This document shows, in pieces, positions 1-64,000 of a DNA stretch of 64,000 nucleotides (within the stretch, counting starts at the first letter, position 1; every line of letters starts with the position of its first letter). A model generated the notes under the pieces. It had not been told where the DNA came from. It did not search any database and worked only from the letters and a program-made list of their open reading frames with translations. This stretch comes from Salinisphaeraceae bacterium (GTDB lineage: Bacteria > Pseudomonadota > Gammaproteobacteria > Nevskiales > Salinisphaeraceae). The position numbers and the translations under genes are program-made. Location: positions 1-64,000 of the forward strand of contig NYTH01000022.1 in NCBI GenBank assembly GCA_002683405.1, written 5' to 3'.

Positions 1-2
1 GC

Positions 3-614
3 GAGTGGATCCCCGACATCAAGGCCGCAATGGAAGGCGTCAAGCCCGGCCGATGGGATGACGAAAACGCCGGCTATGGCGCGCAGATCAACAAGGCTGC
101 GGCCCAGCGCATCAAGGACCTGATCGGCAAGGGCGTGGACGAAGGGGCCACCCTGGAACTCGACGGTCGCGACTGCACCGTTGAAGGCTATCCGGACGGC
201 AACTGGGTCGGCCCGACCCTGTTCTCGGGCGTGAAACCCGGCCAGACGGTCTACGACCAGGAAATCTTCGGCCCGGTGCTGTCGCTGGTGGACGCCGGTT
301 CACTGGAAGAAGCCATCGCGATCATCAACAGCAACCCCTACGGCAACGGCACATCGATCTTCACCAGCAGCGGCGCCGCGGCGCGCAAGTACAGCCACGA
401 GATCGAAGTGGGTCAGGTGGGCGTGAATATCCCCATCCCCGTGCCGGTGCCCTTCTTCTCGTTTACCGGCGGCAAGGCCAGCTTCTACGGCGATCTCCAC
501 GCCTACGGCAAGCAGGCCATCAAGTTCTTCACCGAAACCAAGACGGTCATTTCCCGCTGGTTCGATGACGACCACCTGCCCACCGGTCCGAACCTGACCA
601 TCAACATGAAGTAG
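3..614 (+). CDS. mmsA: Methylmalonate-semialdehyde dehydrogenase, C-terminal part (5' end outside window)
   Basis: CoA-acylating aldehyde dehydrogenase of valine catabolism, which converts methylmalonate semialdehyde to propionyl-CoA. The frame is open from base 3, so about 203 C-terminal residues are present out of roughly 500 in the family. The visible part carries the aldehyde-dehydrogenase segment [13 protein letters not shown] and the family-typical end, [19 protein letters not shown] followed by [18 protein letters not shown]. The catalytic Cys and the cofactor-binding part lie upstream of the window. It is the first of five co-directional genes that together cover the lower valine pathway. 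Confidence 0.93.
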
Positions 615-686
615 GTCAGCATCCGGGCGGCCCACGAGGCCGCCCGATTGTTTCCGACTCATTCCACTGGAGCCGCTCCAGCCGAC

Positions 687-1850
687 ATGAATTTCGAACT
701 TACCGAAGACCAGAACGCCTACCGCGAAGCCGCGGAGGAATTTGCCGCCAAGGAAATGGCTCCGCACGCCGCCGAGTGGGACGCCGAGCAGATATTCCCC
801 AAGGACGTACTTCGCGCTGCGGGTGAACTGGGCTTTTGCGGCCTGTACTCCCCGGAAAAAGCCGGCGGGCTCGGATTGTCGCGGCTGGATTCTTCAATCG
901 TGTTCGAAGCGCTCTGCACCAAGGGCGACACCTCCACGTCGGCCTTTTTGACCATCCACAACATGGCCACCTGGATGGCCACGGCCTTCGGGCAGGATGA
1001 GATGGTGGAGGAATGGGGTGAGAAACTGACTTCCGGCCAGGCGCTGGCTTCATACTGCCTCACCGAATCGGGTGCCGGATCGGACGCGTCGAGCCTGAAG
1101 ACCACGGCCAGGAAGGACGGGGACCACTACATTCTTAACGGCGGCAAGCAGTTCTCCTCCGGCGCGGGCGATACCGAAGCGCTGGTGGTGATGGCCCGCA
1201 CCGGTGAAGACGGGCCCAGGGGCATTACCTGCTTTCTCGTACCGGGCGACACCGACGGCGTGTCCTACGGCAAGAAGGAAGAAAAAATGGGCTGGAATTC
1301 GCAGCCCACGCGTGCCATCACTTTCGAGGACGCGAAAATTCCGGCCACGTACCGTATCGGCGAGGAAGGCGAAGGCTTCAAGTTCGCGATGATGGGGCTC
1401 GACGGCGGCCGCATCAACATCGGTGTCTGTTCGGTCGGTACCGCTCAGGCCGCCATGGAAACCACCCGCGACTACCTGCATGAACGCAAGCAGTTCGGCC
1501 AGGCCATCGCCGACTTCCAGGCCACCCAGTTCAAGTTTGCCGACATGGCCACCGAACTGACCGCCGCCCGGCAGATGATTCGCCTGGCCGCCAGCAAGCT
1601 CGACAACAAGGCCCCCGAAGCCACCAGCTTCTGCGCCATGGCCAAGCGCTTTGCCACCGACGCCTGCTTCAACGTCGTCAACGACGCCCTGCAGCTGCAC
1701 GGCGGCTACGGCTACATCAAGGAATATCCGCTGGAGCGCATGGTGCGCGACCTGCGTGTGCACCAGATTCTGGAAGGCACCAACGAAATCATGCGCATGA
1801 TCATCGCCCGGCGACTGTTGGCCGACGGCGCGCTGGAACAGATCAAATAA
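687..1850 (+). CDS. Acyl-CoA dehydrogenase, isobutyryl-CoA dehydrogenase type
   Basis: FAD-dependent acyl-CoA dehydrogenase of 387 residues, predicted to oxidise isobutyryl-CoA to methacrylyl-CoA. The reading frame is open from 648, but the ATG at 687 gives the normal family N-terminus (MNFELTEDQNAYREAAEEFA) and is preferred. The middle part has the acyl-CoA/FAD signature YCLTESGAGSDASSLKT. The C-terminus has LHGGYGYIKEYPLERMVRD and then HQILEGTNEIMR, where the Glu of EGT is the catalytic base in this subfamily. The HQILEG(T/S)NE form resembles ACAD8-type isobutyryl-CoA dehydrogenases. Its place between mmsA and the hydratase/hydrolase genes supports the substrate. Confidence 0.9.
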   Translation: MNFELTEDQNAYREAAEEFAAKEMAPHAAEWDAEQIFPKDVLRAAGELGFCGLYSPEKAGGLGLSRLDSSIVFEALCTKGDTSTSAFLTIHNMATWMATAFGQDEMVEEWGEKLTSGQALASYCLTESGAGSDASSLKTTARKDGDHYILNGGKQFSSGAGDTEALVVMARTGEDGPRGITCFLVPGDTDGVSYGKKEEKMGWNSQPTRAITFEDAKIPATYRIGEEGEGFKFAMMGLDGGRINIGVCSVGTAQAAMETTRDYLHERKQFGQAIADFQATQFKFADMATELTAARQMIRLAASKLDNKAPEATSFCAMAKRFATDACFNVVNDALQLHGGYGYIKEYPLERMVRDLRVHQILEGTNEIMRMIIARRLLADGALEQIK

Positions 1851-1861
1851 CTAAGGCAGTA

Positions 1862-2019
1862 ACCACAGAGGCGCAGAGAACACAGAGATAAAGACGGACT
1901 AACCACAAAGGCACAAAGGACACAAAGTAAAAATGGCTTTTGCTTTACACCTTTGTGCACTTTGTGCCTTTGTGGTGAATATTCTTGTTCTTCCTCTGTT
2001 TGCTCTGTGCCTGAAGTGC
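1862..2019. repeat. Nested palindromic intergenic repeat, copy 1
   Basis: The left side holds two arms. The outer arm begins at 1862 (ACCACAGAGGCGCAGAG) and the inner arm begins at 1902 (ACCACAAAGGCACAAAG). The inner right arm at 1951-1976 is the reverse complement of the inner left arm and ends GCCTTTGTGGT. The outer right arm at about 1992-2019 is degraded. The arms are built from short AC(A/C)(A/G)AG-type units, so the RNA could fold into a hairpin within a hairpin. It begins 11 bases after the acyl-CoA dehydrogenase stop codon. Confidence 0.9.
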
Positions 2020-2020
2020 T

Positions 2021-2090
2021 TTGCCTTAAACGATCATGCCTCCAGACATAAATAAACGAGGCGAAAACGAACAACATCGAGACGGTCGAC
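2021..2090 (+). pseudogene. Decayed duplicate of the downstream gene's leader and start
   Basis: This stretch aligns with 2258-2330, the leader and first codons of the enoyl-CoA hydratase gene. Both contain TTGCCTTAAA, then GCCTCC, then AATAAA(A)CGAGG as the Shine-Dalgarno region, then a start-like segment: ACGAACAACATCGAG here and ATGAGCAACATCAAG in the real gene. The start codon has become ACG and the frame is not kept. It looks like one half of a duplication that copied a palindromic repeat together with the neighbouring gene start. Confidence 0.6.
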
Positions 2091-2106
2091 TCTTGAAAAG
2101 ACATTA

Positions 2107-2258
2107 ACCACAGAGGCACAGAGGACACAGAGATCAAAGATGGACTAACCACAAAGGACACAAAGTAAAGAACGCTCTTGTCTTACCTCTTTGTGCACTT
2201 TGTGCCTTTGTGGTTAAAAATTTTCTGCCTTTCTCTGCGCCCTCTGTGCCTCAGTGGT
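2107..2258. repeat. Nested palindromic intergenic repeat, copy 2
   Basis: Same structure as copy 1. The outer left arm is 2107-2132, the inner left arm 2148-2165, the inner right arm 2187-2214 and the outer right arm 2231-2258. The inner left arm is shorter than in the other copies because one GCACAAAG unit is missing, which suggests slippage within the short units. It ends about 48 bases before the start codon of the enoyl-CoA hydratase gene. Confidence 0.9.
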
Positions 2259-2305
2259 TTGCCTTAAAAAGTCGCGCCTCCCAACTCGAATAAAACGAGG
2301 TTGAA

Positions 2306-3079
2306 ATGAGCAACATCAAGGTCGAAAAACAGGGCAACACGGCCCTGCTCACCATCAGTAATCCGCCCGCCAACGTGTGGACCCAGGATTCGCTCAACGA
2401 GCTCTATGACGTGATCGAGCAGCTCGACGCCGACCCCGACAACTATGCCCTGGTCATCACCGGCGAGGGCGACAAGTTCTTTTCGGCCGGCGCCGACCTG
2501 AAAACCTTTGCCTCTGGTGACAAGGGCGTGGCGGCTACGATGGCTTTCGCATTCGGCCGCGCTTTCGAGCGGCTGGCCGCCTACAAGGGCGTGTCCATTG
2601 CCGCCATCAACGGCTTTGCCATGGGCGGCGGCCTGGAATGCGCCATGGCCTGCGATATCCGCATTGCGGCGGACAACGCCCAGATGGCCCTGCCCGAAGC
2701 CGCGGTGGGCCTGCTGCCCTGCGGCTGCGGCACGCAGAATCTGCCCCGCATTGTCGGTGAAGGCTGGGCCAAGCGCATGATTCTCTGCGGCGAGCGCCTC
2801 AAGGCCGACAAGGCGCTCGAAATCGGCCTGGTCGAGGAGGTTGTAGGTCAGGGCGAAGCAAAAGACACCGCGCTGGAACTGGCCGCCAAAGTGGCCGGCC
2901 AGTCACCCTCTTCCGTGGGTGTGTGCAAGGACCTGATCCAGGCCGCCCGGACCACCGCGCCGGATTTGAACCTGCCGCGCGAGCGCGAGGAGTTTGTGGC
3001 GCTGTTCGATCGGGCCGACACAACAGAGGGCGTCAACGCGTTCCTCGAAAAACGCAAACCCGAGTGGAAAAACGCCTGA
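2306..3079 (+). CDS. Enoyl-CoA hydratase/isomerase family protein
   Basis: Crotonase-fold protein of 257 residues. Oxyanion-hole segments are visible at KFFSAGADLKTF and AAINGFAMGGGLECAMACD. Both catalytic glutamates known from enoyl-CoA hydratase are kept, the first in GGGLECAM and the second in ALPEAAVGLLP. The ATG at 2306 follows AACGAGG at 2294-2300, a good ribosome binding site. In this operon the expected step is hydration of methacrylyl-CoA to 3-hydroxyisobutyryl-CoA. The fold alone does not fix the substrate, so that assignment is inferred from the neighbours. Confidence 0.9.
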   Translation: MSNIKVEKQGNTALLTISNPPANVWTQDSLNELYDVIEQLDADPDNYALVITGEGDKFFSAGADLKTFASGDKGVAATMAFAFGRAFERLAAYKGVSIAAINGFAMGGGLECAMACDIRIAADNAQMALPEAAVGLLPCGCGTQNLPRIVGEGWAKRMILCGERLKADKALEIGLVEEVVGQGEAKDTALELAAKVAGQSPSSVGVCKDLIQAARTTAPDLNLPREREEFVALFDRADTTEGVNAFLEKRKPEWKNA

Positions 3080-3095
3080 CCCACCCAAGACATTA

Positions 3096-3269
<174 letters not shown>

Positions 3270-3287
3270 TGATTAGGCAAGAAAGTT

Positions 3288-4412
3288 ATGTCATCCGACG
3301 AACCCGTAATCTTTGACGAACTCGACGCCGGCGCCGGCAAGCGCATCGGCCGCGCCACGCTCAACGCGCCCAAGGCGCTGAACTCGCTGTCCATGGCGAT
3401 GATCGAGCGCCTGCAGCCAAAGCTGGCCGAGTGGGATGCCGACGAGCAGATCGTCTGCATTGTCATCGACGGTGCGGGCGACAAGGCATTTTGTGCGGGC
3501 GGCGACATCATCCAGCTCTACAAGGGCATGAGCGGCGAAGGCGACCCCGACTACCCGCCGCGATTCTTCACCGAGGAATACCGGCTCGACTATCAGATTC
3601 ACACGCTCAAGACCCCCTGCATCACCTGGGGTGACGGCATCGTGATGGGCGGCGGCATGGGTATATTTGCCGGTGGCGGCTACAAGGTGGTCACCGAGAA
3701 AGCCCGCCTGGCCATGCCGGAAATCACCATCGGGCTGTTTCCCGACGTGGGCGGCACGTGGTTTCTCAACCGCCTGCCCGGGCGCACGGGGCTCTTTCTC
3801 GGGCTGACCGGCGCACATATGAACGCCGGTGATGCAATGTTCCTGGGTCTGGCTGATCGCTACGTCGCCAGCGACCATATTGAAAGCCTGCTCGAATCCC
3901 TGCAGAGCGTTGAAGACTGGAGCCGGCCGCACGCGAGCGTCGACAATCTGCTGCGACGGCTTGAAGACGGCGACCGGGCAGACTGCCCCGCCTCGCCGGT
4001 CGAGCAGCACTTCGACACGATCAACCGCGCCTGCGACGCCGGGGATCTGCGCGGCATAGAAGCGGGCATTCTGCGTTTGGCCGACAGCGAGGAGAAATTT
4101 CTCGCAAAAGCCGCCAAGGGTCTGGCCTCGGGCTGCCCGATGACCGCCCACCTGATCTACCGGCAGATGACCCGGGGGGCGCACCTGTCATTGCGCGAGG
4201 TATTCCAGCGCGAGCTCAAGATGGCCTGGCACTGCTGCCTGCACGGCGATTTCCAGGAGGGCATCCGGGCGCTGCTGGTGGACAAAGACGGCGAGCCAAA
4301 GTGGCGCCACGCCTCCATTGCGGAGGTACCGGAAGCCGACATCGACGAACACTTCACCCCGCCCTGGAATGGCGAGCACCCGTTGGCCGATCTACCCGTC
4401 GAGGCGCCTTAG
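3288..4412 (+). CDS. 3-hydroxyisobutyryl-CoA hydrolase (HIBCH type)
   Basis: Crotonase-superfamily protein of 374 residues, the usual length for 3-hydroxyisobutyryl-CoA hydrolases and about 115 residues longer than simple hydratases. The HIBCH pattern is clear: AFCAGGDIIQLY, then GDGIVMGGGMGIFAGG, then LAMPEITIGLFPDVGGTWFL. The C-terminal helical extension runs to the end. It releases free 3-hydroxyisobutyrate, the substrate of the next gene's product. The start at 3288 follows GAAAGTT, a modest ribosome binding site. It stands in the operon order expected for valine breakdown. Confidence 0.9.
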   Translation: MSSDEPVIFDELDAGAGKRIGRATLNAPKALNSLSMAMIERLQPKLAEWDADEQIVCIVIDGAGDKAFCAGGDIIQLYKGMSGEGDPDYPPRFFTEEYRLDYQIHTLKTPCITWGDGIVMGGGMGIFAGGGYKVVTEKARLAMPEITIGLFPDVGGTWFLNRLPGRTGLFLGLTGAHMNAGDAMFLGLADRYVASDHIESLLESLQSVEDWSRPHASVDNLLRRLEDGDRADCPASPVEQHFDTINRACDAGDLRGIEAGILRLADSEEKFLAKAAKGLASGCPMTAHLIYRQMTRGAHLSLREVFQRELKMAWHCCLHGDFQEGIRALLVDKDGEPKWRHASIAEVPEADIDEHFTPPWNGEHPLADLPVEAP

Positions 4413-4437
4413 AGGCGACTATCAAAGACTGAAGAAA

Positions 4438-4603
4438 ACCACAGAGGCACAGAGAACGCAGAGCGGCAAAAAAGAAAAGCATTAACCACAAAGGAACAAA
4501 GGACACAAAGTTTAGGAGGCTGGTCTCTTCGCCCTTTGTGCTCTTTGTCTTTTTGCGGTGAGTATTCTTGTTTTTCCTCTGTGTTTTCTGCGCCTCTGTG
4601 GCT
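4438..4603. repeat. Nested palindromic intergenic repeat, copy 4
   Basis: The outer left arm is 4438-4463, the inner left arm 4485-4510, the inner right arm 4534-4560 and the outer right arm about 4576-4603. It is more diverged than copy 3; for example, the inner right arm reads TTTTTGCGGTG at its end. It fills the gap between the hydrolase gene and mmsB. Confidence 0.87.
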
Positions 4604-4633
4604 CTTAAACCAATCATCGAGAGGAGCAACATC

Positions 4634-5518
4634 ATGGCGAAAATCGGATTCATCGGTCTGGGCAACATGGGCGGTCCCATGGCATCCAATCTCATCAAGG
4701 CCGGGCACGACGTGACGGTTTTTGATCTGTCCGAAGAACTCATGGATGCCGCCGTGGCGGACGGCGCAAGCAAGGCCGACACGGCCGCGGGCGTGCTGAA
4801 CGGCGCCGAATTTGTCGTCTCGATGCTGCCCAACGGCAACATCGTGAAGGATCTGTATATCCACAAGGATGCCCTGCTTGACCAGATGGACAGCAGCACG
4901 CTGGTCATCGACAGCTCCACCATCGCCTCCGAGGACGCCGTCGAAGTGCACCAGGCCGCCGCCGCCAAGGGCATCGCCATGATCGACGCGCCCGTATCGG
5001 GCGGCGTGGGCGCAGCCAAGGCCGGCAAGCTGGCCTTCATCTGTGGCGGCGTGGCCGGCGATGTCGAAAAGGCCCGGCCCGTGCTGGAACAGATGGGCAA
5101 GGCCGCCTTCCACGCCGGCGAGTCCGGCGCCGGTCAAATCGCCAAGATCTGCAACAACATGCTGCTGGCCGTACACATGATCGGTACCGCCGAAGCGCTG
5201 CAGATGGGCGTGAATGCCGGGCTCGACCCCAAGGTCATGACCGAGATCATGACGGCGTCCTCCGGCCGCAACTGGTCGCTGGACACCTACAATCCCTACC
5301 CGGGCGTTCAGGATGGCGTGCCGGCCGGCAATGACTACCAGGGCGGATTTCTGGTGAAGCTCATGTCGAAGGATCTGGGTCTGGCCGAGGCCGCGGCGGA
5401 CAAGTTTTCGGCGCGCACGCCCATGGGCGATCTGGCCCGCGAGCTTTACCGACAGCATGGTGAAGCCGGCTTTGAGGACCGGGACTTCTCCAGCATCCTG
5501 AAGATGTTGCAGCAGTAG
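4634..5518 (+). CDS. mmsB: 3-hydroxyisobutyrate dehydrogenase
   Basis: NAD-dependent beta-hydroxyacid dehydrogenase of 294 residues that oxidises 3-hydroxyisobutyrate to methylmalonate semialdehyde, the substrate of MmsA. The N-terminus has the dinucleotide-binding loop IGFIGLGNMGGPMASNL. The middle has APVSGGVGAAKAGKL. The catalytic Lys is in GQIAKICNNM. The frame is open from 4568, but that extension lies inside repeat copy 4. The ATG at 4634 follows GAGAGGAGC at 4618-4626 and is the start. A GC-rich hairpin without a T-run (GGCCGCGC 5546-5553 with GCGCGGCC 5567-5574) lies after the stop, in the convergent gap. Confidence 0.94.
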   Translation: MAKIGFIGLGNMGGPMASNLIKAGHDVTVFDLSEELMDAAVADGASKADTAAGVLNGAEFVVSMLPNGNIVKDLYIHKDALLDQMDSSTLVIDSSTIASEDAVEVHQAAAAKGIAMIDAPVSGGVGAAKAGKLAFICGGVAGDVEKARPVLEQMGKAAFHAGESGAGQIAKICNNMLLAVHMIGTAEALQMGVNAGLDPKVMTEIMTASSGRNWSLDTYNPYPGVQDGVPAGNDYQGGFLVKLMSKDLGLAEAAADKFSARTPMGDLARELYRQHGEAGFEDRDFSSILKMLQQ

Positions 5519-5598
5519 CCCCCTATTGAAGCAGGGGCGCCGGAAGGCCGCGCCGGTTCGCTGGCCGCGCGGCCCTGCTCAATGGGCCAACCTGCGCC

Positions 5599-6294
5599 TC
5601 AGGCACTACCCCAGTCCACCGAATCTCGCAGCGACTGGGCCACCGCATCCAGTACGCGTCGCTCCGGGCAGAAAACGGCGATCATGCCCTGCGGCGTGGA
5701 AACCAGCCGACCGCGCTGCCCATCGACATTCACATAGCGGTCGCCAGGCTCGAAGTCGCCGGGCATGACAAAGGCGGTGGCCCGCACGCCGCCGGTTTCC
5801 ACAACGAAATGCGACGAGGTGTGCGTCCCGACATCGCAAATGCGCGCCGCGACCGGCTCACCCGGCGTGTGCGTGAGGGTGAACCCGACCCCCTGATTGG
5901 CAAGTTCCAGCTTGTTGCGCGCCTGCGGCCAGCGCTCGCTTTCGTGGATGGGGTCATGCGTCATGTGCGCGATCATGTCGGTAACCAGGCCCTCATCGTA
6001 CGTATCCATGCGCAGGACGATGGCGGCGACGGCGACGATCATCAGGCAGACCCCCGCCGCCACGGCAATCCAGCGCTGCCGGATACGGCTGCGGGTGCTG
6101 CGCTCGAAGATGACTTCCTGCCCCAGATGATCGGGCACCGGAATACGCATGGCCTGCTCGAGTTTCCGGTTGAACTGCGCCTGCTCGCGGGCGTGCCGGC
6201 GGCAACTTTCGCATTCGTTCAGGTGCTCGCGGGCCTCGCGCGACAGTTGGCCCGGTGTGGTCAGCAATTCGCGGCGGGTGTCCAGGCAGCTCAT
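5599..6294 (-). CDS. Anti-sigma factor, DUF3379-type with zinc finger
   Basis: Membrane-anchored protein of 231 residues. The N-terminus has an HxxxCxxC motif (HLNECESC, residues 24-31), as in zinc-binding anti-sigma domains. One membrane segment follows at about residues 75-96 (AVAAGVCLMIVAVAAIVL). The remaining C-terminal part, about 135 residues, is predicted to be periplasmic. The start overlaps the stop of the ECF sigma gene by ATGA (6291-6294), the usual arrangement of a sigma factor and its regulator. The DUF3379 assignment rests on the combination of zinc finger, single membrane segment and sigma neighbour. The signal it senses is unknown. Confidence 0.85.
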   Translation of the reverse strand: MSCLDTRRELLTTPGQLSREAREHLNECESCRRHAREQAQFNRKLEQAMRIPVPDHLGQEVIFERSTRSRIRQRWIAVAAGVCLMIVAVAAIVLRMDTYDEGLVTDMIAHMTHDPIHESERWPQARNKLELANQGVGFTLTHTPGEPVAARICDVGTHTSSHFVVETGGVRATAFVMPGDFEPGDRYVNVDGQRGRLVSTPQGMIAVFCPERRVLDAVAQSLRDSVDWGSA

Positions 6295-6839
6295 GAGCGG
6301 CCTCCCCGAACCTGGTCACTGGCCAGCCGGTCCGCATCGACGGTCGCGAGCAACTGCTTACGGGCACGGAACAGGCGTGTCATGACGGCGCTTTCGCTGA
6401 TCTGCATGGTCTCGGCAATTTCGGCGACGCTGTATCCCATGATGACCTGCAGCGCGAGCGGCTCGCGATAGTCCTCGGCCAGAGCGTGAATTCGCTGGTG
6501 CAGTTCGCGCAGTTCGGCGGCGTTCCAGTTGGAATCGCCGGCCAGGTCGATCATGTCATCCACTTCCATATCGACCCGATCCAGCCGCTTGCGCTCGTAA
6601 AGCCGGGCATGCTCGCGCCGGCACGTCGTAATCAGCCAGCTCTTGACGGCTTTCTTGTCGCGCAGGTTGTCCATGAAACGCCAGGCGCGCAGGAGCGTCT
6701 CCTGCACCACGTCCTCGGCGATCTGCCGGTCGCGACACAGCCAGTAGGCATAGCGATACACGTCGTCGCTGAACGCGCCCACCATGGCGTCAAAGCGATG
6801 CTGCTTGCTGTTCATGTCGGCGTCCGCGCGCTCGGTCAT
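6291..6839 (-). CDS. ECF-type RNA polymerase sigma factor
   Basis: Sigma-70 family protein of 182 residues with only regions 2 and 4. Region 2 is seen in YWLCRDRQIAEDVVQETLLR, with the promoter-melting part next to NLRDKKAVKSWLITTCRRE. Region 4 is the helix-turn-helix in GYSVAEIAETMQISESAVMT. It is translationally coupled to the anti-sigma gene by a 4-base overlap. A second in-frame ATG at 6815 (MNSKQHRF) is a possible start. selO lies 39 bases upstream on the same strand, so the three genes may be transcribed together. Confidence 0.92.
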   Translation of the reverse strand: MTERADADMNSKQHRFDAMVGAFSDDVYRYAYWLCRDRQIAEDVVQETLLRAWRFMDNLRDKKAVKSWLITTCRREHARLYERKRLDRVDMEVDDMIDLAGDSNWNAAELRELHQRIHALAEDYREPLALQVIMGYSVAEIAETMQISESAVMTRLFRARKQLLATVDADRLASDQVRGGRS

Positions 6840-6878
6840 TGGCTTGTTCCTGTAGACCGGCCTGAGCGCGATCCGCTT

Positions 6879-8414
6879 TCAGCTTGAGCAGCTGACGCTG
6901 ATGTGGCGCGCCCAGTCCGGCGGCAACCGGGCAAGCTCGGCGTGCTCGGGCTGTTCGTCGAAGGGTCGTTCGAGCACCCGGCCCAGCCGCTGCATGACGC
7001 TAAAGTCGCCCGCCTGAGCAGCTTCGATGGCCTGCTGGGCAAGATAGTTCCGCAGCACGTAGCGCGGATTGGCGGCGCGCATGCGGCCCTGTCGCTCCTG
7101 CTCCGACAAGCCGTCCTGCTCGAGCCGGGCGCGCCATCGCGCCAGCCAGCGCGCGGCGGCCTCGCGGTCGCTGAATTCGTCGTGAAACGGCGCGTTGCCG
7201 TGATCGGCCTGGCCCGGCGTGTCACTCAGACTCCGGAAGCTGCGGGTGAAATCCGCCTTGTCGCGCGCCATCAGCGCAAGCAGGTCGTCCAGCAACTCGC
7301 CATCCTGCTCTTGCCGACTGCTCAGCCCGAGCTTGGCGCGAAACTGCGTCATGTAGGCCGTAACGAATCGCGGCCGGTAGGCCTCGAGCAGGGACTGGCC
7401 AATCTCCACGGCCGGGTCCGGTTCGTCAGCCAGCAGCGGCAGAATGGCCTGCACGAAACGGCTCAGGTTCCACAGACCGACGTCGGGCTGCTGGTCGTAG
7501 GCGTAGCGGCCGATGTGGTCGGTGTGGTTGCAGATCCAGCCGGGCTCGTAGGCGTCCATGAAGCCATAGGGGCCGTAGTCGATGGTCAGCCCAAGCGCGG
7601 ACATGTTGTCGGTGTTCATCACGCCGTGACAAAAGCCGACAGCCTGCCAGCGGGCGATCAGATCGGCGGTGCGTTCGATCACCTCGCCCACCCAGGCGGC
7701 ATAGCGGTCCTGCGGGTCGCTGACCGACGCTGCCGCCGGGAAATGGTCCTCGATGAGACGGTCGGCCAGCGGTTTCAGGTCGGCAAACTGCTTGCGATAG
7801 AACAGCACTTCGAAACTGCCGAAGCGGATATGGCTGGGCGCCACCCGGGCCAGCACCGCGGCCGTTTCCACGGTCTCGCGATAAACCGGGTCGGGCGAAG
7901 CGCAGAGACTCAAGGCACGGGTGGTCGGAATGCCCAGCGCGTGCAGCGCCTCGCTGGCAAGGTATTCGCGGATGGTGGAACGCAAAACGGCGCGGCCGTC
8001 CGCCGTGCGTGAATAGGGCGTCAGGCCCGCACCCTTGAGCTGGATGTCCCGGAACCGGCCGGACCGGTCACGAATCTGACCCAGCGAGATGGCGCGCCCG
8101 TCGCCCAGTTGGGGCACCCACACGCCGAACTGATGGCCGGCGTATAGCTGCGCAAAGGGCGTGGCGCCCTCGGGCACCCGGCCGCCCGCCAGTATTTCGG
8201 CGGTGTCCGTTCGACTTTCCGCGGCCGGGTCGATTCCCAGATCGGCTGCCAGCGTGGAGTTGAACACCTCCAGCGTCGGAGAGCCCAGCGGCGTAGGCGC
8301 CGTTTCACGGCCGTAGGTCTGGCCGTAGCGAGCCAGCGGCTGGTGCCAGGTCAGCGCGTCCAGCGTGCTCGTGAGCCCCTGGGGGTCATCGCGGTCGGGT
8401 TGAGTGCTTGCCAT
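6879..8414 (-). CDS. selO: Protein adenylyltransferase SelO (YdiU/UPF0061 family)
   Basis: Pseudokinase-fold enzyme of 511 residues that transfers AMP to proteins; in characterised homologues the targets are Ser, Thr or Tyr residues and the role is redox stress. Conserved blocks are FAQLYAGHQFGVWVPQLGDG (residues 88-107), QLKGAGLTPYSRTADGR (125-141), CHGVMNTDNMSALG and DYGPYGFMDAY. The extreme C-terminus is SCSS before TGA. The Cys sits where animal SELENOO has selenocysteine (U in USS), so this is the Cys form. Length is slightly above the roughly 480 residues of E. coli YdiU. Confidence 0.95.
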   Translation of the reverse strand: MASTQPDRDDPQGLTSTLDALTWHQPLARYGQTYGRETAPTPLGSPTLEVFNSTLAADLGIDPAAESRTDTAEILAGGRVPEGATPFAQLYAGHQFGVWVPQLGDGRAISLGQIRDRSGRFRDIQLKGAGLTPYSRTADGRAVLRSTIREYLASEALHALGIPTTRALSLCASPDPVYRETVETAAVLARVAPSHIRFGSFEVLFYRKQFADLKPLADRLIEDHFPAAASVSDPQDRYAAWVGEVIERTADLIARWQAVGFCHGVMNTDNMSALGLTIDYGPYGFMDAYEPGWICNHTDHIGRYAYDQQPDVGLWNLSRFVQAILPLLADEPDPAVEIGQSLLEAYRPRFVTAYMTQFRAKLGLSSRQEQDGELLDDLLALMARDKADFTRSFRSLSDTPGQADHGNAPFHDEFSDREAAARWLARWRARLEQDGLSEQERQGRMRAANPRYVLRNYLAQQAIEAAQAGDFSVMQRLGRVLERPFDEQPEHAELARLPPDWARHISVSCSS

Positions 8415-8459
8415 GCAGGAAGGCTGGACGCGCGTCAGGCGCTTTTCAAGCCGAACCGA

Positions 8460-8816
8460 TCATTCCTGACAGTAGGCCCCGCCGCCGGCGGCATCCCCCA
8501 GTTCCACGCTCTCGCTGTCCGGATTATCCCGGCAGCGCGCCTGCTGACGCTCCAGTTCACGACTCTGCTGGGACTTGTCGTGCTCATAGACGCGGCGGGC
8601 ATCCTGCAAACGCTCGATATCCGATGACAGGCCATCCGGATCGGCCGGCCCCGGGCCGGGCTGGACCGGTTGCGGCTCCCCCGCCTGCTCGAAGGCCTCC
8701 GCGGGGTCTGACGCGGGCGCCCGCGGGTCGCTTTCCTGCGGAGAAAATACCTGGCATCCCGCAGCCGCCATGCTCAACACCACCGCAGCCGCGGGCCACC
8801 CTCCAACTGAATTCAT
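8460..8816 (-). CDS. Predicted lipoprotein, unknown function
   Basis: Small protein of 118 residues. The ATG at 8816 is chosen because AGGGGAA lies just upstream on the coding strand and because it starts a lipoprotein signal peptide (VVLSMAAAGC, lipobox AAGC near residue 20). The mature part is rich in Pro, Gln, Asp and Glu. It has a short predicted helix around DIERLQDARRVYEHDKSQQS and two further Cys near the C-terminus. No known family was recognised. It is divergent from the exported protein gene at 9024. Confidence 0.6.
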   Translation of the reverse strand: MNSVGGWPAAAVVLSMAAAGCQVFSPQESDPRAPASDPAEAFEQAGEPQPVQPGPGPADPDGLSSDIERLQDARRVYEHDKSQQSRELERQQARCRDNPDSESVELGDAAGGGAYCQE

Positions 8817-9023
8817 CGTATTCCCCTGCTCGAGTGAGCGGCCCGGCCTGCGTTGCGCCCGTCGCCACCGGTATGGCCGCATGTAAGAGTCCGGCCCCCG
8901 CCAGCACACCGCTAGCATAGCCTCATTCAGCGGCGTTCAGCACAAATTCAGGGCGCTGGCGCCATCCTGTGCCTGTACGAACAGGGGACGGAATCCGGGG
9001 CAATGACTCAGGAGGACGCAACC

Positions 9024-9323
9024 ATGCGCAAGTATCTACTCGTAATCGCCAGCCTGTTTTTCGCTACCACGGCCTTTGCCGGCTCCAGCGGCGGTCTGGG
9101 CATTGACGCCGATGTCGACGCCAACGTGGGCGCCGCCACCGAATCCGAGGAGCGCGAAGCGGGCGCTGACGCCGCGATGGGCGCCGAGGCGGACGTGAAT
9201 GCCGATACCGACGCCGCCGCCAGCGCCGCTGACAACGCGAAGCGCAATCTGGAAGGCAAGGCCTCGGCCGAAACCCGCACCGAGAGCGATCTGTCGCTCG
9301 GCGCGGAAGAAGACGAGGAATAA
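9024..9323 (+). CDS. Small exported Ala/Asp/Glu-rich protein
   Basis: Protein of 99 residues. The ATG at 9024 follows GGAGG at 9011-9015 and begins a clear signal peptide, MRKYLLVIASLFFATTAFA, with a cut expected before GSSG. The mature protein is very acidic and Ala-rich, with repeated short units such as DADVDANVG, GADAAMGAEADVNADTDAAA and SADN. No Cys is present. An intrinsic terminator follows 37 bases after the stop, so it is a single-gene unit. Function is unknown. Confidence 0.7.
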   Translation: MRKYLLVIASLFFATTAFAGSSGGLGIDADVDANVGAATESEEREAGADAAMGAEADVNADTDAAASAADNAKRNLEGKASAETRTESDLSLGAEEDEE

Positions 9324-9360
9324 ACCGTCCGCTGCAAAGTCGCAAGCATCGCAGACCCGA

Positions 9361-9385
9361 GGGCACAGCAATGTGCCCTTTTTTT
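9361..9385 (+). terminator. Intrinsic terminator
   Basis: GGGCACA (9361-9367), loop GCAA, TGTGCCC (9372-9378), then seven T. A perfect 7-bp stem with a T-run, placed just after the small exported protein gene. Confidence 0.9.
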
Positions 9386-9486
9386 GTGTCCGGTTTCTCC
9401 CCGCTCCTCTCAAACTGGACGACCGGCAAAGCCGATGCCACTCTAGCCGGCCGTGATCAAAACAACTCAGGTGCAGGAGAAACCCA

Positions 9487-11088
<1,602 letters not shown>

Positions 11089-11110
11089 TCGGGCGCTCAT
11101 TGCAGACAGG

Positions 11111-11136
11111 AAAGGGGCCCGCCGGGCCCCTTTTTC
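11111..11136 (+). terminator. Intrinsic terminator
   Basis: GGGGCCC (11114-11120), a 3-base loop, GGGCCCC (11124-11130), then TTTTTC. Three A before the stem allow the helix to extend by three A-T pairs. It lies 25 bases after the acyl-CoA ligase stop. Confidence 0.88.
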
Positions 11137-11200
11137 TTGCGCGCCCATTCAGACCGCTATTCATCAAACCGACAAACCCGCGCGCTAGGCTGCGCCGGTC

Positions 11201-12160
11201 ATGACCCGCTCCCGGCTTCTGCATCGCCTGCTTGTCCCGGCCCTGCTGGTGCTCGTCTGCACGGTCGCCCCGGCGGGCGCATCGACCGAGGCATCGGCCG
11301 TCAACCAGATCACGCTCTCGACCGACCAGCTGGCGGAGGCCAGCGGTCTGGCCGCTTCGCAGCGTGCGCCGGGAGTTCTTTGGGCGCATAACGATGGCGG
11401 CGATGCGCCCACGCTCTACGCCTTGGCGACGGACGGCCGGCTACTCGCTCGCCTGACCCTGGAAGCCGCCACCCATCAGGACTGGGAAGACATGGCCAGC
11501 TTTCGCGACCAGGGCGAGCCGTGGCTGGTGGTGGCCGACGTCGGCGACAACAGCGCCACACGCGAAACCCTGACGCTGTACTTCCTGCGCGAACCCGAGC
11601 TGCCCGCCGACGCGTCATTCCCGGCCGATCTCGCGCAACGCGTTGAGCGCACCCTGCGATTCCGGCTGGAAGGCGGGCCGGCCGATATCGAAAGTCTCGC
11701 GGTCGACCCGGCGCGCGACGCGATCATCCTGGTCGGCAAGCGACAGACGCCGCCCGCGGTATACCAGCTGCCGCTGCACCCGCCGGATACGGGCCGCGTC
11801 CTCACCGCCGAGCGCATCGGTCAGATCCCCCGGCTCCCGCCGCCCGACCTGAGCGACATCAGGCACAACTTCACGCTGGCGCCATTCCTGCGCCAGCCTA
11901 CTGCCCTGGACCATGACGCCAGCACCGGTCGCTTCCTGGTAGCAGGCTATGCCGACGCCCATCTGTTCGCCTGCCCGCCGTCGTTGTCGCTGAAAGCGTG
12001 CTTCGCGGCCACGCCCGACACCCTGCAGCTCCCCATGCTGCCGCAGACCGAGGGCGCCGCCTTCTGTCAGTCAGGCCGCGCGCTGTGTTTCATCAGCGAA
12101 AAGCTGCCGACACTGCTAATGCAATTGCCTTCTCCCGTCTCCGACACGACCGCGCCGTAG
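11201..12160 (+). CDS. Secreted protein of unknown function, possible beta-propeller
   Basis: Protein of 319 residues with a signal peptide at the N-terminus (LLHRLLVPALLVLVCTVAPAGA). The mature part has repeated blade-like segments: ASGLAASQRAPGVLWAHNDG, then LYALATDGRLLARLTL, then WLVVADVGDNSATRETLTLY, then DIESLAVDPARDAIILVGKR, then FLVAGYADAHLFACP. The VxxVGDN and ESLAVDP patterns are like those of six-bladed esterase/phytase-like propellers, but no catalytic set is evident. Three C-terminal Cys and one more in the ACF segment may form disulfides. No strong ribosome binding site is seen before 11201. Confidence 0.65.
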   Translation: MTRSRLLHRLLVPALLVLVCTVAPAGASTEASAVNQITLSTDQLAEASGLAASQRAPGVLWAHNDGGDAPTLYALATDGRLLARLTLEAATHQDWEDMASFRDQGEPWLVVADVGDNSATRETLTLYFLREPELPADASFPADLAQRVERTLRFRLEGGPADIESLAVDPARDAIILVGKRQTPPAVYQLPLHPPDTGRVLTAERIGQIPRLPPPDLSDIRHNFTLAPFLRQPTALDHDASTGRFLVAGYADAHLFACPPSLSLKACFAATPDTLQLPMLPQTEGAAFCQSGRALCFISEKLPTLLMQLPSPVSDTTAP

Positions 12161-12201
12161 TGCCTGCGGCCTAATTCGCATATCAGTGCAGCCTGCCACG
12201 G

Positions 12202-13986
12202 CTAGAACCAGCGCGCCTGCATGGCCAGCGCGCTGTCGTCGTGCTCGATGAGCAGCGCCGCCAGCGGCTCGATGGCCGGCAACTCGCGCCGGAAGAAGAA
12301 TTGGCAGGCCTGCCGCTTGCCGGCCACGAAGTCCGCTTCAGTCGTTTGATCAAGTCGCTGCGCCGCCTGCACCTGCCGCAGCCACATCCAGGCAATAACC
12401 ACCCGGCCAAGCAGGTCGAGATACAGACTGGCGTTGGCCAGATAGCGAGCCGGCTCGTCGGCGGCCTCGCGCAGCGCCTCGGTCACCTGCTCCACGGTAT
12501 CCACGGCGGCTCCCAGCGCACGGGCGTGGTCCTCGATGCGGGTATCGGCGGCGGCCCGGTCGGCCGTTCCGCGTATTTCCCGCAGCAACACCTGCAGCGC
12601 ACGGCCCTGGTTCATCGTGACCTTGCGCCCCAGCAGGTCGATCGCCTGGATACCGTTGGTACCCTCATGAATGGGATTCAGGCGGTTGTCGCGATACAGC
12701 CGCTCCAGCGGATACTCTCGGGTGTAGCCATAGCCGCCCAGCACCTGGATGCCCAGGTCGTTCGCCTTCAGGCCATATTCCGAAGGCCAGGCCTTGGCGA
12801 TGGGCGTCAGGATGTCGAGCAAGTCCCGAAGCCGCCGGCGATCATCAACGTCGGGGCCGTGCTCGAGGCGATCCACCAACGTGGCGCAGTACAGGCACAG
12901 CGACAGGGCGCCCTCCACATAAGCCTTCTGCGTGAGCAGCATGCGACGTACATCGGCATGCTCGATGATGGGCACCGGCCTGGATTCGGGGTCGGCCTGA
13001 CCGGGCGGACGGCCCTGTGGCCGCTCGCGCGCATAGGCCAGCGAATGCAGATAGCCGGAGTAGCCGAGCACCGAGGCGCCCATGCCCACAGCAATCCGGG
13101 CCTCGTTCATCATGTGAAACATGCCCGCGAGCCCCCGGCCGGGCTCGCCCACCAGAAAGCCTTCGCAGGCGCCGTTGTCGCCGAAATTCAGGACCGTGTT
13201 GACGGTCCCGCGGTAGCCCATCTTGTGGTTCAGGCCGGCCAGGCGGATGTCGTTCCCCGGCCCGAGACTGCCGTCCTCGTTCACCCGAACCTTCGGCACG
13301 ACGAACAGGGAAATACCGCGTGTTCCGGCGGACGCGCCGTCGATCCTGGCCAGGACCATGTGCACGATATTCTCGGATAGTTCGTGCTCGCCGGCCGATA
13401 TCCACATCTTGTTGCCCACGATGCGGTAGCTGCCGTCGTCCTGCGGCGCGGCCCGCGTGCGGATGTCACCGAGTGATGAGCCCGCCTGCGGCTCGGACAG
13501 GCACATCGTGCCGAAAAATCGGCCTTCGATCATCGGCACCATATAGCGCTGCTTCTGCGCCTCCGACCCCACCACGCGCAGCAGATTCGCGGCGGCCGTG
13601 GTCAGGAAGGGGTAGCCGGCAGTGCCGATGTTGGCGGCGGTAAACAGCGAGGCAATGGCCTGTGACACCGTGTACGGCATCTGCAGGCCGCCGTACTCTG
13701 CCGGGAAGGCGGTGCCCATGAAGCCGCTGTCGATATAGGCCGCCAGCGCCTCGGCCACCTCGGGGATGATGTGCACGCGCTCACCGTCGAAGGTTGGCTC
13801 GTTGGCGTCGAGCCGCGCCGCATGCCCGGCGAACCCGTCCTCCGCCAGCCGGTAGGCGGCGTCAATGACGGCCTCGAAGGTTGCCCGATCGTGCTCGCCG
13901 AAAGCCGACCAGTCGCAGAAGGATTCGACCTCCAGCAGGTCGTACAGCAGGAAGTTCAGGTCGCGCGGATTGATCAGTAGACTCAT
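12202..13986 (-). CDS. Acyl-CoA dehydrogenase, long DmdC-like type
   Basis: Protein of 594 residues, about 200 longer than ordinary acyl-CoA dehydrogenases. This is the size of the group containing 3-methylmercaptopropionyl-CoA dehydrogenase (DmdC). The core signatures are MCLSEPQAGSSLGDIRTRA, LNHKMGYRGTVNTVLNFG, and LGGYGYTREYPLERLYRDNR followed by IHEGTNGIQAIDLLGRK, where the Glu of HEGT is the expected base. The extra C-terminal helical domain runs over the last 150 residues. It stands alone on the minus strand, about 1.1 kb from the acyl-CoA ligase. Substrate cannot be decided: a medium- or long-chain acyl-CoA or the DMSP-derived thioester are both possible. Confidence 0.88.
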   Translation of the reverse strand: MSLLINPRDLNFLLYDLLEVESFCDWSAFGEHDRATFEAVIDAAYRLAEDGFAGHAARLDANEPTFDGERVHIIPEVAEALAAYIDSGFMGTAFPAEYGGLQMPYTVSQAIASLFTAANIGTAGYPFLTTAAANLLRVVGSEAQKQRYMVPMIEGRFFGTMCLSEPQAGSSLGDIRTRAAPQDDGSYRIVGNKMWISAGEHELSENIVHMVLARIDGASAGTRGISLFVVPKVRVNEDGSLGPGNDIRLAGLNHKMGYRGTVNTVLNFGDNGACEGFLVGEPGRGLAGMFHMMNEARIAVGMGASVLGYSGYLHSLAYARERPQGRPPGQADPESRPVPIIEHADVRRMLLTQKAYVEGALSLCLYCATLVDRLEHGPDVDDRRRLRDLLDILTPIAKAWPSEYGLKANDLGIQVLGGYGYTREYPLERLYRDNRLNPIHEGTNGIQAIDLLGRKVTMNQGRALQVLLREIRGTADRAAADTRIEDHARALGAAVDTVEQVTEALREAADEPARYLANASLYLDLLGRVVIAWMWLRQVQAAQRLDQTTEADFVAGKRQACQFFFRRELPAIEPLAALLIEHDDSALAMQARWF

Positions 13987-14119
13987 GCTCTGGGCCAGAA
14001 CGTATGCCGGGCCCGCGATTCTACGGAACTGGCGAAAAAACGCAGCCGGGGCGAGATAAGCAACGACGGCATTGCATCCGGCCCGTCAAAATCAGCCCAT
14101 CACTCACGCGGACAAGCCC

Positions 14120-14488
14120 ATGGACAAGCAGCATTCGCCCGGCTTTGAGGCCCTGGTCGACGAGGCGCGGCGCAATATTCACGAAATCGAGGCCGCTGAA
14201 CTGCCGGCACATCTGGCGCAGCGCCCCGAGGCCGTGGTGATCGATGTGCGCGAAGAATCGGAATACGCCGCCGGCCATTTCACCGGCGCCGAGCATATCG
14301 GCAAGGGCGTGATCGAGCGCGATATCGAAATCCGGCATCCCGACACCGATCAGCCGCTTTATCTGTATTGCGGCGGCGGATACCGCTCCGCGCTGGCGGC
14401 CGATGCCCTGCAGCGCATGGGCTACCGCAACGTGGTGTCGGTCAATGGCGGCTGGCGTGCGCTGAGCGAACTGCAAGCCGACGCCTAG
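14120..14488 (+). CDS. Rhodanese-like sulfurtransferase
   Basis: Single rhodanese domain of 122 residues. Key parts are VVIDVREESEYAAGHFTGAE and the active-site loop YCGGGYRSA, with the persulfide-forming Cys at residue 84. The loop CGGGYRS matches six-residue rhodanese loops rather than the longer arsenate or phosphatase-like forms. The end, VVSVNGGWRAL, is the usual G-G-x-x-x-W pattern. The frame is open from 14072; the ATG at 14120 is preferred because the upstream residues do not resemble the family. No strong ribosome binding site is visible at either start. Confidence 0.85.
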   Translation: MDKQHSPGFEALVDEARRNIHEIEAAELPAHLAQRPEAVVIDVREESEYAAGHFTGAEHIGKGVIERDIEIRHPDTDQPLYLYCGGGYRSALAADALQRMGYRNVVSVNGGWRALSELQADA

Positions 14489-14504
14489 GGGCCCCGCGCC
14501 GCAA

Positions 14505-15011
14505 TCAACCCCTGGAGCGGCGCAGCGCCCTGATTTCGCTGGCGTGGGCCAGCCGCCGCTCGCGCCGCACCCCGGCCTCGTCGTAGCGCTGCCTTTCGCC
14601 CTCGCAGTCCGGCTCGATGCCGGGCACCGCCACCGGCTTGTGCCGGGCATCCAGCGCCACGAAGGTCGAGTAGGCGGATACGATGTGGCGCCGCTCGCCG
14701 CTGCGGCTGTCCTCGGCCACGACGCGACAGCCGATCTCCATCGAGCTGCCCCAGGCGCGGTTGCAGGCGGCCGAGAAGATCAGCGTGTCACCGGTTCGGG
14801 CCGGCGCCATGAAATGCACTTCGTCCACCGACACAGTCACGCAGGTCTCGGCGCTGTGCCGCTCGGCGACCACCAGCGAAATGCGGTCGATGGTGGCCAT
14901 GACCATGCCGCCGAAAACAGTGCCGTTGCTGTTGATGTCGTTCGGGAACACGCGGTAGATGTGCTCGTTGACCGCGGATGCCCTCACGCGCCTGCTGTTT
15001 CTCTCGTTCAC
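14505..15011 (-). CDS. Acyl-CoA thioesterase, YciA-like hot-dog fold
   Basis: Hot-dog thioesterase of 168 residues. The pattern is FPNDINSNGTVFGGMVMATID, in which the Asn-x-x-Gly-Thr-x-Phe-Gly-Gly block starts the long central helix and the DIN segment carries the expected catalytic Asp or Asn. The strand VSVDEVHFMAPARTGDTLIF follows. It starts with GTG at 15011 behind CGGAG, a good ribosome binding site. The C-terminal 35 residues are basic and probably extend beyond the fold. It is convergent with the rhodanese gene with only 16 bases between stops. Confidence 0.85.
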   Translation of the reverse strand: MNERNSRRVRASAVNEHIYRVFPNDINSNGTVFGGMVMATIDRISLVVAERHSAETCVTVSVDEVHFMAPARTGDTLIFSAACNRAWGSSMEIGCRVVAEDSRSGERRHIVSAYSTFVALDARHKPVAVPGIEPDCEGERQRYDEAGVRRERRLAHASEIRALRRSRG

Positions 15012-15117
15012 GCTGACTCCGTCAGTGTCCGGGATCGCGCCTCGGGGTGCGGGCCTTTTGCTAATATCGACGCGGCGCGGTCCGGCCGCGCCGTTGATAT
15101 TCCCCGAGGGTCATCCC

Positions 15118-17535
15118 GTGCAGGATTTCGAAAAACTGGCCTCATTCTATCTCGGCCGGGATTATGAATTGAGCAGCGGTCAGCTTGGCCAGCAGAGCCT
15201 GCTCTACGACGCGAAGGATCTGACCACCCACGCGGTGATCATCGGCATGACCGGCAGCGGCAAGACCGGTCTGGGCGTAAGCCTGATCGAGGAAGCCGCG
15301 ATCGACCAGATTCCGGTGATTGCCATCGACCCCAAGGGGGACCTGGGTAATCTCATGCTCAGCTTCCCCGATCTCTCGGCCGCCGATTTCGAGCCCTGGG
15401 TCGATGCCCAGCAGGCCGCCACGCAGGGCAGGACAGCGGCCGACTTTGCCCGGGCGCAGTCCGAGCTGTGGCGCAAGGGGCTGGCCCAGTGGGGCCAGGA
15501 TGGCGAGCGCATCCGCCGGATGCGACAGAACGCGGCATTCAACATTTTCCCCCCCGGCAGCACCGCGGGGACGCCGGTCTCGGTGCTGTCATCCTTCGCG
15601 GCGCCGCCGGCGACGATTATCGCCGACACCGAAGCCATGGCGGAAAAGGTCCAGTCGGCCGCCACGTCGATTCTCACGCTGCTGGGCATGGATGCCGACC
15701 CGTTGACCAGCCGCGAACACATCCTGATTGCCAACATCCTCGACCACAGCTGGCGCGCGGGGCAAGATCTGGACCTGGCCAGCCTCATCGCCGCCATTCA
15801 GAACCCGCCCGTCAAGAAAATCGGCGTCATGGACCTGGACGCGATCTACCCCGGCAAAGACCGATTTGCGCTGGCCATGCGGCTGAACAACGTGCTGGCC
15901 TCGCCCGGCTTTGCGGCCTGGCTCGAGGGTGTGCCGCTGGACGGGCAGGGTCTGTTTTACACCGCCGACGGCCGGCCGCGCGTTTCGATCATGTCGATTG
16001 CGCACCTGAACGACGCCGAACGCATGTTCTTCGTGACCATGCTGCTGGCCGAGATCATCAGCTGGATGCGCGCCCAGCCCGGCACGTCAAGCCTGCGGGC
16101 CGTGCTCTACATGGACGAGCTGTTCGGCTACATGCCGCCTACGGCCAATCCGCCGTCCAAGGCACTCTTCCTGACGCTGCTCAAACAGGCGCGCGCCTTC
16201 GGGCTGGGTCTGGTGCTCTCCACCCAGAATCCGGTCGATCTCGATTACAAGGGCCTGTCGAACACCGGCACCTGGTTCATCGGCCGGCTGCAGACCGAAC
16301 GCGACAAGATGCGCGTGCTCGACGGGCTTGAAGGTGCCGCCACGCGCGGAGAATTCGACAAGGCCGCCATGGAGCAGACGCTGGCAGGGCTGGGCAAGCG
16401 CGTGTTTCTGCTACACAACGTGCACGAAAGCCGGCCGGCCATTTTCCACACCCGCTGGGCGCTGTCCTACTTGCCCGGCCCGCTCACGCGTGATCAGATC
16501 CGGCTGCTGAGCGCCGATCAACCGGCCTTGCCGGACGCTGCGCCGCGCCGCACGCAGCCCGCCGGCCCGGCAGCCGAATCGGTCGACCAGGCCAGTCCCC
16601 GCCCCACGCTGCCCCCCGGTATCGATGAATATTTCCTGCCGGCCAAGGCCGGGCCGGACGTGGCCATTACCTACTTTCCACGCGTCATGGCGATCGCCCG
16701 GGTGGCCTATGAAAGCAAGACCCACGCCGTCAGCGAGCGCTGCGAGCAGTTCTGGACCGTGGAGGCCACCGACGGCGCGGTGGCGCTGGACTGGCGGCAC
16801 GCCGAACGGCTGAGCTACCCGGCGGAGCAGCTTGCTCGCCGGCCCGTGGCGCAGGCCGCTTTTGCCAGCGGCGCGGCCTGTACCCGGGAGCCGGGACGTT
16901 ATGCCGACTGGAGCAAGCAGTTCCAGAAGTGGCTCCGCACCGAACAACCCCTGACCCTCTGGCGGCACCGACCGACAAAACTCACCTCGGCGGCCAACGA
17001 GGATCAGGGCGCTTTTCTGGTCCGGGCGAGGCAGGCCGCGCGCGAGGCGCGTGATCTGGAAATCGGCAAGCTCCGCGCCGCCTACGAGAAAAAGACCGAG
17101 CAGCTTCAAAGTCGAATCAGCAAGGCTGAATCAGCACTGGATCGGGAAACCGCACAGGCCCGGCAGAAGAAGCTGGATACCGCCATCTCCTTCGGTTCTG
17201 CGCTGCTGGGCTCCTTTCTGGGTCGCAAGCGCATCAGCCGAACGACCGTGAATCGCCTCGGTACCGCGGCTCGACGCGCCGGCGTGGCCCGCAAGGAAGC
17301 CGCCGACGTGGACCGCGTGGAAGCCGAGCTGAATGAACTGGAGGCCTCTCTGGCGGCGCTGGGCCCGGCCTTCGAGGCGGACGTGGCAGCGCTGCCCGCG
17401 ATCGCGCTGGAACCCGGCGACCTGGAAACGGTCGAAGTGCGCGCACGATCTTCGGATATCAGTCTCATGCTGACTGGTCTATTGTGGCTGCCCTGCTACC
17501 GGGATGCCGCCGGCTACTGGGTCAGCGCGGCCTGA
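15118..17535 (+). CDS. HerA-like ATPase (DUF853/HerA C-terminal type)
   Basis: Predicted ATPase of 805 residues. The start is taken as GTG at 15118 behind CGAGGG, because the open frame back to 14959 overlaps the divergent thioesterase gene. Walker A is GMTGSGKT at residues 43-50, followed by VIAIDPKGDL. Walker B is in VLYMDELFGYMP. A third block, LVLSTQNPVDLDYKGLSN, and an arginine-finger-like GRLQTERDK follow. The C-terminal 200 residues hold a long predicted coiled coil (AAYEKKTEQLQSRISKAESA onwards) and the basic patch FLGRKRISRTTVNR. It has no NurA or nuclease neighbour. The family acts as hexameric DNA translocases; the role here is unknown. Confidence 0.85.
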   Translation: MQDFEKLASFYLGRDYELSSGQLGQQSLLYDAKDLTTHAVIIGMTGSGKTGLGVSLIEEAAIDQIPVIAIDPKGDLGNLMLSFPDLSAADFEPWVDAQQAATQGRTAADFARAQSELWRKGLAQWGQDGERIRRMRQNAAFNIFPPGSTAGTPVSVLSSFAAPPATIIADTEAMAEKVQSAATSILTLLGMDADPLTSREHILIANILDHSWRAGQDLDLASLIAAIQNPPVKKIGVMDLDAIYPGKDRFALAMRLNNVLASPGFAAWLEGVPLDGQGLFYTADGRPRVSIMSIAHLNDAERMFFVTMLLAEIISWMRAQPGTSSLRAVLYMDELFGYMPPTANPPSKALFLTLLKQARAFGLGLVLSTQNPVDLDYKGLSNTGTWFIGRLQTERDKMRVLDGLEGAATRGEFDKAAMEQTLAGLGKRVFLLHNVHESRPAIFHTRWALSYLPGPLTRDQIRLLSADQPALPDAAPRRTQPAGPAAESVDQASPRPTLPPGIDEYFLPAKAGPDVAITYFPRVMAIARVAYESKTHAVSERCEQFWTVEATDGAVALDWRHAERLSYPAEQLARRPVAQAAFASGAACTREPGRYADWSKQFQKWLRTEQPLTLWRHRPTKLTSAANEDQGAFLVRARQAAREARDLEIGKLRAAYEKKTEQLQSRISKAESALDRETAQARQKKLDTAISFGSALLGSFLGRKRISRTTVNRLGTAARRAGVARKEAADVDRVEAELNELEASLAALGPAFEADVAALPAIALEPGDLETVEVRARSSDISLMLTGLLWLPCYRDAAGYWVSAA

Positions 17536-17583
17536 GGCCGCTGCGTTTTCACTCATGAATTACGGACTTTGCCCGACAATCTG

Positions 17584-18054
17584 ATGCCCGATGCCTTTTC
17601 TTTCAGTCTCCGCCGGCCGGCCGGCCTTGCGCTGCTGCCGTTTGTCCTGATCCTGCTGCTACCCGGCTGTGGCACGCTGCAGCAATTCCCCGACCGGATG
17701 ACGGACACTTCGCGCGCGGAAGAGGCCGACTTCCTGCCGCGTAATTCTGCACACCGAGGCGTGCGCTATCTGCTCGAAACCGATATGGACGGCGCGCAGG
17801 CTGCGCTCAAGCACCATCGCCGAACCTGCGGGCCGGGGGTGGGCAGCCTGTCGCGCAGCCAGCAATCGCCGCAGCGCGCGACCTGGCGCATGTACAGCCA
17901 GACCGAAGAGGGCATGCAGGTAGTCGCCGCCGTGGAATTCAGGCAGAACGAGCGCGGCGAGCTGCAGGCCGACGCCTACGGCCTGACCGACGCCTGGCTG
18001 CCCTATGCCGACCGGCTGATCGTGGCCATTGCCGATCCGGAGGACTGCAGCTGA
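17584..18054 (+). CDS. Predicted lipoprotein, unknown function
   Basis: Protein of 156 residues beginning with a basic stretch, a long hydrophobic core (AGLALLPFVLILLLPGC) and a lipobox ending in Cys near residue 26. The ATG at 17584 is preferred over an in-frame TTG at 17569. The mature part has Cys in RTCGPG and at DPEDCS near the end, which may pair. No family was recognised. It follows the ATPase gene by 48 bases on the same strand. Confidence 0.65.
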   Translation: MPDAFSFSLRRPAGLALLPFVLILLLPGCGTLQQFPDRMTDTSRAEEADFLPRNSAHRGVRYLLETDMDGAQAALKHHRRTCGPGVGSLSRSQQSPQRATWRMYSQTEEGMQVVAAVEFRQNERGELQADAYGLTDAWLPYADRLIVAIADPEDCS

Positions 18055-18070
18055 ACAGCAACCGCGCGGC

Positions 18071-18985
18071 TTAGCTGAACGCGCGCTCGAGCATGGCGGG
18101 CCCGCAATCCTGAAAGTAGTCCCGGAACCATTGCGTGGCCCGACCCGTGGACTCGCGCCGCCATGCCACGGCGAACTGATCGGCCGGGACGGCGCTGACG
18201 GCCGTGACCCGCGCCAACCGGCCCGCGCGAATCTCCAGTTCGGCCAGCGGCCGGGGTAGCAGGCCGAAGCCCAGTCCCGCCCGCAGCGCTTCGAGTTTGT
18301 CGCGCAGATCCATCAGCCGCGAGACCGGCACGTTCTCGGCCAGGATATGCTGCTCGGGCGGCAGGCCGCGCGACGTGTCGGCTGTGGCCAGAAACCGGAA
18401 GTTGCCGAGCTCCGTCCCGGTAAACGGGGTTTCCGCGTGCTCGAGGGGGTGCCCGGCGGCGACCACGTAATCCATGTCGAGATGGCCCAGCGCCACGTTC
18501 TCGCAATCCCCGGCCACGTGCAGGGTTTCCGCCCGGCCGATTGCAAGATCGGCCCGGCGCCAGACCAGCGCATCCCAGGGTCCGGTTTCCGCTTCGCGGA
18601 TGACGTGCACGCGCGTGGCCTGCTCCATCTCATCGAAGGCACGCAAGGCCGGCACCAGCATGTTGAAGGGCAGCTGGTGATCCAGCGCCAGCGTGATTTC
18701 AGCCTCCCAGCCATCCGCGGCCATGCGCACACGGGACTCCAGATCCGCCACCGCGCGCAGAATCTTGCGGCCTTCCTTGAGCAGATCCACCCCGGCTGCC
18801 GTGAGCTCCACGCTGCGCCCGACGCGCTGGAACAGGGCCACACCGAGCTCGTTCTCGAGCTTCTTGATCGTATGGCTGATCGCCGAAGGCACGCGGTGCA
18901 GCTTGGCCGCTGCGGCCGCGAAACTGCCCGTCTCGGCAATGGCCGTCATGACCTGGAGCGAATCAATGGTCAACCGGCTGTTCAT
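18071..18985 (-). CDS. LysR-family transcriptional regulator
   Basis: Protein of 304 residues with the LysR winged helix at residues 1-65: LQVMTAIAETGSFAAAAAKL, then VPSAISHTIKKLENELGVALF, then RSVELTAAGVDLL. The effector-binding domain covers about residues 90-300. It is transcribed away from the large repeat-protein gene, with a 164-base AT-rich gap between the two starts. LysR regulators often control the divergent gene, so the repeat protein is the first candidate target. The effector is unknown. Confidence 0.93.
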   Translation of the reverse strand: MNSRLTIDSLQVMTAIAETGSFAAAAAKLHRVPSAISHTIKKLENELGVALFQRVGRSVELTAAGVDLLKEGRKILRAVADLESRVRMAADGWEAEITLALDHQLPFNMLVPALRAFDEMEQATRVHVIREAETGPWDALVWRRADLAIGRAETLHVAGDCENVALGHLDMDYVVAAGHPLEHAETPFTGTELGNFRFLATADTSRGLPPEQHILAENVPVSRLMDLRDKLEALRAGLGFGLLPRPLAELEIRAGRLARVTAVSAVPADQFAVAWRRESTGRATQWFRDYFQDCGPAMLERAFS

Positions 18986-19149
18986 TTATTTTCACTATTT
19001 AAATCTGAAATTAACGCTTTTCGACTTGCGAGACACGGCCGATACTGGGAAAGCGCCATAAAATAGAGCGCAAACATAATAAACGTGCTAGTGAATTTCA
19101 ATCATTAACTGGCGCACAGCGTCGCAAAGAATATCGCGAGGTTACAGCA
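18986..19149. promoter_or_regulatory. AT-rich divergent promoter region
   Basis: The gap between the LysR gene and the repeat-protein gene is clearly richer in A and T than its surroundings, with stretches such as ATTTATTTTCACTATTTAAAT and CATAAAATAGAGCG. GAGG at 19138-19141 is the ribosome binding site for the GTG start at 19150. Individual -35 and -10 boxes and the T-N11-A operator could not be assigned with certainty. Confidence 0.5.
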
Positions 19150-21624
19150 GTGAAGATCAAACACGCTATTGCGGGAGGCCTGCTTGCGGCCACCCTTCCC
19201 GCCGCACAGGCCGGCCTGATCGGTACCGGCGTACTGTCGGGCAGCCAGAGCGGTGAAGGCGGCCTGCTCGGGCTGGACGTCATCAACGCGGACAACTTTC
19301 TCGGGCTGCAGCTCAATAATCAGCCGCTACTGGGACAGGCTGCCCGACCCGGGCTGATCGGCCTCATCAACCTCTCCAGCCTGCCGCTACCCGCTGACCG
19401 CGGCTTGCCGGCGCTGGAACTGCCGCCACTCGCCGGCCTGGCGCTGCTCAACGCCGGCAATTCGGCCAACGGGCAATTAATCGGGCTGGCCGCGCTCAGC
19501 GGCGCCAACAGCGGCAATGGCGAGCTGCTTGGCGTGGCTGTCGCCAACGAGGGCCAGTCGGGCAACGGCGGGTTGATCGGCCTGTCGCTGCTGTCAGGCA
19601 ACGACAGCGGCAACAGCGGTTTCGCCGCTGCGAGTCTGCTGTCGGGCAACAACAGCGGCAACATCGTGAGCGGCAACGGGCTGCTGAATTTCGCGGACGG
19701 ATTTGACGGCACGGGTGGCCTCACTGGCCTGTTCGGCCAGACGGACGCCCTGAATGGCCTGAACCTGACGGACCTGGCTGCCACGCCGATTGCAGGGCTG
19801 CTCAGTGTTCGGGTCGTCAATCGGCCGGCGAGCCGCACCGGCCTGGTGGACATCGGGCTGCTCAATACCGATTTCCTGGCTTCTCTTGGACTGAACGGCG
19901 CTCCCGTCATTCAGCTGCCGCCGGGCAACCCGGCGCTGCACGATCTGCTGGCCGCGCTGCGGCTGGCGCTGCGTGACGGCGCGGGCTCACTGACCGACGT
20001 GACCGACGGCAACGGCGACGCACTGGGCGATGCTGCCGGGGCCAGTCCGCTCGGCGAGCTGCCGGTGGGCGACCTGGCGGAAGCGGGTCTGGCGTCCGAC
20101 GGCGACAGCGGCCTGCGCCTGATCGCGCTGCGTTTGATTGATGCCGCCGGCACGGGCAACGGCGACAACGTGGCCGCTTCGATTCTGGGCGGTGGCAACA
20201 ACGCCAATGCCGACGTTGCCGGGGCTTCAGTGCTGGGCGGCGACAGTTCGGCCAATGGCGGCACGCTCGGTGTGAGTCTGCTGGACGGTAACAACAGCGG
20301 CAATGGCGGTCTGATCGGCCTGGCCGTGTTGTCCGGCGACAACAGCGGCAGCGGCGGCCTGCTCGGCGCCAGCGTCCTGTCGGGCGAAAACACCGGCAAC
20401 GGTGGCCTGCTTGGTCTGGCGCTGCTGGGCGGAGACGGCTCGGGCAACACCGCGGGCGACGGGCTGGGCGCGGTTCAGGTCCTGAGCGGTGCCAACAGCG
20501 GCAACGGCGGTCTGATACCGGTATCCATCGGCGGCGGCGACAATTCCGGCAATCCGGGTACCGGCGGCCTCGATGGCCTGGCCGGCCTGCTGCTGCTCAT
20601 CCCCGCCGACGGCGGTACGGCACCCGCGCTGGACGGTCAGCTGGTCGGGCTGGGCCTGCTCAACGGCGGACTTGACCGCGAAACGGGCAGCCTGGTGGAC
20701 GCCGGCATCATCGAAAACAATCATCTGCTCACCCTCGATCTGGCGGGCCAGCAGGGGCTGCAGATCGATCTGCTCGGCCCGGAACTCACCGCACTGGCTG
20801 CCGGCCTGCGTGATGCGCTGGCGCAGACCGGTCTAGGTGAGCTGCCGATCGTGCTGCCGATTCCGGACGCAGCCGATCCGGTGGCGGCCGTCAATGATCC
20901 GGTCAGCGGCATTACGGACGTCGCCCTGCTTTCCACCGCCCAGGGCGCGTCCGGCGATGTGGCCGGCGCGAGCGTCCTCAGCGGCAGTGGCGACGGCGCG
21001 GCCAGCTCGACCGCCGGCAGCGCTTCAAGCGGCCCCGGCGATACCTCGCTCGCAGGAACAGGAATAGACGGTAGCGGCGGCGGTGATTCCGCCTCGAGCC
21101 GGGTACCCGTCAACACCCTGCCCGACAACAGCGAGACCGGCGATACGCTGGCCGGTGGCGAGTCGCAGGGGCCGAACACGGTCGGCGACGAGTCCGCAGC
21201 AGGCAATGGACAAGCCGAGGGCGGCGACAACGTCGTAGCCGATCGCGATGCCAACGATCCGTCTCTGCCTGGCGACGAGACTATCGCAGGCGCGGCAGAC
21301 AGCAGCGAACCTGCCGACCAGGGTAGCGGCGCACTGGACAGCAATTCCGACCTGCTCGCGATCGCGCCGCTGCCGGGGCTGGAGACCGCGGGTGGGTCGT
21401 CGGGCACCAGCGCCGGGGCAAATAACGCCAGCGACATCGACGGCGCGGGCGCTGATGGCCGCGGCGAGTCGCTGCGTCCCGCCGGACAGGAGGACGGCCC
21501 CGCCGGCGCTGAGCGTCAGTGCGTTTCCGACGTGGCCGAAGACGAGATCGAGGCCGGAGACTCCGACGCGCGTCAATGCAACAACGAGGAAGTCGACTCG
21601 CTGGCCTTCAATCGCTTCGAGTAA
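19150..21624 (+). CDS. Large exported Gly/Asn/Ser repeat protein with duplicated module
   Basis: Protein of 824 residues starting with GTG behind GAGG. Residues 1-21 are a signal peptide (HAIAGGLLAATLPAAQA). Two blocks (about 104-180 and 334-467) are made of near-perfect 16-residue units of the type NSGNGGLIGLAVLSGD. Each is followed by a related module of about 50 residues: TGLVDIGLLNTDFLASLGLNG near 232-280 and GSLVDAGIIENNHLLTLDLAG near 513-563. So the whole arrangement is duplicated. Residues 594-817 are low-complexity Gly/Ser/Asp/Asn-rich and acidic, with two Cys near the end. No membrane anchor or sorting motif is seen. The regular units suggest a beta-solenoid. Family not recognised. 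Confidence 0.8.
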   Translation: MKIKHAIAGGLLAATLPAAQAGLIGTGVLSGSQSGEGGLLGLDVINADNFLGLQLNNQPLLGQAARPGLIGLINLSSLPLPADRGLPALELPPLAGLALLNAGNSANGQLIGLAALSGANSGNGELLGVAVANEGQSGNGGLIGLSLLSGNDSGNSGFAAASLLSGNNSGNIVSGNGLLNFADGFDGTGGLTGLFGQTDALNGLNLTDLAATPIAGLLSVRVVNRPASRTGLVDIGLLNTDFLASLGLNGAPVIQLPPGNPALHDLLAALRLALRDGAGSLTDVTDGNGDALGDAAGASPLGELPVGDLAEAGLASDGDSGLRLIALRLIDAAGTGNGDNVAASILGGGNNANADVAGASVLGGDSSANGGTLGVSLLDGNNSGNGGLIGLAVLSGDNSGSGGLLGASVLSGENTGNGGLLGLALLGGDGSGNTAGDGLGAVQVLSGANSGNGGLIPVSIGGGDNSGNPGTGGLDGLAGLLLLIPADGGTAPALDGQLVGLGLLNGGLDRETGSLVDAGIIENNHLLTLDLAGQQGLQIDLLGPELTALAAGLRDALAQTGLGELPIVLPIPDAADPVAAVNDPVSGITDVALLSTAQGASGDVAGASVLSGSGDGAASSTAGSASSGPGDTSLAGTGIDGSGGGDSASSRVPVNTLPDNSETGDTLAGGESQGPNTVGDESAAGNGQAEGGDNVVADRDANDPSLPGDETIAGAADSSEPADQGSGALDSNSDLLAIAPLPGLETAGGSSGTSAGANNASDIDGAGADGRGESLRPAGQEDGPAGAERQCVSDVAEDEIEAGDSDARQCNNEEVDSLAFNRFE

Positions 21625-21649
21625 TTGCCGAGATTTAGCTCTGCTGTTT

Positions 21650-21674
21650 GGGCCGGCACTGCCGGCCCTTTTTT
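21650..21674 (+). terminator. Intrinsic terminator
   Basis: GGGCCGGC (21650-21657), loop ACT, GCCGGCCC (21661-21668), then six T. It lies 25 bases after the repeat-protein stop and shields the convergent gene at 21697. Confidence 0.9.
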
Positions 21675-21696
21675 ATGCCGGCGGCAAAACGCAACG

Positions 21697-22131
21697 CTAT
21701 TTCCAGCCGATCGTGTCGTATCCCTTGTCGCGCAGGCAGCGATCCACGAAATTGCGGTAGACCGGATGCGGTCGGTCGGGCTGAAACAGGCCGCTGAAGA
21801 AACCGTAGGTGGCGCCCTGGGCCGCCCCTACCGCCGCGCCGCGGCCGGTATTGCCCAGCACGGCGCCGACCGCCGCGCCGCTGGCGCCGCCCACGACACC
21901 GCCGCGAACGGTGCGGCCCGCCAGATCGCCACCATCGTCATAGTCCAGCCCCTGCGATTCGGCCAGCGCCTCGCATTGCTGCAGGTCGCGCTGCTGCTGC
22001 GCCGGCGTTCGGGTGCTGGTGGTGGCGTTCGGATAGAAGTGCGGCTTCTGATGGGCACAGCCGGCCAGCCCCAGCAGCAGTGCCGCGGCCGGCACCGCGC
22101 TCAGATGCGTCCACAGCCGCTGCTCAGCCAT
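21697..22131 (-). CDS. Glycine-zipper lipoprotein
   Basis: Protein of 144 residues. The ATG at 22131 begins a lipoprotein signal peptide with lipobox LAGC (AVPAAALLLGLAGC). The middle holds a glycine-zipper pair: GGVVGGASGAAVGAVLG and GRGAAVGAAQGATYG, a pattern of outer-membrane-associated lipoproteins of the SlyB/PcP type. Cys in LQQCEAL and DRCLRDKGYD may form a disulfide. The start overlaps the stop of the upstream tandem GST-N gene by 8 bases, so the two are probably co-translated. Confidence 0.8.
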   Translation of the reverse strand: MAEQRLWTHLSAVPAAALLLGLAGCAHQKPHFYPNATTSTRTPAQQQRDLQQCEALAESQGLDYDDGGDLAGRTVRGGVVGGASGAAVGAVLGNTGRGAAVGAAQGATYGFFSGLFQPDRPHPVYRNFVDRCLRDKGYDTIGWK

Positions 22132-22873
22132 AGGTCTGGCGCAGGTACGCCATGATTTCGCTGGATTCATACATCTCCACGCCCATGTTGGGATCGATCA
22201 GGAAAGGCACCTGCAGGCGACCCGTCCGGGCGTGCATGCCCTGGCGGTTGCGGCCGCTGACCGGTTCTTCGGGAAAGAATTTGCGCCGCACCCAGGGTGG
22301 GCCCATGTCCTGCATCTTCGCCTTACCCATGTTTCGCAACAGGTAGGGGATCTCCAGCTCGCAAAGCAGCTCCCGCACCGGCCGCGAGTAGGGGCTGGAC
22401 TCGAAGCTGTAGAGCTCCAGAGGCTGCGCCGGCGCGGCGCCGGGATGTGCCGTGCGCATGCCCCTGCTGCCGCGTGCGGCCGAGGCCAGAAACGAGCCGA
22501 GCTGAGCCGGCACGCCGCCCAGCAGGGGCGGCCGCGCGGGCCGCGGGCCGTAGGTGGCGTGGAGGTAGCGAATGATGTCGGCCGACTCGTACAGGCTCTC
22601 GCCCGTGTTGGGATCCATCAGATAGGGGAACTGGAGCTTGCCACCCAGACAGGCCAGCCGCGGCCGGAACCGCTGCCCGCCCTTCGGACAGGGATAGATG
22701 AGCACATCCAGATTCAGTTCGGTGAGCGTTTCGCGCACCAGCCGGCAGAACGGACAGCCCTCGAATTCGAACAGCTCAAGCGGTTTGGCGGGCAGTTGTG
22801 CCGGCTCGCCGGCCATCGTGCCGCGCCAGCCTCTGGCCGTGCTCGCGGCCAGTGAAGACAGCAGGTTGAGCAT
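22124..22873 (-). CDS. Tandem glutathione S-transferase N-terminal (thioredoxin-fold) protein
   Basis: Protein of 249 residues built from two GST-N/glutaredoxin-like domains, about residues 32-109 and 151-249. Both have the pattern LEL(F/Y)xFExxPx, then (F/V)P(Y/F)L(M/I)DPN, then (L/M)YES(A/S)(D/E)I with RYL or AYL. The first has a CPFC centre at residues 40-43. In the second, both Cys are replaced (SPYS at 160-163). The cis-Pro before the strand is kept in both domains. There is no GST C-terminal helical domain. The role could be thiol redox or binding of a partner; no substrate can be named. Confidence 0.82.
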   Translation of the reverse strand: MLNLLSSLAASTARGWRGTMAGEPAQLPAKPLELFEFEGCPFCRLVRETLTELNLDVLIYPCPKGGQRFRPRLACLGGKLQFPYLMDPNTGESLYESADIIRYLHATYGPRPARPPLLGGVPAQLGSFLASAARGSRGMRTAHPGAAPAQPLELYSFESSPYSRPVRELLCELEIPYLLRNMGKAKMQDMGPPWVRRKFFPEEPVSGRNRQGMHARTGRLQVPFLIDPNMGVEMYESSEIMAYLRQTYG

Positions 22874-22951
22874 GAGCAGGAACCGGATGGGTGGGTTTGC
22901 CGCATTGTACCGCGAACACGTTGAGCGCCCGGCTTGCTATATTCGCCGCCC

Positions 22952-23905
22952 ATGAAAACGAACCATGCACTTCGAGTCGGAATCTGCGCGCTGTATCTGG
23001 TCGGCAGCAGCGCGCTGGCAGCCATGACCGTCGAGATCGGACCAACGAACGTGGGTGCGGCGCGGACCGCTGATGCCCGGCAGGCACCGGGCTGGTCACT
23101 GCGGTCCGCCACGGGCCAGACGGTCGATTTCCCGCAGGACGCCGACGGCCAGCCTACCGTGCTGCTGTTCTGGCCCTCCTGGTGCCCGTACAGCCGGGCG
23201 TTGCAGCCCTACGTGCAGTCGATCTGGGAAGACTATCGCGACGCGGGCGTGAACGTCTGGACCATCAATATCAAGGAGCGTGGCGATCCTGTCCAAACCA
23301 TGGAGGAGCGCGGACTGAGCTTTCCGCTCCTGCTTGAAGGCGATGGGCTCATGTCCGCTTACGGTATCGTGCGAACGCCCTGGCTGGTCGTCATCGATGG
23401 GGCGAATCGTATTGTGTACACCCGGCCTGCCCGGCCGCCCTCGCCCGTTCATGTAGCCAAACAGGTCCGCGCCACGCTGAACGAGCTGCTGGGCGATGAC
23501 GCCGTGGCTCTGCCGACCGAATATCCCAAGCCCTACGATATTCACCTGCGCAGCCGCGAGACCCGGTCCACGCCGCTGACCGGCGACCCGGCGCCGGGCG
23601 AGGACTGGAACGGCTGGGCCCGCCGGTATCTGGATGCCTTCGAGGCTGGTCCGCCGCCGGCGGATATTCCGCCCATCCGCTTTGGCGAGGACGCGCCCGG
23701 CCTGCTGGAACAATCCCGGCAGCGCTGGCGGGCCCGGTTCGGCGCCGAAACCGTGGAACAGTATCGTCAGTTCCGGGCGTACCGCCAGGGACGGCGCTGG
23801 GTCACCGCTTCGGTGGAAAGCGCCGGCCCGCAGGGCCAGGGGCTGGTACTCGTGTTCGATGCCGACAGCGGCCAGGTGCTGCACATCGCACACGCAGACC
23901 GTTGA
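22952..23905 (+). CDS. TlpA-like periplasmic thioredoxin-fold protein with CPYS centre
   Basis: Protein of 317 residues. The ATG at 22952 begins a signal peptide (HALRVGICALYLVGSSALAA). A TlpA/AhpC-like fold follows: VLLFWPSWCPYS at residues 70-81, the strand NVWTINIKERGD and the cis-Pro segment RTPWLVVIDG. The second Cys of the CxxC centre is Ser (C78, S81), so normal disulfide exchange within the motif is not possible. The last 140 residues form an extra domain with a Trp-rich start (DWNGWARRYLDAF) and no known family. The stop is 1 base before the GTG start of queA. Confidence 0.78.
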   Translation: MKTNHALRVGICALYLVGSSALAAMTVEIGPTNVGAARTADARQAPGWSLRSATGQTVDFPQDADGQPTVLLFWPSWCPYSRALQPYVQSIWEDYRDAGVNVWTINIKERGDPVQTMEERGLSFPLLLEGDGLMSAYGIVRTPWLVVIDGANRIVYTRPARPPSPVHVAKQVRATLNELLGDDAVALPTEYPKPYDIHLRSRETRSTPLTGDPAPGEDWNGWARRYLDAFEAGPPPADIPPIRFGEDAPGLLEQSRQRWRARFGAETVEQYRQFRAYRQGRRWVTASVESAGPQGQGLVLVFDADSGQVLHIAHADR

Positions 23906-23906
23906 C

Positions 23907-24926
23907 GTGCGGCTCGAGGATTTCGACTACCCCCTGCCGCCCGAGGCGATCGCCCAGCAGCCACTGCCGGTGCGCAGCGACAGCCGGATGCTGCACCTGG
24001 ATCGCGCAGGCGAACGCCTGGACGACCGGCGTGTGCGCGCCCTGCCCGCCTGTCTTGCGCCGGGCGATCTGCTCGTGCTCAACGACACGCGCGTGCTGGC
24101 GGCCCGGCTGTTCGGGCGCAAGAATACCGGCGGCGCGGTAGAGATATTTCTCGAACGTATCCTGGATTCGCGCCGCCTGAGCGCGAAGCTACGGGCGAGC
24201 AGGACACCGCGGGCGGGCGGCCGACTGTATGTAGGCGAGTTCGCCCTGCAGGTCGAGAGCCGCAACGACGAGCTGTTCATCCTGCACTGCGACCGTGACA
24301 TCAGCGACCTGCTCGACGCGCATGGCCACGTGCCCCTGCCCCCTTACATCCAGCGCCCCGACGCCGAGACCGACGTCGAGCGGTATCAGACAGTCTGGGC
24401 GCGGCACGCAGGCGCGGTGGCGGCGCCGACCGCCGGTCTGCATTTCGACCAGCCGCTTCTGGACGCGCTGCGACAGCGGGGCGTGGCAACCGCGCAGGTC
24501 ACACTGCACGTGGGGTCGGGCACCTATCAGCGCGTGAGGCAATCGGATATCGAGCAGCACCGTCTGCATCACGAGCGGCTGATCGTCGGTGATTCACTGT
24601 GCCGGGCCATCAACGAGACCCGCCAGCGCGGGGGCCGCGTGGTGGCGGTCGGCACCACGGTGGTTCGCTCCCTGGAGACCGCCGCGCGGCACGCCGCAAC
24701 GGGCGAAATCGAGCCCTATGCCGGCGAGACGGATCTGTTCATCCGGCCGGGCTTCGACTTCCGGGTCGTGGACGCCATGGTGACCAACTTCCACGAGCCG
24801 CAATCGACCCTGCTCATGCTGGTCAGCGCCTTTGCCGGGCGCCAGCGCGTGCTCGACGCCTATGCCCACGCGCTGCGGCAGGGCTATCGCTTTCTCAGCT
24901 ATGGCGACGCCATGCTGCTGACCTGA
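23907..24926 (+). CDS. queA: S-adenosylmethionine:tRNA ribosyltransferase-isomerase
   Basis: Enzyme of queuosine synthesis that adds the epoxycyclopentane-diol precursor to 7-deazaguanine in tRNA. The frame is open from 23634, but the GTG at 23907, directly behind the previous stop, gives the normal start (RLEDFDYPLPPEAIAQQPL). 339 residues, the usual length. Conserved blocks are GDLLVLNDTRVLAARLFGRK, GHVPLPPYIQRPDAETDVER, GAVAAPTAGLHFDQPLLDAL, VTLHVGSGTYQ, VVAVGTTVVRSLE and VTNFHEPQSTLLMLVSAFAG, with the end YRFLSYGDAMLLT. No tgt gene follows. The abutting start suggests translational coupling to the TlpA-like gene. Confidence 0.96.
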   Translation: MRLEDFDYPLPPEAIAQQPLPVRSDSRMLHLDRAGERLDDRRVRALPACLAPGDLLVLNDTRVLAARLFGRKNTGGAVEIFLERILDSRRLSAKLRASRTPRAGGRLYVGEFALQVESRNDELFILHCDRDISDLLDAHGHVPLPPYIQRPDAETDVERYQTVWARHAGAVAAPTAGLHFDQPLLDALRQRGVATAQVTLHVGSGTYQRVRQSDIEQHRLHHERLIVGDSLCRAINETRQRGGRVVAVGTTVVRSLETAARHAATGEIEPYAGETDLFIRPGFDFRVVDAMVTNFHEPQSTLLMLVSAFAGRQRVLDAYAHALRQGYRFLSYGDAMLLT

Positions 24927-24945
24927 CGCGCCTGTTCGGCCATCG

Positions 24946-25740
24946 TCAAAGCGCGTGCGCAACGCCGATGCGGCGCACCACGCTCTCGATGATGCTGTAG
25001 CCGCCAAAGGCCAGCAGCCCGACCGACACCACACCCAGCATCCAGCGGCCGGCGTACTGGTCCTGGAGCCAATTGAGCGCGCCTTCCATGCCGCGCGCGG
25101 CCTCTGGCTCGACATAAATGCCGGCGTAGAGCAGAAAGCCGCCCACGATCAGGAATATGAGACCCCGGGATATCAGGCCGAAACGGCTCACCGGGTCGAT
25201 CCAGCGCATCATCGCAGCGCTGGCCTCGAACCACTTGCGAAATCCGCCGGTCGCGCCCTTGTAGATATGCGCCACGCCGGCAATAAGCACCGCCACACCC
25301 AGCCCCATGATCAGCCAGTCGCCCTGCGGCAGGCTCATTATCGACTGCACCTGATCGCGTACCGGCCGGCCCTCGCCGGAGCCGATGCGGAAGGCGATTT
25401 CCACGCAGGCCCAGGCCAGGCCGGCATGTACCAGGGCGCTGACAATCAGCCCCAGCCGCACGCTGCTGCCGCGCAGACTCCAGCCGTGCCGGTCTACATC
25501 CAGCAGGGACTGCACGCTGCGCCACACGGCATAGCCGATCAGCCCGGCCGCCAGCGCCACGAGCACCGGCACGCCAAACTGCTGCTCGAAGATGGTTTGC
25601 AGCGCTTCCCGCACGTCGGCTGCGTCATCCACGTCCACGGCCGCGTTCCAGGACAGCAGACCGACCACCAGATACACGAATCCACGCGCGGCGTAGCCCA
25701 TGCGCGCAAGTACGGTAATGGTGCGATCGACAGCATGCAT
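24946..25740 (-). CDS. DUF1206 family membrane protein
   Basis: Integral membrane protein of 264 residues with three related parts of two membrane segments each, the pattern of DUF1206. The repeat begins as ARMGYAARGFVYLVVGLLSW, RLGLIVSALVHAGLAWACVE and SRFGLISRGLIFLIVGGFLL. Other segments are VLVALAAGLIGYAVW, WLIMGLGVAVLIAGVAHIYKG and WMLGVVSVGLLAFGGYS. The function of the family is unknown. It is divergent from the PAP2 gene with 47 bases between starts, and convergent with queA. Confidence 0.88.
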   Translation of the reverse strand: MHAVDRTITVLARMGYAARGFVYLVVGLLSWNAAVDVDDAADVREALQTIFEQQFGVPVLVALAAGLIGYAVWRSVQSLLDVDRHGWSLRGSSVRLGLIVSALVHAGLAWACVEIAFRIGSGEGRPVRDQVQSIMSLPQGDWLIMGLGVAVLIAGVAHIYKGATGGFRKWFEASAAMMRWIDPVSRFGLISRGLIFLIVGGFLLYAGIYVEPEAARGMEGALNWLQDQYAGRWMLGVVSVGLLAFGGYSIIESVVRRIGVAHAL

Positions 25741-25787
25741 GGCGCGAATCGTATACTGTCCGGCGATTTTCGGTAGGACGTAGTTTT

Positions 25788-26654
25788 ATGGAGAGTCTGG
25801 GATTCTGGCCGGTCATGCTGTCGCTGATCGGTCTTGTGGTCGGTCTGCGCGTGCTGGCTGGCTGGCTGTGGCGGGCGCTTGGCTACAGTCCGCAGGTGGT
25901 CGGCTGGCTGGGCCGCGTCCCGGGCCCCTCCAGACTCTGGGCCGCCGTCCGCGCAGGGTTTCCGCGCCTGTCGGACTGGATCGTCCGCCGGGTTGAACCC
26001 CACCGCTTTCCCGGCCTGCCGCTGACGCTCATGCTGCTGCTCTCCATCTATCTGCTGATGCTCGGCGGCGGATTGCTGGAGGATCTGTTCGAGGACGAGG
26101 AACTCACCGCGCTGGACGAAGACTTCAACAGCGCGCTTGCCCTGATCCGCGACCCGCGGGTGCTGCTCGTGTTCGGCTGGATCACCGGCCTTGGCGGCAC
26201 CGAGACGCTGGTGGCGATTTCGCTGGTCACCATCGGTTTTCTCTGGGCCCACGGCCGGACCATGTTCATTCCCGGCCTGCTGCTGAGCATCGCTGGCTCG
26301 CAGTGCGTGACCTGGGCCGGCAAGTTCCTGATTGCCCGCGAGCGGCCCGAATTTCTCACCTTTGCGGAAGCCTATTCGCCCTCCTTTCCCAGCGCCCATG
26401 CCACCGGCGCCATGGCCGTATACGGCTTCATCGCCTACGCGATCGGCCGCGATCTGTCGCGTATGGATCGGCGCTTCGAGCTGTGGTTCTGGTCCAGCAC
26501 GCTGATCCTGCTGGTCGCGGCCAGCCGGATGATTCTCAGCGTGCACTACGCGAGCGACGTGGCGGCCGGTCTGCTGGTGGGCGGCTTCTGGCTGATCGCG
26601 GGCTTTGCGCTTACCGAGTATCTCCGGCACCGCGATCGGGCGCCGGCCGGCTGA
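25788..26654 (+). CDS. PAP2-superfamily membrane phosphatase
   Basis: Protein of 288 residues with about six membrane segments. All three PAP2 motifs are present: KFLIARERP (K-x6-RP), PSAHATG (the P-S-x-H motif) and SRMILSVHYASDVAAG (SR-x5-H-x3-D). Such enzymes remove phosphate from lipid phosphates such as phosphatidic acid or undecaprenyl pyrophosphate; the substrate here is not known. An extra N-terminal membrane segment and amphipathic region precede the domain. Confidence 0.9.
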   Translation: MESLGFWPVMLSLIGLVVGLRVLAGWLWRALGYSPQVVGWLGRVPGPSRLWAAVRAGFPRLSDWIVRRVEPHRFPGLPLTLMLLLSIYLLMLGGGLLEDLFEDEELTALDEDFNSALALIRDPRVLLVFGWITGLGGTETLVAISLVTIGFLWAHGRTMFIPGLLLSIAGSQCVTWAGKFLIARERPEFLTFAEAYSPSFPSAHATGAMAVYGFIAYAIGRDLSRMDRRFELWFWSSTLILLVAASRMILSVHYASDVAAGLLVGGFWLIAGFALTEYLRHRDRAPAG

Positions 26655-26703
26655 TGGTCGCAAAACCGCTGGCTGGACCGCGGACCCTGCCGATCCGCAG
26701 CTG

Positions 26704-27102
26704 ATGCGCCGGCATCCGATCATCCTGTTCGACGGCGTCTGCGCGCTGTGCGTGGGCAGCGTGCAGTTCGTGATACGGCGCGACCCCGACGCGCGGTGCC
26801 GCTTTGCCTCGCTGCAATCCGTTGAAGGTCAGCGCCTGGCGCGTCAGCACGGCGCGGATCCGGACGCCCTGGACAGCGTGCTGCTGATCGAGCACGGCCA
26901 ACTTTACCGGCAGTCGACAGCGGCGCTGCGTATTGCGCGCCATCTGCGCTGGCCCTGGCCCCTGCTGCAGGCATTGCGTGTGATTCCGCCGATGCTGCGC
27001 GATCCGGTCTATCGACTCATCGGCCGGTACCGCTACCGTCTGTTCGGCCGCCGCAGCCGCTGCTGGGTCCCCGACGACGCGCTGCGCGACCGGTTCCTCT
27101 AG
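26704..27102 (+). CDS. Thiol-disulfide oxidoreductase, DCC family (DUF393)
   Basis: Protein of 132 residues. The DCC signature is complete: ILFDGVCALCVGSVQFV, with Asp and the CxxC-type pair in DGVCALC. The conserved downstream parts FASLQSVEGQRLARQHG and DSVLLIEHGQLYRQSTAALRIAR follow, and the end is YRYRLFGRR. The ATG at 26704 gives the normal family start, MRRHPIILFDG. It follows the PAP2 gene by 49 bases and is likely co-transcribed. The biochemical role of the family is poorly known. Confidence 0.9.
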   Translation: MRRHPIILFDGVCALCVGSVQFVIRRDPDARCRFASLQSVEGQRLARQHGADPDALDSVLLIEHGQLYRQSTAALRIARHLRWPWPLLQALRVIPPMLRDPVYRLIGRYRYRLFGRRSRCWVPDDALRDRFL

Positions 27103-27579
27103 CTTCGCTTGGAACGCACGCCCGCCGGTTGCGCCATCGCTACCGCTGTCATTTCCTAGCGCCGGGCGGTTCGAACTCGCCGGTGGCTCGGGCCACCCGC
27201 GAAGCCGGGAACCGCAGGAACGCCAGCCGGCACGGGTGATAGTACTGACGGATGAGGACAGGCGGTAGCTGGTCGAGCCGACACTGCGGTACAGTGGTGC
27301 AGACACTGCCCGACCGGGACGTGGCTCTTTAATTCGGGGATCACGGTCGGCGGCTAGGGGGTGCCGAGATCGACTATTCGCGATAGCTAGAAGAAGCGGT
27401 GGCCACGGGACGCACCACCACCCCGCGGCCACCTACCGCTACCGGAGACTTGAGAGATATCGCAGTAGCGGCAGCGAGAGTCTGACCGAACGGTTAATAC
27501 CGTACCCTACCCGATCGGGTGGTATTGAATCCTGATTCAACTATTGACGCAGCGGCGACAGATAACCGGTAAGACGCTG
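27103..27579. other. 477-base gap without a gene, rich in short hairpins
   Basis: No convincing gene on either strand. Perfect inverted repeats are frequent: GGTGGC-TCGG-GCCACC at 27182-27197; CACTG/CAGTG at 27282-27296; TCGGC/GCCGA at 27347-27367; CTAT/ATAG at 27374-27386; GGTGGCC/GGCCACC at 27398-27433; CCGCTAC/GTAGCGG at 27436-27471; ACGGT-TAAT-ACCGT at 27490-27503; the palindrome ACCCGATCGGGT at 27509-27520; and TTGAATC-CT-GATTCAA at 27525-27540. No tRNA, tmRNA, SRP, 6S or RNase P signature was found. It could be an unrecognised structured RNA or a decayed region. Confidence 0.4.
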
Positions 27580-28518
27580 TCATTCAATGGCTTTGGCCGA
27601 GGCCTCTGATCGCAGCGTGGCGTCGAGAAAATCCGTCGCCGCGGCCACGGCGCCGCCGTCAAACAGGAACAGCGAAATGTGGCCCAGCCAGCGCGACACG
27701 TAGAGCTCGGCGGGCACACCGGCCGCATCCAAGGCCGTCTTCAGGTCCCGCGCATGGTCCACCGAGACGAGCCAGTCGAGCCCGCCGTGATAGACAAAGA
27801 CCGGCGGATCACCCTCGTCCACATGGGTAACGGGCGAGGCCATCGCGAACAGCTCGGGCGCCGCCTGCAGGCTGCTGCCGAGAAACTGGGGCACCAGCCG
27901 ACCGCCCTCGAACTTGCGCAAATCAGTTGGTCCGGCCCCGGCCACGACAGCCTGCAGTCGAGTCTCCGCCCCGCCCCAGGGCGAATCAAGCGCATCGCCG
28001 TCGCTGATGAGGCCGAGCATCAGGACCAGGTGCGCCCCGGCTGAATAGCCGAAGCCGGCGATATGATCGGTTTGAAGGTCATAAGCCTGCGACTGCGTCC
28101 GCAGCCAGCGGACGGCCATCTGCAGATCATGTACCGGCGCCGGGAACTCGTACTCCGGCGCCAGCCGGTATTGCACGTTGAACACGGCATAACCGCGCCG
28201 GACCAGGCGCTCGGCGATACTTACCAGGTTTTCCGGCTCGCCGCCTTCCCAGCCGCCGCCGTGCACCAGCAGAACCACCGGCGGCGATGCCGGGCCATCG
28301 GGCAGGAACAGGTCGCCGGTCAACGGCTCGGGCCAATCGGCCGGTACGTAGCGGATGTCCTCGACCAGCCGCCACTGCGGGGTTTGCACGGCCGGCCCCG
28401 GCGACGCCAGCTGACCCTGATGCGGTACACAGCCGGCCAGTATCGCGGCCGCCGCGACAAGCCCGACAACAATCCTATCGGGCCGTCGGTCGCCCGTCCC
28501 GGCGTGATCGCAAGTCAA
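27580..28518 (-). CDS. Lipoprotein alpha/beta hydrolase (esterase)
   Basis: Protein of 312 residues with a lipoprotein signal peptide (IVVGLVAAAAILAGC), so it is probably attached to a membrane outside the cytoplasm. The hydrolase parts are the oxyanion loop LLVHGGGWEGG, the nucleophile elbow GFGYSAGAHL, the acid in FVYHGGLDWLVSVDHA and the His in LGHISLFLF. This is the carboxylesterase/BD-FAE-like group. The start is TTG at 28518, overlapping the stop of the upstream Pmp3 gene by four bases (TTGA), which points to coupled translation. Substrate unknown. Confidence 0.85.
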   Translation of the reverse strand: MTCDHAGTGDRRPDRIVVGLVAAAAILAGCVPHQGQLASPGPAVQTPQWRLVEDIRYVPADWPEPLTGDLFLPDGPASPPVVLLVHGGGWEGGEPENLVSIAERLVRRGYAVFNVQYRLAPEYEFPAPVHDLQMAVRWLRTQSQAYDLQTDHIAGFGYSAGAHLVLMLGLISDGDALDSPWGGAETRLQAVVAGAGPTDLRKFEGGRLVPQFLGSSLQAAPELFAMASPVTHVDEGDPPVFVYHGGLDWLVSVDHARDLKTALDAAGVPAELYVSRWLGHISLFLFDGGAVAAATDFLDATLRSEASAKAIE

Positions 28519-28673
28519 CGTTTCGCGATGATCCAGATCGCGTGAACAATGCCGGGAATGTAGCCCAGCAGCGTCAGCACGATATTGATCCAGAAATGAA
28601 GGCCGATGCCCACCTGCAGGAAGACGCCCAGTGGCGGCAGCAGTATGGATAGCAATACGCGGATCAGGTCCAT
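28515..28673 (-). CDS. Pmp3/YqaE-family small membrane protein
   Basis: Protein of 52 residues with two membrane segments: VLLSILLPPLGVFLQVG and WINIVLTLLGYIPGIVHAIW. This is the full Pmp3/YqaE pattern, including the PPLGV and GYIPGIVHA motifs. Bacterial and fungal members are linked to membrane potential and salt or cold stress. The start at 28673 follows AAGGA on the coding strand; longer upstream frames are not coding. It overlaps the esterase gene by four bases. Confidence 0.93.
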   Translation of the reverse strand: MDLIRVLLSILLPPLGVFLQVGIGLHFWINIVLTLLGYIPGIVHAIWIIAKR

Positions 28674-28798
28674 GAACAATCCTTGGGTTTGAGTGACGGC
28701 ATCAAGCATAGTGCGCCGATGAAAGCGGGCGCCATACGTACGCCACGCAGGCCGTCCGCCGCGCCGGTCATTCCGGCCCGTCATGCTAAGCTCGACCC

Positions 28799-30250
28799 AT
28801 GATGCCTGACACGGGCCGACACGGTATTCAACGCATGCGGCAGGGCTTGCTTGCCGCGCTCGTGTTGCTGGCCACGATACTGCTGATCGCGCCGCTGGGC
28901 GCGGCCCCGGCGGCGCCTGAGGAACGGCCCGCAAACGGCATCTCGCTGACGCTTCACGGGCCCATCGGGCCGGCCAGCGCCGCCTATATCGAGCAGGAAC
29001 TGGCCGCCGCCGCGCAGGCGCAGGCCGGCTTCGTGCTGCTGAACATCGATACCCCCGGTGGCCTGGACCAGGCCATGCGCGACATTATCAAGGCCATTCT
29101 CGCCTCCCCCGTGCCGGTGGTCAGCTATGTGTCGCCCTCGGGCGCCCGGGCCGCGAGTGCGGGCACCTACATTCTCTATGCCAGCCACGTGGCCGCCATG
29201 GCGCCCGCCACCAATCTGGGCGCAGCCACGCCGGTATCGATCGGCGGCTCACCTGCCCTGCCGGGCCAGTCGGACGAGTCCGAACCGGAGACCGACGAGG
29301 CAAGCCGCGACGAAGCCGGCGCGCCGCCTCCCGCGGCGGACAATGCGTCCGCCAAGCGCAACAAGGTCGTGAATGACGCCGTAGCCTACATCCGCGGCCT
29401 GGCCGAAAAGCGCGGCCGAAACGCCGACTGGGCAGAAGCTGCGGTGCGCGAGGGCGCCAGCCTGAGCGCCGAGCAGGCTGCCGAAAAGAACGTAATCGAC
29501 CTGGTGGCCGACAGTCAGACGGCGCTGCTCGCCGAAATCGATGGCCGGACCGTAGCCACGGCCAGCGGTTCGCAGACCCTGCGCACCGCCCGGGCGAGTC
29601 TGGAAACACGCGATCCGGACTGGCGCATGCGCATCCTGGCCGTCATCACCAACCCCAGCGTCGCCTACATCCTGATGATGATCGGCATCTACGGTCTGAT
29701 TCTCGAAGGCTACAGCCCGGGCGCGCTGGTACCCGGAATCACCGGTGCAATCTGCCTGGTGATCGCGCTGTTCGCCTTCCAGATCCTGCCGGTGAGTTAC
29801 GCCGGCCTCGCGCTCATTCTGCTGGGCATCGGGCTGATGACCGCGGAGGCATTCGCGCCCAGTTTCGGCATTCTGGGGCTGGGCGGCGTGGTGGCTTTCG
29901 TGGCCGGCTCGATCTTCCTCATGGATACCAGCGTGCCCGGTTACGAGGTCCATCTGGGCCTCATTGCGGGTATTGCCACGGCGGCCGCGGGCCTGATGTT
30001 CCTCATCGTGTGGCTGTTCGCCCGATCGCGGCGGCAGGTCGTCACCACCGGGCGCGAAGGGCTGGTCGGCAGTATTGCCGAGGTCATCGAATCGGGCGAG
30101 GATGGCGGCCGGATATTTGTGCACGGCGAAAGCTGGCGGGCGCAGGCGTCACGGCCCTTGACCCCGGGCGAAAAGGTGCGCGTACTGGCCAGCCGGGGAC
30201 TGACCCTCGAAATCGAACCCGTGTCTTCACGTCACGCGATAACGGAGTAG
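28799..30250 (+). CDS. NfeD-family membrane serine protease
   Basis: Protein of 483 residues: signal peptide or first membrane helix ([19 protein letters not shown]), a ClpP-like serine-protease domain, about five membrane segments at residues 285-410, and a C-terminal OB-fold NfeD domain ([10 protein letters not shown] onwards). The nucleophile is Ser120 in ARAASAGTY and the general base is Lys189 in [10 protein letters not shown], as in the archaeal stomatin-cleaving protease. An acidic Pro-rich insert (residues 158-182) lies between them. The slipin gene follows by 4 bases; known homologues cleave the C-terminus of their slipin partner. Two adjacent ATG codons (28799 and 28802) could serve as start. 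Confidence 0.93.
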
Positions 30251-30254
30251 GACC

Positions 30255-31016
30255 ATGCCCATGTTCTTTATCGTGCTGGCTGCCGTTGCGGCAGTCATCC
30301 TGTTCAGCGCCATCAAGATCCTGCCGGAGTACGAGCGGGGCGTGGTGTTCACCCTGGGCCGCTTTACCGGCGTCAAGGGGCCAGGTCTGATCCTGTTGAT
30401 CCCGTTCGTGCAGCGCATGATCAAGGTGGATTTGCGGGTGGTCGTCATGGACGTACCCACGCAGGACGTCATCTCTCGCGACAACGTCTCGGTGCAGGTG
30501 AACGCGGTCGTTTATTTCCGCGTGGTCGAGGCCGACAAGGCGATCATCGAGGTTGAGCGGTACTACGACGCCGTCAGCCAGCTGGCACAGACCACGCTTC
30601 GATCGGTGCTGGGCCAGCACGAACTGGACGATATGCTCGCCGAGCGCGAGAAGCTCAACGCCGACATCCAGCAGATTCTCGATCGCCATTCGGACGCCTG
30701 GGGCATCAAGGTGGCGAACGTGGAAATCAAGCACGTGGATCTGGACGAAAGCATGATCCGCGCCATTGCGCGGCAGGCCGAGGCCGAGCGTTCGCGTCGC
30801 GCCAAGGTCATCCACGCCGAAGGTGAAATGCAGGCGGCGGAGAATCTGCAGGTTGCCGCCCGCACGCTGGCCGCCGAGCCGCAGGCCATACAGTTGCGTT
30901 ATCTGCAGACGCTTATCGATATCGCCGGCGAGCACAATTCCACCATCGTCTTCCCGCTGCCCATGGACCTCATCGAGCCGCTGCTGGGCCGCAAGCCGGG
31001 GTCAGGCGACCGCTGA
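30255..31016 (+). CDS. Slipin / stomatin-like SPFH protein
   Basis: Protein of 253 residues with one N-terminal membrane segment ([17 protein letters not shown]), the SPFH domain ([20 protein letters not shown], then [20 protein letters not shown]) and a helical part with [20 protein letters not shown]. The end, [14 protein letters not shown], is the hydrophobic segment that NfeD proteases are known to cut in archaeal homologues. It forms a two-gene unit with the NfeD protease. Role: membrane microdomain scaffold and protein quality control. Confidence 0.94.
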
Positions 31017-31056
31017 CCAATCGCGTTCGGGCCCGATAGCCGGTTATCGCAGCCAC

Positions 31057-31085
31057 AAAAAAGCCCGGCCGTGATGGCCGGGCTT
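31057..31085 (-). terminator. Intrinsic terminator of the small membrane protein gene
   Basis: On the minus strand: AAGCCCGGCC, loop ATCAC, GGCCGGGCTT, then TTTT. A 10-bp perfect stem (31061-31070 with 31076-31085) followed by T. It lies 28 bases after the minus-strand gene's stop and may also stop read-through from the slipin operon. Confidence 0.88.
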
Positions 31086-31113
31086 GCCGCTTGCGTGGTG
31101 CGGCGCAAGGGCT

Positions 31114-31350
31114 TTACTCGCTTTCAAACCCCACCGAACCCTCTTCCGTTTCCAGCTTGAAGCTGGTGCCGGCGTCGCTGGCCTCGTCCGCGGCATCTTC
31201 GGCTGCATCACCGGCGGATTCCACGGCCTGGGCCGGCGCACTGTCGCTGCCGCCCTGGAAGTAGAAAAAGCCGCCAACCAGTATCAGCGCCGCAAAGACC
31301 ACAATGGCCACGATGGCGACGCTATTACCCCCACCTGAATTTTCCGACAT
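31114..31350 (-). CDS. Small single-span membrane protein, unknown function
   Basis: Protein of 78 residues with one membrane segment (SVAIVAIVVFAALILVGGFF) and a short, acidic, Ala/Asp/Glu-rich tail (AAEDAADEASDAG). It begins with ATG behind AGGGAG at a good distance and has its own terminator, so it is very likely real. The tail composition is like that of the small exported protein at 9024. No family recognised. Confidence 0.75.
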   Translation of the reverse strand: MSENSGGGNSVAIVAIVVFAALILVGGFFYFQGGSDSAPAQAVESAGDAAEDAADEASDAGTSFKLETEEGSVGFESE

Positions 31351-31419
31351 GGGATGCTCCCTGTTTGTATTACAACTTGCTAGGTTTTCCCGACCCCGCG
31401 TTCACAATACCATGCGGAT

Positions 31420-33228
31420 TCAATCCTTCGCGCCGTCCAGTCCGGCCTGCGAGTCGGCCTCGAACATGTCCTCGAGCTCCTCCACAGCCTCTTTTGCCAA
31501 CCGCTCCATCTGGGCCTGATCATTGGCCAGGTGGTGGTGGGCATGCAGCCGCTCCTCATCGAATTTCCGGAACGTATCGATCGCCCGCTGCGCATCGGAT
31601 GACGGCAGCCCGAGCCCGCGCAGCACGCCCTGCGCCATGGCCAGACTGGAGTGAAAGGTTTCGCGCTGAATGTCCTCGATCCCCAGCGTCATCAGCTTGT
31701 AGGCGTGCTCGCGGTTGCGGGCCCGCGCATAGACCTTCAGATGCGGAAAATTGCGGCGCACCACCTGCGCCACTTCCAGCGATTCGCCGACATGCTCGAT
31801 GGCCAGCACGAAGATGCGCGCATCGGCAGCGCCCGCCACTCGCAGCAGTTCCAGCCGCGTGGCGTCGCCGTAATACACCTTGTCGCCGTACTTGCGGACA
31901 AAATCGACCTGCGCCGTGCTGTTCTCCAGCGCCACGAAACCGATGCGCTTGGCCCGGAGAATCCGCGCCACGATCTGCCCCATGCGGCCGAAGCCGGCGA
32001 TGATCACCGGATGCTGCGGCTCCTCGGCGGGATCGTCGAAGCTGCGCACCTCCGCCTGACCGGCCTGGCGACGCTGATTGAAGCGCGCCACGCTGACCGC
32101 CAGCAGGGGCGTAACGGCCATGGTCAGCGTCACCACGGCAATCAACTCATCCACCAGCCCCTGCTCAAGCAGTCCCAGCGCCAGGGCCGCCGTAAAGATG
32201 ACGAAGGCAAACTCGCCGCCCTGAGGCAGGCTCGCCGCAAGGGCCCGGGCATGCGGGGGTGACAGGCCATTGCGCCGACCCAGGCCGTACAAAACGCCGC
32301 CCTTGATGATGAGCACGCCCAGCGCCAGGGTGAGCAGCCACAGGGGCGAATCAACGAGAAGCCCCAGGTTGATGGACATGCCCACGGCAATGAAGAACAG
32401 TCCGAGTAGCAGGTCCTTGAACGGGTCGATGTTGGCTTCCAGCTCGTGCCGGTACTCCGAATCGGCCAGCAGAACGCCGGCCGCGAAGGCGCCCAGCGCC
32501 ACCGACACACCGGCAGCCTCCATGACCACCGCGGTGCCCACCACGACCAGCAGCGCCCAGGCCGTGAAGATCTCCGGCATGCGGGTGGCCGCCACAATAC
32601 GGAAGACGGGCCGCAGCACGTAGTGACCGCCGATCACCATGGTGCCCAGAATCAGCGCCACCTTGGCCGTCTCCAGAATGGTGCCGCTCAGGCTGACGGC
32701 TTCACGCCCCACGGCCAGCAGCGGCAGCAGCGCGAGAATGGGAATGACGGCCAGATCCTGAAACAGCAGCACGCCGAAAGCGGCCCGGCCGTGCCGGCTG
32801 GTCAGTTCGCCGCGTTCCGCCAGCAACTGGATGGCAAAGGCGGTCGACGACAGGGACAACGCCAGCCCCCCCAGAAAGGCCGCCTGCGTGGAAAACCCGA
32901 GCAGTATGCCGGCCAGCGTCAGCGCCACCGTGCTCAGCGTCACCTGCAGACCGCCCAGCACCATGATTGAGCGGCGCAGCAGCCACAGGCGCCGCGGCTG
33001 CATTTCCAGGCCGATCACGAACAGCAAGAGCACCACCCCGAACTCACCCAGATGCAGGATGTTCTCCACATCCGTGATCACGCCGAATCCCCAGGGTCCG
33101 ATCACCACGCCTGCCGCCAGATAGCCGAGCACCGAGCCCAGGCCCAATCGCTGCGCCAGCGGCACCGCCACCACCGCCGCCAGCAGAAAAATCGCAATGT
33201 CCTCTAGCCAGTAACCCACGTCCAACAA
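31420..33228 (-). CDS. KefB/KefC-type cation/proton antiporter with TrkA-N domain
   Basis: CPA2-family antiporter of 602 residues. About 12 membrane segments occupy residues 8-385 (GLGSVLGYLAAGVVIGPWGF and FLGGLALSLSSTAFAIQLLA are typical). A TrkA-N (RCK) NAD-binding domain follows, with HPVIIAGFGRMGQIVARIL and DKVYYGDATRLELLRVAG. The last 60 residues are a His- and Glu-rich helical tail. It is predicted to exchange K+ for H+. The track start is TTG at 33228; a GTG at 33222 is equally possible, and no clear ribosome binding site separates them. KefF/KefG-type partner genes are absent. Confidence 0.9.
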   Translation of the reverse strand: MLDVGYWLEDIAIFLLAAVVAVPLAQRLGLGSVLGYLAAGVVIGPWGFGVITDVENILHLGEFGVVLLLFVIGLEMQPRRLWLLRRSIMVLGGLQVTLSTVALTLAGILLGFSTQAAFLGGLALSLSSTAFAIQLLAERGELTSRHGRAAFGVLLFQDLAVIPILALLPLLAVGREAVSLSGTILETAKVALILGTMVIGGHYVLRPVFRIVAATRMPEIFTAWALLVVVGTAVVMEAAGVSVALGAFAAGVLLADSEYRHELEANIDPFKDLLLGLFFIAVGMSINLGLLVDSPLWLLTLALGVLIIKGGVLYGLGRRNGLSPPHARALAASLPQGGEFAFVIFTAALALGLLEQGLVDELIAVVTLTMAVTPLLAVSVARFNQRRQAGQAEVRSFDDPAEEPQHPVIIAGFGRMGQIVARILRAKRIGFVALENSTAQVDFVRKYGDKVYYGDATRLELLRVAGAADARIFVLAIEHVGESLEVAQVVRRNFPHLKVYARARNREHAYKLMTLGIEDIQRETFHSSLAMAQGVLRGLGLPSSDAQRAIDTFRKFDEERLHAHHHLANDQAQMERLAKEAVEELEDMFEADSQAGLDGAKD

Positions 33229-33240
33229 CCGGTGAGATTC

Positions 33241-33690
33241 GGATGAACACGGCCACTCAGGTCATCTTCCCTGCCGGCATCCCCCGGCAAGGCGCGCGTG
33301 CCACGAGTGTACCCTGTCTGCATCGGACTCCATGTATTATTGATCCCGCCGTTAAAGAGTATGATTTTCGGATCAACAAGCGGGTAAACAGGAGTACAGG
33401 CAGTACTACTGGTTTTGTTCCGAATCAATAAACGATTCACTCGATGCGCGAAGTCCTTTCGCGCCTCTTCCGACGTTTCAGGGGTGCCGCATTGGCCGGC
33501 GCATGTTCAGCCAATGCTCTCGCTCCCTTAAGGTCGCGGTCAGGCCATCCGCTACGCGGGCTCGCGTTGCTTGGGCCTGCATTATTGATCCGAGAAATTT
33601 TGTCTATTCAATGCACGGGTCAATAATAATGTCGGCGGGCCGTCAGGCGATCCGCCACGGCTTCATTGCGTTCATCAACGTCCCACGGAG
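33241..33690. repeat. Gap with five copies of a TTATTGATCCG-like motif
   Basis: The motif ATTATTGATCC(C/G) occurs on the plus strand at 33336-33347 and 33581-33592. It occurs inverted as GGATCAA at 33370-33376, CCGAATCAATAA at 33420-33431 and CGGGTCAATAATAAT at 33616-33630. Two copies make the inverted pairs 33340-33376 and 33581-33630. A hairpin GCGCGAA/TTCGCGC lies at 33446-33464. Short open frames here lack family similarity and ribosome binding sites, so no gene is called. The motif could be an operator or part of a decayed repeat. Confidence 0.5.
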
Positions 33691-33698
33691 CAGGCGAT

Positions 33699-34529
33699 AT
33701 GAGGGTTCATCATCTGAATTGCGGCAGCATGCATCCCCTGGGTGGCCGCCTCATGCTGGCGGCCGAAGACGCCGGTCCCCCGCACATGGTCTGCCATGTG
33801 CTGCTCATCGAAACCGGCGATACACTGGTGCTGGTGGAGACCGGCCTGGGCACCGAGGACGTGCGACACCCGGACGTACGCCTGGGCAAACCGTTCCGGC
33901 ACATTGTCCGCCCGCCGCTGCGTCCCGCGGAAACCGCAATCGAGCAGATTCGCGGCCTGGGGCTGAACCCGGACGACGTGCGGCATATCCTGCTCACGCA
34001 TCTCGACCTGGATCACGCCGGCGGCGTCACGGACTTCCCGCAGGCGCGCGTCCACGTGCTCGCGGACGAGAAGGCCGCAGCCGACGCCCACGCGCACTGG
34101 AAGGAGCGTGAACGCTACCGGCCGCCGCAGTTTGCCAGCCACAAGCACTGGAGCCTGCATCAGCCCGATGGCGAAGCCTGGTTCGGATTCGACGCCGTGC
34201 GCGAACTCGAAGGCCTCCCGCCCGAGATACTCATGATTCCGCTCGCCGGACACACCCGTGGCCATGCCGCGATTGCGGTCGACACCGGCGCTGGCTGGCT
34301 GCTGCATGCCGGCGATGCCTATTTCCACCGCCACGAAATGCAGGCAAAGCCCCGCTGCCCGCTCGGACTCCGACTCTTCCAGCAGCTGGTCGCCATGGAT
34401 AACGAGCGGCGCGCGGCCAACCAGGACCGGCTGCGCCAGCTGGCCGTGTCACAAGCTAACGAGGTTCGCGTCTTCTGCGCCCACGACGCGGCCGAACTGG
34501 CGCAGTGCCGAGCCAGCCGACCGGCATGA
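33699..34529 (+). CDS. Metallo-beta-lactamase-fold hydrolase
   Basis: Protein of 276 residues. The metal motif is LLTHLDLDHAGG (HxDxDH form), preceded by VLVETGLGTEDV. Later ligands are the His in PLAGHTRGHAAIA and the Asp in LLHAGDAYFH, with a final His in FCAHDAAEL. This pattern is seen in AHL-lactonase-like and other small-molecule hydrolases. The N-terminal HLNCGSMHPLGGRLM is also typical. The ATG at 33699 follows GGAG at 33687-33690; longer frames do not match the family. Substrate unknown. Confidence 0.88.
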   Translation: MRVHHLNCGSMHPLGGRLMLAAEDAGPPHMVCHVLLIETGDTLVLVETGLGTEDVRHPDVRLGKPFRHIVRPPLRPAETAIEQIRGLGLNPDDVRHILLTHLDLDHAGGVTDFPQARVHVLADEKAAADAHAHWKERERYRPPQFASHKHWSLHQPDGEAWFGFDAVRELEGLPPEILMIPLAGHTRGHAAIAVDTGAGWLLHAGDAYFHRHEMQAKPRCPLGLRLFQQLVAMDNERRAANQDRLRQLAVSQANEVRVFCAHDAAELAQCRASRPA

Positions 34530-34560
34530 AAAAGGCCCGGCAGGTAAAGCCTGCCGGGCC
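34529..34560 (-). terminator. Intrinsic terminator
   Basis: On the minus strand an 11-bp perfect stem, GGCCCGGCAGG with CCTGCCGGGCC (34534-34544 with 34550-34560), is followed by TTTTT. It ends the transcript of the exported protein gene at 34599-35723. Confidence 0.9.
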
Positions 34561-34598
34561 GTCCGCCGAACCATCAGCGGCGTAACAATAGGATCGAA

Positions 34599-35723
34599 TC
34601 AGTCGTCCTTGCTCTCGTCCGACTTGGACAGGCCAAGATCGGCCGTGGGCCAGTGGATGTCGATCTTCTGCTGGCCGCGACGACCCACCACGAAGGACTG
34701 CTCACGGGTGGCGCCCTCGAATTCGGTGGTCATGCTGTATTTGCCCGGCTTGAGCTGGGCCAGCAGCCAGGGCCCCTGGGTCACCACGTCCAGCACCTGC
34801 TCGCCTGCGGCGTTGGTCACGTTGACGGTTACATCGGCCACGTGCGCCTTGCGCCCGTCCGACATGCTGGTGTTGGTGAGCATGAAGCTGTAGTTGCCGA
34901 ACTCGCTCTGCATGAACGCGGTCTCGCGCCGGCCGATGCCGCCGGTCACGTATTCCACGCCCGCCTCGGAGGTCTGCTTGGCAATATCCACGCCGGGCGG
35001 ATTGGCCTTGTCGCGGTCGTAGAACCTGAGCTGCTTCGGCTTGGGTTTGGGTGCCGGTTTGGCCGCCGGTTTCGAGGCGCTTGCCGTGGCGGTCGCGCTG
35101 CCCGACGACGCATTCCCTGATGCTGCGCTGCTCGACGTGCCGCTGCTCGCGGCCTGCGGCGCAGGCTCGGAGGCCGACTCTTCCTCGACCACTTCGATGT
35201 CTTCGTCATACTCGTCGCTGCTACCGGCGTCGCCGTCTTCCGAGCCCTGCGAGGCGTTGGCGGCCGTCTGCGCGGGTGCCGCGGCGCCCTCGCAGTTGCT
35301 GGCATTGCCGAGGCTGACCGAGGATTGGCTGCTTCCGGCCCGGATGGCCACCTTCTCGCAGCTGTCGCCGTCGCCGCTGATCTGGTATTCACCCGGCGGC
35401 AGGTCCGCGTACAGACTGCCCTTGGGCTTGGCGGACAGAACCGGCGTGCCCTCCATGTCGGCAATGACCACGTTACCGTTGCTGCCCGGATTGAGCTTGA
35501 GCGAATATTCTCCGGTCACCGCGCTGTCGACCTGATTGCTGCCGTCGCTGTACAGCACCCCGGCTTCGGAAATCTGTACGCCGGACTCGGTATCTCCCTT
35601 GAAGGGATTGACGATTTCCGGCGCGGTCTTGCCGGTCTGCGCCTGGACAGGCTGAAAGCCCAGTCCCAGCGCCGCGATGACTGCGGCGCCCGTGACGCCA
35701 GCAAACCTAATATTCGGACGCAT
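34599..35723 (-). CDS. Exported protein with two copies of an unrecognised domain
   Basis: Protein of 374 residues with a signal peptide (GVTGAAVIAALGLGFQPVQA). Two parts look alike: SEAGVLYSDGSNQVDSAVTG then EYSLKL in the N-terminal half, and SEAGVEYVTGGIGRRETAFM then NYSFML in the C-terminal half. Each is followed by beta-rich sequence ending PPGEYQISGDGD or KPGKYSMTTEFE. A long linker (about residues 140-225) is acidic at first and then Ser/Ala/Thr and Pro/Lys-rich. Two Cys in the first copy (DSCEK, SNCEG) may pair. The units suggest Ig-like or transthyretin-like beta sandwiches. No family was recognised. Confidence 0.75.
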   Translation of the reverse strand: MRPNIRFAGVTGAAVIAALGLGFQPVQAQTGKTAPEIVNPFKGDTESGVQISEAGVLYSDGSNQVDSAVTGEYSLKLNPGSNGNVVIADMEGTPVLSAKPKGSLYADLPPGEYQISGDGDSCEKVAIRAGSSQSSVSLGNASNCEGAAAPAQTAANASQGSEDGDAGSSDEYDEDIEVVEEESASEPAPQAASSGTSSSAASGNASSGSATATASASKPAAKPAPKPKPKQLRFYDRDKANPPGVDIAKQTSEAGVEYVTGGIGRRETAFMQSEFGNYSFMLTNTSMSDGRKAHVADVTVNVTNAAGEQVLDVVTQGPWLLAQLKPGKYSMTTEFEGATREQSFVVGRRGQQKIDIHWPTADLGLSKSDESKDD

Positions 35724-35891
35724 TCCATTCCTCCAATCTTATGACCCGATTCGTCCCCCGCGGGACATTATAGTTGCTTGGCACGAAAAACCAGCCGGCT
35801 TTACCCGGTACAGGCACTGCAAGCGACGTGGCCGTGCCGGCCGCCTGTAGGCATAGTGTCAATAAAACCCAAGGATGCAAGGATTTTCTTC

Positions 35892-37184
35892 ATGAGCACG
35901 CCCGACCGGGAAATCCGCACCACGCTACCCGTGGCGCGCCAGCAGGCCATCTACGTCGGCGGTCTGGCCGGCCAGCAGCCGAAGGTGCCAGTGCACCCCG
36001 CCCGACTCGAACAGGCAGCCGCGGCCAGGCTCACGCCCGAGGCCTACGCCTATATTGCCGGCGGAGCCGGGCGGGAAGACACGATGCGCAACAATCTGAC
36101 GGCGTTTGACCGCTGGCGGATTCAGCCCCGGATGCTGCGCAACGTCGCGCAGCGCGATACCGGCGTCGAGCTCTTCGGCCGGCGGTTGCCGTCGCCGTTC
36201 CTGCTCTGTCCCATCGGCGTGCTTGAACTGGCGCACGAGCAGGCAGACCTGGCGGTGGCCCGCGCCGCCGCCGCAGAGGATATCCCGATGATCTTCTCCA
36301 GCCAGGCCTCGCGGTCCATGGAGGATTGCGCGGCCCAGATGGGCGCCGCGCCGCGCTGGTTCCAGCTTTACTGGAGCAAGTCCGACGCGCTGGTACGCAG
36401 CTTTGTCTCCCGGGCCGAGGCCAACGGTTGCGAAGCCATCGTGGTGACGCTGGACACCACCCTGCTGGGCTGGCGCACACGCGATCTGGACGCCGCGCAC
36501 CTGCCCTTTCTGCATGGCCGCGGAATAGCGCAGTACACCTCGGACCCGGTCTTTATGGCCGCGCTGGACGAACCGCTGGACGCGGATTCGCAGGCGGCCC
36601 GACCGCCCCTCAACCTGAATACGCTGCGATCGGTCCTGCAGGCCGCGCGCCGCTTTCCCGAAGGCACGCTGCACAGCCTGAGCAACGGCCGCGCGCTGGC
36701 CGCCGTGCGACGCTTCATCGCCACCTACTCGCGCCCGAGCCTGACCTGGGACGACCTGTCGTTCCTGCGCGAAATCACCGATCTGCCGATTGTCCTAAAG
36801 GGCATTCTCTGCGCGGAAGACGCCCGGCTGGCCGTATCACACGGCGTGGACGGCATCATCGTGTCGAACCACGGCGGGCGACAGGTTGACGGCGCAGTCG
36901 CCACGCTGGAGCAACTACCCGGCATCGTGGATGCCGTCGATCAGCGCCTGCCCGTCATCATGGACAGCGGCATCCGCGGCGGAGCGGACATGTTCAAGGC
37001 GCTGGCCCTGGGCGCAACCGCCGTGGGCCTGGGGCGCCCCTACTGCTATGGCCTGGCGCTGGCGGGCGAAGACGGCGTGCGCGAGGTCATCGCCAACTTC
37101 AAGGCCGATTTCGATCTGACGATGGCCCTGTCCGGCTGCACTCGCGTGGCGGACATCAGCCGGGAGTGTCTGGTCGAACAGTAA
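35892..37184 (+). CDS. FMN-dependent alpha-hydroxyacid oxidase/dehydrogenase
   Basis: Protein of 430 residues of the glycolate oxidase / L-lactate dehydrogenase family. Visible motifs are [17 protein letters not shown] near the N-terminus, the FMN-binding [14 protein letters not shown] (Lys), the active-site [19 protein letters not shown] (His and Arg) and [20 protein letters not shown]. The start at 35892 is chosen because it follows AAGGAT and excludes an unlikely N-terminal extension. About 60 residues before the domain are longer than in LldD. Substrate may be L-lactate or another 2-hydroxyacid. It is directly convergent with the diguanylate cyclase gene. Confidence 0.9.
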
Positions 37185-38378
37185 TCAGGCCGTCTCGAGG
37201 CTGATGCACTGGTTGCGACCGCGCGCCTTGGCCTGATCAAGCAGGCTCTCGGCCTGACGAAGCAGCTCCGCCGCCGGGGGCAGACGTCGGGCCGGCGCAA
37301 CCTTCAGCAGCCCCGCGCTGGCGGTCAGGTAGGGAGACACGCGCGAGGCCGCGTGACGGATTTCCATTTCCTCGATCTTCTCGAGCAGATCACTCGCCTG
37401 GTATTCCGCATGGTCGGGCGACGGGTCGTACCAGACCATCAGAAATTCCTCGCCGCCCAGCCGCGCGGCAAAATCCAGGGGCCGCCGCGCGCTGGCGGTA
37501 AGCAGGCCGGCAATGCGCTCGATGGCCGCGTCGCCCGCCTCGCGGCCGAACAGGTCGTTGTAGGCCTTGAAGTAATCGATGTCGATGATGGCCACGCTCA
37601 GGCAGGCCGCGTCGCGCTGGGCGCGGCGAATGTTGCGGTCCATCGCTTCTTCGAGGCCGCGCTGGTTCAGCAGTCCCGTCAGCGGGTCCAGCCCCGACAG
37701 CTGCGCCAGCATCTGCCGGTTGAGCCAGGCATCACGGAGCACGTACTCCAGGCTGTAGCCGCCGAATATGCCCATCACGATGATCGAGCAGTTCACCAGC
37801 ATGCGGTAGACGGCCGGTTCTTCGGCGTCGACCCACAGCACTTCCACCGCGAGGGTCATGAAGAGCATGCCCACGGCCACCGGCAGGAACTGCCAGAAGC
37901 GCAGGTGCCCGAGGAAAAAGAAGGAAGCAATGATGAGCGTGGTGTATTCCAGCGGGACATCGAAGCCCATATTGGCGCCCATCACGCGCTGAATCAGTAC
38001 ACCGACAATCAGCACCGGCCCGAGCAGCAACATGCTCAGATCGCCGGCCTTCCTGAAGCCCGGTCGGACGTTGAAGAAGAGCGTCAGCAGCACCATCGGC
38101 AGCATCAGCAGCAGCTGCAGCGGCAGACCCACGCCAACCAGCGCCTGGGGCGCGTTGGCCAGAATCGAGGCGAACGGCGCCAGACCGACCGAACAGGCGG
38201 TAAACACCAGCAGCGCGTTGCGCACGGACTGACCAAACTGCGATCGGCTGGTCGCAAAAGCCGCCTCGACGTCGGGCGGGAATCGCAGCTGGGACAGATA
38301 ATGCAATTTACAGTGACGCAGCAAAGCCGGAGAAATGAACTGCGATTCGCTCGCAGACGATTGATCAGCGGCGCCCAT
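37185..38378 (-). CDS. Membrane-bound diguanylate cyclase
   Basis: Protein of 397 residues. The ATG at 38378 follows the strong ribosome binding site AAAGGAG. About six membrane segments fill residues 50-215 (for example ALLVFTACSVGLAPFASILA and YTTLIIASFFFLGHLRFW). The GGDEF domain begins at DPLTGLLNQRGLEEAM, with the active-site GGEEF at residues 308-312. RPLD stands five residues before the motif, which is the RxxD inhibitory site, so product inhibition by c-di-GMP is expected. It is divergent from the radical SAM gene. Confidence 0.92.
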   Translation of the reverse strand: MGAADQSSASESQFISPALLRHCKLHYLSQLRFPPDVEAAFATSRSQFGQSVRNALLVFTACSVGLAPFASILANAPQALVGVGLPLQLLLMLPMVLLTLFFNVRPGFRKAGDLSMLLLGPVLIVGVLIQRVMGANMGFDVPLEYTTLIIASFFFLGHLRFWQFLPVAVGMLFMTLAVEVLWVDAEEPAVYRMLVNCSIIVMGIFGGYSLEYVLRDAWLNRQMLAQLSGLDPLTGLLNQRGLEEAMDRNIRRAQRDAACLSVAIIDIDYFKAYNDLFGREAGDAAIERIAGLLTASARRPLDFAARLGGEEFLMVWYDPSPDHAEYQASDLLEKIEEMEIRHAASRVSPYLTASAGLLKVAPARRLPPAAELLRQAESLLDQAKARGRNQCISLETA

Positions 38379-38620
38379 GGCACTCCTTTCGAGCCAATCC
38401 CTGACGACTGCACCGCAAGTGCAGCCTCCCCACGCGGACTGCCGTGGTGAACAGGCGCGACCATTCTCGACCACCCTGGCGGCCGACGGGCTGCTCAAGC
38501 CCGCAACCCACACACCGATTGTGCACTGCTACAACCGGTTAAACGCAAGCTTATCAGCATCGTCATCGCGGCGCGGTAATCAGAATATGTCAGCGGAAAA
38601 GCCGAGGCTGGACGAAATAT

Positions 38621-38636
38621 ATGTATTTTCATACAG
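38621..38636. promoter_or_regulatory. LexA-like operator upstream of the radical SAM gene
   Basis: ATGT-ATTTTCAT-ACAG matches the gammaproteobacterial LexA pattern CTGT-N8-ACAG with one difference in the first half-site, and the spacer is AT-rich as usual. It ends 7 bases before the ATG at 38644, in a locally AT-rich stretch that could hold the -10 box. A PA0069-family gene belongs, as I recall, to the LexA regulon of Pseudomonas aeruginosa, which makes the site plausible. Confidence 0.55.
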
Positions 38637-38643
38637 TTTCTGC

Positions 38644-39726
38644 ATGTCAGAACTTGAAACCGGACAGACCTTCAAGGGCCGCGGCGCGGTCGGCAACCCC
38701 GCCGGTCGATTTGCCCACACCCACAGCGAGGTCGTGGAAGATGAATGGCAGGCCGGCACCGATCTCGACCGCGCGCCGGACACGCGGCTCATGCCTGACC
38801 CCGCCCGGCGCATCATCAGCCGCAACAGCTCGCCCGACCTGCCGTTCAACCTTTCGATCAATCCCTATCGCGGCTGCGAGCACGGCTGCATCTACTGTTT
38901 CGCCCGGCCCAGCCACAGCTTTCTTGACGTCTCGCCGGGCCTGGATTTCGAAACCCGGCTGTTCTACAAGCAGAATGCGGCCGGTCTGCTCGAGAAAGCG
39001 CTGAGCCGGCCCGGCTACCGACCCAGCCCGATCGCGCTAGGCATGAATACCGACGCCTATCAGCCGGTCGAGCGCGAGCAGCGCGTCACGCGCGATCTGC
39101 TCGAAGTGCTCTGGCGCTTCCGGCATCCGGTTTCGCTGCTGACCAAGAGCCGCCTGGTTCTCAGAGATATCGATCTGCTGGCCGAGATGGCCGCTCACAA
39201 TCTGGTCACGGTCGGCATGAGCATCACGACGCTGGACGACGATCTCAAGCGACGCCTGGAGCCGCGCACCACAGGCCCGGCAAGCCGCATGCAGACACTG
39301 GCGCGCCTGTCGAACGCCGGCATTCCGACCACCGTCATGGTGGCTCCGGTCATTCCCGCGCTGACCGACCACGAACTCGAGCACATTCTTGAGCAGGCCG
39401 GCGCCGCCGGCGCAACCGGGGCCGGCTACGTGCTCCTGCGCCTGCCCCACGAGGTGGCGCCACTATTCCGTCAGTGGCTGCAGGTCCACTACCCGCAACG
39501 GGCGGCGCGCGTGATGAGCCAGCTGCGCCAGGCACGTCGCGGCAAGGATTACGATGCCCGGTGGGGCGAGCGTCTGTCCGGCAGCGGCGTCTACGCTCGC
39601 CTGCTCCGCCAGCGATTCGAAATCGCCTGCCGCCGATACGGGCTGAACGATGACGAGCGGGCCGGCATGCGGCATTCGGACTGCAGCCAGTTCCGCGTGC
39701 CCGGCCGCCAGCAGTCCCTGTTCTGA
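38644..39726 (+). CDS. Radical SAM protein, PA0069 family
   Basis: Protein of 360 residues. The family-typical start is FKGRGAVGNPAGRF. The cluster motif is PYRGCEHGCIYCFARPSH (CxxxCxxC), binding a 4Fe-4S cluster and S-adenosylmethionine. The following parts, SPIALGMNTDAYQPVER and PVSLLTKSRLVLRDIDLL, are as in spore-photoproduct-lyase-like relatives. The frame is open from 38377, but the ATG at 38644 fits the family and stands just behind a LexA-like box. No strong Shine-Dalgarno is seen, so a very short or absent leader is possible. A role in DNA damage response is inferred from family and operator. Confidence 0.9.
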   Translation: MSELETGQTFKGRGAVGNPAGRFAHTHSEVVEDEWQAGTDLDRAPDTRLMPDPARRIISRNSSPDLPFNLSINPYRGCEHGCIYCFARPSHSFLDVSPGLDFETRLFYKQNAAGLLEKALSRPGYRPSPIALGMNTDAYQPVEREQRVTRDLLEVLWRFRHPVSLLTKSRLVLRDIDLLAEMAAHNLVTVGMSITTLDDDLKRRLEPRTTGPASRMQTLARLSNAGIPTTVMVAPVIPALTDHELEHILEQAGAAGATGAGYVLLRLPHEVAPLFRQWLQVHYPQRAARVMSQLRQARRGKDYDARWGERLSGSGVYARLLRQRFEIACRRYGLNDDERAGMRHSDCSQFRVPGRQQSLF

Positions 39727-39736
39727 GAGGTTGCCC

Positions 39737-40714
39737 CTAGCCGGCCCGGCCCGCTTGTCCCGCGTGGCTGCTGATCAGGTCGATCAGCCGCGGATAGAGA
39801 CTCGGCGGCAGGTCATGGCCCATGCCCTCGATGACCTCCAGCCGGGCCGCCTGAACCAGCGCGGCGGTGTCGCGGCCGTGCTCCACCGGCACCAGCGGAT
39901 CCTCGGCGCCGTGAATAACCAGCGTGGGCCGGCTGATCTGCCGCAGCAGGGCCTCGCGGCTGCCCGAGGCCAGCACCGCGAGCAACTGTCGGGCCGTACC
40001 GGCCGGATAATAGGCGCGCTGGACGCCGCGGCGAATCTGTTCGCGCCACGCGTCGCGGGATTGGCGCACCCCCGGCAGACTGCCGATGACCTCCATGGTA
40101 GTCGCCATGTGCTCGACCACCGCCTCCGTCTCCCGCGACGGCGGCGCCTTGATCAGCCGCAAGAGCGCCCGAAGCCGTCCGCTCTTCAGGCCGCGACGGC
40201 CCGAACTGGACATGATGGACGTCAGGCTTTGCACGCGATGCGGGAAGCTCGCTGTCATGATCTGTCCGATCATGCCCCCCATCGACGCGCCGACCACATG
40301 CGCCTGCCGGATATCAAGCTCGTCCATCAGCGCAATGGTGTCCGCCACCATGTCGTGGAGCAGATAGGGGGCCCTGATGGGCCAGCCGACCAGCGACTTC
40401 AGATAGGCCTGGCGCACGCTGTCGTGCCGGCTTTCCGGCTTGATCCGGGTCGACAGTCCGCAGTCGCGGTTATCGAAACGGATGACGTGAAAGCCCTGAT
40501 CGGCCAGCGCGCGACAGAATTCATCGCGCCAGCCCAGCATCTGTGTACCCAGCCCCATGATCAACAGCACGGCGGGATCATCGGCGCTGCCGAAGCGCTC
40601 GTAGCACAATCTCACCGGCCCGGTCGTCATGGTGCCGGCCGCGGGCGTCTTTGTAGTCTGTTGCTGTGCCGCGTTGCTCGCCTGATAGCCGTCCCGTTTT
40701 TCATCGTCGTACAC
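39737..40714 (-). CDS. Alpha/beta hydrolase
   Basis: Protein of 325 residues if started at GTG 40714, or 297 from ATG 40630; neither has a strong ribosome binding site, and the longer open frame to 40903 overlaps the divergent gene. Hydrolase parts are PAVLLIMGLGTQMLGW, IRFDNRDCGLST, the nucleophile elbow VVGASMGGMIGQ, the acid in LVIHGAEDPLVPVEHG and the His in EGMGHDLPPSLYP. This is the canonical Ser-Asp-His arrangement. The substrate is unknown; relatives include epoxide hydrolases and esterases. Confidence 0.87.
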   Translation of the reverse strand: MYDDEKRDGYQASNAAQQQTTKTPAAGTMTTGPVRLCYERFGSADDPAVLLIMGLGTQMLGWRDEFCRALADQGFHVIRFDNRDCGLSTRIKPESRHDSVRQAYLKSLVGWPIRAPYLLHDMVADTIALMDELDIRQAHVVGASMGGMIGQIMTASFPHRVQSLTSIMSSSGRRGLKSGRLRALLRLIKAPPSRETEAVVEHMATTMEVIGSLPGVRQSRDAWREQIRRGVQRAYYPAGTARQLLAVLASGSREALLRQISRPTLVIHGAEDPLVPVEHGRDTAALVQAARLEVIEGMGHDLPPSLYPRLIDLISSHAGQAGRAG

Positions 40715-40861
40715 GTTCGCCTGCCTGTCTGTTATTTTCCGCCGTGACGCGCCGCCCCCACTCCGGCGTGCGTCCTGCCCCCTCCGACACCCGGGCACGG
40801 CCGGCGTTCCCGCGGGCAGGGCAGCCGACCGAATGACCCCTACGACCGCGGAGACCCTGGC

Positions 40862-41248
40862 TTGGACCTGCTCGACCGACTCGCCGAACAGCATATCCAG
40901 CAAGCGATCGAAGACGGCGCGCTGGACAATCTGCCCGGTCAGGGCAGACCGCTGCAGCTGGACGACAACCGCCAGGTGCCCGAATCACTGCGCGCCGGCT
41001 ACCGGCTGCTGAAGAACGCCGGCTTCTTGCCGCCCGAAATTGCCCTGCGGCGAGACATCGAGTCTGCCGAAACGCTGCTCAGACACGCCGAGCCGGAAAG
41101 CGAAACCGCCCGGCAGGCCGACCGCCGCCTGCAGTGGCTGGAGCTGCGTCTGGCCGAAAGCCTGCAGGCGCGGCAGCTCTCGCTGGATCCACGCTACGCC
41201 GACCGGGTCCGTCAGCGGCTCGGCGGCCGCCAGCACAAGCCCGATTAG
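40862..41248 (+). CDS. DUF1992 protein (DnaJC28-like conserved domain)
   Basis: Protein of 128 residues. The domain start is very typical: DRLAEQHIQQAIEDGALDNLPGQGRPLQLDD, and it continues with RAGYRLLKNAGFLPPEIALR. It begins with TTG at 40862 behind GGAG. The family is found in bacteria and, fused to a J domain, in mitochondria; its function is not established. The GNAT gene follows after 4 bases. Confidence 0.88.
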   Translation: MDLLDRLAEQHIQQAIEDGALDNLPGQGRPLQLDDNRQVPESLRAGYRLLKNAGFLPPEIALRRDIESAETLLRHAEPESETARQADRRLQWLELRLAESLQARQLSLDPRYADRVRQRLGGRQHKPD

Positions 41249-41252
41249 GCCG

Positions 41253-41777
41253 ATGACCCCGACGCTGCGCATCCGATCGGTCGAGAACGACGCCGACCTG
41301 CGCTGCGTCGCGGCGCTGGCGGACATCATCTGGCGCGAACATTACGCCGGCCTGATTGACGATGCCCAGATCGAGTACATGCTGGAACGCGGCTACGCCC
41401 CTGCCCGGCTGGCGGCGGACGTCGAGCGGCAGGGCGTGCACTACTGGCTCGCCAGCCTGAACCGCGCCGCCGTCGGATTTGCCGCCGCCGGACCCGATGA
41501 AAGCGACCCCGGCTTCTGGCTGCACAAGCTCTACGTGCACCGCGATGTGCGCCGTCAGGGGGCGGCCCGCGGCTTGCTGCGGCAGGCCGAGTCGCTGGGT
41601 CGAACGCGCGGCGCCCGCAACATCCAGCTGCGCGTGAATCGCGGCAACCGTCTGGCGATCGCCGTGTACGAAAAACTCGGCTTCAAGAAAAACCGCTGCC
41701 ACGTCAAGGACATCGGCAACGGTTTTGTCATGGACGACTATCTGCTCAGCAAAACGCTGAACGATGCCGACGACTGA
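41253..41777 (+). CDS. GNAT-family N-acetyltransferase
   Basis: Protein of 174 residues. The acetyl-CoA-binding part is HKLYVHRDVRRQGAARGLL, the usual V-x-x-x-x-R-x-x-G-x-A pattern. The C-terminal INLxVNxxNxxAxxxYxKxGF type is seen as IQLRVNRGNRLAIAVYEKLGF. The ATG at 41253 is only 4 bases after the DUF1992 stop, so the two are one transcript. The acceptor (protein, amino acid or small amine) is not predictable. The stop is 6 bases from the convergent acyl-CoA dehydrogenase stop. Confidence 0.9.
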   Translation: MTPTLRIRSVENDADLRCVAALADIIWREHYAGLIDDAQIEYMLERGYAPARLAADVERQGVHYWLASLNRAAVGFAAAGPDESDPGFWLHKLYVHRDVRRQGAARGLLRQAESLGRTRGARNIQLRVNRGNRLAIAVYEKLGFKKNRCHVKDIGNGFVMDDYLLSKTLNDADD

Positions 41778-41783
41778 ACAACG

Positions 41784-42938
41784 CTAGCGCCCCAGCATTT
41801 CGCGCGCCACCAGCTCCTTCATGATCTCGGAGGTGCCGCCATAGATGCGCTGGATGCGGGCATCGGCAAAGGCCCGGGCCACCGGATACTCGCGCATGTA
41901 GCCATAGCCGCCGAATATCTGCAGACAGCCGTCCGCGACGCGGCACTGCATTTCGGTGGAGCCGAGCTTGATCATGGCGGCCCGCGTGGGCGTGAGCTGG
42001 CCGTTGAGGTAGTCCTGGGTGCCCTGCTGCACGAGCGCGCGGGCCATTTCCAGGTCGGTCTTCATTTCGGCCATCTTGAAGCGCGTGTTCTGGAACTGGC
42101 CCAGCGACTGGCCGAAGGCCTTGCGCTCGCGGGCATATTCGAGGGTCTTTTCGATAACGCCCTCGGCGGCCGCCACAGCGCCGATCGACAGCGCGATGCG
42201 CTCGCGCGGCAGTTCGTCCATCAGGTGCATGAAGCCGCGGTTCTCGGTGCCGAGCATGGCATCCGCCTCAAGCCTGACGTCTTCAAAGAACAGCTCGGCG
42301 GTGTCATTCGAATGCTGGCCCAGCTTGCGCAGGTTGCGGCCGGTACGAAATCCCTCGAGCGAAGTGTCCACGGTAAACAGGCTGGTGCCCTTCGAGCCGC
42401 CGTCCGGGGTAGTCTTGGCGGCCACGATCACCATGCCGGCGTAAATACCGTTGGTAATGAAGGTCTTGGCGCCATTCAACACCCACTGATCGCCGTCCTT
42501 CTTGGCGTTGCTGCGGATATTCTGCAGATCGCTGCCGGCGCCCGGCTCGGTCATGGCGATGGCGCCGACCACTTCGCCGCTGGCCATTTTCGGCAGCCAT
42601 TTCTGCTTCTGCTCGTCCGAGCCGATGTGCAGTACATACGGCGCCACGATGTCCGAGTGCACGGACACGCCCGTGGCCAGGCCCGCCAGTCCGGCCCGCG
42701 AGAGTTCCTCGAGCACCACGGCCGACATGGGAAAGTCTCCGCCCAGGCCGCCGTATTCCTCGGGCATGTCCACGCACAGCAGGCCGGCTTCGCCCAGCTG
42801 GTTCCAGACTTCGCGCGGATAGCCTTCGGCTTCTTCCCATTCCTCGGCATGCGGCATCAGTTCGGTTTCAACGTAACGCCGCACGGTATCCCGGAACATT
42901 TCGCGCTCGGAACTCAGATCTTCGGCTGTACTGGCCAT
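41784..42938 (-). CDS. Acyl-CoA dehydrogenase, long-chain (LCAD) type
   Basis: Protein of 384 residues. FAD and acyl-CoA signatures are AIAMTEPGAGSDLQNIRSNA, NGAKTFITNGIYAGMVIVAA and FGGYGYMREYPVARAFADAR. The end is RIYGGTSEIMKELVAREM. The position used by most family members for the catalytic Glu is Gly here (YGGT), as in mammalian long-chain dehydrogenase; there the base is the Glu of ELPxER, present here as DELPRERIALS. So it is predicted active on long-chain acyl-CoAs. It is the last gene of a minus-strand acyl-CoA cluster, 128 bases from the SDR gene. Confidence 0.92.
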   Translation of the reverse strand: MASTAEDLSSEREMFRDTVRRYVETELMPHAEEWEEAEGYPREVWNQLGEAGLLCVDMPEEYGGLGGDFPMSAVVLEELSRAGLAGLATGVSVHSDIVAPYVLHIGSDEQKQKWLPKMASGEVVGAIAMTEPGAGSDLQNIRSNAKKDGDQWVLNGAKTFITNGIYAGMVIVAAKTTPDGGSKGTSLFTVDTSLEGFRTGRNLRKLGQHSNDTAELFFEDVRLEADAMLGTENRGFMHLMDELPRERIALSIGAVAAAEGVIEKTLEYARERKAFGQSLGQFQNTRFKMAEMKTDLEMARALVQQGTQDYLNGQLTPTRAAMIKLGSTEMQCRVADGCLQIFGGYGYMREYPVARAFADARIQRIYGGTSEIMKELVAREMLGR

Positions 42939-43066
42939 GATGCTTCCTGTCTTGCTTGCTGATTGACCGGACCGGACAGCGCAGTGCGGCCCGATCCATG
43001 ACGATTACTCCGATTTTAACCGCATAAGTCGCGGCGTCGACCCGACCGAAGACCGGGGGCGCGTTT

Positions 43067-43759
43067 TCAGCGCGCCTGCGGCAGCACGAGCAGTTCGCTC
43101 ACGTCCACGTTCTGCGGCCGCTGCAGGGCGAACAGCACGCAGTCGGCCACGTCCTCGGGCCGCAGCGCATCCGGCTTGGGCTCGTCGAAGAAGGGCGTAT
43201 CCACCATGCCGGGCTCGATCAGCGTTACGCGCACGCCGCTACCGCGAAGCTCTTCGCGCAGGTTGTAGCCGATGGCCGAGACGGCCCACTTGGTCGCCGA
43301 GTACATCGATCCGGCCAGTGTCCGCCGCCCGGCCACCGAACCCGTGATCAACAGCTGACCGCCGGAAGCCTTGAGCGCCTCGAGGCTCGCCTGCACCGTG
43401 ATCGCAACACCCAGCACGTTGGTCAGCAGCATGTCCTTCCAGACTTCTGCACTCGCCCCGGCAAAGCCGCCCGGCTCGCCGCCGCGGCCGGCATTGGCGA
43501 AGACGGCGTCAAGCTGACCGAAATGATCCAGCGCATCGGCCACCATGGCTTTCTGCGCGGCTTCATCCTGCACATCGCAGACCAGCGCGATGGCGCGCGA
43601 CGCACCGCCGAGCTCGTCCACCAGCCCGTCCAGTGGTTCGCGCCGCCGAGCCGCCAGCGCCACGCGCCAGCCTGCGCCACCGGCCGCCCGGGCAGTCGCC
43701 TGGCCAATGCCGCTTGAAGCGCCCGTAATCAGCAGCACCTTGTCTTTCTGGTCCGTCAT
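43067..43759 (-). CDS. Short-chain dehydrogenase/reductase
   Basis: Protein of 230 residues, classical SDR. The cofactor loop is LLITGASSGIGQATAR and the second motif is FANAGRGGEPG. The active site is Ser in ITGSVAGRRT and Tyr/Lys in MYSATKWAVSA. The end is shorter than usual but complete. The ATG directly abuts the stop of the thioesterase gene (TGAATG), a sign of coupled translation. Beta-ketoacyl or other lipid-linked substrates are likely from context but not proven. Confidence 0.92.
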   Translation of the reverse strand: MTDQKDKVLLITGASSGIGQATARAAGGAGWRVALAARRREPLDGLVDELGGASRAIALVCDVQDEAAQKAMVADALDHFGQLDAVFANAGRGGEPGGFAGASAEVWKDMLLTNVLGVAITVQASLEALKASGGQLLITGSVAGRRTLAGSMYSATKWAVSAIGYNLREELRGSGVRVTLIEPGMVDTPFFDEPKPDALRPEDVADCVLFALQRPQNVDVSELLVLPQAR

Positions 43760-44224
43760 TCAACCTCCTTGTAGAACATCCGCGCGGCCGCTTTCGAACG
43801 CCTCGACGCGCGCGCGGAAGGCCTCCGGCACGGCGCGGGACTGGCGGGTCTGCGGGTTGGCAAAAACGTAGACGAGGCGACCGCTGACGAGCAGGGTGTC
43901 GTCGCGGCAGATCTCGAATTCGAAATGCAGACTGCTGCGCCCCACGCGGCCCACGCGCGTCCAGATATCCAGCTCGTCGTCGTACAGCGCCGAGGCGCGG
44001 TAGTCGCATTCGCTGTGCGCCATGAACAGGTCGGTCTCCGCGTCCAGCAGGCCGTCCGGGTAGGCCATGCCCAGGTGCCTGAGATACTCGGTCATTCCCA
44101 GGTCGAAATAGGCGTAGTAGTGGCCGAAAAAGACGACCTGCTGCATGTCCACCTCCGGCCAGCGCACGCGCAGCCGATGGGCAAACCGGAAGCCATCCCG
44201 TGGCGGCCTGGCGGAATCAGTCAT
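43760..44224 (-). CDS. Acyl-CoA thioesterase, YbgC/4-hydroxybenzoyl-CoA type
   Basis: Hot-dog thioesterase of 154 residues. The pattern is RVRWPEVDMQQVVFFGHYYAYFD. The Asp in this segment corresponds to the catalytic Asp of the YbgC group, and the following Tyr-rich start of the long helix is typical. Later parts are DYRASALYDDELDIWTRVGRVG and FEFEICRDDTLLVSGRLVYVF. It lies between the macro-domain gene (18 bases upstream) and the SDR gene. Confidence 0.88.
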   Translation of the reverse strand: MTDSARPPRDGFRFAHRLRVRWPEVDMQQVVFFGHYYAYFDLGMTEYLRHLGMAYPDGLLDAETDLFMAHSECDYRASALYDDELDIWTRVGRVGRSSLHFEFEICRDDTLLVSGRLVYVFANPQTRQSRAVPEAFRARVEAFESGRADVLQGG

Positions 44225-44242
44225 GGTCAGGTCCCGGGCAAA

Positions 44243-44776
44243 TCATGAAGCGTATGTGGCGGCGGCACGCTCGAAAGCCTGGAGAGCCTGCGCATCAAAC
44301 AGACAGAAACGCAGGTCGCGCACCGACTCGAGCGGATCGGCATAAGCAGCAATCGCGCCCAGCGTGACGTCGGCGGCCGCATCCAGCGGGTAGCCGAACA
44401 CCCCGGTCGAAACAGCCGGCACGGCGATGGATTCGACGCGGTGCGCATCGGCCAGACGCAGCACGCTGCCAAAGCAGTTTGCCAGCAGCGCGTCCGCCGG
44501 CTCGTCGCGACCATACACCGGCCCCAGACAGTGGATGACGTGACGGTTGGGCAGCTCAAAGCCCGCCGTGATCACCGCCTCGCCACAGCGTATCGGCGCC
44601 AGCGGCCGGCAGGCCTCGGCCAGCGCCGGGCCGGCCGCGGCATGAATGGCGCCGGCCACACCGCCGCCGGGCTGCAGCGCGGCATTGGCCGCGTTCACGA
44701 TGGCGTCCATATCCGGCTGGCGGGTGATATCCGCCCTCACAAGTTCTACCGTCACGGGTCCCAGGCGTGTTTTCAT
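44243..44776 (-). CDS. Macro-domain ADP-ribose-binding protein
   Basis: Protein of 177 residues. The macro core is DAIVNAANAALQPGGGVAGAI, then HVIHCLGPVYGR, then AVPAVSTGVFGYPLDAAADV. The loop reads GGGVAGAI. In YmdB/MacroD it is GGGVDGAI, with a catalytic Asp; here that position is Ala, as in the archaeal Af1521 type. ADP-ribose binding is predicted; hydrolysis of ADP-ribosylated protein or O-acetyl-ADP-ribose is possible but not assured. It is the first gene of the macro / thioesterase / SDR unit. Confidence 0.9.
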   Translation of the reverse strand: MKTRLGPVTVELVRADITRQPDMDAIVNAANAALQPGGGVAGAIHAAAGPALAEACRPLAPIRCGEAVITAGFELPNRHVIHCLGPVYGRDEPADALLANCFGSVLRLADAHRVESIAVPAVSTGVFGYPLDAAADVTLGAIAAYADPLESVRDLRFCLFDAQALQAFERAAATYAS

Positions 44777-44838
44777 ACGCGATTATCCCTCACGCCCGAC
44801 CTGTTCTCGCGCTGTACTGCATGGCGCGAGTATGACTT

Positions 44839-46935
44839 ATGAAGCAGCCTGATTCGATCCGACTCGCCCCGCCCGTGGCGGCCGTCAAGCCGCGCTCGCA
44901 ACAGCGGCACGGCGAAATACTCACCGACCCCTACGCCTGGCTGCGCGACGACAACTGGCGCGAGGCGCTGCGCGATCCGGCCCGGCTCGACCCGGAAATC
45001 CGCGCCTATCTGGAGGCCGAAAACGACTACGCCGACGCCTGCCTGGAAGACGATGCGGCGCTGCGCAAACGGCTGGTGCAGGAGATGCGCGGCCGCATGG
45101 CGGAAACCGACAGCAGCGTGCCCGATCAGGACGGGCCCTGGCTGTATTTCGAGCGCTTCGAGGCGGGCGGCGAACAGCCGGCGTACTACCGGCTGCCCGC
45201 GGCGGATACCGACGCCCCGCCGGCGTGTCTGCTCGACGGCGAAGCGCTCTCGCGCCGGTTCAGCTATTTCGACCTGGGCGAAATGGGCCACAGCCGCGAC
45301 CATCGCCTGCTGGCCTATTCGGCCGATTACAACGGCGCCGAACTCTACGAGATTCGCCTTATCGACCTGGCCACCGGCGAGGCGGTGGGCGAGCCCATTC
45401 CCGACACCACCGGCCAGGTGCTGTGGTCGGCCGACTCGCGCTGGCTGTTCTACGTCACGCTGGACGACAACCATCGCCCCTGTGACGTCTGGCGCCTGCG
45501 GGTCGGCGAGCCCGCGGCCAGCGCGACCCGCGTGTACAGCGAGGCCGATCCCGGCTTCTTCGTCTCGCTGGACGAAACGCAGAGTGGCCGTTTCCTGCTC
45601 ATCAGCGCGCACGACCATGAAACCGGTGAAGTGCACGTCATTCCTGCCGACGCGCCGCAAACGTCCCCGCAGCTTTTCGCCGCACGGCGCACTGGCGTGG
45701 AGTACGACATCGACGATGCGGGCGACGCCTGGACCATCCTGACCAACGACGGCGCGGAGGATTTTCGCCTCATGAGCGCGCCGCACGGCCGCACCACGCC
45801 TGATCACTGGTCGGTCCTGCTGGCGCATCAGCCCGGCCGCCTGATTCTGGGGCTGATCGAATACCGGCATTTTCGCGTCTGGCTGGAGCGCGTGGACGCC
45901 CTGCCCCGGCTGGTCGTCATGGACAAGCGCAGCGGCGAAAGTCATCCGGTAGCCTTCGACGACGAGGCCTACGCCCTGGGTGTGGACCCCGGCTACGCCT
46001 TTGACACCATCACCCTGCGGTTTGTCTACAGCGCGCCGCACCGGCCGGACGAGACCTGGGATTACGACATGCACACCCGCCAGCGCCAGCTGCGCAAGCG
46101 CCGTGTACTGCCCAGCGGACATGACCCGTCGCGCTACACCGTCAGGCGCCTCCAGGCAGCCACCGCAGATGGCGAGCAGGTGCCGGTGACCGTGCTGCAC
46201 CGACGTGATCTGAAACTCGATGGCGGCAACCCCTGCCTGCTGTACGGCTACGGCGCCTACGGCATCTCGGAATCGGCCCATTTTTCGGCATCGCGGCTGT
46301 CGCTGGTGGACCGCGGCGTGGTCTACGCCATCGCCCACGTACGCGGCGGCAAGGAGAAGGGCTACCGCTGGTACCGGCTGGGCAAGGGCGCCTGCAAGCA
46401 GAACAGCTTCAGCGATTTTGCCAGCGCCGCCGACCTGCTCTGCCAGGCCGGCTACACCGCGCCGGGCCGGCTGGCCGCGATGGGCGGCAGCGCCGGCGGG
46501 CTGCTGGTGGGCGCGGTGCTCAATCAGCGGCCGGAACTGTTCGGCGCGGCAGTGGCGGACGTGCCCTTTGTCGACACCCTCAACACCATGCTGGATGCCA
46601 ACCTGCCCCTCACGCCGCCCGAATGGCCGGAATGGGGCAACCCCATCGAGAGCGCCGACGCATTCCGGCAGATTCGCAGCTATTGCCCCTACGAGAACGT
46701 GCGCCCCCAGCGCTACCCGCCGCTGCTGATCATTGCCGGAGTGAGCGACCCTCGCGTTACCTACTGGGAACCGGCGAAATGGGCGGCGCGGCTGCGAGCC
46801 ACCAAGACCGACGACAACCTGCTGCTGCTCAAGACCCACATGGAGGCGGGGCATGCCGGCCTGCCGGGCCGCTACCAGGCGCTGGAGGAAATTGCGCTCA
46901 TCCACGGCTTCATACTGCGCGCACTCGATGTGTAG
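44839..46935 (+). CDS. ptrB: Oligopeptidase B (S9A prolyl oligopeptidase family)
   Basis: Serine peptidase of 698 residues. The N-terminal part is a seven-bladed propeller (start HGEILTDPYAWLRDDNW, family-typical). The C-terminal hydrolase domain has the nucleophile Ser551 in AMGGSAGGLLVG, Asp636 in GVSDPRVTYWEP and His672 in MEAGHAGLPGRY. GKGACKQNSFSDFASAADLL is a strongly conserved block. It cleaves short peptides after basic residues in characterised members. The long antisense frame on the other strand is not a gene. Confidence 0.94.
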   Translation: MKQPDSIRLAPPVAAVKPRSQQRHGEILTDPYAWLRDDNWREALRDPARLDPEIRAYLEAENDYADACLEDDAALRKRLVQEMRGRMAETDSSVPDQDGPWLYFERFEAGGEQPAYYRLPAADTDAPPACLLDGEALSRRFSYFDLGEMGHSRDHRLLAYSADYNGAELYEIRLIDLATGEAVGEPIPDTTGQVLWSADSRWLFYVTLDDNHRPCDVWRLRVGEPAASATRVYSEADPGFFVSLDETQSGRFLLISAHDHETGEVHVIPADAPQTSPQLFAARRTGVEYDIDDAGDAWTILTNDGAEDFRLMSAPHGRTTPDHWSVLLAHQPGRLILGLIEYRHFRVWLERVDALPRLVVMDKRSGESHPVAFDDEAYALGVDPGYAFDTITLRFVYSAPHRPDETWDYDMHTRQRQLRKRRVLPSGHDPSRYTVRRLQAATADGEQVPVTVLHRRDLKLDGGNPCLLYGYGAYGISESAHFSASRLSLVDRGVVYAIAHVRGGKEKGYRWYRLGKGACKQNSFSDFASAADLLCQAGYTAPGRLAAMGGSAGGLLVGAVLNQRPELFGAAVADVPFVDTLNTMLDANLPLTPPEWPEWGNPIESADAFRQIRSYCPYENVRPQRYPPLLIIAGVSDPRVTYWEPAKWAARLRATKTDDNLLLLKTHMEAGHAGLPGRYQALEEIALIHGFILRALDV

Positions 46936-46992
46936 GCCGGCTCCCGCGTGGCACACTTCGGGCGGACCAACGACCCGGAGCGAATCCCAGGC

Positions 46993-48294
46993 ATGATCGC
47001 GCAGACCCTGAAGTACTGGTACGGCATTCGCGAGAGCTACTGGTTCGTGCCCACGGTCATGGCGCTGCTGGCCGCGGTGGCTGCCGTGGTGCTCGGCTGG
47101 GTGGATTCGGCCCTGGGCGACCAGTGGACGGGAGATGTGCCGTGGTTCGTCGGCAGTCATCCGGATGGCGCCCGGGCCATGCTGTCGACCATTGCCGGCT
47201 CGATGATTACCGTCGCGGGCGTCACCTTTTCGGTCACGATTGCGGCCGTGGCCTACACCACGTCGCAGTTCGGCCCGCGCCTGCTGACCAATTTCATGAG
47301 CGACCGCGGCAACCAGATCACGCTGGGGACATTCATTGCCACGTTTGTCTACTGCATGCTGGTCCTGCGCAACGTGCGCACCGCCGGCGAGGGCTTCGTG
47401 CCGCAGATCAGCCTGTTCTTCGCCCTGTCGCTGGCCATCGCCAGCATTGCGGTACTCATCTATTTCATTCACCACGTCACCGAGTCGATCCACATCTCGA
47501 ACGTGGTGGCGGATATCGGGCGCGACCTGGAAAAGACGCTGCACCGGGACAGTCAGCGCGACGGGCCGGCACACCACCGCCATCCGGCGGAACAAATGAC
47601 CGGCGCCTATGCCAGGGTCAGCTGCGGCGGCAACGGCTACATCCAGCACCTGGTCGAATCGCGGCTGCTGGAGCTGGCGGAAAAATCCGACACGCTCGTT
47701 CAGCTTGAGCGCCAGCCCGGCGATTTTGTCCACTACGGCCAGACGCTCGCGCGGGTCTGGCCGGCAGACCGGGCCGACGACAAACTGCTGGATCAGATGA
47801 GCCAGGCCTACGCCCTGGGCCGCAGCCGCACGCTCGTGGAAGACATGATGCTGCTGGTGGACGAGCTGGTGGAAATCGCCGCGCGGGCGCTGTCGCCGGG
47901 CATCAACGACCCGTTCACCGCCATGAGCTGCCTGGACTGGCTGCGCACCGCGCTGGTCCGCTTTGCCAGCACGCCCCCGCCTTCACCCTACCGGCATGAC
48001 GAGGCGGGCGCGCTGCGGCTGATCCGGCCCGTACTCGACTTCGACACGCTGATCGAGCAGATCTACACGCGGCTGCGCCCCTACTTCTGCGCCGACCCGA
48101 GCGCCGCCTGCCACATGATTGACAGCCTCGGCCATATCGCCCCGCTGCTGAGCGAACCGCAGCGCCGGACCCTGGCCGGCCAGAACGAGGCCCTCCATGA
48201 AGCCAGCCAGGCGTTGCTCGGCGCCGAACCCGACCGGGCCCGCGTAACGCGCCACTATCAGGCCTGTCGCGACCGGATCGATTCGCTGGCCTGA
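46993..48294 (+). CDS. DUF2254 membrane protein
   Basis: Protein of 433 residues from the ATG at 46993; a GTG at 46948 is a possible longer start. Four membrane segments occupy the first 180 residues: FVPTVMALLAAVAAVVLGW, MITVAGVTFSVTIAAVAYTT, NQITLGTFIATFVYCMLVLR and LFFALSLAIASIAVLIYFIH. The ARAMLSTIAGSMITVAGVTF block and the cytoplasmic part with ALSPGINDPFTAMSCLDWL are typical of DUF2254. Function unknown. It follows ptrB by 57 bases. Confidence 0.9.
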   Translation: MIAQTLKYWYGIRESYWFVPTVMALLAAVAAVVLGWVDSALGDQWTGDVPWFVGSHPDGARAMLSTIAGSMITVAGVTFSVTIAAVAYTTSQFGPRLLTNFMSDRGNQITLGTFIATFVYCMLVLRNVRTAGEGFVPQISLFFALSLAIASIAVLIYFIHHVTESIHISNVVADIGRDLEKTLHRDSQRDGPAHHRHPAEQMTGAYARVSCGGNGYIQHLVESRLLELAEKSDTLVQLERQPGDFVHYGQTLARVWPADRADDKLLDQMSQAYALGRSRTLVEDMMLLVDELVEIAARALSPGINDPFTAMSCLDWLRTALVRFASTPPPSPYRHDEAGALRLIRPVLDFDTLIEQIYTRLRPYFCADPSAACHMIDSLGHIAPLLSEPQRRTLAGQNEALHEASQALLGAEPDRARVTRHYQACRDRIDSLA

Positions 48295-48301
48295 GCCGGG
48301 C

Positions 48302-48808
48302 TCAGACTGCCGGCTGTGCAGGCAGCGCAAAACGCACCGCCTCCACCCGCCAGGCTGTTTCGCTGATCGTCAGCCACAAACAGGACGGCCCGCCGTAGGT
48401 CCGCGTGCGGCCTGCAGCGCCCGGGTTGAGGACCCAGGGCGCCGCGGTCTGGTCGATCAACAAGCGGTGACTGTGGCCGCAGACCACGACTCGGGCGGCC
48501 GGATAGGCGCGCCGCAGGCGGGCGTGGCGGTCCCGTGCCGGATAACGATGGCCGTGCTCCACGGCCAGCACGCCGCCCGGCAGGTCGAGGCAGAGCTCGT
48601 CCGGCAGACCCGAATCGGCCGGGTCATTGTTGCCGCCGACGATATCCACCGCCGCACAACCCGCGCGGAGAGCCCGAGCCACGCCCGACCCCACGTCGCC
48701 CGTATGGACCACGCGCTCGGCCAAGGGCAGCAATGTCATGATTCGCGCATCCACGGTGCCGTGCGTGTCTCCCAGCAGCAGAACGGAAATTTCAGCTTTG
48801 CCGACCAC
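48302..48808 (-). CDS. Metallophosphoesterase, YfcE/MJ0936 type
   Basis: Protein of 168 residues, start GTG at 48808 behind the strong site GGAGGG. All small-phosphodiesterase motifs are present: VLLLGDTHG, VVHTGDVG, DIVGGNNDPAD (GNND), VEHGHRY and VVCGHSHRLLI, then LNPGAAGRTRTYGGPS. It is predicted to bind two metal ions and cleave phosphodiesters. It is divergent from the PAS-GGDEF-EAL gene. Confidence 0.92.
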   Translation of the reverse strand: MVGKAEISVLLLGDTHGTVDARIMTLLPLAERVVHTGDVGSGVARALRAGCAAVDIVGGNNDPADSGLPDELCLDLPGGVLAVEHGHRYPARDRHARLRRAYPAARVVVCGHSHRLLIDQTAAPWVLNPGAAGRTRTYGGPSCLWLTISETAWRVEAVRFALPAQPAV

Positions 48809-48997
48809 TCACACCCTCCGCGAAAAACTACCGGTTATTCCCATATTTACACGGGGCCGTTTTAGTTGATAATGAACACTGATAAATACTGTTCTTCGTA
48901 AATCGAATGACTGCAGCGTCGAGCCCGGATAGCGGCCTTCGCGCGCGGTCGGACAAGGCCTCACAGTCGTCACATTTACGAAGCACAATAGAGTGCG

Positions 48998-51868
48998 ATG
49001 CGCCTCAATGTGCTGAAACCTGCCACGCGACGCAAACCCACGGATCGGGACGGCCAACCCGACACGTTTGTGGCGCCCCAGGGCTTTCCGGCGCTGACGC
49101 TAATGCTGTCGGTGCTGCTGACGCTCGCCTGCTGCTTCGGTATTGCGGCCTATACCTGGCTGGCCTTTGACCGGCTCCAGACCAGCACCTTCGACCTGGT
49201 CGAGCTGGAAACACTGCGCGGCCGCATCTCCCACAAGAACGAGACCCTCGAGCTGTCCGCTCGGATGGCCGCGGCCACCGGCGAGGAATTCTGGCTGACG
49301 CGCTACGGCCAGATCCAGCCGCAGCTCGAGCGCGCGCTGACCGACGCCGAGCAGACCGCCGCCAGCCCGGGTATCGAACTGGCCGTCCAGGCGGCGCGCA
49401 ACGCCATCCGACTGCGGCAGACCCTGGACGCCGAGGCCTTCCAGCTCATGGCCACAGGCGATAGCGATGCGGCCTACCGCCTGCTGACCGGCGCGGAGTA
49501 TGCTGATGCCCGAAGACTTTTCCAGCAGGTCGAAACGGCCCTGCTGGGCGCGATTCGGCGCGACCTGGACAGCTGGAACAACGACAGCACCCGGCATTTG
49601 AGCATGGCGCTTGTGCTGGGACTGGCGCTGCCCTGCGTGCTGATTCTCATGTGGTGGCTGGCCACCCGCCGGGTGAATACCTGGCAGCGCCGGGTCGCGC
49701 ATCACGCGCAGCGGCGGGCAGCCGCCGAGCAGAAGCTGCAGACGCTCAACAGCGAGCTGGGCCGCCGCGTCGAGGCCCGCGCCCGGCAGCTGCGAGAAAG
49801 CGAGCAGCGGCTCACCACGCTCGTTAATAGCGCGCCGGTCATGCTGTTTTCGCTGGACCGGCGCGGCCGCATCACGCTGAGCGAAGGCGCCGGCCGACGC
49901 AGCGATGATTTTCAGCTCAACCGCAAGCTCGGACGGAATATATTCGACGAATATGGCGGCAACCGGCACTTCTGCGCCGCAGTGCGCCGGGCCCTGTCGG
50001 GCGAGGACATGGACGGCGTTTTTCGCCTGGAACACAGTGTGTTCGAGATTCGCCTGACGCCGGTGGTCGACCAGCACGGCGACGTGAGCTCCATCATCGG
50101 CGTGGCCACGGACGTCAGTGGCCGCCACGAAGCCGAACAGCGAGCCCGTCTGCTCGCCACGGCGGTCGAGCAGAATCCCGCCGGGGTCGCGATCATGGAC
50201 AAGAGCGGCACGATTACCTACGTGAACGAGCGCGCCACCGAGCTGATCGGCAAATCCAGCGGCGAACTCGTCGGCCGGGACTGGCGCACGCTGCGTACCC
50301 GCGAGGTGTCGTCCCGCCAGACCAGCAAGCTTCGGCAGGTGCTGGCAGAGGGCGAATCATGGGGCAGCGAATTCCGCATGATGCGCGAGGACGGCCAGTC
50401 GGTCTGGCTCCGCGCTCGCCTGTCGCCCATCGCCGGCGGAGACGGGCGTCACGAGCACTACCTCTACACGATCGAGGATATCTCCGACACCAAGCAGTAT
50501 CAGCAGTCTCTGGACCACCAGCGACATTACGACGGGCTCACCGGCCTGCCCAATCGCGCGCTGGTCGAAAAGCGCATCGACTCGCTCAACGACGAACTCC
50601 AGGCCTCGGGCCGCAGACCGGCGGCAGTCCTGCTACTTGATCTGGATGACTTCAAGAAAATCAATGAGTTGACCGACCATCGCGTCGGCGACGAACTGCT
50701 GGTCGAAGCGGCCCGGCGCATTAGCGGGTGCGTGCGGGCCAGCGAAACGGTCGCCCGGACCGGCGGCGACGAGTTTCTCATCGTGCTCAGTCGCTTCGAT
50801 GAAATCGGCTATGTCGAGCAGGTCGCCCAGCGCATTCTTCACGACCTGCGGCAGCGCTTCGAGATTGCCGGGCGCGAATACTTCATCTCGGGCAGCGTGG
50901 GGATTGCCATGTCCCCGTCGGATGGTCTGACCTCGCGCGAGCTCGTGCGAAAAGCCGAAACCGCCATGTATCAGGCCAAATCGGCGGGCCGGAACACCTA
51001 CCGCTACTTCCACCCGGAAATGAACGTGGGTGCCCAGCGTCGCATGCTGATCGACGCGCAGCTGCACCGCGCGATCGAGCGCCGCGAAATGTCTCTCCAC
51101 TACCAGCCGATCATCGAAATCGGCAGCGGCGAAGTCGTCGCGGCCGAAGCGTTGCTGCGCTGGAACAACGCCGTACTGGGTCAGATTGGCCCGGACGAAT
51201 TCATTCCGGTGGCCGAGGCCGGGTCGCTCATCCACGAAATCGGCGCCTGGGTCATGGAGCAGGCCTGCCTGCAGGCCGTGGCCTGGCGCGACCTGCCCGG
51301 CCGCGAACGGCCGCTCAAGATCGCGGTGAACGCGTCCAGCAAGCAGTTCGCCGAACCCCGTTTCGCCGGAGACATGCTCGCCATCCTCGAAAAAACGGGT
51401 GCTTCGTCGCAGGACATTTCCCTGGAAGTCACCGAAAGTCTGATGATCGAAAACCCGCCCGTGGTCGCGGAAAACCTTAACCGCCTGGCCGCGCACAGCA
51501 TCGAGATTTCGGTCGACGACTTCGGAACGGGATATTCCTCGCTCGGCTACCTCAAGCACTACTCGTTCTCCACGCTCAAGATCGACCGGCTGTTTGTCCG
51601 GGATGTCATCGAGGACAGTAACGACGCCGAGCTGGCGGCGGGCATCATCGCGCTCGGCCACGGCCTGCACATGAAGGTCACCGGCGAGGGCGTGGAAAGC
51701 CCGGCCCAGCTGCGCTTTCTGCAGAGCAAGGGCTGCGACCAGGCCCAGGGCAATCTGTTCAGCAAGCCGATGAAGGCGACCGATTTCGAGCAGTGGGCCA
51801 CCCGGCAGGCCCTGCGTATGAACGAATTTCTGACCGGCGGGGTCGGCCCCCAGCCGAGAAAGCACTGA
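48998..51868 (+). CDS. Membrane PAS-GGDEF-EAL signalling protein
   Basis: Protein of 956 residues. Two membrane segments (about 33-56, and 203-222: LALVLGLALPCVLILMWWLA) enclose a helical periplasmic sensor. Two PAS domains follow at about 270-380 and 385-500. The GGDEF domain starts at YDGLTGLPNRALVEKRI with an intact GGDEF at about residue 588. The inhibitory-site position reads RASE rather than RxxD. The EAL domain has EALLRWNN at about 716, DDFGTGYSSLGYL and KIDRLFVRDV. Both cyclase and phosphodiesterase sites look complete, so either or both activities in c-di-GMP turnover are possible. Confidence 0.95.
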   Translation: MRLNVLKPATRRKPTDRDGQPDTFVAPQGFPALTLMLSVLLTLACCFGIAAYTWLAFDRLQTSTFDLVELETLRGRISHKNETLELSARMAAATGEEFWLTRYGQIQPQLERALTDAEQTAASPGIELAVQAARNAIRLRQTLDAEAFQLMATGDSDAAYRLLTGAEYADARRLFQQVETALLGAIRRDLDSWNNDSTRHLSMALVLGLALPCVLILMWWLATRRVNTWQRRVAHHAQRRAAAEQKLQTLNSELGRRVEARARQLRESEQRLTTLVNSAPVMLFSLDRRGRITLSEGAGRRSDDFQLNRKLGRNIFDEYGGNRHFCAAVRRALSGEDMDGVFRLEHSVFEIRLTPVVDQHGDVSSIIGVATDVSGRHEAEQRARLLATAVEQNPAGVAIMDKSGTITYVNERATELIGKSSGELVGRDWRTLRTREVSSRQTSKLRQVLAEGESWGSEFRMMREDGQSVWLRARLSPIAGGDGRHEHYLYTIEDISDTKQYQQSLDHQRHYDGLTGLPNRALVEKRIDSLNDELQASGRRPAAVLLLDLDDFKKINELTDHRVGDELLVEAARRISGCVRASETVARTGGDEFLIVLSRFDEIGYVEQVAQRILHDLRQRFEIAGREYFISGSVGIAMSPSDGLTSRELVRKAETAMYQAKSAGRNTYRYFHPEMNVGAQRRMLIDAQLHRAIERREMSLHYQPIIEIGSGEVVAAEALLRWNNAVLGQIGPDEFIPVAEAGSLIHEIGAWVMEQACLQAVAWRDLPGRERPLKIAVNASSKQFAEPRFAGDMLAILEKTGASSQDISLEVTESLMIENPPVVAENLNRLAAHSIEISVDDFGTGYSSLGYLKHYSFSTLKIDRLFVRDVIEDSNDAELAAGIIALGHGLHMKVTGEGVESPAQLRFLQSKGCDQAQGNLFSKPMKATDFEQWATRQALRMNEFLTGGVGPQPRKH

Positions 51869-51972
51869 AGCCCGACGCCGGCCGACATGGTATCGCGTCG
51901 CGCTCCGGGCTTATAGTGCGGCTACGCCAGACCCTGCGGGCCCGCGCCGCCCGACCTGACCGGAGACGCCCG

Positions 51973-52356
51973 ATGAACCGTTTTGCCACACTCCTGCTGG
52001 CCCTGACGCTCCTGCCGCTGAGCGGTTGCAGCCTGTTCACCACGACAGCCGACGGTATTGCCGCGGTCGGCGAGGGCATCACCCAGGGCACCGCCAGCAC
52101 GTCGGACGCCATCTCCACCGAAGCGGACGAAACCGCTGCGCTGGCCGAGGCGCGGCGCTTTGGTGCCAGTCAGTACCCGTTGCTTCGGCGCGATGCAGCC
52201 AGCGGCGGCGGAGAGTACATCAAGAGTCTCGCGCGGCTGATGAACGAACCCGACCCGACCACGCTCGGGCCGTGGATGCAGGCGCACTATCACGAGCTCT
52301 TTGCCCCCGATGCGCCGGCCACTCTGGTGGATCGCATTCTCGCCCGGCGCGGCTGA
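51973..52356 (+). CDS. Lipoprotein, possibly DUF3015-related
   Basis: Protein of 127 residues with a lipoprotein signal peptide (LLLALTLLPLSGC, lipobox LSGC). The mature part has DAASGGGEYIKSLARLMNEP, like the DAARGEGEYLxxLAxLL end of DUF3015 proteins, but shorter and without the DUF3015 Cys pattern. The ATG at 51973 follows GGAGACG. The SodC-like lipoprotein gene starts 50 bases downstream; the two may be co-transcribed. Confidence 0.7.
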   Translation: MNRFATLLLALTLLPLSGCSLFTTTADGIAAVGEGITQGTASTSDAISTEADETAALAEARRFGASQYPLLRRDAASGGGEYIKSLARLMNEPDPTTLGPWMQAHYHELFAPDAPATLVDRILARRG

Positions 52357-52406
52357 TCGCGAACGCCTGCCGCCGCCCCATTCAACCGAACCAAGGCTTT
52401 TACCGC

Positions 52407-53147
52407 ATGTTTGTCTCCACCATGATTCGCCGCACCGCCCTGCCCGCACTCGCCCTGCTGTCGCTGAGCTTGACCGCCGGGTGCGATCAGGTTCCCCAGG
52501 ACACCCAGACCGAGGCCCGCGAAGCGATTGACAACGCCGCCGAGAAAACCAAGGACGCCGTGGTGCAGGCCGGGCTGGTTGCCAAGCAGCGGGCTCAGGA
52601 GGCCCGCGCCAGGCTGGCCGAACAGAACGAGGCAGACGCGTCGGACGGCGCCGCCGATACGGCGATGCTGGACGAGGACCGGGCCGAACTGGCGGTGGCC
52701 ACCCTGGAGGCGACCGCCGGGAATGAAGCCCACGGGACGGTGCACTTCAGCCCGGCCGACGAGGGCGGACTGCGCGTTCGGACGATCATGCGCGGCCTGC
52801 CGCCCGGCAAGCACGCCTATCATCTGCATCTGTACGGGGATTGTTCGGCGCCCGACGGCTCCGCCGCCGGCACGCATTTCAACCTGAAAGGCAGCTCCAA
52901 GAGCCCGCCGGCCGACATTGACCGGATCACCGGCAATCTGGGTGACCTGATCGCCGACCAGAACGGCAACGGCGAGCACTCTGCCGTTATCCCGGATGCG
53001 CAGCTCACCGGCGCCAAGGCCATTATCGGCCGCTCGGTCATCGTGCATGCCAAGCCCAACGATCCGGCGCAGCCGCCGATCGGCGGGGCCGGTGGACGAC
53101 TGGCCTGCGGCGTCGTCGGCATTGCCGATCCGCAGATGATGCGCTGA
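52407..53147 (+). CDS. SodC-like lipoprotein, predicted copper-only superoxide dismutase homologue
   Basis: Protein of 246 residues with a lipoprotein signal (LSLTAGC, Cys26), a charged helical linker (residues 35-80) and a Cu/Zn SOD fold. Copper ligands are kept: His139, His141 (HLHLYGDC), His157 (GTHFN) and His214 (VIVHA). The active-site Arg231 (GGRLACG) and the disulfide pair Cys146/Cys234 are also kept. The zinc side is changed: the human His71 and His80 positions are Lys165 and Asn177, while Asp180 (NLGDL) stays. The zinc loop is thus predicted not to bind zinc normally. Location: outside the cytoplasm, membrane attached. Function as SOD is inferred. Confidence 0.85.
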   Translation: MFVSTMIRRTALPALALLSLSLTAGCDQVPQDTQTEAREAIDNAAEKTKDAVVQAGLVAKQRAQEARARLAEQNEADASDGAADTAMLDEDRAELAVATLEATAGNEAHGTVHFSPADEGGLRVRTIMRGLPPGKHAYHLHLYGDCSAPDGSAAGTHFNLKGSSKSPPADIDRITGNLGDLIADQNGNGEHSAVIPDAQLTGAKAIIGRSVIVHAKPNDPAQPPIGGAGGRLACGVVGIADPQMMR

Positions 53148-53148
53148 A

Positions 53149-53916
53149 TCAGCTGTTGACGGTGGTGACCTTGTAGTTGCCGCGGTCCTGATCTCGGTCC
53201 AGCTTGATCAGGCCTTTCTTTTCGCCGTCCTTGAGCAGTTCCGAAAAGCTCCGGTAGCCGTAGTAGGTTTCGTTGAAACCGGGATAGACGCGCTTGATGG
53301 TCTGCTTGACCTGCGAGCCCCAGACCGGATCGTAATCCGACTCGAGCGATGTGACGATTTCCACCAGATGGTCCAGCGCCTCGGTGGTCTTGTCCTGGTT
53401 GCTGCTGCTGCCCTTCGACTTTTCTCGCGAGGATTTCTTCTTGCTGGCAGCGCGAGCCAGGTCATCGTAGTAGATGAACTCGTCGCAGTTGGCGACCAGC
53501 AGGTCGGAGGTGGAACTCTTGATTCCGCAGCCGATCACGCGCTTGTCGTTTTCCTTGAGCTTGGACACCAGCGGCGAAAAATCCGAATCGCCCGACACCA
53601 GCGCAAACATGTCGATGTGATCCTTGGCATAGCACATGTCCATGGCGTCCACGACCATGCGGATGTCGGCGCTGTTCTTGCCCGACACCTTGGTGTGGGG
53701 GATATCGATCATCTCGATACCCATGGAGTGAAAGGCGTTTGACGCGCTGCGGTAGCGGCCCCAATCGCAGTAGGCGCGCTTGAACACGATGCGGCCCTTC
53801 TCCAGCAGGCGCTTGAGCACCAGCTCCATGCGGAAATCGCCGCCGGGGATGTCCTTGGCGCCGAGCGCCAGGTTCTCGTAATCGACAAATACGGCAATCA
53901 ACTGTTCGGTTGCCAT
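53149..53916 (-). CDS. NYN-domain predicted RNase with C-terminal OST-HTH domain
   Basis: Protein of 255 residues. The PIN-like NYN domain covers about 1-150, with acidic residues in AVFVDYENLALGA, KNSADIRMVVDAMDM and FALVSGDSDFSPLV, the usual metal-binding set. A Lys/Ser/Asn-rich linker (158-175) leads to a C-terminal winged helix of the OST-HTH/LOTUS type (VWGSQVKQTIKRVYPGFNET, then YGYRSFSELLKD, then GLIKLDRDQDRGNY). The start follows AGGAG. It is expected to act on RNA; OST-HTH domains bind RNA. The stop is 2 bases from the convergent SodC-like gene. Confidence 0.9.
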   Translation of the reverse strand: MATEQLIAVFVDYENLALGAKDIPGGDFRMELVLKRLLEKGRIVFKRAYCDWGRYRSASNAFHSMGIEMIDIPHTKVSGKNSADIRMVVDAMDMCYAKDHIDMFALVSGDSDFSPLVSKLKENDKRVIGCGIKSSTSDLLVANCDEFIYYDDLARAASKKKSSREKSKGSSSNQDKTTEALDHLVEIVTSLESDYDPVWGSQVKQTIKRVYPGFNETYYGYRSFSELLKDGEKKGLIKLDRDQDRGNYKVTTVNS

Positions 53917-53964
53917 GCAAACTCCTGCAGCAATGCCGGACGCGGATGGCGACCGGCGCGGGTC

Positions 53965-54753
53965 CTATTGACCGGTAAAACGCGCCTCACGGCGCTCTAG
54001 AAAGGACTGCACGCCCTCCTGCGCATCGTCACTTTCCATGATGGGCGCCAGATCGGGCAGCAGCCGTTCGTAGGCCTTGCGCTCCCCGGCATCCAGCGAC
54101 AACCGTGACGAATCGAGGGTGGCGCGTACCGCCAGCGGCGCCTGGCGGGCGATACGGTCCGCGATGTCCAGGCCTCTTTCAAACTGCTCACCCGGCTCGA
54201 CCAGTTCCTGAACCAGGCCGGTGCGATGCGCCTCGGCGGCCGGCATTTCATCCCCCGTCAGCAGATAGCGCATGGCGTTGCCCCAGCCGATACTCTGCAC
54301 CCACCGGACGGTGCCGCCGCCCACGGGATAGATGCCGCGCTTTACCTCGATCTGGCCAAAGCGGGTGTCGCTGGCCGCCACGCGCACATCCGTGGCCAGC
54401 ATCAACTCCAGACCGGCCGTGAAACAGATGCCCTGCACCGCCGACACCACCGGCTTGCCCACCCGGCGATCCGGGTCGATACCAAAGGGATTGATGGCGC
54501 CATCCGGCAGCTCGGGAAAATGCCCCGCCCCGAAATCGCCCTGCCACTGGTCCAGCTCCAGCCCGGCCGTGAAATGCTTGCCGTGGGCAAAGAGCAGGCC
54601 ACAGCGCAAGTTGTCGTCGCTGTGCAGCCGACCATAGGCAGCCGCCAGCTGCCGATACATATCCAGGTCCATGGCGTTGTACTTGTCGGGCCGGTTGAGC
54701 CCCATGCACAACACGTGGCCCCGCACCTCGACGCTCAACCTCTCCTGGCTCAT
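53965..54753 (-). CDS. Crotonase-fold enoyl-CoA hydratase/isomerase
   Basis: Protein of 262 residues. Oxyanion-hole segments are KHFTAGLELDQW and AVQGICFTAGLELMLATDVR. The two Glu positions of enoyl-CoA hydratase are present (GLELML and FGQIEVKRGIYP). The C-terminus is complete. It stands alone on its strand, 48 bases downstream of the NYN gene in reading order of the minus strand, so it could be the first gene of that transcript. Substrate is not predictable. Confidence 0.9.
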   Translation of the reverse strand: MSQERLSVEVRGHVLCMGLNRPDKYNAMDLDMYRQLAAAYGRLHSDDNLRCGLLFAHGKHFTAGLELDQWQGDFGAGHFPELPDGAINPFGIDPDRRVGKPVVSAVQGICFTAGLELMLATDVRVAASDTRFGQIEVKRGIYPVGGGTVRWVQSIGWGNAMRYLLTGDEMPAAEAHRTGLVQELVEPGEQFERGLDIADRIARQAPLAVRATLDSSRLSLDAGERKAYERLLPDLAPIMESDDAQEGVQSFLERREARFTGQ

Positions 54754-54818
54754 ATTGCAGCCTCATGCATCGCAAGAAGTGAAAACAGGCGGCCAGTCTG
54801 CCCTGCGCAAGGCGTTAA

Positions 54819-55406
54819 ATGAATACCCCGGCCCACGCCATCGTCAATCTGCTGTTTGCCGCGCGCCGTCGCGATCTTTTCTGGGCCGTGCTGGCCGGGG
54901 CCCTGCTGCCCGACCTGGCGGTGCTGCTGTTCTACGGCTGGCAGACGCATCTTGGCCATTCGGACACGATTATCTGGACAGAGCGCTACTTCGAACCCGG
55001 CTGGCAACGTTTTTTCGACCTGTTCAACTCGCTGCCGCTGCTGGTGGCCGGCGCGCTGGTGGGCTGGTTTGCCGGCGTGCCGGCAATCGTGGCGCTGATG
55101 CTCAGCATGGCGCTGCATGGTCTGATCGACATTCCCTGGCACAGCAATGCCGCACATCGCCCGTTCTACCCGTTCAGCGACTGGGCGCCGCTGCAGAACG
55201 GCGCGTGGCAGGTACCGGCGCACTGGCGCGTCTGGATGCAGCTGGCCGAAGCGGCCGTGGTGGTGCTGGGTGGCGCCGTGCTGGCCGTCGTTCATCGCGA
55301 CTGGCCCGCACGCCTGGTGGTGGCAATTCTGGTCGCCTGTTTTGTCGCCTACGGGCTGTACGCCCTCGACCCGGCCCTGTTGGGCCTTCTGGATGACGCT
55401 GTGTGA
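54819..55406 (+). CDS. Integral membrane protein, metal-dependent hydrolase-like (DUF457-like)
   Basis: Protein of 195 residues with about five membrane segments. It has the NTPAHAIVNLLF start, LAGALLPDLAVLLFYG and LHGLIDIPWHSNAAHRPFYP with several His and Asp at membrane edges. These recall membrane-bound metal-dependent hydrolases of the YbcI/DUF457 kind. The match is by pattern only. It is divergent from the crotonase gene and convergent with the aminotransferase gene. Confidence 0.65.
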   Translation: MNTPAHAIVNLLFAARRRDLFWAVLAGALLPDLAVLLFYGWQTHLGHSDTIIWTERYFEPGWQRFFDLFNSLPLLVAGALVGWFAGVPAIVALMLSMALHGLIDIPWHSNAAHRPFYPFSDWAPLQNGAWQVPAHWRVWMQLAEAAVVVLGGAVLAVVHRDWPARLVVAILVACFVAYGLYALDPALLGLLDDAV

Positions 55407-55420
55407 ATCAACCCGCCGGG

Positions 55421-56665
55421 CTATTCGGCGCCGCGTATTTCCGGCTGGTTCTTCATCCACGGGATCAGGCGGCTGAAGGCCTCCTCAATGTTGTCCATGG
55501 AGGTCGAATAGCTGATGCGCAGCAGGCCGCCAGCCGATTCGCCGAAGGTGTCACCGGGTATCACGCAGACGCCGGTCTCTTCGAGCATGCGCATGGCGAA
55601 GCCGGCACCGTCCACGCCGTCGGGCAGCGAGGGCGCCACATAAAACGCGCCCTGCGGCATGTAGCCGGTCAGCCCCGGCGTCTGCTCGACCAGGTCCACT
55701 ACGCGCTTCCGGCGCCGATCGTACTCGGCCACCATATCGTCCACGCAGCTGCGATCGCCCAGCAGCGCCGCCACACCCGCCCACTGCGCCGGCGTGTTGG
55801 CCACCGTGGTGGTAAACATGTGGTAGCGCCGCAGCGTGCGGATGGTGTTCTGATCGGCCACCACCCAGCCCACGCGCAGGCCGGGCATGGCAAAGGTCTT
55901 GGAAAAGCTGCTGACCGAGGCGATGTTGTCCAGGTCTGCCGCGCAGCTCAGCACGCTCGGGAACTCGATGTCGTCGAACAGCAGGTGGTCGTACACTTCG
56001 TCAGACACCACCTCGATGCCGCGATAGGCCGCTTCCTGGCAGATCCACTCCACGGTTTCTCGCGGATAGACCGTGCCAGTGGGGTTGGCGGGGGAATTGA
56101 GAATGATCGCGTGGGTGTTGGGCCCCATGGCGGCCACGACGCGTTCCGGATCGAGCTGGTGGCCGTCTTCGGCCCGCGTGGGGATGGCCTTGATCTGGCC
56201 ACCCAGCATGCGGATCAGCGGCGCGTACAGCAGGAAGGTGGGGTCGGCGATGATGAACTCGCGTCCCGGCGCGGCCATGCCGGTCAGCAGCAGGTAGATA
56301 CCCTCCGTAGCGCCGGTCGTGACGAGAAAATTATCCTCGGTCAGCGTGCTGCGATAGCGCTCGTTGTAGTAGTGGCGCAGCGCGGTGAGCAATTCCGGCA
56401 GGCCGGCGTCCATGGTGTAGCCCGTCTGCCCGGCCTCCAGCGCGTGAATATGCGCATCGATGATATGCCGCGGCGTGCCGAAGTCCGGCTGGCCGATCGA
56501 CAGATGAATCACGTCGTCGAGTTCGGAGGCGCGATTGACCATGCGGCGGATGCCGGAAATGGGTATGGCCTGCATGGCCGGGTTCCAGAACAGCTTGCCG
56601 CGGACGTAGCGATCCTCCGGCGCGCTGGCGAGCGACAGTCTGTTCTCGTCGATGCTGATAGCCAT
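55421..56665 (-). CDS. Pyridoxal-phosphate aminotransferase, class I/II
   Basis: Fold-type I aminotransferase of 414 residues. NSPANPTG is at residues 190-197, SDEVYDHLLF follows, and the PLP Lys is residue 256 in SSFSKTFAMPGLRVGW. Substrate Arg is expected in LLRISYSTS near the end. Similar proteins are annotated as aspartate/tyrosine or alanine aminotransferases; the amino donor here is not clear. It stands alone, with the hydroxyacid dehydrogenase operon divergent. Confidence 0.92.
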   Translation of the reverse strand: MAISIDENRLSLASAPEDRYVRGKLFWNPAMQAIPISGIRRMVNRASELDDVIHLSIGQPDFGTPRHIIDAHIHALEAGQTGYTMDAGLPELLTALRHYYNERYRSTLTEDNFLVTTGATEGIYLLLTGMAAPGREFIIADPTFLLYAPLIRMLGGQIKAIPTRAEDGHQLDPERVVAAMGPNTHAIILNSPANPTGTVYPRETVEWICQEAAYRGIEVVSDEVYDHLLFDDIEFPSVLSCAADLDNIASVSSFSKTFAMPGLRVGWVVADQNTIRTLRRYHMFTTTVANTPAQWAGVAALLGDRSCVDDMVAEYDRRRKRVVDLVEQTPGLTGYMPQGAFYVAPSLPDGVDGAGFAMRMLEETGVCVIPGDTFGESAGGLLRISYSTSMDNIEEAFSRLIPWMKNQPEIRGAE

Positions 56666-56858
56666 GCCCTTGCCCTTTTCTCTCGTTCCGGAACCGATCC
56701 TGCGGCAGACTATTCGCGGCTTCCGGACCGGTCAAGAACGACGCCGGGTGAGCCACGGTTGACGCCCTTCAAGCGCCCTAGGTAGTGTTGCCAGCCTTGC
56801 ATTCCAGCCAATCAAGACTCATGCCACATCCTCGGTGCAGCCGGGACGCCTGCCGCCG

Positions 56859-57827
56859 ATGACGGCATCCCGGCGCGAAGAACCGGTGGTCACCGTGCTG
56901 ACAGCCGATGATGAGGCTCCGCCGCCCGGTCTGGAACTGCTCGAGGGCCGCGCCGCGGTGCGCATCGCCACGGACACCGCCACCTTGCGCCGGGCCCTAC
57001 CGGGCAGCCAGATACTCATGGTCACCGATTTCCGGACTGGCGCCCTGGAGAGAAGCTGGCCGGCCGCGGACCGGCTGGAATGGATTCACGCCTGCAGCGC
57101 CGGCGTTGATGCTATCATGACGGACGCCGTGCGCAGCTCGGGCGTCACGGTGACGAACGCGCGCGGCATCTTCGACCGGTCCATCGCCGAATACGTGCTC
57201 GGACTGATGCTCATGTTCGCCAAGGACTCGCGCCGCAACATCGAGCTTCAGCAGGCCCGGACCTGGCGGCATCGGGACACCGAAACCATCGCCGGCAAGC
57301 AGGTGCTGGTTGTCGGCGCCGGATCGATCGGCCGCCAGATCGCCAGCCTCTGCGGCGCCGTGGGCATGCTCTGCGACGGCACCGCGCGCAGCGCCCGCGC
57401 CGGCGATACCGATTTCCGCCGTATCTACGCCAGCGAAACGCTGCTGGACCGCCTGCCCGACTACGATTACGTGGTGGTCGCCGCGCCGCTGACCGAGCAG
57501 ACGCGCGGCCTGTTCGGACGCGAGGCCTTTGCGGCCATGGCGAAGCACGCCCGCTTCATCAATATCGGCCGGGGCGCTATCGTGCAGACCGATGCGCTGG
57601 TCCACGCGCTCGATGCGCAGCAGATTGCCGGGGCCGGGCTGGATGTGTTCGAGCAGGAGCCCCTGCCCGCCTCGCACGCGCTCTGGTCCCTGCCCAACGT
57701 GTTCATGTCGGCCCACATGGCCGGCGATTTCATCGGCTGGCGTCGTGCGCTCACCGAGCAGTTCGTGGACAATCTGGACCGCTGGCGCGAGGGTCGGCCA
57801 CTGTTCAATATCGTCAAGGCGGGATAA
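56859..57827 (+). CDS. D-isomer-specific 2-hydroxyacid dehydrogenase
   Basis: Protein of 322 residues from ATG 56859; GTG at 56835 is an alternative. The NAD(P)-binding motif is VLVVGAGSIGRQIASL. Catalytic residues are Arg in FINIGRGAIVQTDAL, Glu in GLDVFEQEPLP and His in FMSAHMAGDF. The His is in SAHMAG rather than the more common SPH(T/V)AG, as in GhrA-like glyoxylate/hydroxypyruvate reductases. It is the first gene of a unit with the amidase and succinate-semialdehyde dehydrogenase. Confidence 0.9.
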   Translation: MTASRREEPVVTVLTADDEAPPPGLELLEGRAAVRIATDTATLRRALPGSQILMVTDFRTGALERSWPAADRLEWIHACSAGVDAIMTDAVRSSGVTVTNARGIFDRSIAEYVLGLMLMFAKDSRRNIELQQARTWRHRDTETIAGKQVLVVGAGSIGRQIASLCGAVGMLCDGTARSARAGDTDFRRIYASETLLDRLPDYDYVVVAAPLTEQTRGLFGREAFAAMAKHARFINIGRGAIVQTDALVHALDAQQIAGAGLDVFEQEPLPASHALWSLPNVFMSAHMAGDFIGWRRALTEQFVDNLDRWREGRPLFNIVKAG

Positions 57828-57892
57828 GACGAAGAGCGCCACGTGCCCAGCAACAACCAGCCGGCCGGACCGGCGATTTGCCAGGAGACAAG

Positions 57893-59305
57893 ATGACGGA
57901 TATTGCTGATCTCACCGCGGTTCAGATGCTGGACGCCTTCGCGGCCCGACAGCTGTCGCCGGTCGAGGCGGCCGAAGCCTGCCTGAAGCGCATCCGCGAC
58001 CACGACCACGCGGTGCACGCCTACTCGCAGATCAACGAAGAGGTCACGCTGGCAGAGGCGCGCGCGGCCGAAGCCCGTTATCAACGGGGCGAGGCAAACG
58101 GCCTGGTGGACGGCGTGCCGGTGGCCGTGAAGGACATCTTCATGGCCGAAGGCTGGCCCAATCTGAAGGGCTCGAAGCTCATCGACAGGCATACGCCGGC
58201 CGCGTCGGACGCGCCGGCCGTGGCCGCGCTCAAGCGCCACGGGATGGTCACCGTTGGCCGCACGACCACCCCCGAGTTCGGCTGGAAAGGCATTACCGAC
58301 AGCCCGCTGGAAGGCCCTACAGGCAACCCCTGGGCGCCCGAAAAGACCGCCGGCGGCTCGTCCGGCGGCAGCGCCAGCGCCGTGGTGCTCGGCATGGGTC
58401 CGCTCGCGCTCGGCACGGACGCCGGCGGATCGATTCGCATCCCGGCGGGCTTTTCCGGCCTGGTGGGCCACAAGCCCACGCACGGCCTGTGCCCCATGTG
58501 GCCCCCCAGCGCCTTCTATCCGCTGGCCCACGTCGGCCCGATGACCTGGACCGTACGAGACACGGCCCTGCTGATGAACATCCTGGCCGAACCCGACCCG
58601 CGTGACGCTACGCTGCCGGCGAACACGCACGATTTCGTCAAGGCGCTGGACGGCGGCGTCAGCGGTCTGAAGATTGCCTACAGCCCGGATCTGGGGTTCA
58701 TCGACGTCGATCCGGAGATTGCCCGCGCAGTGGATGCGGCCGTTCGCCGGCTTGAAGATCTGGGCGCCCACGTCGAGGAGACCGGACCGGGCTTCAGCGA
58801 CCCGGTCGACGCCTTCGATGTGCTGTTCTACGGCGGCGCCGCCAACGCCATGCGCGATATCTCGGCCGAAGACCGCAAGCAGATGGATCCGGGACTGCAG
58901 GAAGTGGCCGCCTGGGCCGAAAAGCTGAGCCTGCTGGACTACATGGGCGCCGCCAACGTGCGCGCCGAGCTGATCGAGCGCACCAGTCTGTTTCACCAGC
59001 AGTACGACCTGCTGGTCACCCCCACCCTGCCGATTCCCGCTTTTACCAAGGATCGGGAAGTGCCGGAAGACTGGCCCGCCGAGCGCTGGCCCAGCTGGAC
59101 GCCGTTCACCTACCCGTTCAACCTGACCGGCCAGCCCGCCATCTCGGTGCCCTGCGGTTTCACCGACGCCGGTCTGCCCATCGGTTTGCAAATTGTCGGC
59201 GCGCGTCATCAGGATGGCCTGGTATTGCGTGCAGCCGAGGCTTACCAGCAGGCTCATGACCTCACCGCTACCCGACCCGACTGGATCAAAGAGAACGCAT
59301 CATGA
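57893..59305 (+). CDS. Amidase (amidase-signature family)
   Basis: Protein of 470 residues. The Ser-cisSer-Lys set is complete: Lys in VPVAVKDIFMAEG, Ser in AGGSSGGSASAV and the nucleophile Ser in GTDAGGSIRIPAGFSG. The ATG at 57893 follows GGAG. It overlaps the next gene by ATGA. The AS family includes glutamyl-tRNA amidotransferase subunit A and many small-molecule amidases; the operon with a semialdehyde dehydrogenase suggests catabolism of an amide or nitrogen compound. Confidence 0.92.
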   Translation: MTDIADLTAVQMLDAFAARQLSPVEAAEACLKRIRDHDHAVHAYSQINEEVTLAEARAAEARYQRGEANGLVDGVPVAVKDIFMAEGWPNLKGSKLIDRHTPAASDAPAVAALKRHGMVTVGRTTTPEFGWKGITDSPLEGPTGNPWAPEKTAGGSSGGSASAVVLGMGPLALGTDAGGSIRIPAGFSGLVGHKPTHGLCPMWPPSAFYPLAHVGPMTWTVRDTALLMNILAEPDPRDATLPANTHDFVKALDGGVSGLKIAYSPDLGFIDVDPEIARAVDAAVRRLEDLGAHVEETGPGFSDPVDAFDVLFYGGAANAMRDISAEDRKQMDPGLQEVAAWAEKLSLLDYMGAANVRAELIERTSLFHQQYDLLVTPTLPIPAFTKDREVPEDWPAERWPSWTPFTYPFNLTGQPAISVPCGFTDAGLPIGLQIVGARHQDGLVLRAAEAYQQAHDLTATRPDWIKENAS

Positions 59306-60756
59306 TCGAATCGCCTTTGCTCAAGCACATGTCCGGCTACATCGGCGGCAAATGGGTGGACGCCGATTCCGGCGACACGTTTGCCGTTATGAATCCGGCC
59401 AACGGAAAGGAACTCGCCCAGGTGCCCCGAATGGGCGAGGCGGAAACCCGGCGCGCTATCGCGGCCGCCAAGGGCGCCCTGCAGATGCGGCCCGACCGCG
59501 AGGTCTGCCGCGAGTGGCTGGAAGATATCGCCCAGGCGCTGATCGACGAAAAGACCGAGGTCGGCCGCATTCTGTGCCTGGAGCACGGCAAGCCCTGGAA
59601 GGAGGCCGAAGGCGAAGCCGCCTACGCGGCCGGTTTCTTCTCCAACTGCGCCAAGAACATCGACGCGCTCGCGCCGCACAAGCTGGATGAACGCCCGCGC
59701 GACTGCAAATGGACCACGCATTACCGGCCCATCGGGGTTTCCGGGCTTATCACGCCCTGGAACTTTCCGATCGGGATGATCGCCAAAAAGCTGGCGCCCG
59801 CCCTGGCGGCCGGCTGCCCCGTTGTGATCAAGCCCGCCAGCGAAACGCCGCTGACCATGATCGCGCTGTTCACGCTGATCCACGAGCGTCTGGAGCTGCC
59901 GGAAGGCATGGTCAATCTCGTCATGGGCAGCGCAAGCGAGATCGGCGGCGCGCTCTGCGATTCGCCCGACGTGCCCATGCTCAGCTTCACCGGCTCGACC
60001 GAGGTAGGCATCAACCTGATCGAGAACACCGCGTCACAGGTCAAGAAGCTGGCGCTGGAGCTGGGCGGCAACGCGCCGTTCATCGTATTCGAAGACGCCG
60101 ACCTCGATGCAGCCGCAGATAACCTCATCGCCAACAAGTTCCGCGGCAGCGGCCAGACCTGCGTCTGCGCCAACCGGATCTACGCCCATGCGGACGTGGC
60201 CGATGCCTTCGTGGAAAAGGTGGTCTCGCGGGTAAAGTCCATGAACGTCGGCGACGGCATGGACGAGAAGACCGACATGGGGCCGTTGATCAACAAGGCC
60301 GGTTTCAACAAGGTGCGCGACCACCTCAAGGACGCGCTGGATCACGGCGCGCAGCTCGAGGCCGGCAAGCACCCCGACGACCTCGATGCCGAGGACGGGC
60401 TGTTCTTTCCGCCCACCGTGATCAGCGGCGTGACCCACGAGATGGCCTGCACGCGCGAAGAGACCTTCGGCCCGCTGGTTCCGGTCGTCCGCTTTGACAG
60501 AGACGAACAGGCCATCGAATTCGGCAACAAGACCGAGTTCGGCCTGGCCGCCTACGTGTTCACCAAGAACAAGGAGCGTGCGCGCGAGGTCATCGCCAAT
60601 CTGCGGTTCGGCCATGTCGGCCTGAATACCGGCACCGGGCCGACGCCTGAAGCACCGTTTGGCGGCATGAAGCTCTCCGGTATCGGCCGAGAGGGCGGTA
60701 CGGAAGGCCTGTTCGAGTATGTCGAGGCGCAGACCGTGCCGCGGTCCAAGAACTGA
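59302..60756 (+). CDS. gabD: NAD(P)-dependent succinate-semialdehyde dehydrogenase
   Basis: Aldehyde dehydrogenase of 484 residues. The cofactor part is GSTEVGINLIENTASQ, with catalytic Glu in LALELGGNAPFIVF and catalytic Cys287 in SGQTCVCANRIYAH. The CVCANR block and the end PFGGMKLSGIGREGGTEGL are typical of succinate-semialdehyde dehydrogenases. It overlaps the amidase gene by four bases and is followed by an intrinsic terminator, so it ends the operon. Confidence 0.9.
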   Translation: MIESPLLKHMSGYIGGKWVDADSGDTFAVMNPANGKELAQVPRMGEAETRRAIAAAKGALQMRPDREVCREWLEDIAQALIDEKTEVGRILCLEHGKPWKEAEGEAAYAAGFFSNCAKNIDALAPHKLDERPRDCKWTTHYRPIGVSGLITPWNFPIGMIAKKLAPALAAGCPVVIKPASETPLTMIALFTLIHERLELPEGMVNLVMGSASEIGGALCDSPDVPMLSFTGSTEVGINLIENTASQVKKLALELGGNAPFIVFEDADLDAAADNLIANKFRGSGQTCVCANRIYAHADVADAFVEKVVSRVKSMNVGDGMDEKTDMGPLINKAGFNKVRDHLKDALDHGAQLEAGKHPDDLDAEDGLFFPPTVISGVTHEMACTREETFGPLVPVVRFDRDEQAIEFGNKTEFGLAAYVFTKNKERAREVIANLRFGHVGLNTGTGPTPEAPFGGMKLSGIGREGGTEGLFEYVEAQTVPRSKN

Positions 60757-60780
60757 CCCTGCTGGCCATTCGACTATCCG

Positions 60781-60810
60781 AAAACCGCGCTCGAGGCGCG
60801 GTTTTCTTTT
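60781..60810 (+). terminator. Intrinsic terminator
   Basis: AAAACCGCGC (60781-60790), loop TCGAG, GCGCGGTTTT (60796-60805), then CTTTT. A perfect 10-bp stem located 24 bases after the gabD stop. Confidence 0.9.
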
Positions 60811-60858
60811 GCGTGAAAACAATCCACCCCGCACTTCGGTCGTGGGCGCGACTGCCTT

Positions 60859-61137
60859 AGGGCGTGTTAGCAATGAGCACGGCGCCGCGCCGGAGACCAT
60901 TTTTCGCCGAGACAAGGCGTCGCGAGCGCGGTGTAGCACAGCTACATAAGCGAGCGACAACGCCGTATCGGGGACCTTTTTCAGAAAGAGGGATCCCGGC
61001 CCGAAGGGTTGCGCGCAAAATTGCACCATGCGGCGTTGCGCGGCTTGGCCCTGGGAATGGCAGGGTCGGCGCCACGCGCCTTGCCTGGCACAATTTTGCA
61101 CTGCAACGTGGCATCGCGGTCATTGTTGACACGCCCT
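60859..61137. mobile_element. Non-coding element with terminal inverted repeats (MITE-like)
   Basis: The left end AGGGCGTGTTAGCAATGA (60859-60876) and the right end TCATTGTTGACACGCCCT (61120-61137) are inverted copies with two differences, both of which would still pair as G-U in RNA. Inside are further inverted parts: TGTAGC with GCTACA near 60937-60952, and CAAAATTG with CAATTTTG near 61016 and 61090. No transposase or convincing gene is present, although frames on both strands are open. Elements with this end sequence occur, as I recall, between genes of other gammaproteobacteria. It ends 5 bases beyond the lemA stop. Confidence 0.72.
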
Positions 61138-61142
61138 GACGA

Positions 61143-61721
61143 TCAGCTGAACAGGGATTTCATGTCCACGTCCCGTGTTTCGGATTCGGAGAATTCCAGC
61201 AGCTCGCCTGGTCCGAACCGGAACATCCGCGCGAGGATCACGTCGGGAAACTGCTCGATGCGAATGTTGTTGGCGTTGACGCTCTCGTTGTAGAACTCGC
61301 GCCGGTCGGCGATGCTGTCTTCCAGCCCGCTGATGCGACCCTGAAGCCGCTGGAACGATTCGTTGGCCTTGAGCTTTGGATAGGCCTCGGCCACGGCAAA
61401 CAGATTGCCCAGACCCAGCCGCATCTGGTTTTCCGCCTGCCCGACACCCTTCACGTCGCCGTCGCGGCGGGCGTTTTCGGCGTTGGCCCGAGCCTGCATG
61501 ACGGCTTCCAGCGTGTCCTTTTCATAGTCCATGTACTGCTTGCAGGTCTCGACCAGCTTGGGCAGTTCGTCATGCCGCTGGCGCAGCAGCACGTCAATGT
61601 TGCTCCAGGCCTTGGCCATGTCGTGTTTCAGACGCACCAGCGCGTTGTAGATCGTGATGCCATAGCCGAACAGGCCGGCGATGAGCCCCAGGACGATGAA
61701 CCAGATGATGACGTCAGGCAT
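61143..61721 (-). CDS. lemA: LemA family protein
   Basis: Protein of 192 residues, the usual family length. An N-terminal membrane segment (IIWFIVLGLIAGLFGYGITI) is followed by the LemA core: YNALVRLKHDMAKAWSNIDV, LLRQRHDELPKLVETCKQYM, LFAVAEAYPKLKANESFQRL and RREFYNESVNANNIRIEQFP. The ATG at 61721 follows GGGGGAAAAAG; the open frame continues to 62261 but overlaps the divergent gor gene. Function of the family is not well known. Confidence 0.93.
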   Translation of the reverse strand: MPDVIIWFIVLGLIAGLFGYGITIYNALVRLKHDMAKAWSNIDVLLRQRHDELPKLVETCKQYMDYEKDTLEAVMQARANAENARRDGDVKGVGQAENQMRLGLGNLFAVAEAYPKLKANESFQRLQGRISGLEDSIADRREFYNESVNANNIRIEQFPDVILARMFRFGPGELLEFSESETRDVDMKSLFS

Positions 61722-61850
61722 TCTTTTTCCCCCATGGTTTGACAGGCCCGGCGCGCCGGCGCCCGGCTGGCGAGCGCAGGACAGGCTGCCTACAATGCCT
61801 CGCCTATCCGTTATCGGCATCTGTTTCCATATCTGCTGGCAGGCTGTGCA

Positions 61851-63218
61851 ATGCAAGACGATTCGCGACATTTCGACCTGATCGTGCTGGGGGGCGGCAG
61901 CGGCGGCGTGGCCACCGCGCGGCGGGCCGCGTCGCACGGGGCGCGCGTGCTTCTGGTCGAGGAATACCGGTTGGGCGGCACCTGTGTGAACGTCGGCTGC
62001 GTGCCCAAGAAGGTCATGTGGCATGCCGCCGAGCTGGCCCACGGATTCGAGCAGGCGGCCGGCTACGGCTTCGCGCTGGGACAGGCGCCGCAGCATGACT
62101 GGGGCACACTGGTCGAGCGGCGCGACCGCTACATCCGGCGGCTCAACGGCATATACGGCGGCAACCTGGAGAAAGAGGGCGTGACGGTCGTGTTCGGCAA
62201 GGCAGAGTTGCTCCCGGATCGCGGCGTGTCGGTGGCGGGGGCTGAATACCACGGGGACCATCTGCTGATCGCCACCGGTGGCCTGCCGCAGTGGCCGGAA
62301 ATTCCCGGCGCGTCGCTGGGCACCGATTCGGACGGCTTCTTTGCGATGCAGCAGCTGCCCCGGCGGGTGGCGCTGGTCGGCAGCGGCTACATCGCCGTGG
62401 AGCTGGCCGGCGTGTTGAACAGCCTGGGCGCCGACACGACGCTATGCCTGCGGCGCGACCACGTGCTCAAGGCGTTCGACAGCATGCTCGGCGACACGCT
62501 GATCGAAATGATGGTGGAGGCGGGCATTCGGGTAGAGAAGAACTGCTCGATTGCGGCGCTCGAGGACAGTGCCGACGAGCAGCAGGTCATCGCATCCTTC
62601 GAGGATGGTCGACCGCCCGAAACCTTCGACAGCGTCATCTGGGCGATCGGCCGCACGCCGAATGTCGATATCGTGGCGCTGGAAAAGGCCGGTATCGAAT
62701 TTCATGCCGATCACCGCATTATCGTCGACGAATACCAGGCGACCTCCAGCGCCGGCGTCTATGCCTTGGGGGATGTGACCGGCCCCATCGAACTCACGCC
62801 GGTGGCGATCGCGGCGGGCCGCAGGCTCGCCGATCGGCTCTTCGGTGGCCAGAGCGAAAGCCGGATGGATTACGACAATGTGCCCACTGTGGTCTTCACC
62901 CATCCGGCAATCGGCACCGTCGGCCTGTCTGAGGCACAGGCGCGCGAGCGCTACGGCAGCGACAGCGTTACGGTCTACAACACGCGCTTCAATGCGCTGC
63001 TGTACGGGGTGCTGGATGAAAAGCGTGCGACGGCCATGAAGCTCGTCTGTCAGGGCGCGGATGAGAAGGTCGTGGGCCTGCACATCATCGGCGACGGCGC
63101 AGACGAGATGCTGCAGGGCTTTGCCGTGGCGGTGAAGATGGGGGCCCGCAAGGCCGACTTCGATGCCACGGTGGCCATTCACCCCACCAGCGCCGAAGAG
63201 CTGGTCACGATGAAGTGA
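61851..63218 (+). CDS. gor: Glutathione-disulfide reductase
   Basis: FAD-dependent disulfide reductase of 455 residues. FAD loop: [20 protein letters not shown]. Redox disulfide: Cys45 and Cys50 in [13 protein letters not shown]. The second dinucleotide loop is [17 protein letters not shown], and FAD-proximal [20 protein letters not shown] follows. The C-terminal His/Glu pair is in [16 protein letters not shown]. The Arg pair expected for NADPH is in [13 protein letters not shown]. It starts 129 bases from the divergent lemA start. Confidence 0.94.
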
Positions 63219-63268
63219 CGGCCTTGGCCGGCGAGTCCCGGTTCATGAATCGACAGACAGGACGACTG

Positions 63269-64000
63269 ATGCGAATGATCGGCTTGAGCGCCCTCATGGG
63301 CCTGCTCGCGGGCTGCAGCGCCCAGAACGTGGCCAACACGATTACCCCCACCGGCGGGTTCACTCGCACGGCCGGTATCGATTACGGCGATCTGCCGCGT
63401 CAGAAGCTGGATGTGTACGTGCCCGATGACGCGGGTCCGGAAACGCCCGTGGTGGTCTATTTTTACGGCGGCCGGTGGTCGGAAGGCGAGCGACAGGGCT
63501 ATAAGTTCGCGGCGCAGGCGCTGACCTCGCGCGGCTACATCGTCGTGGTGCCGGATTACCGTCTGTATCCCTCGGTGCGCTTTCCGGCCTTCGTGGAAGA
63601 TGGCGCCGCCGCGGTGAAGTGGGTGCTGGAGCAATTGCCCGGACGGGTGTCGCAGGCCGGGCCGGTGTTTCTCATGGGGCATTCTGCCGGAGCGCACATC
63701 GCCGCCATGCTGACGCTCGACCCGACGTACCTGCGGCCCGCCGGACACGCGCCCACCGAACTGGCGGGGTTCATCGGGCTGGCCGGGCCCTACGATTTTC
63801 TGCCGTTGGAAGCCGACGACCTGCGAGACATGTTCGGTCCGCCCGAGCGTTTCCCGGCGTCCCAGCCGATCAACTACGTGGACGGCAGCAATCCGCCGCT
63901 GCTGCTTCTGCATGGTGACGCCGACCAGAGCGTGTACCCCAAGAACAGTCGCCATCTGGCGCAGAAGGTGTCGCAGGCCGGCGGGCCGGTGTCGCTGAAA
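63269..64000 (+). CDS. Lipoprotein alpha/beta hydrolase, truncated by window end
   Basis: The frame is open from 63245 or 63269 to the window end, about 244 residues visible. The ATG at 63269 (behind AGGACG) gives a lipoprotein signal, MIGLSALMGLLAGC. The hydrolase parts are VVVYFYGGRWSEGE, where the oxyanion loop usually reads HGGGW, the nucleophile elbow FLMGHSAGAHIAAM and an Asp in LLHGDADQSVYPKNS. The final His lies beyond the window. It belongs to the same broad esterase group as the lipoprotein at 27580 and follows gor by 50 bases. Confidence 0.85.
   Translation, partial: MRMIGLSALMGLLAGCSAQNVANTITPTGGFTRTAGIDYGDLPRQKLDVYVPDDAGPETPVVVYFYGGRWSEGERQGYKFAAQALTSRGYIVVVPDYRLYPSVRFPAFVEDGAAAVKWVLEQLPGRVSQAGPVFLMGHSAGAHIAAMLTLDPTYLRPAGHAPTELAGFIGLAGPYDFLPLEADDLRDMFGPPERFPASQPINYVDGSNPPLLLLHGDADQSVYPKNSRHLAQKVSQAGGPVSLK

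Follow-up and report, generated by a model that had tools for sequence, protein, structure and literature searches.

How an exported repeat protein that matches no described family reaches its destination, and what it might do there, is the question raised by a gene in the window analyzed here, a 64,000-nucleotide stretch of DNA from a Salinisphaeraceae bacterium. The preliminary description had read an open frame at this locus as an exported protein of unrecognized family, built from two blocks of 16-residue repeats, each followed by a matching module, and an acidic tail, and the frame was present in exactly that form (Table 1). By direct reading, the N terminus (MKIKHAIAGGLLAATLPAAQA, followed by G) looks like a Sec signal peptide, and the relatives described below also begin with signal-like N termini. 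Comparison of the window protein with Pfam, NCBIfam, and PDB sequences returned no meaningful match, and the sole PDB row, a xylanase domain at an E value of 0.68, was regarded as chance. Twelve family members compared with Pfam gave nothing significant except one C-terminal OmpA domain, and open-access literature searches found no description of the family. Judged from its sequence, the protein is a member of an undescribed family of exported passengers, in keeping with the earlier failure to recognize it.

Relatives were found with a profile built from an alignment of relatives; a scan of genome contigs with the single protein gave none. A profile made from the relatives alone scored the window protein at 133.9 bits and reported no match to its reversed sequence or to 1000 shuffles, so that the match is not due to common composition alone and a compositional artifact was ruled out. 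Passenger homologues of 450 to 740 residues were present in 12 of 85 genomes of the order, plus a few other gammaproteobacteria. Named carriers are Abyssibacter, Stenotrophobium, Panacagrimonas, Hydrocarboniphaga, and Stagnimonas, with further examples in other Nevskiaceae or Salinisphaerales bacteria and in one Spongiibacteraceae genome. The family is rare across the class (2 of 369 genomes). The source genome has a single copy, and neither this passenger nor its transporter partner was found in 16 other genomes of the Salinisphaeraceae.

The architecture claimed earlier was borne out. The Gly/Asn/Ser-rich 16-residue units, of type IGLAVLSGDNSGSGGL, gave lag-16 residue identities of 0.37 in block A (residues 90 to 200) and 0.42 in block B (residues 325 to 470); each block had its highest identity at this lag, and the 99th percentile of shuffles was 0.26. 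The two modules (residues 226 to 300 versus 506 to 580) aligned with a BLOSUM62 score of 64, compared with 31 ± 6 for shuffles, only 1 of 2000 of which scored as high; module 1 is also similar to the N-terminal region (score 54, reached by 4 of 2000 shuffles). The tail is acidic, with 42 D+E against 7 K+R. The preliminary description had further proposed a beta-solenoid with one unit per coil, to be checked by structure prediction. In an AlphaFold2 model computed from an alignment of 12 rows, strands recur every 16 residues at residues 95 to 162 and 341 to 460, and a regular solenoid is predicted at about residues 96 to 165 (pLDDT, 63 to 82) and 341 to 470 (pLDDT, about 80 to 90), which supports one unit per coil in both repeat blocks. 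This support is confined to the repeat blocks; the modules and tail have low confidence, mostly with pLDDT below 50.

Table 1. Coordinates of the passenger gene, its parts and neighbors, and partner-family genes at other loci
Feature	Position	Strand	Basis or remark
Divergent LysR-type regulator gene	18071..18985	-	PF00126 + PF03466
Solenoid passenger gene	19150..21624	+	Open frame, GTG start, 824 aa
Signal peptide, residues 1-21	19150..19212	+	Cut after AQA; direct reading; hydrophobic core; signal-like N termini in relatives too
Block A, 16-residue units, residues 95-174	19432..19671	+	Lag-16 identity, unit listing, AlphaFold2 strands every 16 residues
Module 1, residues 226-285	19825..20004	+	Alignment with module 2
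Block B, 16-residue units, residues 341-470	20170..20559	+	Lag-16 identity, 48-base DNA tandem repeat (20291-20411), AlphaFold2 solenoid
Module 2, residues 511-570	20680..20859	+	Alignment with module 1
Acidic Gly/Ser/Asp tail, residues 600-824	20947..21621	+	Low complexity
Cysteine pair C791-C810, proposed periplasmic disulfide anchor	21520..21579	+	Sole cysteines of the protein, in the tail
Terminator-like stem-loop then TTTTTT	21650..21668	+	26 bases past the stop codon
Exported thioredoxin-like protein (CPYS), candidate accessory	22934..23905	+	Divergent, 1.3 kb downstream of the passenger gene
Partner-family genes beside small exported proteins	L101 5679-7265, L104 6065-7549, L107 2334-3824		
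Partner-family genes beside small exported proteins	L114 2844-4373 and 5519-7120, L118 2101-3639, L120 2161-3732		

A route across the envelope is suggested by the gene order of the relatives. In all 11 whose contig continues (L027 and L033 to L042), the gene that follows on the same strand, after a gap of 63 to 445 nt, encodes a ShlB/FhaC-like transporter of 501 to 556 aa, and a passenger of a two-partner-secretion-like system is therefore the best reading of the protein. These adjacent partners align well with one another and match ShlB/FhaC/HecB (PF03865), as did 16 of 16 partners in a wider sample. An AlphaFold2 model of the Stenotrophobium partner (pLDDT 80, pTM 0.77) contains two POTRA-like units and about 16 strands; compared with solved structures, it matched CdiB (6wim, E value of 2.5e-20) and FhaC (4ql0, E value of 1.8e-17), with BamA after these. 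The predicted fold of the partner is that of a two-partner-secretion transporter. A partner-family gene occurs in 12 of 12 passenger genomes, compared with 43 of 85 genomes of the order overall (naive P value of 1e-4, uncorrected for kinship); in one of them (G029), the adjacent position is lost at a contig end. The preliminary description had seen the best candidate for an undescribed system here: the family is indeed undescribed, while the relatives tie the protein to a ShlB/FhaC-type transporter and thus to a variant of two-partner secretion.

Other genes recur around these operons. A small open reading frame of about 70 to 90 residues separates passenger from partner in L027 (about 9620 to 9900), L033, L034, and L038. 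LuxR-type regulator genes flank the L027 operon (6964-8397 on the minus strand and 12064-13047 on the plus strand), and related genes are found in L033, L034, and L038 and, by reading, in L133 and L141.

The source genome itself carries one partner-family gene (contig C14, 842 to 2536), and the passenger stands alone on contig C22. Because the two lie on different contigs, we infer their pairing in this organism from the relatives. A partner tree grouped the C14 gene with the partners of repeat passengers weakly (53/78) and was indecisive for this gene. A weak partner-family match on contig C39 was read as a BamA that carries an ordinary signal peptide. No other passenger lies next to the C14 partner. 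The C14 gene is preceded by the end of a putative photolyase gene, and downstream is a convergent open reading frame for an exported protein of 156 aa (C14 2837-3307, minus strand; locus L068 of the source genome, G000) that is not like the repeat passengers and could be an alternative cargo.

Two features depart from classical two-partner secretion. The first is in the passengers, none of which (0 of 12) matched the TPS domain (PF05860) at an E value of 1 or better; a search for PF05860 across the source genome also found none, but the control of that search was silent as well. The second is in the partners. By hydropathy alone, 47 of 47, the C14 copy included, have no recognizable signal peptide, a 12-residue hydropathy mean below 1.5 being taken as no hydrophobic N-terminal segment; three passenger signals score 1.7 to 2.5. 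All 47 instead open with a conserved M-x3-LPPP-like motif (MxxxLPPPxxP). Misplaced start codons were rejected as the cause, with no hydrophobic segment seen in the upstream in-frame stretches, and several partners have a stop one to nine codons ahead of the start. Open-access literature searches found no description of signal-less TpsB proteins. The absence of signal peptides is hard to square with an outer membrane pore and makes the location of the partners uncertain. Their C termini are mostly F, Y, W, or L, like those of outer membrane barrels.

The partner family also adjoins unrelated small exported proteins, among them Ser/Asp-rich, Arg/Gln/Asp-repeat, and EF-hand types (Table 1). It therefore does not have to be specific to the solenoid passenger, and the secretion family extends beyond what the window protein reveals. 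EF-hand-like exported neighbors were seen in L120, L124, and L125, and at L114 the pair of partner and exported neighbor is in tandem duplicate. In two genomes of another family, the partner adjoins a longer Gly/Asp-rich protein whose units are, by reading, somewhat similar. Compared with FhaC and CdiB, the partner family shares PF03865 and a predicted fold with two POTRA-like domains and about 16 strands and differs in its start, in the missing signal peptide, and in having several unrelated small cargoes. It is a tentative proposal that these genes form a separate two-partner branch, with pores without a classical signal peptide and unrelated TPS-less cargoes, small or solenoid, of which the window protein would be one retained by a Cys loop.

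A means of retention is suggested by the end of the passenger, whose only two cysteines, C791 and C810, went unmentioned in the preliminary description. A C-terminal Cys pair, mostly 13 to 18 residues apart, is present in 13 of 13 passengers compared; the L042 passenger has several cysteines before its OmpA domain. In HMW1 and HxuA, a C-terminal Cys pair forms a loop that does not leave the periplasm and keeps the adhesin attached to its transporter (PMC5422565; PMC8151025), and by analogy the C791-C810 loop may anchor the solenoid on the cell. The peptidoglycan-binding OmpA domain fused to the L042 passenger (5386 to 7500) and an OmpA-like gene between passenger and partner at L141 (3345 to 4475) agree with a passenger C terminus that stays periplasmic. 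An OmpA-domain protein is also encoded next to the passenger or partner at L038 (9984 to 11255). Together, the OmpA-domain proteins of L042, L141, and L038 suggest a peptidoglycan-linked third component. Reportedly, Yoshimoto in 2016 described a trimeric autotransporter adhesin whose periplasmic partner, TpgA, binds peptidoglycan and has an OmpA-type domain. Some relatives resemble that arrangement in having an OmpA-type gene or fusion beside the passenger; none lies beside the window gene, and the secretion class is not the same.

In four relatives, thioredoxin-like CxxC genes follow directly after the passenger operon. The thioredoxin-like protein encoded downstream of the window gene might help to form the passenger disulfide; in the sister-family loci examined, this gene has no counterpart between the conserved GST and QueA genes. 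Also downstream, a glycine-zipper lipoprotein gene (21697-22170, minus strand) overlaps a gene for a protein with two GST-N/glutaredoxin domains (22124-22873, minus strand), and this pair next to QueA is kept in most sister-family loci examined. The position of the stem-loop behind the passenger gene is suggestive only of a terminator, the scan having found 2 such sites against 2.0 expected by chance. The divergent LysR-type gene could, from its position, regulate the passenger.

Taken as a whole, the window protein is probably (at roughly 60%) the passenger of a type Vb-like two-partner system, in which a ShlB/FhaC-type pore, a surface solenoid, and a Cys anchor serve an adhesin or matrix fiber. 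Sec would deliver the passenger to the periplasm by its signal peptide, and the ShlB/FhaC-type outer membrane pore (C14), matched to it through the gene order of the relatives, would translocate the repeat region. The 16-residue units would fold outside as the predicted beta-solenoid and may pull the chain through, and the Cys pair would close a small periplasmic loop that, like those of HMW1 and HxuA, keeps the solenoid attached to the cell. Given its fold and the absence of any catalytic domain, the displayed solenoid would act as a surface adhesin or matrix fiber, in line with the surface adhesin or matrix protein proposed earlier. The closest known systems, HMW1/HMW1B and HxuA/HxuB, likewise combine an exported beta-solenoid (predicted here), an Omp85/TpsB-fold pore (adjacent in our relatives), and a tail that carries a C-terminal Cys pair and is expected to remain periplasmic. 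The system described here differs from them in having no TPS domain, a signal-less partner, 16-residue Gly/Asn/Ser-rich units, and no adjacency in the source genome.

The peculiarities of the partner also bear on another, unlikely explanation, that the protein has a structural role, anchored in the periplasm or spanning the envelope, and never crosses the outer membrane and that the ShlB-like gene does another job. The OmpA fusion of L042, the doubtful outer membrane location of signal-less partners, and the unlinked partner in the source genome would all suit it. However, the strict passenger-partner order in 11 of 11 relatives and the predicted likeness of the partner to the translocation pores CdiB and FhaC argue against it, and a long solenoid with an export signal and a C-terminal Cys pair suits a surface TpsA-like protein. 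Many two-partner passengers are released, and the protein could instead be fully secreted and unanchored, a matrix or biofilm protein assembling outside via its solenoid edges and acidic tail. The low-complexity tail and regular solenoid would fit, but retention is favored by the OmpA fusion and by the Cys pair in every passenger compared, which make this rather improbable.

Structural comparison of block B raised a trimeric, YadA-like beta-roll adhesin head with an unusual export route, which is very improbable. In VIA-align, the best neighbors of block B were the BoaA and YadA heads (Z scores of 11.1 and 10.7), and the left-handed beta-roll heads of YadA, BoaA, and UspA1 share its short Gly-rich layers. 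The root mean square deviation of these rows was poor (8 to 9 Å), and they were not taken as proof; a Foldseek search with the model of the entire passenger returned no match. YadA-type heads have 14 to 15 residues per layer (PMC9543794), compared with 16 in the window protein, and Pfam found no YadA head, stalk, or anchor domain in 12 members, which have a separate transporter. The likeness may be only a common arrangement. A surface layer binding ice or, as raised in the preliminary description, minerals or ions drew on nothing beyond the regular solenoid and acidic tail and, with no TxT array, no RTX nonapeptides, and no family match, is extremely unlikely.

If the two-partner reading and the separate branch are correct, type Vb secretion would gain a branch, carried by about half of the order's sampled genomes, in which a Pro-rich pore start replaces the signal peptide and the cargoes are without a TPS domain. 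How such a pore finds its way to the outer membrane and recognizes its cargo would then become testable, and an orphan family of exported repeat proteins in environmental gammaproteobacteria would be given a function.
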